Origin: an uncultured Erysipelotrichaceae bacterium
GTDB lineage: Bacteria > Bacillota_I > Bacilli_A > Erysipelotrichales > Erysipelotrichaceae
Reading direction: 5' to 3'
Length of the DNA: 42,502 bases
Assembly: GCA_902786245.1 (NCBI GenBank)
Contig: CADABS010000015.1
Span: forward strand, 1-42,502
Below the pieces are notes generated by a model that worked only from the letters and a program-made list of their open reading frames with translations, did not search any database and had not been told where the DNA came from. Of this stretch, positions 1-42,502 are shown piece by piece; position 1 is the stretch's first letter, and every line of letters begins with the position of its first letter. A program made the position numbers and the translations under genes.

Positions 1-9
1 GTGCCCGTT

Positions 10-102
10 TCAGCAGTACCAGTTATATCCGTCGCGGGTGCCGTCGCAGCGGTACCAAAAGACCCGCCGAGCCGGGTCCGCTACGCCATCGTTTGCAAGC
101 GG
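10..102 (-). pseudogene. 3' end fragment of an unrecognised gene, out of frame with the adjoining GH1 fragment
   Basis: Read on the minus strand in the frame two bases off the GH1 fragment, 30 codons are open and end at a TGA at 10-12. The peptide is rich in W, Y, C and G and ends GTRDGYNWYC, which looks like the tail of a secreted or cell-wall-binding protein rather than random sequence. No start codon or ribosome binding site belongs to it, because the sequence upstream is GH1. I infer that the tail of another gene has been joined to the GH1 gene near 96-101. I do not recognise the family, and the fragment lies at the window edge, so an assembly join is a serious alternative. Confidence 0.4.
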
Positions 103-671
103 TCAAAGCATGTTTCCGCATATCTGACAAACTGATTCACCAGATATCTGCTGTCCCAGCCATTGTATTTTGCGGCCAGGGCAAGCGGTGTTTCATAATG
201 CGACAGAGTAACCAGCGGTTCAATGCCGTACTTTCTGCATTCATCGAATACATCAGAATAGAACTTTATGCCTTCTTCATTGACTGTCTCATCATCTCCG
301 TTCGGGAACAGACGGCTCCATTTCATCGAGAAGCGCAGACATTTGAATCCTTCCTCTGCACAGAGTCTGATATCTTCTTTGTAGTGATGATAGAAATCCG
401 ACGCAATATGCGAAGGATAGTAGTATTTCGGATCGTCCAGTTCTGCCGGAACTGCCCCTTCAGGCAGATGTCTTTCCGGTGAACCGAAGCACAGCGGAGT
501 AGAACCTGTTTCGCCATCCGGCTTGATCCAGGTAACCTGGCGTCTGACAGTATGGGAACCGTTGGTCATGACATCGGCTGTGCACAGACCTGCACCGCCT
601 TCATGCACACCGCCCTCATACTGATTGGCAGCCGTAGCGCCGCCCCATAAAAAGTCTTTCGAAAAACCCAT
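81..671 (-). pseudogene. GH1 6-phospho-beta-glucosidase, 5' fragment only
   Basis: The first 190 or so residues are a clear glycoside hydrolase family 1 N-terminus: FLWGGATAANQYEGG near residue 8, the HHYKEDI segment, and FSMKWSRLFP. The homology stops at about residue 191 (AETCFDR), just before the acid/base TFNE motif, and is followed by LQTMA and a TAG. Both catalytic glutamates, the C-terminal phosphate-binding region and about 290 residues are missing, so the product cannot be active. The start at 671 has an AAGGAG ten bases upstream. A TATAAT at 702-707 (minus) lies beside the terminator of the upstream permease gene but has no good -35. It is a paralogue of the intact GH1 gene at 17695-19164. 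Confidence 0.85.
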
Positions 672-712
672 GATCCTGTATCTCCTTGTATCTATATATC
701 CATTATATACTC

Positions 713-737
713 AAAAAAAGAGAAGCATTGCTTCCCT
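713..737 (-). terminator. Terminator of the nucleoside-type ABC operon
   Basis: On the minus strand the stem GAAGC/GCTTC, extended by three further pairs including one G-U, has a three-base loop and is followed by seven T. It starts right at the TAA of the last permease gene (737-739). Confidence 0.7.
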
Positions 738-1768
738 TATCTCTCCTCACGGAAATACGATACACCCAGACTTGCCGGATTCTGATTTTCTCTGCGCTTG
801 CGCTTGGATACCAGGATCAGAACAATGATCGTAACCAGATACGGAATCATCTGGTACAGATTCTGCATATATGTCGTATTCGTTGCGCCGAGCATCGATG
901 CCAGCTTTGCGAAAATCGATGACGGAATATACAGATAGACCCAATAGCAGAATCCGAACAGATATGCACCCCAGATGGCATTTCTCGGCTTCCAGCTGGT
1001 GAAGATGACCAGTGCGACTGCCAGCCAGCCCAGCGCTTCCAGACCGCCGCCTGTATCCCAGGTACCCTTGACATAGTCCATGACATAATACATACCGCCC
1101 AGACCTTCGATCATCGCTCCGATGCATGTCGCCGTGTATTTGTACTTTGTAACATTGATGCCGGCCGCATCCGCTGTTGCCGGATTCTCACCGACTGCCC
1201 GCAGATTCAGACCGACATGGGTGCGGTTGAGGAAATAATGGGCACATACGGCAATGATAATGGCAAGATATGCCATGAATCCATAGGAGAACAGAATTTC
1301 GCTGACCCGGCCGAGTGCAGTGGAAAGGAACGGAATCGTACTGCGCACTGCGGAACTGGCCGCGGATACGGAAATCTGTCCGACACCGCCGGAAAGCTTG
1401 ACCAGCGATCCCCCGAAGAAATTGGCAACGCCGCTGCCGAAAATCGTCAGAGTCAGACCTGTGACATTCTGATTCGCCCGCAGCGTAACCGTCAGGAACG
1501 AATACAGCAGTCCGCCCAGGAAGGACGCAATCAGGGCACAGACAATCGCAATCAGCGCACTGATCCAGGGAACCGCATCCGGATTTCCGTTTTCATAGAA
1601 GAATGCACCGGCCAGCGATGCAATGGCACCGAGGTACATAATACCCGGTACGCCCAGGTTCAGGTTTCCGGCTTTTTCCGTCAGGATCTCACCGACCGAA
1701 CCGTACATGATAATCGTGCCGAAGGTGATTGCCGCAGCGATCCAGGCAATAAAGGATGTCAGTGTCAT
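737..1768 (-). CDS. ABC transporter permease, nucleoside/simple-sugar (BmpA-type) system
   Basis: An inner-membrane permease of the branched-chain-amino-acid/monosaccharide ABC permease family, as found in BMP-dependent nucleoside importers such as B. subtilis NupQ. The protein is almost wholly hydrophobic, with about eight to ten membrane segments and the family motifs EKAGNLNLGVPGIMYLGA near the N-terminus and RAVGENPATADAAGI before the last third. I start at the ATG at 1768 (MTLTSF), not the ATG 27 bases upstream: AGGAGG lies nine bases before it and the upstream permease stop (1770-1772) is one base away. It is the last of four genes and forms the channel with the preceding permease. Substrate specificity is inferred from the gene set. 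Confidence 0.9.
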   Translation of the reverse strand: MTLTSFIAWIAAAITFGTIIMYGSVGEILTEKAGNLNLGVPGIMYLGAIASLAGAFFYENGNPDAVPWISALIAIVCALIASFLGGLLYSFLTVTLRANQNVTGLTLTIFGSGVANFFGGSLVKLSGGVGQISVSAASSAVRSTIPFLSTALGRVSEILFSYGFMAYLAIIIAVCAHYFLNRTHVGLNLRAVGENPATADAAGINVTKYKYTATCIGAMIEGLGGMYYVMDYVKGTWDTGGGLEALGWLAVALVIFTSWKPRNAIWGAYLFGFCYWVYLYIPSSIFAKLASMLGATNTTYMQNLYQMIPYLVTIIVLILVSKRKRRENQNPASLGVSYFREER

Positions 1769-1769
1769 A

Positions 1770-2897
1770 TCAGTTTTCCTCCTCCTTCTTTGCATGGTGC
1801 CGGAAGACGATCCGGTAATTGATGAAGAATTCCGAGCCGAGTATGAAGAACAGTATAATACCGATCAGAATATTCGATGCATGCTTGTTGAAATTGAAAT
1901 CCGATGCAATCTGATTGGCACCTCTGCTCATGAATGAAAGCAGTGCCGTAATCAATGTCATGGCAATCGGATTGAATTTGCCCAGCCATGCGACGATGAT
2001 TGCCGTAAAGCCTCTGCCGCCTGCCGTCAGAGAAGAAATCGTATGCGATACTGCAGTGACTTCCAGGTATCCGGCAATACCGCAGATCGCCGCGGAAATG
2101 GCAATTGTCCGCAGAATGACTCTGGATACGCTGATCCCGGCATAACGGGCTGTATTCTCGCTTTCGCCGACGACCGTGATTTCATATCCCTGCTTGGAAT
2201 TCTTCAGATAGAAGTACATGCCGACGGTAAGCAGCGCTACGATGATCACCATTAACAGGAACTGCTGCCCGCCGAGATACGGCATCCATCCGTCCCGGGT
2301 CTGGGCATTGATCACGCCGACGGAATGCGACTGTTTCTTATCCCAGATATCCACGAAGAACTCAACCAGCTGCAGGGCTACATAGTTCATCATCAGAGTG
2401 AACAGTGTTTCGTTTGTTTTGTATTTCGATTTGAAGTATGCCGGGATCAGTCCCCATACCGCACCGCACAGCGCTGCCAGGATAAACATGAGCACCAGCA
2501 GAATGGCATTGGGAATCTTTCCGCCGAAGCTGATCATCATCGCCGCAGTTACCAGACCGCCGATCAGGATCTGTCCTTCTGCACCGACATTCCAGAACCG
2601 CAGCTTGAAGGCAGGTGCCAGACCTACCGCAATGCACAGCAGCAGAGCCATTTCCTTGAGCGTCTGCCAGATTCTTCCCGGTGTTCCGAAAGCACCGGCA
2701 AACATCGACTGATAGACCGCAACCGGATTCAGCTTTGTAATGCCGTTGATAAACAGTGCGCTTACCAACATGCCCAGCAAAACAGCCGCAATGCGGATAC
2801 ACCAGACACGCCATACCGGCAGCTCATCCCGTCTGACCAGATGGAACAGCGGTTCTTTTACGGTTTTGCGGGGGATTTCATAATTCTCGTTTTTCAT
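1770..2897 (-). CDS. ABC transporter permease, nucleoside/simple-sugar (BmpA-type) system
   Basis: Second permease of the importer, 375 residues, similar in family to B. subtilis NupP. A charged cytoplasmic N-terminus of about 30 residues precedes the first membrane segment. The family motif KLRFWNVGAEGQILIGGL is near residue 100, and VVGESENTARYAGISV, the usual cytoplasmic coupling-helix region facing the ATPase, is near residue 240. The start codon overlaps the stop of the ATPase gene as ATGA (2894-2897) with GGAGG upstream, so the two are translationally coupled. It should heterodimerise with the permease encoded at 737-1768. Confidence 0.9.
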   Translation of the reverse strand: MKNENYEIPRKTVKEPLFHLVRRDELPVWRVWCIRIAAVLLGMLVSALFINGITKLNPVAVYQSMFAGAFGTPGRIWQTLKEMALLLCIAVGLAPAFKLRFWNVGAEGQILIGGLVTAAMMISFGGKIPNAILLVLMFILAALCGAVWGLIPAYFKSKYKTNETLFTLMMNYVALQLVEFFVDIWDKKQSHSVGVINAQTRDGWMPYLGGQQFLLMVIIVALLTVGMYFYLKNSKQGYEITVVGESENTARYAGISVSRVILRTIAISAAICGIAGYLEVTAVSHTISSLTAGGRGFTAIIVAWLGKFNPIAMTLITALLSFMSRGANQIASDFNFNKHASNILIGIILFFILGSEFFINYRIVFRHHAKKEEEN

Positions 2898-4432
2898 GCC
2901 TCCGCCTCCTTCTGCAGATTTGTCATACGGATACCGATTTCTTCTTTCTTTGCTGTACGTGCATCCAGTATTCCGTTTTCATGACCGTTGCACAGAACCA
3001 GGATCCTGTCAGCCAGAGCCAGCAGGACATCCAGGTCTTCACCGACATAGATGACCGCTACACCTTTTTTCTTCTGCTCTGTCATGAGATTGTAAATCGT
3101 ATAGGACTTGGAGATATCCAGACCTCTGACCGCATAGGCACTCATCAGAATGGCAGGTTCTGCCGCGATTTCACGGCCGACAAGAACTTTCTGTACATTT
3201 CCTCCGGAAAGCTTGCGCACCGGTGTTTCAATACTCGGTGTCGCAATATCCAGCTCTGCCTTGACTTCATCCGCCAGTTTGATGGACTGGGTTCTGTCCA
3301 GGAAAGGAGAACGTCCCTTGTCATAGTCCTTTAACATCATGTTTTCGACCATGCCCATCGAAGCGACCAGACCCATGCCGAGACGGTCTTCCGGAACGAA
3401 GGACAGGTGCACGCCGAGATTGCGGATCTCACGGGGAGATACACCGACCAGCTGCCGGGTCTGTCCGTCTTTGGAATAGTATTCGATGGAGCCGCCTTCT
3501 TCGATCTTCTGCAGACCGGCGATCGCCTCCAGCAGTTCTTTCTGGCCGCATCCGGAGATACCGGCAATACCGAGAATCTCTCCGCCGTAGGCATCAAACG
3601 AAATATCATCCAGCGCCTTGATATTCTCATCGCTGAATACCGTCAGATGTCTGACCGACAGACGCTTTACCGGATTTTCCGGCAGCGGCCTGTCAATATC
3701 CAGCGTCACCTTCTCACCGACCATCGCCTCCGTCAGGATCTGTTCATTGGCAACCGGTGTCGGAATGGTTTCAATATATTCGCCCTTGCGCAGAATCGTT
3801 ACACGGTCCGACAGTTCCAGAACTTCATTGAGCTTATGCGTAATCAGAACGACTGCCTTGCCGTCTGCCCGCATTGCCCGCAGAATACTGAAAAGCTTGC
3901 TGGTTTCCTGCGGTGTCAGGACCGCTGTCGGCTCATCCAGGATCAGGATGTTCGCCCCGCGGTAGAGTACCTTGACGATTTCCAGCGTCTGTTTCTGGGA
4001 GACGCTCATTTCATATACTTTCTGGGCAGGGTCAATTTCAAATCCGTATCTGTCGCAGATCTCTTTGACCTTTTTATTGACTTCCGAAAGATTATAGGTG
4101 CCTGATTCCCCTTTCAGTCCGAGAATGATATTCTCTGCAGCAGTAAAAACATCTACCAGCTTGTAGTGCTGGTGAATCATACCGATGCCGAGTTCATATG
4201 CATCATGCGGAGAAGCAATTGTCACCGCTTCGCCGTTGACATAGATGTCGCCTTCATCCGGATAATAGATACCCGCCAGCATGTTCATCAATGTCGTCTT
4301 GCCCGATCCGTTTTCTCCCAGGATCGACAGAATCTCACCGTAGTGAATATTCATCGAAACCTTCGAATTGGCAACGACCGGTCCGAACCGTTTGGTTATA
4401 TTTTCCATCCGGACTGCTGTTCTCTCGTTCAT
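2894..4432 (-). CDS. ABC transporter ATP-binding protein, two fused nucleotide-binding domains
   Basis: Energises the importer by ATP hydrolysis at the cytoplasmic face. The first ATPase domain has Walker A GENGSGKT at residues 39-46, a variant signature MSVSQKQTLEI and Walker B ILILDEPTAVLTPQE. The second domain has a degenerate Walker A region (GISGCGQKE), a canonical signature LSGGNVQK and a degraded Walker B (AILMSAYAVRGLDI). This arrangement is normal for NupO/RbsA-like proteins. I start at 4432 (MNERTAV) because GGGGAGGG lies seven bases upstream; the nine extra residues of the longer frame have no such site and run into the hairpin at 4456-4492. It lies between the lipoprotein gene and the permeases. 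Confidence 0.93.
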   Translation of the reverse strand: MNERTAVRMENITKRFGPVVANSKVSMNIHYGEILSILGENGSGKTTLMNMLAGIYYPDEGDIYVNGEAVTIASPHDAYELGIGMIHQHYKLVDVFTAAENIILGLKGESGTYNLSEVNKKVKEICDRYGFEIDPAQKVYEMSVSQKQTLEIVKVLYRGANILILDEPTAVLTPQETSKLFSILRAMRADGKAVVLITHKLNEVLELSDRVTILRKGEYIETIPTPVANEQILTEAMVGEKVTLDIDRPLPENPVKRLSVRHLTVFSDENIKALDDISFDAYGGEILGIAGISGCGQKELLEAIAGLQKIEEGGSIEYYSKDGQTRQLVGVSPREIRNLGVHLSFVPEDRLGMGLVASMGMVENMMLKDYDKGRSPFLDRTQSIKLADEVKAELDIATPSIETPVRKLSGGNVQKVLVGREIAAEPAILMSAYAVRGLDISKSYTIYNLMTEQKKKGVAVIYVGEDLDVLLALADRILVLCNGHENGILDARTAKKEEIGIRMTNLQKEAEA

Positions 4433-4455
4433 AAAATGGCCCTCCCCAGAAAACA

Positions 4456-4492
4456 CCATAAGGGAAACCGCGGAATACGGCCTCCCTTATGG
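4456..4492 (-). terminator. Strong hairpin between the lipoprotein and ATPase genes
   Basis: CCATAAGGGA pairs perfectly with TCCCTTATGG across a 17-base centre that itself contains a CCG/CGG stem. The tail TGTTTTCT is only weakly U-rich, so partial termination or 3' end protection of the lipoprotein mRNA is more likely than a full stop. Such a hairpin commonly lets the binding protein be made in excess over the membrane complex. Confidence 0.55.
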
Positions 4493-4514
4493 AAAAATCA
4501 GTGTGAATTACAGA

Positions 4515-5807
4515 TCAGTTAGCGCCTGCTTCTTCAATTCCGTCGATACGGAGAGAAAAGTAAGGAGCCGAGCGCATGCCGTTCTTTGTATCGGATTCAT
4601 AGAATACGCCGTCTCTGACAGGGAAGATATCCGGTTCGAATGCAGGGTCGAAGTTGATGTCAACGCCTGTCTTTTCATCGATTGTCTTTCCGTCTACTGT
4701 GAATGTCGATGCATCGAATACATTCAGCGTACCGTCTTTGATCGCAGCTTCAACTTCCGCAACCTTCTCAGCTGTGCCTTCAGCGACAGATTCGCCCAGT
4801 TCAGTAATGCATACTGCGCCTGTTTCATAGCCTTCCGACCAGTCTGTAGCGATATCCATCGCTTCGCCGTCCAGCCACTTCTTGAATGCGTATTTATAGA
4901 AAACAGACCAGTCATTGGAAGAAGATGTCAGGGCAGCCTTCGGAGCAACTGCCAGCATCGATACGTTGTATCCGACAGAGTAAACTGTCTTGCCGGAGTT
5001 CAGAGCGGTTTCGATTGCGGCCGGAGCACCGGTTGTATCAGCGTGCTGGGAGATGATAACGCATCCCTTTGCAATCAGAGAGTTTGCTGTTTCGCTTTCC
5101 TTTGTCTGATCAGCCCAGCTGTTTGTATATTCAACAAACATATGGACATTCTCAACAACCGACTTGACGCCGAGATAGAAAGCAGTATAGCCGGAAACGA
5201 CTTCCGCATACGGATAAGCACCGACATAGCCGATCTTGATATCATCGCCGGTGAATGCGTCCGGCAGATTTTCCTTCGTAACTGTGCCGTTGTCAATCAG
5301 TTCCTTCAGTTTCATGCCCGCAACAACACCGGAGACATAACGGGACTGATATGTCTGGTTGAATGCGTTCTTGAAGTTAGGCAGTCCGCTTGCGGCAGCT
5401 GTATCGCCTGTCATGGAAATAAAAGTAACATCCGGATATTCCGCTGCTGCTTCTTCCATGAAGGACTGATGTCCGTAAGAGTTGGAGATGACCAAAGTAG
5501 CACCGGATTCAACCAGGTCAACTGCTGCTTCTTTGCAGTCCTGTGTTTCGCCGATTTCGAACTTCTCGATAATCTGATCATCCGCAATGCCCAGAGCCTT
5601 GGCAGCCTCATGAATGCCTTCGATGTGCGCTGCTGTGTAGCCTTCGTTGTCGTCGCCGACGTAGATGACGCCGATCTTTCCGGCAGAAGCAGTTTCATTT
5701 GTTTCTTCGGAATTGCCGTCATCATTTGTTTCCGGAGTCCCTGAAGAGCAGCCGACCATGGACGCTGCCAGAATCAGAGACATCGCAGTGGTAAGAATTT
5801 TTTTCAT
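4515..5807 (-). CDS. BMP-family substrate-binding lipoprotein of the nucleoside-type ABC importer
   Basis: Extracytoplasmic lipoprotein of the basic membrane protein (PF02608) family, which in characterised cases binds purine nucleosides. I start at 5807 (MKKILTTAM), where GGGAGG lies five bases upstream; the longer frame would put 17 residues before a perfect signal peptide. The lipobox is MVGC with the lipidated Cys at about residue 20, followed by a Thr/Asn/Glu/Asp linker. The body has the family start KIGVIYVGDDNEGYT and the GYVGAYPYAEVVSGYTAFYLG region. First gene of the operon, driven by the promoter at 5986-6013 through a long leader. The ligand cannot be read from sequence. Confidence 0.9.
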   Translation of the reverse strand: MKKILTTAMSLILAASMVGCSSGTPETNDDGNSEETNETASAGKIGVIYVGDDNEGYTAAHIEGIHEAAKALGIADDQIIEKFEIGETQDCKEAAVDLVESGATLVISNSYGHQSFMEEAAAEYPDVTFISMTGDTAAASGLPNFKNAFNQTYQSRYVSGVVAGMKLKELIDNGTVTKENLPDAFTGDDIKIGYVGAYPYAEVVSGYTAFYLGVKSVVENVHMFVEYTNSWADQTKESETANSLIAKGCVIISQHADTTGAPAAIETALNSGKTVYSVGYNVSMLAVAPKAALTSSSNDWSVFYKYAFKKWLDGEAMDIATDWSEGYETGAVCITELGESVAEGTAEKVAEVEAAIKDGTLNVFDASTFTVDGKTIDEKTGVDINFDPAFEPDIFPVRDGVFYESDTKNGMRSAPYFSLRIDGIEEAGAN

Positions 5808-5979
5808 TTTATCCTCCCGATTTCTCACCTTCCATACAGACGAAAAAAACGGAATCATTCCATTCCGTCCGCACAGAAAAATAACACACCCGAGCTGAAA
5901 GCAAAGGCTTTTTCACAAATCCATTTCTTTCCCATACTGTACTTCAGATTCACTGACCGCCTTCCTTTCACTTCAGGAT
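5808..5979 (-). promoter_or_regulatory. Roughly 170-nt 5' leader with attenuator-like terminator
   Basis: The transcript from the promoter at 5986-6013 has about 170 untranslated bases. Near its 3' end (5843-5868) the stem ACGGAAT/ATTCCGT with a six-base loop is followed by seven T, an intrinsic terminator about 30 bases before the ribosome binding site. Upstream there is a small hairpin AAAGC/GCTTT. A terminator between promoter and gene implies control by readthrough. I looked for the conserved cores of purine, TPP, ZTP and THF riboswitches and saw none, so the ligand or factor is unknown. Confidence 0.55.
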
Positions 5980-5985
5980 GACTTG

Positions 5986-6013
5986 ATTATATCCAATCAG
6001 CAGAACTTTTCAA
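5986..6013 (-). promoter_or_regulatory. Sigma-A-type promoter of the nucleoside-type ABC operon
   Basis: On the minus strand, TTGAAA (6008-6013), a 16-bp spacer and TATAAT (5986-5991). This is the best promoter match between the esterase stop and the lipoprotein gene. Confidence 0.7.
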
Positions 6014-6058
6014 CTCAAAAGGCGATATTACCGCACAAATAGCCCGTTTTATCTATAT

Positions 6059-6070
6059 GTAAACGTTTAC
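6059..6070. promoter_or_regulatory. Perfect palindrome resembling a CcpA cre or LacI-family operator
   Basis: GTAAACGTTTAC is a perfect 12-bp palindrome with a central CG and fits the cre consensus at 13 of 14 positions when extended. It lies about 45 bp upstream of the -35 of the ABC operon and 9 bp after the esterase stop. Carbon-catabolite control of the importer is an inference. Confidence 0.5.
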
Positions 6071-6078
6071 TTTCCGGT

Positions 6079-6750
6079 TTAATCCATATGCGAAAGAAGC
6101 CAGGCAAAGCCTTTTGCCATGCGCAGATCTGCATCTTTGAAATGATTTCCCGGATTCCATTCCAGAACATGCGGCATATTTTCCTTTTCAAACAGCTCCG
6201 CCTGCGAACGGATCCTGTCCCCGACCTGTGCCATTGTCCGGTTTCTGGTCTTTTCCTCTTTATCGCCAAGACTCAGATATACACAGCCTGCCTGAAATGC
6301 ATGTTCTTCTCTGTATGTATCCCATCCTTCAAACCATACCGAAGGAGATACTGCCGCAATCCCGTCAAATACATCCGTTTCATATCCTGCCCATAATGCG
6401 AACAGACCTGCCAGTGAATATCCGCCCAGCAGAATTTTCTGATACCGGCGATCCTGATTCACAGCCGGAATCAGGATATCTATGATATATGCAAGTGTTT
6501 CGGAGGCTCCGCTGCCGAATCCTTCCTTTCCGAATACCGGCGGCGCTTCCCAGGGGGAAAGATCTCTGTTCCAGTCATCGACAGGTACTGCGATCAGAGA
6601 AAAAGGAACGGAAGTACGCGCCTGTATTTCCCGGACCTCGTTTTCCATATCGTCCTGATCCCGCAGATCGCAGGGCCGGATCACCAATATCCGGGCATCC
6701 TCTTCTTCAAAAAATATACATTCTCTGTTTCCCGTATTCTTTATAATCAT
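6079..6750 (-). CDS. Alpha/beta hydrolase, putative esterase (esterase D/Fes-like family)
   Basis: A soluble 223-residue serine hydrolase resembling PF00756 esterases. The nucleophile elbow is GGYSLAG with Ser112, followed by LFALWAG. The likely catalytic His is H203 in NPGNHF, and an acidic residue near D163 (SLGDKEE) could complete the triad. There is no signal peptide, so it is cytoplasmic. No Shine-Dalgarno sequence precedes the ATG at 6750; instead TATCAT lies just upstream, so it may be translated from a leaderless mRNA. The next internal Met (residue 35) would remove a conserved beta-strand, so I keep the first. Substrate unknown. It is transcribed divergently from the LicD gene. Confidence 0.75.
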   Translation of the reverse strand: MIIKNTGNRECIFFEEEDARILVIRPCDLRDQDDMENEVREIQARTSVPFSLIAVPVDDWNRDLSPWEAPPVFGKEGFGSGASETLAYIIDILIPAVNQDRRYQKILLGGYSLAGLFALWAGYETDVFDGIAAVSPSVWFEGWDTYREEHAFQAGCVYLSLGDKEEKTRNRTMAQVGDRIRSQAELFEKENMPHVLEWNPGNHFKDADLRMAKGFAWLLSHMD

Positions 6751-6814
6751 ATTTATATGATAGCAGACGCATCTGCCTGTTCATCACGGATATCCGGTTC
6801 CTGACACATAATAT

Positions 6815-6843
6815 TTGCATGTATCATGCAGAAGCCGTAAGAT
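6815..6843 (+). promoter_or_regulatory. Candidate promoter of the LicD-family gene
   Basis: TTGCAT (6815-6820), a 17-bp spacer and TAAGAT (6838-6843), about 50 bases before the start codon. Confidence 0.4.
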
Positions 6844-6891
6844 ATACCTTGGCTGTACACATAGAAGCAGATTAGAAACGAGGCTGATTAT

Positions 6892-7722
6892 ATGGTCAGA
6901 TATATGCTGAAAAAGAATCCAGACGGTGCTGAAATCACTGTCCGCGATGTCCAGGAATGTCTCCTTTTGATGTTAAAGGATATTGATGAAGTCATGCGGA
7001 AAAACGATATCCCGTATTGTCTGGATGCCGGAACCGCTCTTGGGGCAGTCCGCCACCATGGCTTTATTCCCTGGGATGACGATGCGGATATCGGCATTCT
7101 GAAAGAAGACTATGACCGCTTTCTTCAGGCAATGCAGAAGGATCTGCCGGAAGACTATGTCATCCAGTGCTTTGAAAAAGATGACCGGTACAATGTACTG
7201 ATCCCGGCAGTAAAGATCCGCCGGAAAGGATCGTATATCAGAGAAAAGAACGTCCTGCTTTCCAACCGCTGTACAGGATACGATGGCTGCGACGGTCTGT
7301 TTGTGGATGTCATGGTCTATGACAACGTCAGTACCCATAAAACAACCGGACTCCTGTACCGTCTGGCCAACTATGCCCTGGTCGTACCGGAAATCATTCT
7401 GGACAATGTGTTCCATGTCAATCCGGTCCGGACAAAGGAACTGTTTCTGCACAATGCCGAAAGATACTCACAGCTGGCACGCGAAGAGAATTCCGAATAT
7501 CTCGGTCTTGATCTGACCTGGGTCTGGAACGGATTCTTTCCGCCGTACCGCTATAAAAAAGATGAACTGTTTCCTGCGCAGTATATAAAGTTTGAGGACA
7601 CATGGCTGCCGGTGCCGCATAACTATGATACTTATCTGAAAAGATGCTTCGGAGAGAATTATATGCAGGAACCGCCGGTATATATGCGCCATGCCAAGCA
7701 TATCGCGGAAATCAGGCTGTAA
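6892..7722 (+). CDS. LicD-family phosphotransferase
   Basis: Member of the LicD family (PF04991), nucleotidyltransferase-fold enzymes that attach phosphocholine or similar groups to teichoic acids or surface glycans. The diagnostic block is at residues 45-68: DAGTALGAVRHHGFIPWDDD followed by ADIG, where the acidic cluster binds the metal ion. The 276-residue length is typical. A GAGG lies seven to ten bases before the ATG. It stands alone on the plus strand between the esterase and hsp20, with no choline-pathway genes beside it, so the transferred group is unknown. It ends at a shared bidirectional terminator. Confidence 0.88.
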   Translation: MVRYMLKKNPDGAEITVRDVQECLLLMLKDIDEVMRKNDIPYCLDAGTALGAVRHHGFIPWDDDADIGILKEDYDRFLQAMQKDLPEDYVIQCFEKDDRYNVLIPAVKIRRKGSYIREKNVLLSNRCTGYDGCDGLFVDVMVYDNVSTHKTTGLLYRLANYALVVPEIILDNVFHVNPVRTKELFLHNAERYSQLAREENSEYLGLDLTWVWNGFFPPYRYKKDELFPAQYIKFEDTWLPVPHNYDTYLKRCFGENYMQEPPVYMRHAKHIAEIRL

Positions 7723-7764
7723 TCTGCAGAGACAGAATAATACTGAATTATTCATCATGACAAA

Positions 7765-7791
7765 AGCGGGTACCCTCAAACGGTACCCGCT
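7765..7791. terminator. Bidirectional terminator between licD-like gene and hsp20
   Basis: AGCGGGTACC and GGTACCCGCT form a perfect 10-bp stem with a seven-base loop. Short T-rich tails follow on both strands (TTTT on minus, CTTT on plus), which suits two convergent genes. Confidence 0.75.
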
Positions 7792-7825
7792 CTTTCAATG
7801 AATCAGAAACTTATGACTGTTTATC

Positions 7826-8245
7826 TCAGAAGATTTCGATGAACTTCTTTTCCTGCTCTTCCTTCTTCTGCTCTGTCGGAAGTTCAATCTTCAGGATGCC
7901 GTTTTCGAAGGATGCGTGAACATCGCTGTCCTTGATGCCTTCGCCGACATAGAAGCTTCTTGAACATGTGCCGTTGTAGCGTTCCTGACGCAGGATTCTG
8001 CCATTGTCATCTTTCTCTTCGTTATTGGAATGCTTTTCAGCTGTGACTGTCAGATTGCCGTTGTACAGGCTGATCTTGACATCTTCTTTGTTATATCCCG
8101 GAATCTCAACATCCAGAATATACTTTCCGTCTTTTTCACGGACATCTGTCTTCATCAGAGACTGACCGCCGAATACCGGCGCTCTGAACATGCTGTCAAA
8201 CATGTCATCAAACAGATCATGATTTCTAGCTACTGAGTATCTCAT
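7826..8245 (-). CDS. Small heat shock protein, Hsp20/alpha-crystallin family
   Basis: ATP-independent cytoplasmic holdase. The alpha-crystallin domain spans about residues 30-130 and includes VEIPGYNKEDVKISL, LTVTAEK, ERYNGTCSRSFYV and ENGILKIELP, the last ending in the usual I/L-x-I/L groove motif. A short N-terminal arm (FDDMFDSMF) and a Lys/Glu-rich tail ending FIEIF match the family. GAGAGGT precedes the ATG. Expression should be controlled by HrcA, because a CIRCE element covers the promoter. The gene is monocistronic. Confidence 0.93.
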   Translation of the reverse strand: MRYSVARNHDLFDDMFDSMFRAPVFGGQSLMKTDVREKDGKYILDVEIPGYNKEDVKISLYNGNLTVTAEKHSNNEEKDDNGRILRQERYNGTCSRSFYVGEGIKDSDVHASFENGILKIELPTEQKKEEQEKKFIEIF

Positions 8246-8295
8246 CTTATTACCTCTCTTACATCTATCTGAGATCTTTTCATCTCACATCTATT

Positions 8296-8323
8296 AATAT
8301 ACTCAGATTTTTAGCACTGTCAA
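8296..8323 (-). promoter_or_regulatory. Promoter of hsp20
   Basis: On the minus strand TTGACA (8318-8323), a 16-bp spacer and TATATT (8296-8301). The -35 lies inside the CIRCE element, so HrcA binding would block RNA polymerase. Confidence 0.75.
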
Positions 8324-8337
8324 CACTTGAGTGCTAA
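8311..8337. promoter_or_regulatory. CIRCE element (HrcA operator)
   Basis: The arms TTAGCACTG and GAGTGCTAA are separated by nine bases. This is the CIRCE consensus with one departure: the innermost base of the first arm is G instead of C. Confidence 0.9.
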
Positions 8338-8366
8338 TATTTTTATAAATTATTTCTTATATAATT

Positions 8367-8393
8367 AAAAAACCGCCTGTTTTAAGCGGTTTT
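8367..8393 (-). terminator. Terminator of the M20/cyclase operon
   Basis: AAAACCGC and GCGGTTTT form an 8-bp stem around a nine-base loop, and the minus-strand transcript ends in six T. It lies between the cyclase stop and the hsp20 promoter. Confidence 0.75.
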
Positions 8394-8425
8394 CGTATTT
8401 AGCAGATATATTTTGAATTTGCTAA

Positions 8426-9178
8426 TTATTCTGTAATTGCCCAGACTTTGACCGGCAGACCGACTGCGTCTTCGATATTGTTCCAGGCAACGAAGATCAC
8501 GGCACCTGCCGGTGCGACCTGATCCAGGTTGCACAGAACCTCTACCTGCAGCTTGCCCTTTTCCAGCACATATCTCTCACAGGCAAGGTCGCCGGCCTTG
8601 GCGGCTTCCTTCGATGCGTCTGTATCCAGTGTCTCATGGCCGTTGGCAGCTGCGTTTCTGGTTTCATAGATATACTGCAGCGCTTCCATGGACCAGCCCG
8701 GGAAGTTTTCGCTTCCGTCTTCCGCAATACCCGATAATGCATTCATATCCGGCCAGTTCTTTGACCAGTCCGTGCGCAGTGCCACAAATGCTCCGTCCGG
8801 AATCGGACCGTATTTTTCTTCATAATCCTTAATATCCTGAGCGCATACCGCATAGGTCGGGTCTTCTTTGACTTTGTCGGTGATATCAATGACGCAGAGC
8901 GGGAATACACCGTCTCTGACACCGAACTTATCGGATCTCGGTGCGTCCTTGATGAAATGCGCCGGGAAATCGATATGCGTTCCGAACTGTCCCGGGAACT
9001 TGAATGTCTGGATCTGGCATTCCAGCATCGGATTGCCCCAGTCAAATACGACTTTGCCCAGTTCTACGCTTCCGTCCGGAATACCGCTCCAGTACGGACT
9101 GCTGTTGTTCAGAGGGTGTGAAAGATCCACCCATTTATACTTCTTCGCTTCTTCCAGTGCTTCCCACAGTTTGTACAT
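8426..9178 (-). CDS. Cyclase-family metal-dependent hydrolase (kynurenine formamidase-like)
   Basis: Member of the PF04199 cyclase family. The metal-binding HxDxxxH motif is THIDFPAH, with H68, D70 and H74, and VDLSHPL near residue 17 is the usual start of the fold. About 250 residues is slightly long for the family. I start at 9178 (MYKLWE): the GGAGG seven bases upstream fits it, whereas the ATG six bases earlier would abut that site. It follows the M20 hydrolase by 12 bases and is probably co-transcribed. Together they could degrade an amide or N-formyl compound, but kynurenine itself is only one possibility. Confidence 0.82.
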   Translation of the reverse strand: MYKLWEALEEAKKYKWVDLSHPLNNSSPYWSGIPDGSVELGKVVFDWGNPMLECQIQTFKFPGQFGTHIDFPAHFIKDAPRSDKFGVRDGVFPLCVIDITDKVKEDPTYAVCAQDIKDYEEKYGPIPDGAFVALRTDWSKNWPDMNALSGIAEDGSENFPGWSMEALQYIYETRNAAANGHETLDTDASKEAAKAGDLACERYVLEKGKLQVEVLCNLDQVAPAGAVIFVAWNNIEDAVGLPVKVWAITE

Positions 9179-9190
9179 TTCCATTCCTCC

Positions 9191-10438
9191 TTATTCAATG
9201 ATCGATTCCGCTGCTTCTGTACCTGCACACAGCAGCGTTAATAACAATGCACTCTGGCAGCCCTTATATGCGCCTTCTTCTCTGAACTGTTCCTGTACCG
9301 TATGGCACTTGGAATCATAATCCGCACCGCCGCCCAGACATACTGCCGGCAGATGTGCTTCCAGCGCTCTGGAACAGTTTGTTGCGCCGCCGTGTCCGAG
9401 TTTCGGCTCTTCGCATCCCAGGTATTCCGCAATCGCCATGGCTGCCTGTACGATCGGCGCATCCGATGCCTGTGTTCCGGCATTGATATCGCATACATGC
9501 CGGTAATCATAGGTAATGGTATCTCTGCCCCAGCGCTCGGTTTCTTCTCTGCATGCTTCTTCGATGCAGGCAAAGATCTTTGCCCTGAGCTTTTCCAGTT
9601 CTTCCTGGGAATCCGAACGGAAATTCAGCAGGATCGTCGCCTTATTGACGATCGCATGGATCGACTCATAGGATCCCGCAAATGAACCGGTCACCGCATA
9701 TGTCGTACGCGGGAATTCCGGTACCTGCAGATCCGAAATCTTCGCAATGGCTCTGCCGGCTGCCGCCAGCGGATTGGCTACCTTGCCGAATGCCCCGGCC
9801 GCATGTCCGCCGATGCCGTTGAAATTGAATTCATATGTCTGGATACCGGTGGCTTCATAGGTGATCTCCGAGAAACCGGGTCCGTCAATCGATACACTGG
9901 CATCCAGTTCCGGATGATGATTGACATAGTACTGCATACCCTTCAGGGCACCCATGCCTTCTTCCTGCACCGTACCGACAAAATGAATATCGCCCTTTGT
10001 CTCAATATCGGCCGCATTCAGTGCCCGGATCACGGACAGTACCGTTGCGCATCCTCTTGTATCATCGACAATACCCGGACAGTAGATCCAGCCGTTCTCC
10101 CGGCGCAGATTCAGTTCCGTACCGATCGGGAAGACCGTATCCATATGGCCTTCCACCAGCACTGTCTTTCCGCCGCCTGTACCCTTCCGGATACCGACCG
10201 CATTGCCGTATTCATCGATATGGCAGTCTGTCAGTCCCTCTTCTTCAAACATTTCGACCAGACGTTTTGCCTTCTTTTCTTCCTGATAGGTCGGGGCAGG
10301 AATCAGGGTCAGCTCAATCTGTTTCTGGATGATATTCTCCTGATCCTCCTCCATGAACGCAACCGCCTGTGCGATTTTCTCATGATCTGTAATCTGTTTT
10401 AAAGCAGACGCAATTTTCTCTGATACCCGGTATTCCAT
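9191..10438 (-). CDS. M20-family metallohydrolase (peptidase or amidohydrolase)
   Basis: Zinc-dependent hydrolase of the ArgE/DapE/PepT superfamily. Metal and catalytic residues are visible in order: GHMDTVFP (H98, D100), GIVDDTRG (D125), VQEEG (E159-E160), a DGPG segment after it, and a C-terminal CHTVQE histidine. The central GIGGHAAG region belongs to the dimerisation lid domain. I start at 10438 (MEYRVSE), which has AGGAG seven bases upstream; the 22 extra residues of the longer frame cross the preceding terminator. First gene of a two-gene operon with the cyclase. Substrate unknown; cytoplasmic. Confidence 0.85.
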   Translation of the reverse strand: MEYRVSEKIASALKQITDHEKIAQAVAFMEEDQENIIQKQIELTLIPAPTYQEEKKAKRLVEMFEEEGLTDCHIDEYGNAVGIRKGTGGGKTVLVEGHMDTVFPIGTELNLRRENGWIYCPGIVDDTRGCATVLSVIRALNAADIETKGDIHFVGTVQEEGMGALKGMQYYVNHHPELDASVSIDGPGFSEITYEATGIQTYEFNFNGIGGHAAGAFGKVANPLAAAGRAIAKISDLQVPEFPRTTYAVTGSFAGSYESIHAIVNKATILLNFRSDSQEELEKLRAKIFACIEEACREETERWGRDTITYDYRHVCDINAGTQASDAPIVQAAMAIAEYLGCEEPKLGHGGATNCSRALEAHLPAVCLGGGADYDSKCHTVQEQFREEGAYKGCQSALLLTLLCAGTEAAESIIE

Positions 10439-10471
10439 GAGATTCTCCTTTATATACGCCAATTGTAATAC

Positions 10472-10494
10472 AAAAAGCAGGGATTTCTCCCTGC
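10472..10494 (-). terminator. Terminator after the vWA gene
   Basis: GCAGGGA/TCCCTGC with a four-base loop, followed on the minus strand by five T. It separates the vWA gene from the M20 operon. Confidence 0.75.
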
Positions 10495-10503
10495 CCGCAT
10501 GCA

Positions 10504-11139
10504 TTATTTTCTGGATTTGAAATCCTTTTTGATTTCATCTGCCCAGCCGGCTGAAACCTTTGCGTTTCTGCGCACAGCCGAAACAGTTTCCGAAAGAATG
10601 CGGTAATTCAGTTCCACGCCCTTTTCGTCATTATGGAAGTTTACGGCATGATCGGCTTCGATGCCGTATCTGCCTGCTTCCTTTACCGCATCGATATTGG
10701 CACCCAGGAACAGGAATTCCCAGCCGTTCTTTTTCTTTCTCTTTTCGACCATCTTCTTAACCTTTTCCGCGGTATATCTGCGGCTGGCATTTTCCAGTCC
10801 GTCGGTAATGACGACGAATACCGTCTTCTCCGGTGCGTTTTCTCCTTCTTCCTTATGCAGGGCATGAATATGATGGACCGCTCCTCCCAGCGCATCCAGC
10901 AGCGCTGTGCATCCTCTGACATAATATTCCTTATCCGTGATCGGGCTGACTTTACTGATGGGAACACGGTTGTGCAGAACCTGCGATACATCATCGAAGA
11001 GCACCGTGGAAATCACTGCCTCTCCTTCTTCTGCTTTCTGCTTTGCAAGGAAGCTGTTGTATCCTCCGATCGTATCGGCTTCCAGACCATGCATGGATCC
11101 GCTCCTGTCGAGTACAAATACGATTTCTGTTTTTTTCAT
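10504..11139 (-). CDS. von Willebrand factor A domain protein
   Basis: A stand-alone, soluble vWA domain of about 211 residues. The MIDAS motif DRSGS is at residues 11-15, with the supporting Thr in GCTALLDAL and the Asp in VVITDGLEN, so metal binding looks intact. I start at 11139 (MKKTEIVF), which has GGAGG eight bases upstream; the longer frame adds 24 residues with no site. It follows the macro-domain gene in the same direction by about 70 bases and is likely its functional partner. No MoxR ATPase is nearby, so the usual vWA/chaperone pairing does not apply. Confidence 0.85.
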   Translation of the reverse strand: MKKTEIVFVLDRSGSMHGLEADTIGGYNSFLAKQKAEEGEAVISTVLFDDVSQVLHNRVPISKVSPITDKEYYVRGCTALLDALGGAVHHIHALHKEEGENAPEKTVFVVITDGLENASRRYTAEKVKKMVEKRKKKNGWEFLFLGANIDAVKEAGRYGIEADHAVNFHNDEKGVELNYRILSETVSAVRRNAKVSAGWADEIKKDFKSRK

Positions 11140-11169
11140 TTTCTGTTCCTCCTGTTTACACCCGTATTG

Positions 11170-11217
11170 TAGAAAAAGAAAAGAAGTCCGTGGTCGCTTC
11201 CAAAGCGACATCAGACT
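11170..11217 (-). terminator. Candidate terminator at the 3' end of the macro-domain gene
   Basis: On the minus strand GTCGCTT/AAGCGAC with a three-base loop, enclosed by AGTC/GACT, is followed by a T-rich run. The hairpin overlaps the end of the macro coding sequence. Some transcription may read through to the vWA gene. Confidence 0.45.
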
Positions 11218-12221
11218 CCCAGTCCCGGCTGTTCAAACTGGAACAGAACTTCATTGACTTCATAGATATCGTACATCTTATGTTCGATGCAGTACTGGAT
11301 GATCAGGTCTGCCCTGCTGGAAGGGGACAGCGCATATCCCGCTCTTTCCAGCAGATCTTTTGTTTCATCCAGAGACAGCTTCAGTGCCAGCGCAAATGCC
11401 AGTACCGTGTTCTTCTTGGGATGATACGAGGCATTCGAACGAATCTTGGAAAAGAGCTTCCGGTCGACGTTTGCTTTCTTATATACATCTGTGTCCTTGA
11501 GTTCTCTCTCATCGATCATCCGCAGCAGCATCTCCGAGAATGTTTCAGCGGTATGGTCCATGATATCTTTCAATGAGATACCCTCATCCGCAATGGCTTC
11601 ATTCATCACCGCACCGACGGACGGTTCTCTCCGTCTTCTGCGCTTTTCTGTTCCCTGCGGAGGCAGGTTCATATAGCTCAGAGGCGGACTGACATAGCTG
11701 TGTTCATCGATATAGGAACGGATATCCTCCTGCAGTTTTGAAGCAATCCGGAAGGATTCCGGATCATAGACAGCAAGAATCACGTCCATGTCACCTGTCT
11801 TCAGAAACGAAGTGATTTCTTCCCTTGCCAGCAGCAGTGCCATTTCCTTCGGGAAGGAATACCTTCCTGTCGCAAGCAGGGGAAAAGCAATTGAAGTGCA
11901 TTTCAGTTCTTCCGCTTTCCGCAGCGCATTCCTGTAGCAGCTGCGCAGTCTTTCAGCTTCATTATGTTTTCCGTCGATCCAGACCGGAGATACAGTATGG
12001 ATAATGTACTTTGCGGAAAGCGCAAAAGCAGGTGTCACGGCAGTTTCACCTTCATTGATTTTCCCGATCTTCTGCCTTGCTTTCAGCAGTTTCTCATAGC
12101 CGGCCGCAGCGTAGATATGTCCTTCGGCACCGCCGCCGGCAACCGGATCGGGATTGGCGGAATTTACAATTGCGTCTGCTTTTACAGCAGTGATCGTATT
12201 TCGGATAATATTCAACGGCAT
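11211..12221 (-). CDS. Macro-domain protein with C-terminal helix-turn-helix-like domain
   Basis: Residues 1 to about 170 are a macro domain, which binds or hydrolyses ADP-ribose derivatives: AIVNSANPDPVAGGGAEGHIY, the acidic GETAVTPAF segment, HTVSP and FPLLATGRYSFP are all present. A basic linker (EKRRRRREP) leads to residues 205-336, a helical domain with TDVYKKANVDRKLFSKIRSN and DETKDLLERAGY that resembles an XRE-type DNA-binding fold. No Shine-Dalgarno precedes the ATG at 12221; TATACT ends eight bases upstream, so a leaderless mRNA is possible. It is followed by the vWA gene. Target and substrate are unknown. Confidence 0.82.
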   Translation of the reverse strand: MPLNIIRNTITAVKADAIVNSANPDPVAGGGAEGHIYAAAGYEKLLKARQKIGKINEGETAVTPAFALSAKYIIHTVSPVWIDGKHNEAERLRSCYRNALRKAEELKCTSIAFPLLATGRYSFPKEMALLLAREEITSFLKTGDMDVILAVYDPESFRIASKLQEDIRSYIDEHSYVSPPLSYMNLPPQGTEKRRRRREPSVGAVMNEAIADEGISLKDIMDHTAETFSEMLLRMIDERELKDTDVYKKANVDRKLFSKIRSNASYHPKKNTVLAFALALKLSLDETKDLLERAGYALSPSSRADLIIQYCIEHKMYDIYEVNEVLFQFEQPGLGV

Positions 12222-12406
12222 ATATAAAGTATAGCATGCCGGAGTAAAAAATCTTTCTGTACCTGAAACATGATCCTCTGTGACGGAGTGAATGTTTCCT
12301 GTGCCCTGAAAATGCGATGAATGGACTTAATGTTTGTTTAAGAATCCATTAACCGCAGTGATTTCATTTTCCGGCTCTGCTATATTGCAGAAAAGGAGAA
12401 CATCTC

Positions 12407-12796
12407 ATGAAACCTTGTAACATTATTCTTCAGTCCTGCGGCAGCTGTTCCCGCTATATGGCTGCGGATATTCTGTCCGACACCTTTCATTACACAAAGC
12501 AGAAGATCATTGATCTGATCAAAGATACCCCGTCGGTGCTGGCATATACTGATCAGCCGGCAGATGCACAGCTGCTGGCAAACATGCTGGATGAATGCGG
12601 TCTGGAAGTATCCCTGCAGGATGAAACCGGAACCCACCGTCTCCCCTATACGAAAAGATCCGTCTTTCAGTCAGACGGATCGCTGATTATTCCTCTGCAG
12701 GATCTGCTGGACAGTATCGCACCCTGCAGAGAAAACGGATACGAAGAAACAGGTTATTCCGGATCCGGAATCTTCCTATGCCATCAGGTGCAGTGA
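12407..12796 (+). CDS. Hypothetical protein with a bL12 C-terminal-domain-like segment
   Basis: A 129-residue cytoplasmic protein. Residues about 28-70 (KQKIIDLIKDTP through MLDECGLEVSL) follow the pattern of the ribosomal bL12 C-terminal fold, a helix ending in a D-x-x-P turn, a second helix, and the GAKVEL-like strand. The N-terminus carries three Cys within seven residues (CGSCS). AGGAGA lies seven bases before the ATG, and a TATATT at 12381-12386 could be its -10. It is transcribed alone and overlaps the convergent Sel1-repeat gene by 21 bases. The resemblance is by eye; function unknown. Confidence 0.6.
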   Translation: MKPCNIILQSCGSCSRYMAADILSDTFHYTKQKIIDLIKDTPSVLAYTDQPADAQLLANMLDECGLEVSLQDETGTHRLPYTKRSVFQSDGSLIIPLQDLLDSIAPCRENGYEETGYSGSGIFLCHQVQ

Positions 12797-14533
12797 CAGT
12801 TTGCGCAGTACATGCATATCATCGGTGATTTCCGGAACCTGATACGGTCTGGCTCTGAAAACGGTCACGACCTTTCCTTCCAGTTCCCCGTAGACAGACG
12901 GCACTGCAACTCTGTCGCCGCGCTTGAGACCCGGTACATCGCTGCGGTATTCACAGCGGGTCCCGTCATTCAGCTGTACATTGACATAGGCCGCAAGCGG
13001 CTGGTCTGTCCAGTTTTCCGGTCTGTCGTCTTTCAGGATAAAGGAAGAACAGGTAAATGCACATACTTCGTTTTTCTGATCATACAGATAGGTCCGCTTT
13101 GCCAGATAATCGAATCCGACTGCGCTGAAGACGATATCCGTATCTTCCGCCAGATCTTCGCAGCCCTGCGCATGCAGAAGAACTTCTTTCTTCAGTGCGC
13201 TTGATGACATTCCTTCCACCGTCAGAAGAATGTAATCCGCCGCAGCCGGTTCTACCCGGGAGAATATCAGATCCATGCCGTCCTCTGTTCTGCGGCAGCG
13301 CATCCGAAGCGGAAATCCGCCGCTCAGCATTCTGTCGATCAGCAGAGGCTCCGGCATATCCGATTCTTTCTGCATGCATTCATCTCCTAACAGAGAAGCT
13401 GTCTTATGCACAGCCGTCTGTATTCTGCGGTAAAGCGCATCGTCACCCCGGCATTTGTCATAGCGCATACGCATCCGGATCGCTGTTTCCGCATCCAGAT
13501 AATAGCTGTAGGCAAGTTTCACATCCGGCTCACCGGGAATACCGTTCATCCAGCAGTCGCCCATGCGCACGGCCGCATCCGCAAAGGCAATGGAATAGAC
13601 GCCTTCGGTGAACTGCTGTTTGGTATGGGTATATACATACAGGATCTGGTTGTATGCGGCCATCGCATTCCGCGGTACACCATGGCCGTCCATTAACAGA
13701 TCCGCACAGCGCAGAATGGATTCATATACACCGGAAAAAGCCGCAACAGAATAATATTTGTATGCCAGATCATACTGGGGAATGCCGTCATTCAGGTCTC
13801 CCTGCAGATAGAGATCCGCCAGGGCATTGGCTGCCATCGGGTCTTCATCTTCTCTGGCGCATGCTTCAAAGTATTCAGATGCCAGTCTGACATCGCGGTC
13901 GTATACCGTATTGCCGTCCATACAGCAGAAAGCCTTGATCTTCAGGGCATCGTAAATGCCTTCTTCGCAGAGTTCATCCAGACTCCTGCGGAACAGTTCC
14001 TGATGGGCACCGTCTGTCAGATCGATCATTTCATTCTGGAACAGGTCCATGACATAATGCATTTTCTGCATTGCGGTGAGCTTCCATTCATACATCGGAC
14101 GCTCTTCGTTCCAGAGCGTATTCTCCATCATTTCCAGCCAATCATGAACCTCATGAAAGAAAGAGGCATCATCGCTGAACATCTGCGGGGCATGCCACAT
14201 ATAGCCCAGCACATGATACATGGTGTTCTCACGGTTCAGAGGCGATCTGCCGATGATTTCATCCAGCAGGATATCTGCTGTACTTGTGTTTTCAAATCCG
14301 AGTGCTTCCGGCAGTCCGATTTCATCGCCGATCGAATACAGAGGATCCATCCACTCATTCAGCACTTTCAGCATGGGGATCTTTTCGCTGTCAATGCGCC
14401 GCAGTGCGGACAGAACATCTTCAAAAGAAATCCTGACACCGGCCTGGGCAGGATCGACATAAATCTGGCTGTATGCTATTTCGTATCGCAGAAATCTGTG
14501 CATCATTTCCGCTGCTGTATTTTCGTTATTCAT
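12776..14533 (-). CDS. Sel1-like (TPR-type) repeat protein of unknown function
   Basis: A 585-residue soluble protein without signal peptide or membrane segments. Residues about 210-350 hold three to four Sel1-like helical repeats, for example ANALADLYLQGDLNDG, then CADLLMDGHGVP and GDCWMNGIPGEPDVKLAYSYY, which usually mediate protein-protein contacts. The N-terminal 200 residues are helical and acidic. The C-terminal 180 are strand-rich and end in a PGLKRGDRVAVPSV segment that looks like a small beta-barrel. AAGGATAACGG precedes the ATG. Its 3' end overlaps the convergent small gene at 12407-12796. I cannot assign a function. Confidence 0.75.
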   Translation of the reverse strand: MNNENTAAEMMHRFLRYEIAYSQIYVDPAQAGVRISFEDVLSALRRIDSEKIPMLKVLNEWMDPLYSIGDEIGLPEALGFENTSTADILLDEIIGRSPLNRENTMYHVLGYMWHAPQMFSDDASFFHEVHDWLEMMENTLWNEERPMYEWKLTAMQKMHYVMDLFQNEMIDLTDGAHQELFRRSLDELCEEGIYDALKIKAFCCMDGNTVYDRDVRLASEYFEACAREDEDPMAANALADLYLQGDLNDGIPQYDLAYKYYSVAAFSGVYESILRCADLLMDGHGVPRNAMAAYNQILYVYTHTKQQFTEGVYSIAFADAAVRMGDCWMNGIPGEPDVKLAYSYYLDAETAIRMRMRYDKCRGDDALYRRIQTAVHKTASLLGDECMQKESDMPEPLLIDRMLSGGFPLRMRCRRTEDGMDLIFSRVEPAAADYILLTVEGMSSSALKKEVLLHAQGCEDLAEDTDIVFSAVGFDYLAKRTYLYDQKNEVCAFTCSSFILKDDRPENWTDQPLAAYVNVQLNDGTRCEYRSDVPGLKRGDRVAVPSVYGELEGKVVTVFRARPYQVPEITDDMHVLRKLSLHLMA

Positions 14534-14586
14534 CCGTTATCCTTCTTATGCATATCATCCTATCACGAACCGATGTACTTCACATG

Positions 14587-14618
14587 AAAAAAACAGTACA
14601 TATCGGGTGATATGACTG
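14587..14618 (-). terminator. Terminator of the two small regulator genes
   Basis: CAGT and CATATC pair with GATATG and ACTG around a four-base loop, with one unpaired A, and seven T follow on the minus strand. It lies directly after the stop of the 14622-15101 gene. Confidence 0.8.
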
Positions 14619-14621
14619 CTT

Positions 14622-15101
14622 CTACTGTACGGTTTCAGGTCCGGCAGGTTTACGGCTCATGATTTCATCGTATTTTTCCATGCGCTCATCATTCAGCACA
14701 TAATCCAGATGTTTTTTCCGGATCTTGTACATACTGTCCTTCCGGACAAGATACTGATCGGATACCGACTGCAGAGACCTTCTCTGTACATAGGTCGACC
14801 AGACCAGTGCCCTGTAGGCAGGAGAGGGTATTGCGTCGATTACGTCCATCATCCACTGAATCAGATCGAGATAATGCTGTTTCAGATTCTCCAGCTGTTC
14901 TTTCTGCTGGATGATCGTAATATAGTCCTGCTCATGCGGTGTCGGCGTTGAACCGATTCTGTCTGTCACCGGTGAATATACACCTTCCATCTTGTTCTGC
15001 AGGATCGTCAGCCGGTCATCGATTCTCTTGATTTCTGCCTGGTAATACGGATAGGAATGGCATACATCCCGGAAGATTTTCACCCTGTCATCCCTTATCA
15101 T
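14622..15101 (-). CDS. Small HTH protein resembling phage or sigma-region-4-type regulators
   Basis: About 159 residues, mostly helical. The central part (TIIQQKEQLENLKQHYLDLI) looks like a coiled helix, and the C-terminal half (YRALVWSTYVQRRSL, then SVSDQYLVRKDSMYKIRKKHLDYVL) has the layout of a sigma region 4 helix-turn-helix, as in ArpU/DUF1492-like phage late regulators. I start at 15101 (MIRDDRV) because GGAGG lies six bases upstream; this makes the start overlap the preceding gene by 14 bases and implies coupling. No other phage genes are nearby. The regulatory target is unknown. Confidence 0.6.
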   Translation of the reverse strand: MIRDDRVKIFRDVCHSYPYYQAEIKRIDDRLTILQNKMEGVYSPVTDRIGSTPTPHEQDYITIIQQKEQLENLKQHYLDLIQWMMDVIDAIPSPAYRALVWSTYVQRRSLQSVSDQYLVRKDSMYKIRKKHLDYVLNDERMEKYDEIMSRKPAGPETVQ

Positions 15102-15444
15102 TTTCATCCTCCAGCAGAGCTTTATGAAGCCATTTATCTGCCGAATACTGCAGTGCACGGACGGTCAGTCCCATCTGATAGGCTACGTCTTCCTGCGTTT
15201 TTTCTTCGACATAGATCATCCACAGCAGCGCTGCCGCACAGCTTCCGCAGAGCTTTTTGATTCTCAGAAATGTGTTTTCCACAAACTTCACGTCTTCAAT
15301 CAGATAGGAATTGAACTGTCTTTCCATCGGCTCGGACGCACTGACCTGGACAGGTATTAACATGACCTGCCTTTTTTCGACCCGGTACATCCGGCAGGAT
15401 GACTTAAAAAGACTCAGTTTTTCTCTGTATATTCGATCATTCAT
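15088..15444 (-). CDS. Small HTH protein, sigma-region-4-like, partner of the following gene
   Basis: About 118 residues. The C-terminal EEKTQEDVAYQMGLTVRALQ and the helix after it have the form of a sigma region 4 helix-turn-helix; the N-terminal part is basic. I prefer the ATG at 15444 over a TTG 18 bases upstream, though neither has a strong ribosome binding site. A candidate promoter on the minus strand has TTGGTA (15556-15561), an 18-bp spacer and TATAGT (15532-15537). It overlaps the next gene by 14 bases. The two could act as a split regulator, but no target is visible. Confidence 0.6.
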   Translation of the reverse strand: MNDRIYREKLSLFKSSCRMYRVEKRQVMLIPVQVSASEPMERQFNSYLIEDVKFVENTFLRIKKLCGSCAAALLWMIYVEEKTQEDVAYQMGLTVRALQYSADKWLHKALLEDENDKG

Positions 15445-15531
15445 ATACTGTTTGCCTGACAATATCAGACGGTGAACCGCGTCATCCCTGCATTAACGGA
15501 TACGGCTTCACAGGTCTGCTCTGCAATTTGT

Positions 15532-15561
15532 ACTATATCATAATATTCATTTACTTACCAA
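15532..15561 (-). promoter_or_regulatory. Candidate promoter of the two small regulator genes
   Basis: TTGGTA (15556-15561), an 18-bp spacer and TATAGT (15532-15537) on the minus strand, about 85 bases upstream of the first gene. Moderate match only. Confidence 0.35.
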
Positions 15562-15610
15562 TGCATTGCGATTATTTATCATGCATACAGAAACCTAATG
15601 ACTGCATCCG

Positions 15611-15636
15611 AAACAGAAAAGAGCCCGAAGGCTCTT
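15611..15636 (-). terminator. Terminator of the DUF4012 gene
   Basis: AAGAGCC/GGCTCTT with a TTCG tetraloop on the minus strand, flanked by AACAG/CTGTT and followed by TTTTCTGTTT. Confidence 0.75.
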
Positions 15637-15643
15637 CGCTGTT

Positions 15644-17425
15644 TTACCATCTGTAATCCTGCAGTGTCGGTGTTTTGGAGAATGTCAGCGGTTCCTCAAC
15701 ACCCGGTGCCGTTGTAACGGTATAGGAGATCGTTACCGGGGCATTCGGATAGAGATATACGTTCAGTGCATACGCAACCTGTACTCCGAGGTATTCATCC
15801 ATATTGTAGTAGACGCCGTCACTGGAATAGACATCCGAGATTGTTCCGCCGACCGGTGCAAACAGATGCACATAGCTGGCGATCGTTCCGTTCAGCGGTC
15901 CGAGAATATAGACATCATCATAGTACAGTTCATCATTGGTGATCGTGTTGGTCAGTGTAACCGTAACAGGATACGAAGTCGATCCGTCTTCGTTCTTGAC
16001 TGCTTCGCCGGCAGCGGTATCAATACTTGTAAATATGCCCATCTTGGAGCCCAGACATGTACTGAAGTACACACCGGCTACCGCATTGTTTCTTCCTTCA
16101 TTGATGACACCGGACATGCCCGCATCGATCATGATCTGTTCTTCGGCTTCATCTTTCATCCAGAACATCAGCGTTCTGTCCGCAATGGATTCTTTGAACA
16201 TCGTATAGTAATCCATGATTTTACTGACATGGAAGTTGGATGTGAACTGTTCCATTGCCTGTCTTGCGGTTTCTTCGAACAGATAATCGCTGTAATCATC
16301 GGAATATTCGCCCTTGGAGTAGATATTGAAGTACTTATGATAGATATCGTACTCAATGCCTCTGGTCGCGTTGTCTCCGTTCAGGACAGTGCCGTCCGGC
16401 AGCCAGATTTCGCTGCCGGTCAGTTTCAGCAGTCTCTGGATCATAACCGGTGTCATGGATATGACGCCGTCGCAGTATACGCCGTTATACGGTTCATACG
16501 CAGATGTCCAGATTTCTGCGACCCTGCGGAAGTCCGGATTGAATTCAGCGTCATGCGCGATTGCCAGCTGATTTCCGAACATATAGGATTCCTGCCAGGT
16601 GACATTGCCGCTGGCCGGTGTATACGTACCCATGACGTCATAGACGGAATTGAAGTCGCCTACATACAGCACGCCGTCATAAATATAGATCGTACCGACC
16701 GATCCGAGGAATCCGCCTGCTGCTCTGATCTCAGATGAATTCTGTGCACCGAACATATAGAACCGGTTATTGCCGTTGCCCAGTATGACTTTCAGTGCAT
16801 TGATATCCGCTTTCAGCTGATCGTACTGCCCTGCAACATTCAGCAGTTTCTGCTGGTATTCGGTCATCTTTCCTTCGCTGTCCACAAAGGAGAAATCGGT
16901 ATTTCCCAGTTTATCCGCCATACTCAGCAGAGTCGGCTCCAGACTCTCCGCAAAATTAATATAGGAGAGAATGACTGAAACATTGAATCCGTCTCCGACT
17001 TTCAGCGTATCCGTCGGATTGTTCTTCAGCTGTTCAAACAGCGGTGTGATCAGGGAATCTGCTGCTTCATCCACGACATCCAGCAGAACATACACGGCAT
17101 CGATCTTCTCTGCCGCAAACGGGACTTTCTTTGCGGTCTGCCAGAGCGGTTTCTCCAGTTCTGTGCGGATGCCGGCATTGATCGTCCTGACATTTTCCAG
17201 CGTCGCTTCCGCACCGGCCATATCATTTTCTTCGATTTTTGCGACAACGTTTTTCAGTTCATCTTTCAAGGTTCTGCCCCGTTCCTTCATTGCCGCAACT
17301 TCACCCATTGCATAGGTATAGAATTTATATCCTGTTCCTGCAAGGATCAGGAGAACTGCCAGTATAATACCCAGTATCGTGAACTTTGCACGTCTGGTCA
17401 TTTTTCTCTTTCTTTTTTTAGCCAT
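15644..17425 (-). CDS. DUF4012-domain membrane-anchored protein
   Basis: A 593-residue protein with a very basic start (MAKKRKRKMTRRAK) and one membrane helix at about residues 15-32; the rest should be extracellular. A helical region (40-130) is followed by the DUF4012 (PF13196) domain, whose hallmark is NNRFYMFGAQNSSEIRAAGG then FLGSVG at residues 219-244, similar in layout to LytR-CpsA-Psr-associated surface proteins. The C-terminal 90 residues are strand-rich. GAGGA lies five bases before the ATG. TATAAT at 17449-17454 (minus), with a poor -35 TTTCAA 16 bp upstream, could drive it. Function unknown; a role in envelope polysaccharide is inference only. Confidence 0.8.
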   Translation of the reverse strand: MAKKRKRKMTRRAKFTILGIILAVLLILAGTGYKFYTYAMGEVAAMKERGRTLKDELKNVVAKIEENDMAGAEATLENVRTINAGIRTELEKPLWQTAKKVPFAAEKIDAVYVLLDVVDEAADSLITPLFEQLKNNPTDTLKVGDGFNVSVILSYINFAESLEPTLLSMADKLGNTDFSFVDSEGKMTEYQQKLLNVAGQYDQLKADINALKVILGNGNNRFYMFGAQNSSEIRAAGGFLGSVGTIYIYDGVLYVGDFNSVYDVMGTYTPASGNVTWQESYMFGNQLAIAHDAEFNPDFRRVAEIWTSAYEPYNGVYCDGVISMTPVMIQRLLKLTGSEIWLPDGTVLNGDNATRGIEYDIYHKYFNIYSKGEYSDDYSDYLFEETARQAMEQFTSNFHVSKIMDYYTMFKESIADRTLMFWMKDEAEEQIMIDAGMSGVINEGRNNAVAGVYFSTCLGSKMGIFTSIDTAAGEAVKNEDGSTSYPVTVTLTNTITNDELYYDDVYILGPLNGTIASYVHLFAPVGGTISDVYSSDGVYYNMDEYLGVQVAYALNVYLYPNAPVTISYTVTTAPGVEEPLTFSKTPTLQDYRW

Positions 17426-17448
17426 ACATTTCCTCGCGTTACTGTTCT

Positions 17449-17454
17449 ATTATA
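17449..17454 (-). promoter_or_regulatory. Candidate -10 element of the DUF4012 gene
   Basis: TATAAT on the minus strand about 25 bases before the start codon; the -35 (TTTCAA, 16-bp spacer) is weak. The remaining sequence to 17625 holds no recognisable gene. Confidence 0.4.
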
Positions 17455-17624
17455 CCTGTTCACCCGATAATTGAAAGCAGACGTGCTGATGACAATTCGG
17501 TCAGATGCACTGGTTTGTACTCTGTACTCCCCCGCAGAAAAGATATTCATCAATGATTTATGACGATTACTTCGGAATTATCCTGTATTCTGCCGCTGTG
17601 TATGCGTTCATACTTTTCCCGGGA

Positions 17625-17659
17625 AATAAAAAACTGCAGTGGTATTGCCCACCGCAGTT
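17625..17659 (-). terminator. Terminator of the GH1 gene
   Basis: AACTGC/GCAGTT and GTGG/CCAC form an interrupted stem with a six-base loop, and six T follow on the minus strand. It lies about 35 bases after the GH1 stop. Confidence 0.8.
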
Positions 17660-17694
17660 CATGTGCTGTCAGATGACTGATTTATTCAGTCTTT

Positions 17695-19199
<1,505 letters not shown>

Positions 19200-19211
19200 A
19201 ACGATTCAAAC

Positions 19212-19239
19212 AAAAAAGATGCCTTATGATAAGGCATCT
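19212..19239 (-). terminator. Terminator of the ribosomal superoperon, after rplQ
   Basis: AGATGCCTTA/TAAGGCATCT is a perfect 10-bp stem with a three-base loop; six A on the plus strand give a six-T tail in the transcript. It starts ten bases after the rplQ stop. Confidence 0.88.
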
Positions 19240-19249
19240 CCCGGTTCAC

Positions 19250-19609
19250 TTAGATCAGTTCGATATAAGCCATCGGAGCAGCGTCGCCGCGGCGTGTACC
19301 TGTCTTTACGACACGTGTGTAGCCGCCATTGCGTTCCGCGTACTTCGGAGCGATCTCGTCGAACAGCTTCTGCAGTACAGTCTTTTCTGTCTTTTCATCG
19401 ACAACATTGCGCAGGTAAGCAGCTGCCTGACGGCGTGCTGCAAGGTCGCCCTTCTTGCCCAGTGTAATCAGATGATCTACGACAGAACGCATATCCTTGG
19501 CTTTTGCTTCTGTTGTTTCAACTCTTCCGTAGAGAATCACAGAAGTAGCCATATTCCGCAGCATTGCTTTACGATGATCTGCAGTTCTTCCAAATTTACG
19601 ATTCCACAT
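19250..19609 (-). CDS. rplQ: Large-subunit ribosomal protein bL17
   Basis: 119 residues, the usual bacterial length. The start [20 protein letters not shown] and the later [15 protein letters not shown] are diagnostic of bL17, which lines the end of the peptide exit tunnel. It is the last gene of the superoperon, 15 bases after rpoA as in other Firmicutes. Confidence 0.98.
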
Positions 19610-19624
19610 AATTCGTTCCTCCTG

Positions 19625-20584
19625 TTAATCAAAGGACTTGAATCCCAGTCCGAGTTCGATGAGCTTGTCCTTTACCTCTTTCAGAGATTTCTTGCCGAGG
19701 TTACGGACTCTCATCATTTCATCCTCGGTCTTCTGTGTCAGTTCTTCAACAGTCTGAATACCGGCACGCTTCAGGCAGTTATAGGAACGAACGGAGAGAT
19801 CCAGATCTTCAATCATCATCTGCTGACCCTTGTTCGGAGTTTCTGTACTGCCTTCTTTGATCATTTCGTCCATATCGATGACATCTTCATTGATATTGGA
19901 AATGATATCCAGATGATCAGTCAGAATTCTCGCGGCCATAGCCAGAGCCTTCTGCGGATTGATCGAACCATCTGTCCATACTTCCATCGTCAGACTGTCA
20001 TATTTTACATCTTCACCGACACGGGTAGGCTCAACATTGTATGCGACCTTCTCAATCGGCGTATAAATGGAATCTGTGAATACAGTTCCAATTCCCTGTG
20101 AACTTCCCTGGTTAGCCTGCTTGTTGATATCAGCGCTGACATAACCGCGTCCGTTCTTTGCCTTCAGTTCCATCTCAAGACTGATACCCTTTTCAAGGTG
20201 GGCAATCTCAAGATCCTTGTTCAGGATTTCAACCTGCGCCGGGCAGATGATGTCTCCTGCAGTAACCGTGCATGGTCCCTTGGCGGAAATCTGCAGGTTA
20301 TAGACCTCGTCATCCTCGATCTTCATGATCAGCTGCTTCAACTGCAGGATGATCATCGAAACATCTTCTCTGACGCCGGGAATCGATGTAAATTCGTGAT
20401 AAACACCATCGACTTTAATGGAGAATACTGCAGCTCCCGGCAGGGAAGAAAGCAGTACTCTGCGAAGTGCGTTACCGATCGTTGTGCCAAAACCTCTCTC
20501 GAGCGGAGCCAGAACAAACTTACCGTAATTCTCAGATTCTACATATTCATCTACGTTAAACTCGGCACGTTCAAATTTCTGCAT
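19625..20584 (-). CDS. rpoA: RNA polymerase alpha subunit
   Basis: 319 residues. The N-terminal assembly domain (about 1-230) includes LERGFGTTIGNALRRVLLSS and VREDVSMIILQLK. The C-terminal domain (about 250-319) includes LDLSVRSYNCLKRAGI and RNLGKKSLKEVKDKL, the parts that contact UP elements and activators. AAAGGAGG lies eight bases before the ATG. It sits between rpsK and rplQ, as in most Bacillota. Confidence 0.98.
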   Translation of the reverse strand: MQKFERAEFNVDEYVESENYGKFVLAPLERGFGTTIGNALRRVLLSSLPGAAVFSIKVDGVYHEFTSIPGVREDVSMIILQLKQLIMKIEDDEVYNLQISAKGPCTVTAGDIICPAQVEILNKDLEIAHLEKGISLEMELKAKNGRGYVSADINKQANQGSSQGIGTVFTDSIYTPIEKVAYNVEPTRVGEDVKYDSLTMEVWTDGSINPQKALAMAARILTDHLDIISNINEDVIDMDEMIKEGSTETPNKGQQMMIEDLDLSVRSYNCLKRAGIQTVEELTQKTEDEMMRVRNLGKKSLKEVKDKLIELGLGFKSFD

Positions 20585-20609
20585 GCAACAATCCTCCTTT
20601 ATTTAGAAA

Positions 20610-21011
20610 TTAACCACGCGGTCTCTTAGGCGGACGGCATCCGTTGTGAGGAATCGGAGTTACATCGTTGATTGCTGTAATCTCCAGGCCTGCTGTCTGC
20701 AGAGAACGTACTGCAGCTTCACGGCCTGCACCAGGACCCTTGACGTTGACTTCAACCGTCTTCATGCCCTGCTGAATTGCTGCTTTTGCAGCAGCTTCCG
20801 CACACAGCTGTGCTACGTACGGAGTGGACTTACGGGAGCCTCTGTAGCCGAGTGCACCGGCAGAGCTCCAGGAAATAACGTTTCCCGCTTCATCCGCGAT
20901 CGTAACGATCGTGTTGTTGAAAGTGGAATGAATATGGGCAACGCCCCTTGCTATATTCTTACGGACTCTCTTCTTACGAACAGCGCCCTTTTTTTGTTTA
21001 TTCGATGCCAT
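20610..21011 (-). CDS. rpsK: Small-subunit ribosomal protein uS11
   Basis: 133 residues with the uS11 features [26 protein letters not shown] and the C-terminal [13 protein letters not shown] that contacts 16S rRNA on the platform. A short basic N-terminal extension ([15 protein letters not shown]) is common. It is 12 bases after rpsM. Confidence 0.98.
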
Positions 21012-21023
21012 AACGACCTCCCA

Positions 21024-21389
21024 TTACTTCTTCTTGTTCGCGACTGTACGGCGCGGACCTTTTCTTGTACGAGCATTCGTGCGTGTACGCTGACCGCGGA
21101 CCGGCAGGCTTCTTCTGTGACGGATTCCGCGATAGCTTCCGATTTCCATCAGACGCTTGATATCCAGCGCTCTTTCACGGCGGAGGTCGCCCTCTGTCTT
21201 GATTGCATCAATCTGGTTACGGATTGCTGTTTCCTGCGCATCTGTCAGATCCTTTGCACGGATCGTTTCATCGATATCGCAGTCTTTGAGAATTCTCTTG
21301 GCTGTAGACGGGCCAATACCGTAAATATACGTAAGTGCTGTTCCGATCTGCTTATTACGCGGAATGTCAACACCGGCAAAACGTGGCAT
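21024..21389 (-). CDS. rpsM: Small-subunit ribosomal protein uS13
   Basis: 121 residues. ARFAGVDIP at the start and [35 protein letters not shown] at the end identify uS13, which contacts tRNA and the large subunit in the head region. It follows rpmJ by 21 bases. Confidence 0.98.
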
Positions 21390-21410
21390 AATTCAATTCT
21401 CCTCTCTCAA

Positions 21411-21524
21411 TTAACCCTGTCTCTGCTTATGCTTAGGGTTTTCACAGATGACCATAACAACGCCTCTGCGCTTGATCACTCTGCACTTATCACAAATTGG
21501 TTTTACAGACGGTCTAACCTTCAT
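21411..21524 (-). CDS. rpmJ: Large-subunit ribosomal protein bL36, zinc-binding type
   Basis: A 37-residue protein read directly from the minus strand: [14 protein letters not shown], then a basic stretch, and C27 and H32 near the end. The C-x2-C...C-x4-H set is the zinc-ribbon form of bL36. GGAGG lies nine bases before the ATG. It occupies its usual slot between infA and rpsM. Confidence 0.95.
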
Positions 21525-21543
21525 TTTTTCTGCCTCCCGACAA

Positions 21544-21762
21544 CTACTTATGTCTATAGGTGATTCGCCCACGTGTTAAATCATAGGGTGAAATTTCAAC
21601 GGTGACCCGGTCTCCCGGTAAAATGCGAATGTAATTCATACGGATTTTACCAGCAACGTGGGCGCGGATCTCGTGACCATTCTGAAGTTTCACCTTGAAA
21701 TTGGCATTTGGAAGTGTTTCTTCAACGATGCCGTCAATTTCAATGACATCCTGTTTTCCCAT
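21544..21762 (-). CDS. infA: Translation initiation factor IF-1
   Basis: 72 residues, a single OB fold. [33 protein letters not shown] and the C-terminal RGRITYRHK match IF-1, which blocks the ribosomal A site during initiation. It follows adk by 71 bases with no map gene in between. Confidence 0.98.
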
Positions 21763-21786
21763 TCATTCTCCATTTCTCAAGCAACT

Positions 21787-21819
21787 GCAGGGAAAGAGAT
21801 GAATCTCTCTTTCCCGTGC
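21787..21819 (-). repeat. Strong hairpin in the adk-infA spacer
   Basis: GGGAAAGAGA and TCTCTTTCCC form a perfect 10-bp stem with a six-base loop, extended by GCA/TGC. No T tract follows, so it is not a standard terminator; mRNA processing or attenuation is more likely. It stands where map lies in many relatives. Confidence 0.7.
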
Positions 21820-21833
21820 AATTAATGTTTGAT

Positions 21834-22478
21834 TTACTTCTCCAGAGCTGCCTTTACGTCCGCAAATACTTCGGACTTGTCCTTGCCGGCATCGATGTGG
21901 CTGACCACACCTTTTGCCTCATAGAAATCAATGACAGGCTTTGTGCTCTTTTCGTACTCATCCATACGAACTTTCAGCTGCTCGACTGTATCGTCTTTTC
22001 TCTGCTGAAGTTCAGCGCCGCATTCGTCGCAGATGCCTTCAACCTTCGGTGCATGATTTCGGATATGGAAGATCGCTCCGCACTTTGGGCAGATTCTGCG
22101 GCCGGTAATACGGTCGGTAAGTACATCGAATCCGACTTCCAGCGCAATAACGCTTTCAACCGGTTTTCCGATTTTTTCTGCGATTTCGGAGAAAGCTTCT
22201 GCCTGAACCAAAGTTCTCGGGAATCCGTCGAGCAGATACCCCTTCTGGCAGTCAGGCTGTTGAAGTCTGTCTTCCACCATCGCATTGATCACATCATCCG
22301 GAACGAGCTTTCCGGCTTCCATATAGGATTTGGCCGTTCTGCCGAGCTCCGTATTGTTCCTTACATTTTCTCTCAGCATGTCACCTGTGGAAATATGCGG
22401 AATGTCATATTCCTTCAGGATCAGTTCAGACATAGTACCCTTGCCTGCACCTGCAGGTCCCATAATAAGGATATTCAT
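21834..22478 (-). CDS. adk: Adenylate kinase, zinc-lid type
   Basis: 214 residues. The P-loop GPAGAGKGT is at residues 7-15. The LID domain (about 122-160) carries four cysteines (CPKCG and CDECG), the zinc-binding form typical of Gram-positives. It interconverts AMP, ADP and ATP in the cytoplasm. GGAGG lies just before the ATG. It follows secY by 24 bases as part of the superoperon. Confidence 0.97.
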   Translation of the reverse strand: MNILIMGPAGAGKGTMSELILKEYDIPHISTGDMLRENVRNNTELGRTAKSYMEAGKLVPDDVINAMVEDRLQQPDCQKGYLLDGFPRTLVQAEAFSEIAEKIGKPVESVIALEVGFDVLTDRITGRRICPKCGAIFHIRNHAPKVEGICDECGAELQQRKDDTVEQLKVRMDEYEKSTKPVIDFYEAKGVVSHIDAGKDKSEVFADVKAALEK

Positions 22479-22502
22479 TTTTTCCTCCGTTATATATAAC
22501 GA

Positions 22503-23786
22503 TTACTTAAGGAACCCGTGATACTGCTTCTGCGTCAGCTGACCTTTCAGCTGCCCGAATGTCTCCATCGCTACACCTACTACGATGATCAGACCTGTAC
22601 CGCCGATAGCAGTGGCCTGTGTGAGCGGTGTAAACATCGTAAGCAGATACGGAATAACAGCGACAACCGTCAGGGCGGCTGCGCCTAGAACAGTGATGCG
22701 ATTCAAAACCTTATGCAGATAAGTCCTGGTTTCAGCGCCGGGACGGATACCGGCGATATAGGCACCGGATTTTCCGAGGTTCTCGGCGATCTTGTCAGGA
22801 TCGACCTGCAGATCGGTATAGAAGAATGTAAACAGAACCGTCAGTACCGCGTAGATGCACAGACCAGGCCACCTGCTCAGTGAGAGGAAGCTGTTCAGCT
22901 TGTTATACAGGTCAGTATTGAAGAAGCTGATAATGATCTGCGGTGCTGTCATAATCGCCTGTGCAAAGATGACAGGGATAACGGAAGCACTGTTGATCTT
23001 GAACGGCAGATATGTAATATCGCTGCCGCCGCGGATACTTGAACTGTTGGTATACTGGATCGGAATCTTGCGGACCGCTGTCTCCATAATGATTACGAAG
23101 ATAATGATTGCAAGATACATCAGACAGTACAGCGCGAACTGCAGAATTCCATTGAACAGTTCACCCTGCGACAGTCCGCCGGCCAGGATGTTGTATACCT
23201 GCACAAACTGTGCGGGCATGTTTGCAACGATACCTGCGAAGATAATCATCGAGATGCCGTTGCCGATTCCCTTCATCGAGATACGGTCGCCGATCCAGAT
23301 CAGGAACATACTTCCTGCGGTCAGAACCGTAGCTGTGAAGAGATAACCGGACAATGAAGCATTTTCCAGAATGACATACTGCTTATCAAATCCGTAAACC
23401 AGCGAATACGCCTGTACGAATGAGAGAACAACTGCCAGGTATCTGGTAATCTGATTCATTTTCTGTCTTCCGGTCTGGCCGCTCTTGGCCATTTCCGTCA
23501 GTGCAGGGATGACATCCATGCTCAGCAGCTGGATGATGATGCTGGCGGTAATGTACGGGTGAACACCCATTGCGAATACCGACAGCCTCTCCAGAGCTCC
23601 GCCGCCGAGCAGGTTCATCATGCTCAGAATTGAATTGTCCGATATCTGAGAAGCAAGCTGCTCCGCGTTGACACCCGGAACAGGGATTGCAGACCCGATG
23701 CGATAGATCAGCAGCATTGCCAAGGTAAAGAAGATCTTGTTGCGGATCTCCTTATTCTTGAACAGGCTGGCGAACGTACGCAGCAT
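22503..23786 (-). CDS. secY: Preprotein translocase channel subunit SecY
   Basis: 427 residues with ten predicted membrane helices. Plug and pore features include YRIGSAIPVPGV near residue 28, GVHPYITASIIIQLL near 73, and the cytoplasmic C5 loop RPGAETRTYLHKVLNR that contacts SecA or the ribosome. The start lies two bases after the rplO stop, with its GAGGT inside the end of rplO, so the two are translationally coupled. Confidence 0.97.
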   Translation of the reverse strand: MLRTFASLFKNKEIRNKIFFTLAMLLIYRIGSAIPVPGVNAEQLASQISDNSILSMMNLLGGGALERLSVFAMGVHPYITASIIIQLLSMDVIPALTEMAKSGQTGRQKMNQITRYLAVVLSFVQAYSLVYGFDKQYVILENASLSGYLFTATVLTAGSMFLIWIGDRISMKGIGNGISMIIFAGIVANMPAQFVQVYNILAGGLSQGELFNGILQFALYCLMYLAIIIFVIIMETAVRKIPIQYTNSSSIRGGSDITYLPFKINSASVIPVIFAQAIMTAPQIIISFFNTDLYNKLNSFLSLSRWPGLCIYAVLTVLFTFFYTDLQVDPDKIAENLGKSGAYIAGIRPGAETRTYLHKVLNRITVLGAAALTVVAVIPYLLTMFTPLTQATAIGGTGLIIVVGVAMETFGQLKGQLTQKQYHGFLK

Positions 23787-23788
23787 GA

Positions 23789-24229
23789 TCAGATCACCTC
23801 AGCTTTTCCGCCTGCTTCTTCAATCGCCTTCTGTGCAGTCGCGGAGAACTTTTCCGCCTTGACAGTGAGTTTCTTCTCAAGCTTACCGTTGCCAAGAACC
23901 TTTACACCGTCGAGGTGTTTCTTAACCAGTCCAGCTTCCTTGAGAGCAGCGAAATCAACTTCTGCACCATCTTCGAACCGATTGAGGTCTTCAACATTTA
24001 CAACTGCATACTCCTTACGGGTATAGTTTGTAAAGCCTCTCTTCGGCATTCTCTTGAAGAACGGAGTCTGTCCGCCTTCAAATCCAATCGCAACACCGCC
24101 GCCGCTTCTGGAGTTCTGACCCTTCTGGCCTTTTCCGGATGTCTTTCCGTTGCCGGAACCCTGTCCTCTTCCGATTCTCTTGGAAGTGAAACGGGCACCT
24201 TCATTAGCCTTCATTTCATTCAGTTTCAT
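23789..24229 (-). CDS. rplO: Large-subunit ribosomal protein uL15
   Basis: 146 residues with the Gly-rich uL15 N-terminus ([21 protein letters not shown]), [18 protein letters not shown] and a C-terminal alpha/beta domain. It starts only 12 bases after rpsE, leaving no room for rpmD, which normally lies between them. Confidence 0.97.
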
Positions 24230-24241
24230 TGAAGTCCCTCC

Positions 24242-24766
24242 TTATCGAATCTCAGCGACTTTCAGATCGCGGGTCTTGGCAACTTCGTCAACTGTACGCA
24301 TCTGGCTCAGAGCATTCAGAGTTGCGTATACAACGTTGACCGCTGTACGGCTTCCGATAACCTTGGAAACACAGTCTGCGACACCTGCCAGTTCGAGAAT
24401 CGAACGGACAGCACCGCCGGCGATAACGCCGGTACCAGGTGCAGCAGGTCCCAGGAATACAGAGCTTGCGCCATGCTTTCCTGTAACTGCATGCGGAACT
24501 GTACGGTTGTCATCGACCAGGTTGACACGGAATACGCTCTTTGTAGCAGCTTCCGTTGCCTTCTTGATTGCATCCGGTACTTCAGCAGCCTTGCCCATGC
24601 CGAATCCGACTCTGCCCTTCTTGTCGCCTACGACAACCAGAGCTGCGAAACGCATTCTGCGGCCGCCCTTGACAGTCTTGCTTACACGGTTGATGGAGAC
24701 TACTACATCTTCGAACTCTTTCGGTTCGCGTTCACGCCTTCTAAAAGGCTTACGTTCATTAGGCAT
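24242..24766 (-). CDS. rpsE: Small-subunit ribosomal protein uS5
   Basis: 174 residues. The N-terminal double-stranded-RNA-binding domain includes [20 protein letters not shown] and [14 protein letters not shown]; the C-terminal part includes [16 protein letters not shown]. uS5 acts in decoding fidelity at the mRNA entry channel. It lies 19 bases after rplR. Confidence 0.98.
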
Positions 24767-24785
24767 TTTGTATGATCTCCCTTCC

Positions 24786-25142
24786 TCAGAACTTCAGTCC
24801 TGCTTCTCTGGCACCATCTGCCAGAGCCTGGACTCTTCCGTGATAGACATATCCGCCGCGGTCGAAGCGTACGGATTCGATATTCTTTTCAAGGCACTTC
24901 CTGGCAACAGCTTCGCCGACCTTCTTGGCAGCTTCGATGTTTCCGCCGTTCTCCAGCTTCAGTTCCAGGGAACTTGCGGAGCACAGTGTTGTTCCGGTTG
25001 TGTCATCGATGACCTGCGCATAGATGTGCGCATTGGAACGGAACACATTCAGTCTGGGGCAGTCGGGAGTGCCGTTGACAATCTTGCGTACACGCTTATG
25101 ACGGCGAATACGTTCTTCATTTTTCTTTGTATTCTTCAGCAT
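24786..25142 (-). CDS. rplR: Large-subunit ribosomal protein uL18
   Basis: 118 residues, 5S rRNA-binding. [34 protein letters not shown] and the C-terminal [20 protein letters not shown] are typical. Confidence 0.98.
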
Positions 25143-25160
25143 TTTTCTCTCTCCTTCCCA

Positions 25161-25706
25161 TTACTTCTTAGCCGCTGTCTTACCTTCCTTACGACGTACA
25201 TGCTCATCCGCATAACGGACACCCTTTCCGCCATAAGGTTCAGGTTTCTTCGTGGCTCTGACAACTGCTGCGAACTGGCCGACAGCCTGCTTGTCAATAC
25301 CGCTGACATTGATCGTTGTAGCATCAGGTACTTCAACAGTTACATCAGAAGGAACTGTGAATTCAACCGGGTGCGAGAAACCGACATTCAGCGTCAGCTT
25401 ATTGCCGGACAGCGCAGCACGGTAACCGATACCGACGATCTTGAGCTGCTTCTTGAATCCATTGTGAACGCCTTCAACCATTGCATTGACCAGTGCGCGG
25501 GTCGTGCCGTGCAGCTGCTTTGTATGCTTTTCCTCGTTGGGACGCTTAACGGTGAGAATACCGTTGTCGACTGCAAGTTCCATCAGCGGGGAAAACTTTC
25601 TTGTTAACGTTCCCTTCGGACCCTTTACAGTCACCTCATTCCCTTCAGCGATCAAAATCTCAACGCCTTCAGGAATGGTAATCGCTTTATTACCGATACG
25701 TGACAT
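25161..25706 (-). CDS. rplF: Large-subunit ribosomal protein uL6
   Basis: 181 residues, two related domains. [17 protein letters not shown] opens the protein and the C-terminal [14 protein letters not shown] motif binds 23S rRNA near the factor-binding site. Confidence 0.98.
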
Positions 25707-25720
25707 TTCTTTTTCCTTTC

Positions 25721-26122
25721 TTACCAGACGTAAGCGATGACTTCACCGCCGACGTTCTTCTTTCTTGCCTGTCTGTCTGTCATCATTCCTTCAGAAGTGG
25801 AAATGATGGCAATTCCCAGACCGTTGAGAACCTTGGGGATCTCATTGGAGCGTGCATAGACACGCAGACCCGGCTTGGAGATTCTCTTGATGCCCTTGAT
25901 GACCTTGTCACCATTGGCATGATACTTCAGAGTAACGACGAGTTTCTTTTCAATGCCCTCGCCCTCAACAGCGTAGTTGTCAATATAGCCTTCGCTCTTC
26001 AGGATCTTTGCAATGTCCTGCTTGACCTTGGAATACGGTGCTACATCAACCGTTGTCATCTTTGCATGATATCCGTTACGGACTCTGGTAAGCATATCAG
26101 CAATAGGATCTGTCATATTCAT
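25721..26122 (-). CDS. rpsH: Small-subunit ribosomal protein uS8
   Basis: 133 residues with [13 protein letters not shown] at the start and [19 protein letters not shown] near the end. Of the two adjacent ATGs I keep the first (26122) because AAGGAGGT lies eight bases upstream. In other bacteria uS8 represses spc-operon translation; no equivalent site is obvious here. Confidence 0.98.
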
Positions 26123-26136
26123 CTCTCGTTACCTCC

Positions 26137-26322
26137 TTACCAGCTTGCCTTCTTGACGCCCGGGATCTGACCTTTGTAAGCCAGTTCACGGAAGCAGATA
26201 CGGCAGACTTTGTACTTTCTTAATACAGAATGCGGACGTCCGCATCTTTCGCAGCGTGTATATTCACGTGTGGAATACTTAGCAGGATGAGACTGCTTTA
26301 CTTTCAGACTTGTTTTTGCCAT
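26137..26322 (-). CDS. rpsN: Small-subunit ribosomal protein uS14, zinc-binding type
   Basis: 61 residues, the short zinc-containing form. The two pairs CERC and CRIC bind zinc and [14 protein letters not shown] is diagnostic. The zinc form fits a Bacillota genome. Confidence 0.98.
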
Positions 26323-26337
26323 GTTCAGTTCTCCTCC

Positions 26338-26877
26338 TTACTTCGCAAACGGCATTCCCAGACCCTTCAGGAGCGAGAAAGCTTCCTGATTTGTCTTTGC
26401 AGTCGTAACAATAACGATATCCATACCGCGTGTCTTGTTGACCTTGTCGAAATTGATTTCCGGGAAGATCAGCTGTTCTCTGACACCAAGTGTATAGTTG
26501 CCGCGGCCGTCAAACGCTGTAGCGCTGACACCACGGAAGTCACGTACACGCGGCAGAGAGATGTTCATCAGCTTGTCGAGGAACTCATACATACGGTCGC
26601 CTCTGAGAGTGACCTTGCAGCCGATGTTCATGCCTTCACGCAGCTTGAAGTTCGCGATGGACTTCTTAGCCTTTGTGATGACCGGCTTCTGGCCTGCAAT
26701 CTGTGTCAGTTCTTCAACTGCTTCTTCAAGAGCCTTCGGGTTTGCAATCGCATCGCCGACGCCCATGTTGATAACGACCTTGACCAGCTTCGGAGCTTCC
26801 ATTGTGCTGGTGTAGCCATATTCCTGCATCAGGGACGGCTTGACCGTTTCAAGATATTTTTCTTCCAGACGTGTCAT
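26338..26877 (-). CDS. rplE: Large-subunit ribosomal protein uL5
   Basis: 179 residues, 5S rRNA- and P-site-contacting protein. [40 protein letters not shown] and [17 protein letters not shown] identify it. Its ATG shares one base with the rplX stop (TAATG), so the two are coupled. Confidence 0.98.
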
Positions 26878-27203
26878 TATTTCTTGCCTCCCTTATCAAC
26901 CGGGTTACCGGACTTCTTGAATACTCTGACCTTTTCGCCCTTGTCGTTGATTTCAACGCGGACGCGGTCAGCTTTCTTCGCTTTCTTGTCATACAGCATG
27001 ACGTTGGACGCATCGATCGGAGCTTCCTTCTCGACGATTCCTCCCTCCGGATTCTGCTGGCTGACCTTCAGCGATTTCTTGATCATGTTAACGCCTTCAA
27101 CAGTTACTTTATTGTTCTTCGGATCAACTTTGATTACTTCGCTGACCGTTCCCTTGTAGTGACCGCTGATGACCTTGACTGTATCACCTGTCTTGATTTT
27201 CAT
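26877..27203 (-). CDS. rplX: Large-subunit ribosomal protein uL24
   Basis: 108 residues with the N-terminal KOW motif [18 protein letters not shown]. uL24 starts 50S assembly on 23S domain I. It overlaps rplE by one base. Confidence 0.98.
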
Positions 27204-27218
27204 ATCAGTAGGCCCTCC

Positions 27219-27587
27219 TTATAAGACTTCCGGTGCCAGGGAAACGATCTTCATGAATCCCTTGTCACGGAGTTCTCTTGCGACCGGACCAAAGATACGT
27301 GTTCCGACCGGTGTCAAATCTTCTTTAATAATAACAGCTGCGTTGTCGTCGAACTTAATGTAGGAACCATTCTCACGGCGGACACCGTAGACTGTACGAG
27401 CGATAACACACTTGACTACCTGTCCCTCTTTGACAGATCCGTTCGGAGCTGCCTTCTTGACAGTGCAGACAACGATGTCACCGATCGAAGCGCTTCTGCG
27501 GCGGCTGCCGCCGAGGCAGCGGATAACCAGCACTTCCTTAGCACCGGTGTTATCAGCGACATTCAATCTTGTTTCATTCTGAATCAT
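27219..27587 (-). CDS. rplN: Large-subunit ribosomal protein uL14
   Basis: 122 residues, the standard length. [19 protein letters not shown] and the C-terminal [20 protein letters not shown] are diagnostic; it forms part of the intersubunit bridge near the sarcin-ricin region. Confidence 0.98.
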
Positions 27588-27605
27588 TGCTTTTTCCTCC
27601 TGTGC

Positions 27606-27869
27606 TTAAAGAATTACTGCCTTCTCGATGATGCGGACCAGACGGAAATGCTTGTCCTTGGACAGCGGTCTTGTCTCCATGACTTCGACGATGTCACCTG
27701 TCTTGCACTCGTTGTTCTCATCATGCGCCTTGAATCTTGTTGTGTATTTGATCTGCCTTCCGTATAAAGGATGGCTCTTCTTGGTGTTGATCTCAACGAC
27801 GATTGTCTTGTCCATCTTATCGGAAACAACTGTTCCGCGAAGGATCTTACGTCTGTTTCTCTTTTCCAT
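27606..27869 (-). CDS. rpsQ: Small-subunit ribosomal protein uS17
   Basis: 87 residues, OB fold. [38 protein letters not shown] and [18 protein letters not shown] match the family. Confidence 0.98.
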
Positions 27870-27884
27870 TCTTTATGCCCTCCC

Positions 27885-28082
27885 TTATTTTGCCGCGTTG
27901 GCACGTTCTGTCAGAACTGTCTTGATGCGGGCGATCGTTTTCTTGACGTCTCTGATGCGAGCAGGATTCTCAAGGCTTCCTGTAGCCTGCGCAAAACGCA
28001 GTCCGTACAGTTCTTCCTTCAGGGATGTGACTTCCTTCTCGAGCTCTTCACTGCTCAGATCTCTGATTTCTTTCACATTCAT
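27885..28082 (-). CDS. rpmC: Large-subunit ribosomal protein uL29
   Basis: 65 residues, two antiparallel helices. [20 protein letters not shown] and [20 protein letters not shown] are typical. uL29 lies at the tunnel exit and is a docking site for SRP and trigger factor. It starts two bases after rplP. Confidence 0.98.
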
Positions 28083-28084
28083 GA

Positions 28085-28507
28085 TTAATTCTTAGCCTCC
28101 TCGCCTTTCTTGACAAAGCGGGTCTTCACGCAAAGCTTGTTTGCCGCAAGACGCAGCGCTTCACGCGCAACTTCCTCGGTAACACCGGCGATCTCGAAGA
28201 GAACACGTCCCTCCTGAACAACCGCTACCCAGTGATCCGGAGCACCTTTACCGGAACCCATACGTACTTCCAGCGGCTTCTTTGTACGGGCAAGCTGCGG
28301 GAATACTTTGATCCAGACTTTACCGCCACGGTTCATATAACGTGTCATGGCAACACGCGCCGCTTCGAGCTGGTTGGCACTTACGTAAGCACCCTCATCC
28401 GCGACCAGACCATACTCACCGAATGTGACTTCACGTCCGGCTTTTGCACGTCCTTCATAGCTCAGACGGTGCGGTCTTCTGTATTTCGTTCTTTTCGGCA
28501 TTAACAT
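28085..28507 (-). CDS. rplP: Large-subunit ribosomal protein uL16
   Basis: 140 residues. [14 protein letters not shown] is the standard start, and the first of two nearby ATGs also fits the GGAGGT site. VNQ-like and [20 protein letters not shown] motifs contact the A-site tRNA region. It is two bases after rpsC. Confidence 0.98.
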
Positions 28508-28509
28508 GA

Positions 28510-29316
28510 TTACTCGTTACCTCCTTCTGCAGGAGCAGCTGCCTTCGGAGCTTCCGCATTGCTGTTTGCAGGACGGCGGGCAGGTCTTCTCTGACCGTCA
28601 CGTCCGCCTCTTCTGCCGTTTCTGCGGTCGCCTCTAGCTGCATGAGCCGGAGCTTCCGGTTCCTTTACCATCTGTCCCGGGAGAACTTCACCGCGGCAGA
28701 TCCAGACCTTGACACCGAGCTTGCCGTATGTCGTCTGTGCTTCTTCGCATGCATAGTCGATGTCGCTGCGCAGTGTGTGCAGAGGAACGACGCCTCTGGA
28801 GTAGCCTTCCTGACGGGCGATTTCAGCACCGCCGAGTCTGCCCTTGGCCAGAGTCTTGATTCCCTTGGCACCGGCACGCATCGTGCTCTGAATTGCTTTC
28901 TTCTGTGCGATACGGAAGGACTGACGTGCTTCCAGCTGTTCGCAGATCTTGCGGGCAACCAGACGTGCATCCAGATCCGGATTCGCAACAGCGATGACAT
29001 CGATCTTGATGTTCTTTCCGCCGGTCAGCTTGGAGAGCTTGCCCTTGAGGATTTCCATCTTGTCTTTGTCGCCGTCTTTTCCGACCATCGCACCCGGACG
29101 TGCGCAGCGGATGATGACCTTGCAGTCTTTCTTTCCAGCACGTTCGATTTCGATTCTGGAGATATATGCGTCCTTGAGTTCCTTTTCCAGGAAATCACGG
29201 ACCTTGATGTCTTCGTTCAGAAGATCACCAAACTCAGCTTTGTCTGCATACCATCTGGACTCCCAGTCACGGATGACACCGACACGCATGCCGATCGGGC
29301 TAACTTTCTGTCCCAT
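28510..29316 (-). CDS. rpsC: Small-subunit ribosomal protein uS3 with Arg/Gly- and Ala-rich tail
   Basis: 268 residues. The KH domain and C-terminal domain are normal ([50 protein letters not shown]). After about residue 222 there is an extra low-complexity tail of about 45 residues rich in R and G, then A and P, ending EGGNE. Most uS3 proteins end near 210-220 residues. The tail would project from the 30S head and could be disordered. Confidence 0.97.
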
Positions 29317-29333
29317 ACTCTGATCTTCCTCCC

Positions 29334-29669
29334 TTATTTCTCATCCGATACCACAACAGTGATGTGGCTCGTTCTCTTCAGGATCTGCGATGCAGAGCCC
29401 TTGGCTCTCGGCATGTAGCGCTTCAGGACGATACCTTCATTCGCATAGCATGTCTTGACATACAGATCTTCTTCATTCAGCTGGAAATTGTTTGTCGCAT
29501 CCGCAGCAGCTGTCTTGACGACTTTCGCAACTGCATCCGCCGCATGATTCGGTGTGAACTTCAGAATAGCCAGTGCTTCTTCAACAGACTTGCCTCTGAT
29601 CAGATCCAGCACAAGGCGAACCTTGCGGGGAGTATAACGAACTGTCTTTGCAGTAGACTTTACATCCAT
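29334..29669 (-). CDS. rplV: Large-subunit ribosomal protein uL22
   Basis: 111 residues. [23 protein letters not shown], a globular domain, then the tunnel hairpin region [23 protein letters not shown]. Mutations in that loop affect macrolide action in other species; none can be inferred here. Confidence 0.98.
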
Positions 29670-29686
29670 TTTCTTAATCCTCCCTC

Positions 29687-29962
29687 TTAGGCTTTCTTAT
29701 CCTTGCCATCACCGTGGCCGCCGAACTTTCTTGTCGGTACGAATTCACCGAGCTTATGTCCGACCATGTCTTCCGTTACATATACCGGAACATGTTCCTT
29801 GCCGTTGTGAACAGCGAATGTGTGCTCAACGAAACTCGGGAAAATCGTCGAACGGCGTGACCATGTCTTGATAACTTCTTTTTTATTGGCTTTGTTCAGC
29901 GCGTCAACCTTCTTGAGAAGGTATTCGTCACAGAACGGGCCCTTTTTAATACTTCTTGACAT
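29687..29962 (-). CDS. rpsS: Small-subunit ribosomal protein uS19
   Basis: 91 residues with [32 protein letters not shown] and [16 protein letters not shown], typical of uS19 in the 30S head. Confidence 0.98.
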
Positions 29963-29983
29963 TATTCATTCTCTCCTTTCAGC

Positions 29984-30817
29984 TTATTTCCCGTTTCTTC
30001 TTCTAACGATCAGCTTGCTGGACTTCTTCTTGGTGTTGCGTGTCTTGACACCCATAGCTTTCTTGCCCCAAGGTGTCATAGGAGACTTACGTCCGATCGG
30101 AGCGCGTCCTTCACCACCACCGTGAGCGTGATCGACAGGGTTCATCGCTGAACCTCTGACTGTCGGACGGACACCCTTATGACGGATACGTCCTGCTTTA
30201 CCCCAGTTGATCAGGTTATATTCACCATTGCCGACAACACCGACAGTAGCGCGGCAGTTGTCATGAACACGGCGGACTTCACCGGAAGACAGACGCAGTG
30301 TAACGAAGCCGCCTTCGGAACCGAGGATCTGTGCGGAACATCCGGCAGCTCTTGCCATCTGTCCGCCCTTGCCTGCAGTCAGCTCAACGTTGTGAACGAA
30401 TGTTCCATCCGGCATGCTCTTGAGCGGCATTGCGTTGCCGATCTTGATATCGACTGCTTCGCCGGAGATAACTGTGTCACCGACATTCAGTCCTTCCGGA
30501 TGCAGGATATAGCGCTTTTCGCCATCTGCGTAATTGATCAGAGCGATGTTGGCATTGCGGTTCGGATCGTATTCGATCGTTGCGACTTTGCCCGGGACGT
30601 TGTCCTTGTTACGCTTGAAATCGATAACTCTGTACTTCTGCTTGACGCCGCCGCCCTGATGGCGTGTTGTAATGCGTCCTGTGTTGTTTCTGCCGCCCTT
30701 CTTGTTCAACGGTTCGAGCAGGCTCTTCTCAGGTTTCGATGCTGTAATCACATCGTTGCTGAGAGCAGTCATATTTCTGCGGCCGTTGCTGGTCGGCTTA
30801 TACTTTACGATTGCCAT
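29984..30817 (-). CDS. rplB: Large-subunit ribosomal protein uL2
   Basis: 277 residues. [17 protein letters not shown], the SH3-like barrel, and the C-terminal [19 protein letters not shown], whose His lies near the peptidyl transferase centre. The 67-base spacer from rplW is the longest between adjacent ribosomal genes upstream of rpoA apart from adk-infA; it contains a modest GGAG/CTCC hairpin. Confidence 0.98.
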
Positions 30818-30884
30818 TTTCTTTTACTTTCCTTTCGCATTTATCCGGAGATAGCGACTTCCTCCGATATTTGATTCTTTAATG

Positions 30885-31175
30885 TCAGTCCTCTGTACCG
30901 AACAGATCGATGGTCTGACCAGCCGGCAGTGTGACGATTGCCTTCTTGTAGGCATTTGTCTTGCCCTCGTAACGTCCGACTCTCTTTGTCTTGGGATGAA
31001 CGTTGACGATGTTCACTTTTTCCGGCTTGATGTTATAGATCTCGCGGACCGCCTGGGCGACGGAGACCTTGTTTGCGTTCTTCGCAACAACGAATGTAAT
31101 CTTGTTATCCGCATCAGACAGCTTCATTGTCTTTTCGGTGATGACCGGGCGGATGATAATATCACGTGCACTCAT
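30885..31175 (-). CDS. rplW: Large-subunit ribosomal protein uL23
   Basis: 96 residues. DIIIRPVITEKTMKL, FVVAKNANKVSVAQAV and GRYEGKTNAYKKAIVTL are typical. uL23 sits at the tunnel exit and binds trigger factor. Its ATG overlaps the rplD stop by one base (TAATG). Confidence 0.98.
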   Translation of the reverse strand: MSARDIIIRPVITEKTMKLSDADNKITFVVAKNANKVSVAQAVREIYNIKPEKVNIVNVHPKTKRVGRYEGKTNAYKKAIVTLPAGQTIDLFGTED

Positions 31176-31804
31176 TATGCAAATACCTCCCCTGCCTTCA
31201 CAGCAGCAGCTTCCGTAAAGACGATCTTGTCAGCGTTGACGATGTCATATACGTTCAGGCTGGATACTGTAACGAGCATTGCGTTCGGGATGTTTCTCAT
31301 CGAAACGAACGCGTTGTCGAAGTTCTCCATTTCTTCAGCGACGAACAGCGTCTTTCTGTCGAAGCCGAATGCATTGAGAAGAGCGACAGCTTTCTTTGTC
31401 TTGATTTCATCGAATGTCAGGTTTTCAACAACTGTCATGTTGTTGTCAGCCAGCTTCTCAGACAGAGCAGAACGAAGAGCCAGTCTTCTGACCTTGCGGT
31501 TCAGCTTGATGTTGTATTTGCGCGGCTGCGGGCCGAATGCGATTGCGCCGTGTCTCCACTGTGTAGCACGTGTGGAACCCTGACGGGCACGGCCTGTGCC
31601 CTTCTGACGGAACGGCTTCTTGCCTGTGCCGCTGATAAACGCTCTTGTCTTTGTGGCATGTGTGCCCTGACGCAGACCGACCTGATAAACCAGAACAGCG
31701 TCATAGATTGCCTGCTGATTCGGCTCGATTCCGAATACAGCGTCGGACAGCTCAATCTCTTTTACAACATTGGCTTCCTGATTGTATACATCAATCTTGG
31801 ACAT
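31175..31804 (-). CDS. rplD: Large-subunit ribosomal protein uL4
   Basis: 209 residues. The extended tunnel loop is GTHATKTRAFISGTGKKPFR then QKGTGRARQGS. In E. coli uL4 also binds the S10 leader to repress the operon; whether it does so here is open, but a structured leader exists upstream of rpsJ. Confidence 0.98.
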   Translation of the reverse strand: MSKIDVYNQEANVVKEIELSDAVFGIEPNQQAIYDAVLVYQVGLRQGTHATKTRAFISGTGKKPFRQKGTGRARQGSTRATQWRHGAIAFGPQPRKYNIKLNRKVRRLALRSALSEKLADNNMTVVENLTFDEIKTKKAVALLNAFGFDRKTLFVAEEMENFDNAFVSMRNIPNAMLVTVSSLNVYDIVNADKIVFTEAAAVKAGEVFA

Positions 31805-31813
31805 TGCTTACCC

Positions 31814-32500
31814 TCACTTTCCTTCAGTCTCGGCATAGGAGATCAGCTCAGGAGCTTTGACTTCCTTGACCGGCTTGACTGTTGTATGGATCACAACCAG
31901 ACCCTTCTTCGGGCCCGGGACATTGCCCTTGACCAGAATGTATCCTTCTTCCGCATCAGCCTTGACAATTGTCAGGTTCTGATTTGTTGTTGTGACTCCG
32001 CCGTACTGACCCGGCATCGGTGTGTTCTTTTCGATACGGCCGTTGTTACGTCCGGTCGTAGCCAGAGAACCGATATGTCTGACGTTCTTGGATCCACCGT
32101 GAGATTCCGGTCCGCGGTGTGCATTGTACCGCTTGATCGTACCTGTGTATCCATGACCCTTGGATGTGCCCTGTACATCGACAACATCGCCGGCCTTGAA
32201 CAGATCAGCCTTGACTTCCGCACCGACTTCCAGGCTCATCATTTCATCCGCTTTGAACTCACGGATGTAATGCTTAGGCGCTGTGTTGGCCTTTGCGGCA
32301 TGGCCGATTGCAGGCTTGTTGGCACGGCTTTCCTTTACATCTTCATAGCCGAGCTGGATTGCTTCGTAGCCATCTGTCTCAGCTGTTTTCTTCTGCAGTA
32401 CAACGTTCGGCTTCACTTCAATGACAGTTACCGGAATCAGGTTTCCGTCTGTTGTGAATACCTGTGTCATACCGAGCTTACGTCCTAAAATACCTTTCAT
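31814..32500 (-). CDS. rplC: Large-subunit ribosomal protein uL3
   Basis: 228 residues. KGILGRKLGMTQVF opens the protein and the extension GHGYTGTIKRYNAHRGPESHG then MPGQYGG reaches towards the peptidyl transferase centre. It is 22 bases after rpsJ. Confidence 0.98.
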   Translation of the reverse strand: MKGILGRKLGMTQVFTTDGNLIPVTVIEVKPNVVLQKKTAETDGYEAIQLGYEDVKESRANKPAIGHAAKANTAPKHYIREFKADEMMSLEVGAEVKADLFKAGDVVDVQGTSKGHGYTGTIKRYNAHRGPESHGGSKNVRHIGSLATTGRNNGRIEKNTPMPGQYGGVTTTNQNLTIVKADAEEGYILVKGNVPGPKKGLVVIHTTVKPVKEVKAPELISYAETEGK

Positions 32501-32522
32501 CTGTATTCACCCGGTTCCTTTC

Positions 32523-32834
32523 TTACAGTTTGATCTCAATGTCGACGCCGGATGGCAGATCGAGTCTGCTCAGTGCATCGATCGTTTCAGCACTGGGACC
32601 GATGATTTCGATCAGTCTCTTGTGCGTACGGATCTCGAACTGCTCACGAGAGTCCTTGTACTTGTGGACAGCGCGCAGGACTGTGATGACCTCACGCTCA
32701 GTCGGCAGCGGAACAGGTCCGACAATTTTCTTTGCGCCGTGGTTCGCAGCTGTCTTGACGATCTTTTCAGACGCAGCGTCCAGGCTCCTGTTCTCGTAAG
32801 CCTTCAGTCGAATTCTTACAGAGTTCTTTGCCAT
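32523..32834 (-). CDS. rpsJ: Small-subunit ribosomal protein uS10
   Basis: 103 residues. I start at 32834 ([15 protein letters not shown]), which has GGAGG eight bases upstream; an apparent 26-residue extension is the leader RNA read as protein. [20 protein letters not shown] and [11 protein letters not shown] are diagnostic. uS10 is the first gene of the superoperon and in other bacteria doubles as NusE in antitermination. Confidence 0.98.
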
Positions 32835-32955
32835 GAATTTTTCCTCCTTATATTCACTCCCTCTTCGGGATCGCTCAGTGGAAATTCCCCGGTTATCACG
32901 CCTCGGTGACAACGCCTACAGGCGTGCCGGCAACCTCCCACGTCTACGCGAGTGC
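32835..32955 (-). promoter_or_regulatory. Structured 5' leader of the S10 superoperon
   Basis: About 120 untranslated bases. On the minus strand there is a hairpin ACGCC/GGCGT with a TGTA loop, a second stem TTGTCAC/GTGATAA with one G-U pair, and enclosing GGTT/AACC complementarity, forming a branched fold. No T tract follows, so any control is probably translational. By position this is an r-protein leader, with uL4 as the most likely binder by analogy with E. coli. Confidence 0.6.
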
Positions 32956-32961
32956 TTCAAT

Positions 32962-32990
32962 ATACTAACACCCGAAAAAGCCCATTGCAA
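32962..32990 (-). promoter_or_regulatory. Promoter of the S10 superoperon
   Basis: TTGCAA (32985-32990), a 17-bp spacer and TAGTAT (32962-32967) on the minus strand, placing the start of transcription near 32955. Confidence 0.65.
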
Positions 32991-33089
32991 GGACTTTTTC
33001 TCTTATTTTCACAATAAAAAAAGTAGGACTTCCAACCATGAAACCTGACCGCAAATCCCCTTTGAATATCCCGATGCGTTATTTTTTCA

Positions 33090-33103
33090 CTAAAGCGCTT
33101 ACA
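33090..33103. promoter_or_regulatory. cre-like site upstream of the S10 promoter
   Basis: On the minus strand TGTAAGCGCTTTAG fits the CcpA cre consensus at 12 of 14 positions, with a perfect AAGCGCTT core. It lies about 100 bp upstream of the -35 and about 50 bp after the PAP2-like gene. The rest of 32991-33151 holds AT-rich sequence and no gene. Confidence 0.35.
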
Positions 33104-33151
33104 TTCCGTTTATATATACCTTATTTATATTAGAGAAACGCACTTTCCGCA

Positions 33152-33841
33152 TCAGTTCCCTTCGTGTTTCCTGCCCGGATCCAGCTTCGCCATGAATTTC
33201 CAGCATCCCCAGGCAATCAGCAGCCCTCCGAACACATCGATAATATAGTGCTGTTTGGTGAATACCGTGGACATACAGATACATATGACCATAGCCAGGG
33301 AATACCGCTGGTATCCCTTCGATATCTCCGGCTGATCTTTTACCCCCAGCCAGCAGTACAGAGAAATCAGGCAGTGATACGAAGGAAACAGATTGAATGC
33401 CAGATCACCGCCGTCCGCACCGTAAATAACACCCAGTATCCGGGTGAACAGACCCGGCTGTGCAACCGCCGCCATCAAACCTTCCTTCGTTCTGTTCATA
33501 TAAGTCGGCATAAAGACAAAAAACAGGAATCCGATAAAATACGCCAGCGTCAGACCATATAAGTAATTGATGAAATTCCGTTTCTTCGTCAGCGATACCG
33601 CGATCGGTCCACAGATCCAGAATATATATGAGTATAGATAGAACACTGCAAACACCGGAATGATCGGAATCAGATCATCGATGAACGGTATCTTGCATTC
33701 AAATGCCCAGGCCGTCGTACCGAGAACTCTGCTCAGCAGTTCTCCCAGGCGGTACATACCGTACTGCAGACCGAAATAAAAGAATCCGGACACCCACCCC
33801 CACCAGGGTATGGACTTTATTTTCTGTATTAATTTATTCAT
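33152..33841 (-). CDS. PAP2-like (inositolphosphotransferase/PAP2_3 type) membrane enzyme
   Basis: About 229 residues with five or six membrane helices. The PAP2 motifs are LFPSYHCLISLY (PSxH) and STVFTKQHYIIDVFGG (HxxxD), which supply the two active-site histidines; the first, basic motif is weak (KKRNF). This pattern fits the PAP2_3/Aur1-like subset acting on lipid-linked phosphates. I start at 33841 (MNKLIQK): it lies about 25 bases after the predicted transcription start and a GAGGA is 15 bases upstream, rather distant. A longer frame would place a 41-residue, non-membrane Cys-rich leader in front. Confidence 0.8.
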   Translation of the reverse strand: MNKLIQKIKSIPWWGWVSGFFYFGLQYGMYRLGELLSRVLGTTAWAFECKIPFIDDLIPIIPVFAVFYLYSYIFWICGPIAVSLTKKRNFINYLYGLTLAYFIGFLFFVFMPTYMNRTKEGLMAAVAQPGLFTRILGVIYGADGGDLAFNLFPSYHCLISLYCWLGVKDQPEISKGYQRYSLAMVICICMSTVFTKQHYIIDVFGGLLIAWGCWKFMAKLDPGRKHEGN

Positions 33842-33866
33842 GCAACATCTGTATATCCTCAGCTGA

Positions 33867-33895
33867 ACCATAACACAGATGATTGCTTTTGCCAA
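33867..33895 (-). promoter_or_regulatory. Promoter of the PAP2-like gene
   Basis: TTGGCA (33890-33895), a 17-bp spacer and TATGGT (33867-33872) on the minus strand. Confidence 0.55.
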
Positions 33896-33916
33896 CTGAT
33901 CGCATACTGCGATCAG
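33896..33916. repeat. Inverted repeat abutting the PAP2 promoter
   Basis: CTGATCGCA and TGCGATCAG are perfect arms around a three-base centre, directly upstream of the -35. No T tract follows, so an operator is more likely than a terminator. Confidence 0.6.
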
Positions 33917-33944
33917 CACATTTTCAGTCTTCTTTCCCTGCCCG

Positions 33945-33975
33945 CAAAAACAGGCAGTACGCAATGACTGCCTGT
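33945..33975 (-). terminator. Intrinsic terminator after the 33985-34113 remnant
   Basis: ACAGGCAGT/ACTGCCTGT, nine perfect pairs with an eight-base loop, followed by five T on the minus strand. It is placed exactly as the terminator of the open reading remnant that stops at 33985. Confidence 0.82.
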
Positions 33976-33984
33976 CCTTCTGTT

Positions 33985-34113
33985 TCAGTGAATTGTTCCG
34001 GTTACCTCTTCAAGGCTTTCCCATTCACCTGTGAAATTGTTTTTGATGCGCCCGTTTGCTTCATCCACTTCTCTGAGACCGCCCTGCAGGCGGCAACATT
34101 TCGGGGGACGATT
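33985..34113 (-). pseudogene. Remnant 3' end of an unrecognised gene
   Basis: On the minus strand 42 codons are open between a TAA and the TGA at 33985-33987. The peptide ends GEWESLEEVTGTIH and looks protein-like in composition (GRIKNNFTGEWES), and a terminator follows ten bases later. No start codon or ribosome binding site is present, and the sequence upstream belongs to the divergent LytTR regulator. I infer the tail of a gene whose 5' part was removed. The family is not recognised. The rest of 34114-34153 holds only the leader of the plus-strand regulator. Confidence 0.45.
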
Positions 34114-34153
34114 TTATATTATTTTCCGCAGACAAGAGAGTAATGATTAATAC

Positions 34154-35179
34154 ATGAAAATTGCAATAGTAGATGATGACATCCAAATGAAAGACATGCT
34201 TCTGAACACAATCCATCAATGGAGAATCAATGCTTCCTTTGATTATTTCAGCGATCCCGAAGAATTTCTGCAGCGTGCCTGCAGCTATGATGGTGTCATT
34301 CTTGATATAAAAATGGAACCGTCCGGATTTGAAATTGCCCGGCAGCTGAAGACCTCTGCCCCGCAGATCCTTATCATTTTTCTGACGGCTTATACAGATC
34401 TTGTATATGAAGCCTTCGGTCCGAATGTGGTCGGCTTTATCGATAAAAACCAGCTGAAAACAACGCTGCTGTCGTCGTGGAATAAATTTCTTATTGAATA
34501 TGCAGGCAGAAAAACGATTATTCTGGAAGAATATGATTCGACCGGAAAAATCGCAGTCAATGTTTCATCCATTATCTGCTGTACTTCTTCCGGCAGAAAA
34601 ATCACGGTGACATGCACCGGCGGCAGAGAATACAGAATCCGGAAACAGACAATCCGCACCATGCTCAGTCTGTTGGACAGCGACCTGTTCGTTATGGTCA
34701 GCCGCTCCGTGATCGTGAATGTGCAGTATATCTGCCGCCTGGACCGGGAAACGGTCGGAATGAAACAGATCAACAGATCATTCGATATTTCCAGAACGAG
34801 ATATTCTGAAGTTGAAGACGCATTATGCAGTATTATTCAATATAGCGACTGCCGTACAGATTCCGTCTCTGATCTGAATATTCAGACTTCCATGATGCAT
34901 ATCGCACAGCGACTGAACACTCTTCAGTCCGATTCCGTGTTCATATGCATCTTTTTTCTTTGTCCGGAAATCGCTGTTATACGTCGTATTCGCAACAGTT
35001 ATGAAAACCGCATCACTGCCTTCCGCTTTCAGATGTATATACGGATGATCTGTTCTCACTGTATTGTTTTCCAGTGCATTATCGAGAAGATTTCCGAGAA
35101 TAACCGCAATATCATATTCCATCTCCTGCGTCATTCCCGGCGGCAGGTGTACGGAATACAGTGTTTTAATGCCCGATGA
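34154..35179 (+). CDS. LytTR-family response regulator with antisense-encoded C-terminal extension
   Basis: Residues 1-120 are a receiver domain: acidic cluster VDDDI at 6-10, phosphoacceptor D51 in VILDIKM, conserved Thr in FLTAYT and Lys in FIDKNQ. Residues about 125-228 are a LytTR DNA-binding domain (SGRKITVTCTGGREYRIRKQ, VSRSVIVNVQYICRL). A normal AgrA-like protein ends there. This frame continues for about 110 residues that are the exact antisense of the kinase gene's 3' end, so they are probably a readthrough tail after loss of the original stop. The ribosome binding site is weak (AGAGAG, 13 bases upstream). It converges on the kinase gene. Confidence 0.75.
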   Translation: MKIAIVDDDIQMKDMLLNTIHQWRINASFDYFSDPEEFLQRACSYDGVILDIKMEPSGFEIARQLKTSAPQILIIFLTAYTDLVYEAFGPNVVGFIDKNQLKTTLLSSWNKFLIEYAGRKTIILEEYDSTGKIAVNVSSIICCTSSGRKITVTCTGGREYRIRKQTIRTMLSLLDSDLFVMVSRSVIVNVQYICRLDRETVGMKQINRSFDISRTRYSEVEDALCSIIQYSDCRTDSVSDLNIQTSMMHIAQRLNTLQSDSVFICIFFLCPEIAVIRRIRNSYENRITAFRFQMYIRMICSHCIVFQCIIEKISENNRNIIFHLLRHSRRQVYGIQCFNAR

Positions 35180-36103
35180 ATGTGCCTTGGAAAGCTTGAC
35201 GGAAAGAATCGCATCAATTGCACTGTATCCGCTGAACACCATCACAGGCAGTTCATCAATGGCCTCAAGATTTTTCTCAATCAGATTTCTGCATTCATCG
35301 GCTTTGCCGTGATCCAGATATCCCTTCAGCACAATATACTGATTCCGCATATCATGGCGCAGTTCCCGCAATGCGTTTTCTTTGTCTTTCTGACTGTTTT
35401 CAAACTCCCTGACGGATTTCAGTTCCAGCGCAAGTTCCGAATGGATCTGTTCTTTCATATGATCCAGGGAAGACTGACTGAAAACAAAATAGGAGATGAC
35501 CGATACCAGCCACAGCAGAATATTCACCGCAATAAATATCCTGTATCTCGGGTCTGCGTTATAGATGATGGTTTCATTGAAAATGATCGCGTATGCAAGA
35601 ATGACAAATATCACTATAAAAGCGCCTGAATACCTGGACTGCAGCGATTTATATCTGGAAGAATATCTGTTTGTGATCATCAATATGAGAAATACCAGCA
35701 GTCTGCTGGACCAGAAAATATAACTGTATGCATCTGAATTCATGAATTCAGACAATGATGACATACCGGAGAAAACATAGTGCATATCCATGCAGAAATC
35801 ACTGCATATCGAAAGCGTATTGTTCCAGAACAGTGCGTAAATAATCAGATTTGCCGCAGATACTTTATCTCTTGACCGCTGAAACAGATACATCATGACG
35901 GCCATGACGGCCATCGGTAAAAGTATCAGAAAAGACTCAAAAAAAACAAACACATTCATTGCCGTGATCATTCCCGCAAACACCGCCGTAAAGCAGATGA
36001 CATAGCTGAAACGGTTTGCCCCTTTGAATTCCATATATGATGCTGTACAGAGCGCGTAAAGAAAACTTTCAATCAGATTCTGCAGAATGCTCAATAGTTC
36101 CAC
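34823..36103 (-). CDS. AgrC-like (HPK10) sensor histidine kinase
   Basis: 426 residues, GTG start at 36103 with AAAGGAG eight bases upstream. The first 210 residues contain about six membrane helices and no large external domain, the layout of peptide-pheromone receptors. The dimerisation helix carries RHDMRNQY with phosphoacceptor H250. The ATPase has the N-box LGNLLDNALENN and the G-box HGIGLKSV of the GHKL fold. It lies five bases after the LytTR regulator gene at 36109-36795, its likely partner. Its last 357 bases are overlapped in antisense by the other regulator. No agrB or agrD is visible, so the signal is unknown. Confidence 0.9.
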   Translation of the reverse strand: MELLSILQNLIESFLYALCTASYMEFKGANRFSYVICFTAVFAGMITAMNVFVFFESFLILLPMAVMAVMMYLFQRSRDKVSAANLIIYALFWNNTLSICSDFCMDMHYVFSGMSSLSEFMNSDAYSYIFWSSRLLVFLILMITNRYSSRYKSLQSRYSGAFIVIFVILAYAIIFNETIIYNADPRYRIFIAVNILLWLVSVISYFVFSQSSLDHMKEQIHSELALELKSVREFENSQKDKENALRELRHDMRNQYIVLKGYLDHGKADECRNLIEKNLEAIDELPVMVFSGYSAIDAILSVKLSKAHSSGIKTLYSVHLPPGMTQEMEYDIAVILGNLLDNALENNTVRTDHPYIHLKAEGSDAVFITVANTTYNSDFRTKKKDAYEHGIGLKSVQSLCDMHHGSLNIQIRDGICTAVAILNNTA

Positions 36104-36108
36104 TGCTG

Positions 36109-36795
36109 TTACTCCTTTGTATAATAATAGTACTTTTCCAAAAATCCCTTACTGTATTTCCCCGTTATGACCAGCGGCTCCGCTGATCCTGCAAGTGCAA
36201 ACATTCCGTCCGGCATGCGCCTGACATAGAGCAGATTAACCAGTTCCCACGCATTGTTCCTGGCAAACCGTTCTCCCAGCACATGACCGTATCTGCGCAG
36301 AAATCCGGACAATGACTGTTTCACCTGCAGTTTTTCCTTCCCGTAATGGATGGTCAGTGTATTCCTGCTTACGGTAATATGCACAATCCTGCTGATATAC
36401 AGTCTTCTCTCCTGGCGGCTGATCCGGATATGTATTGCCGCATTCATTTCCATGCAGTACTGTCTGAACACTTTCACCAGATCCCTCTGCATATATTTCT
36501 TATCGATAAAGCTGTACGGCCTGAACATGAACGAATCCGTGATCAGTTCACTGTGCGAAGATAAAAAAACGATCCTGCAGGAGGCAGGAAGACGCTGACT
36601 GTAAACAAACCCGTTTATATCGGGCATTGCAATATCCAGAAAAATGAGTTCCGATTTCATGACGCATTCCGGAGACGGCGCATGTGAAAATGACCTGATA
36701 TCGATCTTCAGATGCAGTGTTTCTTCAACACTGCGGATACAGTATTCAAAAAGGCGCAGAAAATCCGCGTCGTCATCAATCACACTGATCCGCAT
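36109..36795 (-). CDS. LytTR-family response regulator
   Basis: 228 residues. Receiver domain with DDDAD at 7-11, phosphoacceptor D54 in IFLDIAMPD, and SFIDKKYM with the conserved Lys. Residues about 125-225 form a LytTR domain (RRLYISRIVHITVSRNTLTI through LVITGKYSKGFLEKYY). The ATG shares a base with the stop of the XRE gene (TAATG), and the kinase follows by five bases, so XRE, regulator and kinase are one operon. It probably binds the direct repeats at 38384-38413. Confidence 0.88.
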   Translation of the reverse strand: MRISVIDDDADFLRLFEYCIRSVEETLHLKIDIRSFSHAPSPECVMKSELIFLDIAMPDINGFVYSQRLPASCRIVFLSSHSELITDSFMFRPYSFIDKKYMQRDLVKVFRQYCMEMNAAIHIRISRQERRLYISRIVHITVSRNTLTIHYGKEKLQVKQSLSGFLRRYGHVLGERFARNNAWELVNLLYVRRMPDGMFALAGSAEPLVITGKYSKGFLEKYYYYTKE

Positions 36796-37133
36796 TATTT
36801 TTTATTAAACACAGCATCAATGATCTGCTGTACTCTGACATATACATCTGTATCCGATGTACTGATCTCGACAATCAGTTTCTGTTCCTCACCCGGTTCA
36901 CTGTTATACGGAAACAGCGCATTGATATCCGCGCGCAGGAGTCTTGAAAGATTGTATGCGTGGATCAGTGTCGGAACATCCTGCCGGTTTTCCCATTTGC
37001 TTACCAGTGCCTTGGACACATGCAGCGCATCTGCGATTTCCTGCTGAGAAAGACCCGCCATACTGCGGATCTCTTCCAATCTGTTTACCGGTGCAAGTTC
37101 ACCGGATTTTCTGTCCCAATACAGGAGCTTCAT
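36795..37133 (-). CDS. XRE-family transcriptional regulator, copy 1
   Basis: 112 residues from the ATG at 37133 (a GTG one codon upstream is possible). The helix-turn-helix is at about 18-75: RLEEIRSMAGLSQQEIADAL then HVSKALVSKWENRQ, the standard Cro/CI layout. The C-terminal 40 residues are acidic and strand-forming. It is about three-quarters identical to copy 2 (38465-38818), and the DNA upstream is nearly the same. It heads the operon with the LytTR regulator and kinase and probably represses it. Confidence 0.9.
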   Translation of the reverse strand: MKLLYWDRKSGELAPVNRLEEIRSMAGLSQQEIADALHVSKALVSKWENRQDVPTLIHAYNLSRLLRADINALFPYNSEPGEEQKLIVEISTSDTDVYVRVQQIIDAVFNKK

Positions 37134-37183
37134 CACTTCTGATGATATATGCTTGCATGTACATTTGTATAGTTTACATATGT
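37131..37183. repeat. Upstream operator/promoter block of XRE copy 1
   Basis: The 53 bases up to and including the ATG match the block before XRE copy 2 (38816-38868) at all but about five positions, with identical spacing between the palindrome ACATATGT and the start codon. Conservation outside coding sequence suggests a shared operator for the XRE proteins. Confidence 0.75.
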
Positions 37184-37210
37184 TAAGTATGAATGTTTCT
37201 GTATTTGCTT

Positions 37211-37248
37211 AAAAAAAGACTTTGGAATTTCAGTATTCCAAAATCTTT
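37211..37248 (-). terminator. Terminator of the membrane/secreted protein operon
   Basis: TTTGGAAT/ATTCCAAA with a six-base loop and extra pairs below a mismatch; seven T follow on the minus strand. About 40 bases after the stop at 37286. Confidence 0.8.
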
Positions 37249-37285
37249 TAGCACTGAGTAATATGATTATTTCTGTTATCCGGTA

Positions 37286-37963
37286 TTACGCGGTGAAGAA
37301 ATTTGCATATGCAGATGATCCTTTTGGAACAAACAACCGGAGTCTGCATGTTGAAGAGAACCCTGAATTTGTCTTAACGAATTGATATGTTGCATACGCC
37401 GGATTATAACTATCCGCATTTGCGCGATTAATTGTCAGTGATTCCGAAGAAACCGTTATCCCTATAGCATAGAACGTATTATCGTATACATTTGTTATCT
37501 TCCCGGAATCATGCGTTCCTTGAAAATCCGCATAAAAATATGCTGATAGATTCACCGTTGAATAGGAAACCTTTGCACCGGTCCAGGCGTACCAATATGT
37601 TGATGACTGATAGTTGCCGTCACTGATCGACGCAGGCACTGTAGTTCTGAGCAATTGACCTCCGGTGATCTCGATTCGTTTAGCAGAACCGTCAGGATAA
37701 TTGTACTGCTCTGTATAGTTTCCATAATTATCCCATCCAACTGAAGAAGGTTTCATAATATTGAAGAGAGGATTATCACAGTCAAGTGTTTTCCCCGCAT
37801 TGATTTTTTCCAGCAACTGAGATTGTTTTTCAATAGGAACGTTTAAATCATTCATCGTTCCAAAAATATCAAACCCATTTGAACTATCTTTGAACTCATA
37901 ATCCGCATGTACCTTGACATTACTGATCATACAGATGCCAATAAGCATCATAATTACATGCAA
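37286..37963 (-). CDS. Secreted protein of unknown function, with possible frameshift in its signal peptide
   Basis: About 200 mature residues after a hydrophobic segment (VIMMLIGICMISNVKVHA, likely cleaved after HA). The mature part is rich in S, Y, T and N with no Cys pair or known motif that I recognise. The only in-frame starts are TTG at 37963 or later ATGs, without ribosome binding sites. An ATG at 37985, four bases past the stop of the upstream gene, would give a classic MK-initiated signal peptide if the five-A run at 37978-37982 had four A. This suggests a frameshift mutation, slippage or sequencing error. Second gene of a LytTR-type-promoter operon. Confidence 0.7.
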   Translation of the reverse strand: MHVIMMLIGICMISNVKVHADYEFKDSSNGFDIFGTMNDLNVPIEKQSQLLEKINAGKTLDCDNPLFNIMKPSSVGWDNYGNYTEQYNYPDGSAKRIEITGGQLLRTTVPASISDGNYQSSTYWYAWTGAKVSYSTVNLSAYFYADFQGTHDSGKITNVYDNTFYAIGITVSSESLTINRANADSYNPAYATYQFVKTNSGFSSTCRLRLFVPKGSSAYANFFTA

Positions 37964-37987
37964 ATCTGCATATATTATTTTTCATTA

Positions 37988-38284
37988 TTACGCCCGTTCT
38001 ATTTTTCTCAATTTTAATAGCAGTACACATCCGATCCAGCAGATACTGTAACATAAGAATCCAAGAATGATCTCAATCAACAATGCAGCAGTTTCAAGAT
38101 TCCGTAATGACAGATATAGTAGTATTGTATTCAAAATTGAATATATTATTGATGCATATAACAGAACTTTGCTGTATTGCGGCTGAAATCTTATGATCAT
38201 AGATTCAAAAGCCATCACTGCACAAAAGACAATAAACTGCTTTATCAAAATATCCGCTATAAAAACAAACAACTCTTCAACCAT
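37988..38284 (-). CDS. Small membrane protein of unknown function
   Basis: 98 residues with three predicted membrane helices (about 5-27, 38-60, 66-90) and a short basic tail LRKIERA. GAGGT lies seven bases before the ATG. It is the first gene behind the LytTR-type promoter and is followed directly by the secreted protein gene. Size and position suit an immunity, export or processing partner, but there is no AgrB-like Cys/His motif and I cannot name the family. Confidence 0.7.
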   Translation of the reverse strand: MVEELFVFIADILIKQFIVFCAVMAFESMIIRFQPQYSKVLLYASIIYSILNTILLYLSLRNLETAALLIEIILGFLCYSICWIGCVLLLKLRKIERA

Positions 38285-38344
38285 GATTCACCTCAAGTTA
38301 TTATCTGAAGCTCTTCGCAGGCCTGCTTTTAACCGGTCATAATT

Positions 38345-38373
38345 GTATTATCACTTTTAGTAGATATATGCAA
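38345..38373 (-). promoter_or_regulatory. Promoter of the membrane/secreted protein operon
   Basis: TTGCAT (38368-38373), a 17-bp spacer and TAATAC (38345-38350) on the minus strand, with the direct repeat at 38384-38413 immediately upstream. Confidence 0.65.
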
Positions 38374-38383
38374 CATTTCGTGC

Positions 38384-38413
38384 ATGAACTGTCGGAAATT
38401 TGTCATGAGTTGC
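38384..38413 (-). promoter_or_regulatory. Direct repeat of LytTR-binding type
   Basis: On the minus strand ACAGTTCAT (38384-38392) fits the LytTR site consensus at every position, and GCAACTCAT (38405-38413) is a 6-of-9 copy exactly 21 bases, two helical turns, upstream. A pair of this spacing just above a -35 is how AgrA- and PlnC-type regulators activate promoters. Confidence 0.6.
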
Positions 38414-38464
38414 ACGTATAACCGCAAAACAGCATTCATCCGCTGATAAAAAGAAGCGATTCAA

Positions 38465-38818
38465 TTATTTACGGGTAATCGTGAGATGTTCTCCGAACAC
38501 AGCATCAATGATCTGCTGTACTCTGACATATGCTTCTGTATTGGCTGTACTGATCTCGATGATCAGTTTTTCTTCCTCCGGTTCACTGTTATACGGAAAA
38601 ATCTCATTGATATCCGCACCCAGAAGTCTTGAAAGATTGTATGCGTTGATCAGGGTCGGAACATCCTTGCGCTTTTCCCAATTTCCGACCGTTTTCTCGG
38701 GTACATGCAGCTCATCTGCGATTTGCCGCTGAGAAAGACCCGCCATACTGCGGATCTCTTCCAGTCTGTTTTCCGGCGCAGGTTTGCCGGATTTTCTGTT
38801 CCAATGCAGGATTTTCAT
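38465..38818 (-). CDS. XRE-family transcriptional regulator, copy 2
   Basis: 117 residues from the ATG at 38818. The helix-turn-helix at about 18-75 (RLEEIRSMAGLSQRQIADEL then HVPEKTVGNWEKRK) differs from copy 1 mainly in the recognition helix (PEKTVGNW versus SKALVSKW), so the two may read different sites or compete. The C-terminal region is conserved (RVQQIIDAVF) and then extended by EHLTITRK. It sits upstream of, and in the same direction as, the membrane/secreted protein operon. Confidence 0.88.
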   Translation of the reverse strand: MKILHWNRKSGKPAPENRLEEIRSMAGLSQRQIADELHVPEKTVGNWEKRKDVPTLINAYNLSRLLGADINEIFPYNSEPEEEKLIIEISTANTEAYVRVQQIIDAVFGEHLTITRK

Positions 38819-38868
38819 CACTTCTGATGATATATGTCCGCATATACATTTGTATAGTTGACATATGT
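38816..38868. repeat. Upstream operator/promoter block of XRE copy 2
   Basis: Near-identical to 37131-37183, including the palindrome ACATATGT at 38861-38868 and the invariant ATCATCAGAAGTGATG at the start codon. Confidence 0.75.
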
Positions 38869-38910
38869 CTACTATCCGTTGAGATGACAGGCAGATACCA
38901 TCCGTTCAGA

Positions 38911-38936
38911 AAGAAAACCCGCATTTTCTGCGGGGT
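38911..38936 (-). terminator. Terminator of the HAD-RNase-inhibitor operon
   Basis: CCCGCA/TGCGGG with a five-base loop followed by TTTTCTTTC on the minus strand, three bases after the barstar stop. Confidence 0.75.
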
Positions 38937-38938
38937 GC

Positions 38939-39211
38939 TTACTTATAGACGATATGCAGAGCAGGGTTGTCTCTGACTGCTTCCGAGATGACTCTGAATA
39001 CCTTATAGGCATATTCATCATTCAGGATTTCCTGCATGATCTCTCTGTTGACAACAAAATCGACCGGAAGTGCCTCTTCACTGAGGCAGTCATTCAGCGC
39101 ATCGAGATTTCTGCCGAAGTAGTCTTCAAATTCGAATAGCTCCATGAAATAATCGCTCATCTTTTCCCGGTCTGTCATCCGTTCCGGTTCAAGACGTATT
39201 TTTCTTGCCAT
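38939..39211 (-). CDS. Barstar-family RNase inhibitor
   Basis: 90 residues. The barstar signature YFGRNLDALNDCL is at 31-43; D37 and D41 correspond to barstar D35 and D39, which plug the barnase active site, while barstar W38 is Asn here. I start at 39211 (MARKIRL), which has AAGGAG nine bases upstream and lies one base after the RNase stop; the longer frame is the RNase gene read out of frame. It should protect the producer by tight binding of the neighbouring RNase, and being cytoplasmic it would guard against unexported enzyme. Confidence 0.88.
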   Translation of the reverse strand: MARKIRLEPERMTDREKMSDYFMELFEFEDYFGRNLDALNDCLSEEALPVDFVVNREIMQEILNDEYAYKVFRVISEAVRDNPALHIVYK

Positions 39212-39212
39212 A

Positions 39213-39806
39213 TCAGGAATCTCCTTCGTAGAGCTGTACAAATGATTCATAGTGATCATTGGTGTAGTAGACATCTCCTGCCTCTGTATAGATGATGCGT
39301 TTGGCACCTCTGCTCTTTGCGCCCAATGTACCGATATCGCATTCATAATAATCTTCATCTATATCCGGCAGATGCCCTTCATTGTTTCCGAACCGGTCGC
39401 CGCCGATACACATACCCGGTATGACTTTATACAGCGGTCCGCTGCTCCATCCTTTCTTTCTGGCTTCTCTTTTTGTCATATAGTTGGAAGGCAGATGATG
39501 ATAGGTATAGATATACAGCGCAACTTCATCCTTGGTATCGTATTGCCCGTCTTCGTCGATCGCTGCTTCCGGCGCAGGTTCCGGGTCTGTTTCCGGTACT
39601 GTAACGGGTTCCGGTTCAGGTGCAGGCTCCGGATCTGTTTCCGGCACCGTGACAGGTTCAGGTTCCGGTTCAGGATCGGTATTGACCGCCGGATCATTGA
39701 TCACGGGTTCCGGATCTGCCGGCGGTGCGGAAGGTCTGAGAACCAGATAGCCGAGTATTAGCAGTATGCCGAGCAGCGGCAGTAAGAATTTCTTTATACG
39801 TTCCAT
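39213..39806 (-). CDS. Barnase-family ribonuclease with membrane anchor and Pro/Glu-rich stalk
   Basis: 197 residues. A hydrophobic segment (about 7-23) acts as signal or anchor. Residues 28-82 are a stalk of DPEPEPEPVTVPET-like repeats. Residues about 85-195 are a barnase-type RNase: YHHLPSNYMTKREARKKGW, GGDRFGNNEGHLP, ECDIGT, and NDHYESF. K112, E155, R166, R170 and H185 align with barnase K27, E73, R83, R87 and H102, so catalysis looks intact. N142 stands where barnase has R59, which binds guanine and barstar. No ribosome binding site; the start overlaps the HAD gene by 13 bases, implying coupling. Confidence 0.87.
   Translation of the reverse strand: MERIKKFLLPLLGILLILGYLVLRPSAPPADPEPVINDPAVNTDPEPEPEPVTVPETDPEPAPEPEPVTVPETDPEPAPEAAIDEDGQYDTKDEVALYIYTYHHLPSNYMTKREARKKGWSSGPLYKVIPGMCIGGDRFGNNEGHLPDIDEDYYECDIGTLGAKSRGAKRIIYTEAGDVYYTNDHYESFVQLYEGDS
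39585..39680. repeat. Tandem repeat encoding the RNase stalk
   Basis: Two adjacent diverged units of about 50 bases encode EPVTVPETDPEPAPEP twice. Length variation by slippage is possible. Confidence 0.7.
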
Positions 39807-40471
39807 TCGTCATGTACCAGGAACATGTCCCGGATCTCCTCAAAGTCATGTACTTTTTTTACATCATACAGCGTTTCTGTACGTCTTTCGTAACAGTACC
39901 ATACCGGCAGCATGCCCGCATTATATGCGCCGAGTACATCCGTATGGAATGTATCGCCGATAAATGCAACCTCAGAGGTATACAGGCCGAGATCCTCTGC
40001 CGCATGCAGGAAGATCTCCGGATCCGGCTTGGAAAAACCAAGATCCCCGGACGCAATAACGGTATGGCAGTATCTCCTCAATCCCAGTGTATCGATCTTG
40101 CGGTTCTGCGAAGGACCGTCGCCGTTTGTAATAATACCGATCCTGTATTTCTTCTTCAGTTCCGGCAGGGTTTCCAGCATGCCCGGCATAGCGACCTGGT
40201 ACAGATAGAATTCATCTCTCCATCTCTGTTCCCACTGCTTTACATTCAGATTCGGACAGTAATTCGCTTTCATCTGTTCCAGCACATAGGATTTATGGGC
40301 AGTTCCGTATTCATCCCAGTACATGCAGCGCTGTACCATGCTTTCAAATTCAATGCTTTCATCGTCAAGATCCGGCCGGCATTCCTGCATGATATGACGG
40401 TACATGTGATATGCGGATTCATACCGCGCACTCAGTGTTCCGTCATAATCGAATAATATTCCTTGAATCAT
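39794..40471 (-). CDS. HAD-superfamily hydrolase (YjjG-like)
   Basis: 225 residues. Motif I is DYDGTL with D8 and D10, motif II IITNGD, motif III the Lys in SKPDPEIF, and motif IV GDTFHTD, all intact. A helical cap lies between motifs I and II. Expected to dephosphorylate a nucleotide or small phosphate ester in the cytoplasm. AGGAG lies seven bases before the ATG. It is first in the operon and overlaps the RNase gene by 13 bases; whether it acts on RNase products is speculation. Confidence 0.88.
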   Translation of the reverse strand: MIQGILFDYDGTLSARYESAYHMYRHIMQECRPDLDDESIEFESMVQRCMYWDEYGTAHKSYVLEQMKANYCPNLNVKQWEQRWRDEFYLYQVAMPGMLETLPELKKKYRIGIITNGDGPSQNRKIDTLGLRRYCHTVIASGDLGFSKPDPEIFLHAAEDLGLYTSEVAFIGDTFHTDVLGAYNAGMLPVWYCYERRTETLYDVKKVHDFEEIRDMFLVHDEWNV

Positions 40472-40497
40472 ACATACGCTCCTGCATTTACAGCAAA

Positions 40498-40527
40498 ATC
40501 ATACTATAGCCGCATAGGAAACGTAAA
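40498..40527 (-). promoter_or_regulatory. Promoter of the HAD-RNase-inhibitor operon
   Basis: TTTACG (40522-40527), an 18-bp spacer and TATGAT (40498-40503) on the minus strand, about 30 bases before the HAD start. Confidence 0.55.
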
Positions 40528-40573
40528 CAGATGCATACATCCGGAAGCCGCACCGGTGAAGATACGGCCTCTG

Positions 40574-42412
40574 TCATGCGCAAGCTTTTCTTTTCAGCAG
40601 GATCCATCCTGCCGCAAGAATCATCGCAAAGCCGGTAACATAATAGATGCCTGTGCCGATTCCGCCGGTATGAGGAAGCTCCACACCCGGGTTATTGGGA
40701 ACGGTGAGTGTATATACCTTATTTTCTGCATCATATGCCACCGCATCCGAAGTATATACCATGGCCCTGACCTGTTTTCCGGTTTCCTTATCTGTTTCCA
40801 CAGTGATCACGACATGTGATGACAGACCGATATAGCCTGCCGGTGCACTGTCTTCACTCAGATAATACGTACCGTCCATGAGACTGCCGAGATCGATCAC
40901 TCCGTTTTCATCGGTACGGATTTCTTTCAGACTGTTCACGGTCTGTGTATGCTCTTCATCCGCATACAGCGAGAAGACCGCATCCTTCAGCGATTCCCCT
41001 GTGATCATATCCGTCTTATGCAGCTTTACACGGACGTTTTTACTGTTGGGAACTGTCAGGATATATGTCAGTTCTCCGCTTTCCGCATCGGTTTCTTTTT
41101 TCAGCCAGCCTGTGTAATTCTGATTCAGAATTGTCACCGTGCCGTTCTTTCCGATGGTGAAATGCAGATCCTCCGCAATCGGTGTATAGCTGTCCGGTGC
41201 CTGTGTTTCCTGCAGATAATACGTACCTGCCGCAAGATCCATCGTGATCTGCGGAATCACGCCGTTTTCATCTGTTACCAGGTCTTCATAGCCTTCCAGA
41301 GGGTTATAGTCCTTTCTCGGATGTCCCTCATTGTCCAGGACTTCCCGATACAGCGCAAAATGCACATCCTGCAGTTTACTGTGTGTATTGCCGTCTTCTT
41401 TCAGTGCCTTCAGCGATACGGTCCGGTTGCGGATCGTGATCACTGCCGTCATGGAAGAATCCTCTTCGATCCAGTACAGATTTTTATCCACGCCGCTGAT
41501 TTCAACCGAATGATCCTCATTGACCGTAATTGTCATCGGGGCAGGCATTGCCGTATATCCCTTCGGTGTTTCCGTCTCTGTCAGGGTATAAGTGCCCGGA
41601 TTCAGATAGGCAATCGTAATCAGACCGTCTTCCTTTGATGTATAGGATTCTGCCGCAACATCCTTTCCCTGTCCGTCTTTCAGCGTAAATACCGCACCGG
41701 CAAGCTTTTCTTCATAATTCCATCTGCTCTTGTACAGCTTGATGCCCGGTCTGGAATTGGTAACGGTATCGGTACGGATGTTTTCGTTCTTTCCGGTTGA
41801 ATCTCCGACTTCATAGTGAACTGTATACGTAAAGCCGTCCTGATGCGTTCCGCTGGCAGGTGTACCGCCGATGACCAGCGTTTCGCCGTCATCGACCGGC
41901 GCAATACTGTCATAGGATGTTACTTTTCCTTCACTGTCCGTTACAGGATTTTCCAGTACGACTTCTCTGACAGTGTATTCCGGGAATACATGCGGTGTTC
42001 CCTGGGCATCCTTCAGATCCTGGAAGAAGTAATACAGTTCCGTTTCATCTGAATTCATTCTGCGGACGGTATTGTTTACAGGTTCATTATTGAGATATAC
42101 CGCGAAATAAATCGGATCGTGTTCCTGCATGAAGTCTGCATCTGTCCAGATCTTCTTCACCGTCAGACCCCAGCCCTTCTGGTTTCTGACTTCCACTTCC
42201 GGCGATTCATTGACCTGCATTGTTCCGCTGACCGGTGTACTCTGTTCCATCTGATGCCCTTCATCCACCCGGGCATAGCCGGTACTGTCCTGACGGGTAT
42301 ATCCGCGGGGGATATCCCTGTCTCTTTCTTCCGCCTTCCATTGCGTTCCGACGATCAGATCTCTGACCTCTACGGTATAATCCGCCGGAATATTGGATGC
42401 GGAGCCGTACAT
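40574..42412 (-). CDS. LPXTG-anchored surface protein with Cna_B/SpaA-type domains, 5' end missing
   Basis: 612 residues from the first ATG. Cna_B-type beta-sandwich domains occur at about 80-215 (GWGLTVKKIWTD), 220-320 (AGAVFTLKDGQG, YTLTETETPKGY), 330-425 (LQDVHFALYRE, YYLQETQAPDSY) and 450-560 (LKDAVFSLYADE, YYLSEDSAPAGY). The Lys and Glu positions suit internal isopeptide bonds. The C-terminus is a sorting signal: LPHTG at 579-583, a membrane helix and KRKACA. There is no signal peptide and no ribosome binding site at 42412; the frame stays open for 19 codons further to a TAA at 42470-42472. The true N-terminus is missing or frameshifted. Likely a pilin or adhesin. Confidence 0.82.
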   Translation of the reverse strand: MYGSASNIPADYTVEVRDLIVGTQWKAEERDRDIPRGYTRQDSTGYARVDEGHQMEQSTPVSGTMQVNESPEVEVRNQKGWGLTVKKIWTDADFMQEHDPIYFAVYLNNEPVNNTVRRMNSDETELYYFFQDLKDAQGTPHVFPEYTVREVVLENPVTDSEGKVTSYDSIAPVDDGETLVIGGTPASGTHQDGFTYTVHYEVGDSTGKNENIRTDTVTNSRPGIKLYKSRWNYEEKLAGAVFTLKDGQGKDVAAESYTSKEDGLITIAYLNPGTYTLTETETPKGYTAMPAPMTITVNEDHSVEISGVDKNLYWIEEDSSMTAVITIRNRTVSLKALKEDGNTHSKLQDVHFALYREVLDNEGHPRKDYNPLEGYEDLVTDENGVIPQITMDLAAGTYYLQETQAPDSYTPIAEDLHFTIGKNGTVTILNQNYTGWLKKETDAESGELTYILTVPNSKNVRVKLHKTDMITGESLKDAVFSLYADEEHTQTVNSLKEIRTDENGVIDLGSLMDGTYYLSEDSAPAGYIGLSSHVVITVETDKETGKQVRAMVYTSDAVAYDAENKVYTLTVPNNPGVELPHTGGIGTGIYYVTGFAMILAAGWILLKRKACA

Positions 42413-42502
42413 GGCAATATGAATTGAACCGGCTGATGAAAGAACATTTCGGCACAGAGTTAACGCCTGTTATGAATTCCAGTTATAAGATACAGGACAA
42501 TG

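Follow-up and report, generated by a model that had tools for sequence, protein, structure and literature searches.

A candidate accessory agr-type receiver cassette lacking signal genes in an uncultured Erysipelotrichaceae bacterium

What might a locus respond to that carries an AgrC-like kinase and LytTR regulators but none of the genes for making an agr signal? The window analysed here, the whole stretch of 42,502 nucleotides from an uncultured Erysipelotrichaceae bacterium, contains such a locus, which the original prediction described as an undescribed sensing circuit without agr genes. We propose instead, with a probability of about 0.68, that it represents an accessory quorum-sensing receiver cassette of the agr type without signal genes of its own, a reading drawn from relatives' cassettes that carry agrB and agrD and from the window copy that does not. 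Its probable role is to turn on the production of a secreted protein, which may be antibacterial.

Gene content and layout of the locus

All of the genes named in the prediction were found in the open reading frame list and by Pfam searches. The sensor histidine kinase HK (34823..36103, minus strand) has a multi-pass membrane N-terminus and a GHKL ATPase domain (HATPase_c_5, 4.7e-18), and alignment showed its H and N boxes to be intact. When an HK profile was compared with the PDB, Staphylococcus aureus AgrC provided the only relatives, and HK corresponds to the AgrC-type membrane histidine kinase of agr systems in its Pfam match, alignment and tree position. The genes XRE1 (36795..37136, minus strand; Pfam and alignment), RR2 (36109..36795, minus strand) and HK follow one another head to tail, with a 1-nt overlap and then a 5-nt gap, a packing that bears out the proposal of a single operon in which XRE1, a helix-turn-helix regulator, comes first. 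LytTR1 (34154..35179, plus strand) converges on the kinase, as predicted. It combines a receiver (Response_reg, 5.7e-10) with a LytTR domain (5.3e-10) and matches the AgrA-type LytTR response regulator of agr systems. The second response regulator, RR2, has a receiver domain (2.9e-7) and a divergent LytTR domain, recognized by alignment with LytTR-type relatives. The LytTR domain is clear in those relatives but falls below the Pfam cut-off here (E 0.065), which counts against the receiver reading.

Alongside the kinase operon lie the predicted XRE2 (38465..38821, minus strand), a membrane protein gene with three hydrophobic helices (MEM) and a secreted-protein gene (SEC). A terminator-like hairpin with a T run on the 3' side of SEC (37211..37248, minus strand), located as an inverted repeat, parts MEM-SEC from XRE1. 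The two XRE genes had been taken for separate regulators, but this view was not upheld: XRE2 is a tandem duplicate of XRE1, with 74% amino acid identity and, promoters included, 85–89% identical DNA. The cargo between the duplicates has a low GC content (33–40%). A palindrome in the XRE2 promoter (38854..38875) is a candidate XRE operator that is suggestive only (p 0.07 in shuffles), and the best inverted repeat ahead of XRE1 is part of the terminator. XRE1 and XRE2 might conceivably bind their own promoters and thereby set a basal level of expression.

The block appears to be an insertion, flanked by the S10 ribosomal operon on one side and a barstar/RNase gene pair on the other, and an insert-free junction was found in one relative (L222). 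It includes a gene for a PAP2-family membrane protein (33152..33842, minus strand, with an open frame extending to 33964; Pfam), which is missing at the junction in genome G064 and lies on the side of LytTR1 where relatives carry agrB. Searches for the XRE1-to-XRE2 region in plasmids and for Rfam families across the window retrieved no matches.

Homologous cassettes and the absent agr genes

The claim that agrB and agrD are missing is true locally: tblastn of five cassette AgrB proteins against the window gave a best E of 0.17, and no AgrD pattern was detected in its six reading frames. The wider claim of a circuit without agr genes did not stand, because both genes occur at the expected place, beside LytTR1, in seven homologous cassettes, and we consider the circuit to be agr-derived. 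AgrB matches reached E 1e-23 to 1e-28 in L047, L048, L049 and L051, and the cassette AgrD peptides (L046–L051 and L054), also encoded beside LytTR1, share the C-terminal motif ..YQExMPxxVKxLKK. The pair is missing from the window copy, from its paralogue in the same genome (L045) and from L052.

Homologous kinases of the same genus, at 22–35% identity, sit in the same cassette, so that by sequence comparison the circuit is not categorically new; no description of such an arrangement was found in the limited set of open-access papers searched. The 11 cassette kinases formed one clade (support 100/100), within which HK groups with L045, its paralogue in the same genome, and with L047 and L050, which carry agrBD (98/96). 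Among 70 genomes of the genus this clade was set apart at E <= 1e-60, with the next best match at 1e-37, and it occurred in 6 genomes. A single-sequence HK search of genome contigs found no relative, and a profile search recovered one cassette relative (L076, in the Erysipelotrichaceae MAG RUG11122), whose gene coordinates are identical to those of L049; the remaining matches were ordinary distant kinases.

The regulators proved to be co-conserved in the homologous cassettes. LytTR1 facing HK-RR2-XRE was found in complete order in L047, L048 and L051 and partially in L045, L046, L049, L050, L052, L053 and L054, with XRE part of the cassette in four copies. MEM is not conserved in the homologous cassettes, and SEC also occurs with other kinases. 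Operons for secreted proteins diverge from XRE or HK in L045, L048, L051 and L053; the operons facing the XRE side encode lipoproteins, membrane proteins or ABC transporters along with the secreted proteins, and they look like bacteriocin and immunity sets.

The system could instead be complete, with HK hearing a peptide supplied in trans by agrBD-like genes elsewhere in the genome or lost in binning. The assembly, with 102 contigs, has a completeness of 96.5%, and the same genome holds three AgrB genes elsewhere and several AgrD-like precursors. We consider this improbable, as two of the three AgrB genes have their own complete response regulator and kinase set and the third (contig C57) lies with a response regulator at a contig end; moreover, these AgrB proteins are only 20–32% identical to the cassette type, and the AgrD peptides that go with them lack the MPxxVK tail.

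The candidate output and the state of the window copy

The proposal that the membrane/secreted protein operon is under the control of the kinase and LytTR regulators gained support from the co-conservation of these regulators and from repeats with a 21-bp period upstream of the relatives' operons. Pooled over six loci, 21 bp was the top direct-repeat spacing upstream of the operons (50 compared with 40 for the next spacing), in keeping with the 9-bp sites and 12-bp spacer of PlnC/PlnD and of the LytTR Regulatory Systems (PMC2714321, PMC6193735). The repeat sequence itself is different in each cassette. In the window, the predicted LytTR-type repeat was recognized by its geometry as a 9-bp direct repeat with a 12-bp spacer (38383..38412, minus strand), CAACTCATG-N12-CAGTTCATG, about 9 bp before the -35-like hexamer of the MEM-SEC promoter. 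Its spacing is right, but the half-sites agree at 7/9 positions and the repeat taken alone does not exceed chance (p 0.14), which counts against the receiver reading. A search across the genome gave no further convincing copies; a second close copy inside a glgC-like gene was taken as chance.

MEM (37988..38284, minus strand) encodes 98 amino acids with three hydrophobic helices (helix analysis), a candidate immunity or partner protein that matched no family. Its identification as a truncated AgrC membrane domain was rejected, as the match was obtained only without composition correction and disappeared with it. SEC (37286..37963, minus strand) is an open reading frame for a small protein with a signal-peptide-like start and is the candidate output. 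Its start and secretion are uncertain, because there is no in-frame ATG with a basic signal-peptide n-region and the ATG that overlaps the stop codon of MEM lies in a different frame. Searches placed SEC in no known family or fold, a result that weighs against the receiver reading, and curated bacteriocin models (Pfam, NCBIfam) gave no match above the cut-off. An assignment to DUF5626 was rejected (E 0.004, below the cut-off and in one of seven members only), a single-sequence AlphaFold model had a pLDDT of 33, too low to be of use, and no SEC was found in viral contigs.

The absence of any other signal gene at the locus would fit the idea that the kinase's pheromone is SEC, which the original prediction named as a possible signal, or a fragment of SEC. 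This idea found no support and seems scarcely credible. The relatives' kinases are accompanied by AgrD and by unrelated secreted proteins, and SEC homologues adjoin other kinase/LytTR pairs (L056, L057, L060 and L061), whose kinases lie outside the cassette clade; those that match HK do so only at E 9e-4 to 5e-3, and the others do not match it.

Is the window copy merely decaying? The conserved part of LytTR1 stops at about 34850; the frame lacks a stop at the usual place and continues antisense to HK, giving a 357-nt antisense overlap where the corresponding overlap in eight relatives spans 6–29 nt. This lost stop, together with possible damage to the start of SEC, means that the copy could be in decay, and the same account would take the XRE duplication as a further sign of decay in a cassette left unselected after the loss of agrBD; contig C84 of the same genome carries a related agr-type gene that is visibly broken. 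However, the open frames of the kinase, of both regulators and of both XRE genes are complete and the catalytic residues are retained, and in L045 and L052, where agrBD is likewise absent, the kinase and LytTR genes are still intact. We regard decay as rather unlikely.

Proposed working and comparison with known systems

In the receiver cassette that we favour, the kinase would, by analogy with its family, sense an extracellular cyclic peptide and phosphorylate one or both LytTR regulators, and a phosphorylated LytTR dimer would bind the repeat upstream of the MEM-SEC promoter and activate it, as the repeat geometry suggests. Judging from the relatives' operons, exported SEC would act outside the cell, most likely on competitor bacteria, while MEM would shield the producer. 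The distribution of the genes points to an ancestral cassette with agrB and agrD beside LytTR1 and to their probable loss from the window copy, which might alternatively never have had them. The receiver would then answer the peptide of another locus or species, or stay at its basal level. A tentative extension is that signal-less cassettes are dedicated eavesdropping receivers reacting to the peptides of neighbours with complete cassettes; it is equally tentative that kinase, regulators and secreted weapon are kept for this in Erysipelotrichaceae without a cassette-type agrBD.

If the receiver reading is true, gut Erysipelotrichaceae harbour an agr-type receiver family that combines a single AgrC-like kinase with a pair of LytTR regulators and, frequently, XRE; a genome holds several copies, with copy-specific operator sequences and exchangeable secreted cargo. 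Since some copies lack the signal-making genes, quorum-sensing cheating or listening would become directly testable. On the more tentative eavesdropping view, the separate operator sequence and cargo of each cassette would make the family a mobile collection of insulated circuits that sense competition and whose outputs can be exchanged.

Compared with agr of Staphylococcus aureus (agrBDCA), the locus shares an AgrC-family kinase, a LytTR regulator and relatives with AgrB and AgrD, and it has candidate LytTR repeats upstream of the output (that of the window at p 0.14 alone). It differs in lacking agrBD, in its convergent layout, in having two LytTR regulators and XRE where agr has one AgrA, and in an apparent output of neighbouring secreted-protein operons rather than an RNAIII-type RNA. 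The pln regulon of Lactobacillus plantarum (plnABCD; PMC2714321) likewise joins a single peptide-sensing kinase to a pair of LytTR regulators, the combination present here with the LytTR domain of RR2 below cut-off, and has 9-bp repeats with a 12-bp spacer and a secreted output, a bacteriocin in pln. Unlike in pln, the regulators occupy opposite strands and are no close duplicates of each other, XRE is added and the relatives use AgrD and AgrB; the block's open reading frame list held no double-glycine pheromone or dedicated exporter.

In LytTR Regulatory Systems (HdrRM, BrsRM; PMC6193735), a LytTR gene stands beside a membrane inhibitor without a kinase, and 12-bp-spaced LytTR repeats lie near the -35 element. 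The small multi-helix membrane protein and the LytTR-type repeats of the window would suit such a system, with MEM as the inhibitor, but MEM does not adjoin a LytTR gene and is not conserved in the homologous cassettes, and receiver domains are present in both LytTR proteins, which have a cognate kinase, so that this assignment is very improbable.

For the output, lactococcin-972-type bacteriocin loci offer a further comparison, since they encode a secreted protein with an ABC/permease or membrane partner. L045 and L048 resemble them in this respect, whereas SEC has no Pfam or NCBIfam match to the family and the relatives' secreted proteins that were tested have no Pfam match to it. As a separate observation on secreted proteins, the same genome carries three intact AgrD-like leaders fused to such proteins.

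Gene content of the window locus and its cassette relatives

Open reading frames and Pfam searches bore out the gene set claimed in the original prediction, namely two XRE regulators, two LytTR regulators, a kinase and a membrane/secreted pair. The interval from the S10 ribosomal operon to a barstar/RNase pair encodes a PAP2 protein (33152-33842, minus strand), the response regulator LytTR1 (34154-35179, plus strand) and two minus-strand series: XRE2 (38465-38821), the three-helix membrane protein MEM (37988-38284) and the secreted-protein candidate SEC (37286-37963); and XRE1 (36795-37136), the response regulator RR2 (36109-36795) and the AgrC-like kinase HK (34823-36103). XRE1 and XRE2, promoters included, share 85-89% identical DNA and are thus tandem duplicates on either side of MEM-SEC, which has a GC content of 33-40% compared with 43-50% for most flanking windows. 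Downstream of SEC lies a hairpin with a T run, which makes MEM-SEC and XRE1-RR2-HK appear to be separate units. A role for XRE would be a guess from its position and a weak palindrome.

Close relatives of the window kinase (30-35% identity) occur in a small number of genomes of the genus, and the same cassette recurs across their loci, with HK and LytTR1 convergent, RR2 ahead of HK and, in L047, L048, L051 and apparently L053, XRE ahead of RR2. In seven loci (L046, L047, L048, L049, L050, L051 and L054) agrB adjoins LytTR1 on the side facing away from HK (Pfam AgrB, 1e-23 to 1e-28 in four loci tested); in L046 it is apparently split over two frames, and LytTR1 is broken too. After agrB in these cassettes comes an AgrD of 40-55 residues with the common motif NSPSxKGxYQExMPxxVKxLKK. 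Both genes are absent from the window, its contig 5 paralogue L045 and L052. Among PDB entries, the kinase profile matched S. aureus AgrC alone, and one clade of the kinase tree holds all cassette kinases (100/100), the window grouping with L045, L047 and L050 (98/96) and L052 being placed elsewhere. If agrBD is the ancestral state, a direction that we infer, at least two losses would have occurred.

With one kinase, LytTR regulators and a putative secreted output, the window locus would work like an agr or pln system; unlike complete agr it lacks agrB and agrD, and because these were sought and not found we do not class it as such. It is a variant combining an agr-derived receiver with two LytTR regulators and XRE, an arrangement of which we found no account in the open-access literature. 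The window copy may be partly decayed, since LytTR1 and HK overlap by 357 nt, compared with 6-29 nt in relatives, and the start of SEC is unusual.

The cassette kinase clade is present in 6 of 70 genus genomes with neighbours differing between sites, as expected for accessory DNA. Gene content at the junction of the S10 operon with the barstar/RNase pair (window 33000-38900; L221:3400-7250) varies between genomes: in G064 the order is S10-barstar-RNase-HAD, with neither PAP2 nor the cassette, and in G007 the site is occupied by different genes, so the junction looks like an insertion hot spot. The adjoining window genes at 38939-39806 encode a barstar-like inhibitor and, with a Pro/Glu-rich linker, a ribonuclease (Pfam 'ribonuclease', 1.4e-16), probably an exported RNase paired with its inhibitor; 52 of 70 genus genomes have the RNase. 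A large surface protein follows at 40574-42412, with apparent Cna-B-type repeats and a C-terminal LPHTG sorting motif in the translated sequence.

Putative output operons and candidate LytTR sites

In the relatives, the XRE or HK side of the cassette faces secreted-protein operons: a 123-aa secreted protein with two ABC proteins (L048), a secreted protein and partner (L051), two pairs of secreted protein/lipoprotein (L053), and a 130-aa secreted protein with membrane proteins and an ABC ATPase (L045). SEC itself gave no match in domain and family profile searches or in the PDB, and structure prediction gave no usable model. Homologues of SEC (24-36% identity) adjoin different kinase/LytTR pairs of distant relationship and have ABC or lipoprotein genes close by. 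This placement supports the view that SEC is an output of circuits of this kind. Very short frames sharing a RYKNGD-coding stretch lie between XRE and the output operon at L051:10498-11002 and L053:1988-2131, and could encode leader peptides or be what is left of a different gene.

In published LytTR regulator sites, 9-bp repeats are separated by a 12-bp spacer and lie directly 5' of the -35 box (PMC2714321; PMC6193735). Upstream of the secreted-protein operons, a 21-bp period was the best direct-repeat spacing in the pooled loci (k = 9; 50 matches versus 40 for the next spacing). Taken singly, the repeat was significant in L045, L047, L048 and L051, and not in L053 or the window (window p 0.14). 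The repeats read ACCGTCGCT in L048, TCCCAAAAT in L051, GGCGCGAAT in L047, AAACGATTC/AAACAGTTC in L045 and CAACTCATG/CAGTTCATG in the window; because they differ from cassette to cassette, they suggest that the cassettes have separate specificities. As L045 carries the repeat and LytTR1 without RR2 or XRE, we infer that LytTR1 is the likelier activator there.

Other AgrB genes and AgrD-like leader fusions in the same genome

The window corresponds to contig 15 in an assembly of 2.75 Mb and 102 contigs that is 96.5% complete, and a cassette-type agrBD might lie on a missing contig. Three further AgrB genes in this genome are of a different type (20-32% identity to cassette AgrBs); those on contigs 40 and 39 each have their own response regulator and kinase, and that on contig 57 lies at the contig end with its response regulator. 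Near these agrB sets, three intact genes join an AgrD-like leader (SPSRxGxYQxDxRKLK) in frame to a signal peptide and a mature secreted protein that differs per gene (L063:531-1352, contig 40; L202:1535-1918, contig 57; L201:9765-10535, contig 39). A fourth fusion (L203:327-1268, contig 84) is interrupted by two stops within the leader. A profile search of 395 genomes of the class recovered the leader in two, both within this genus, and no comparable AgrD-leader fusion was found in the literature searched. If AgrB processes these fusions, signal and secreted protein would come from one gene. The fusions may be more surprising than the receiver cassette. Another agr-type locus, on contig 39, has a stand-alone AgrD and, downstream of it, a secreted protein (L201:5276-5941) that contains the metalloprotease-like motif HEMGHAFGLAH.
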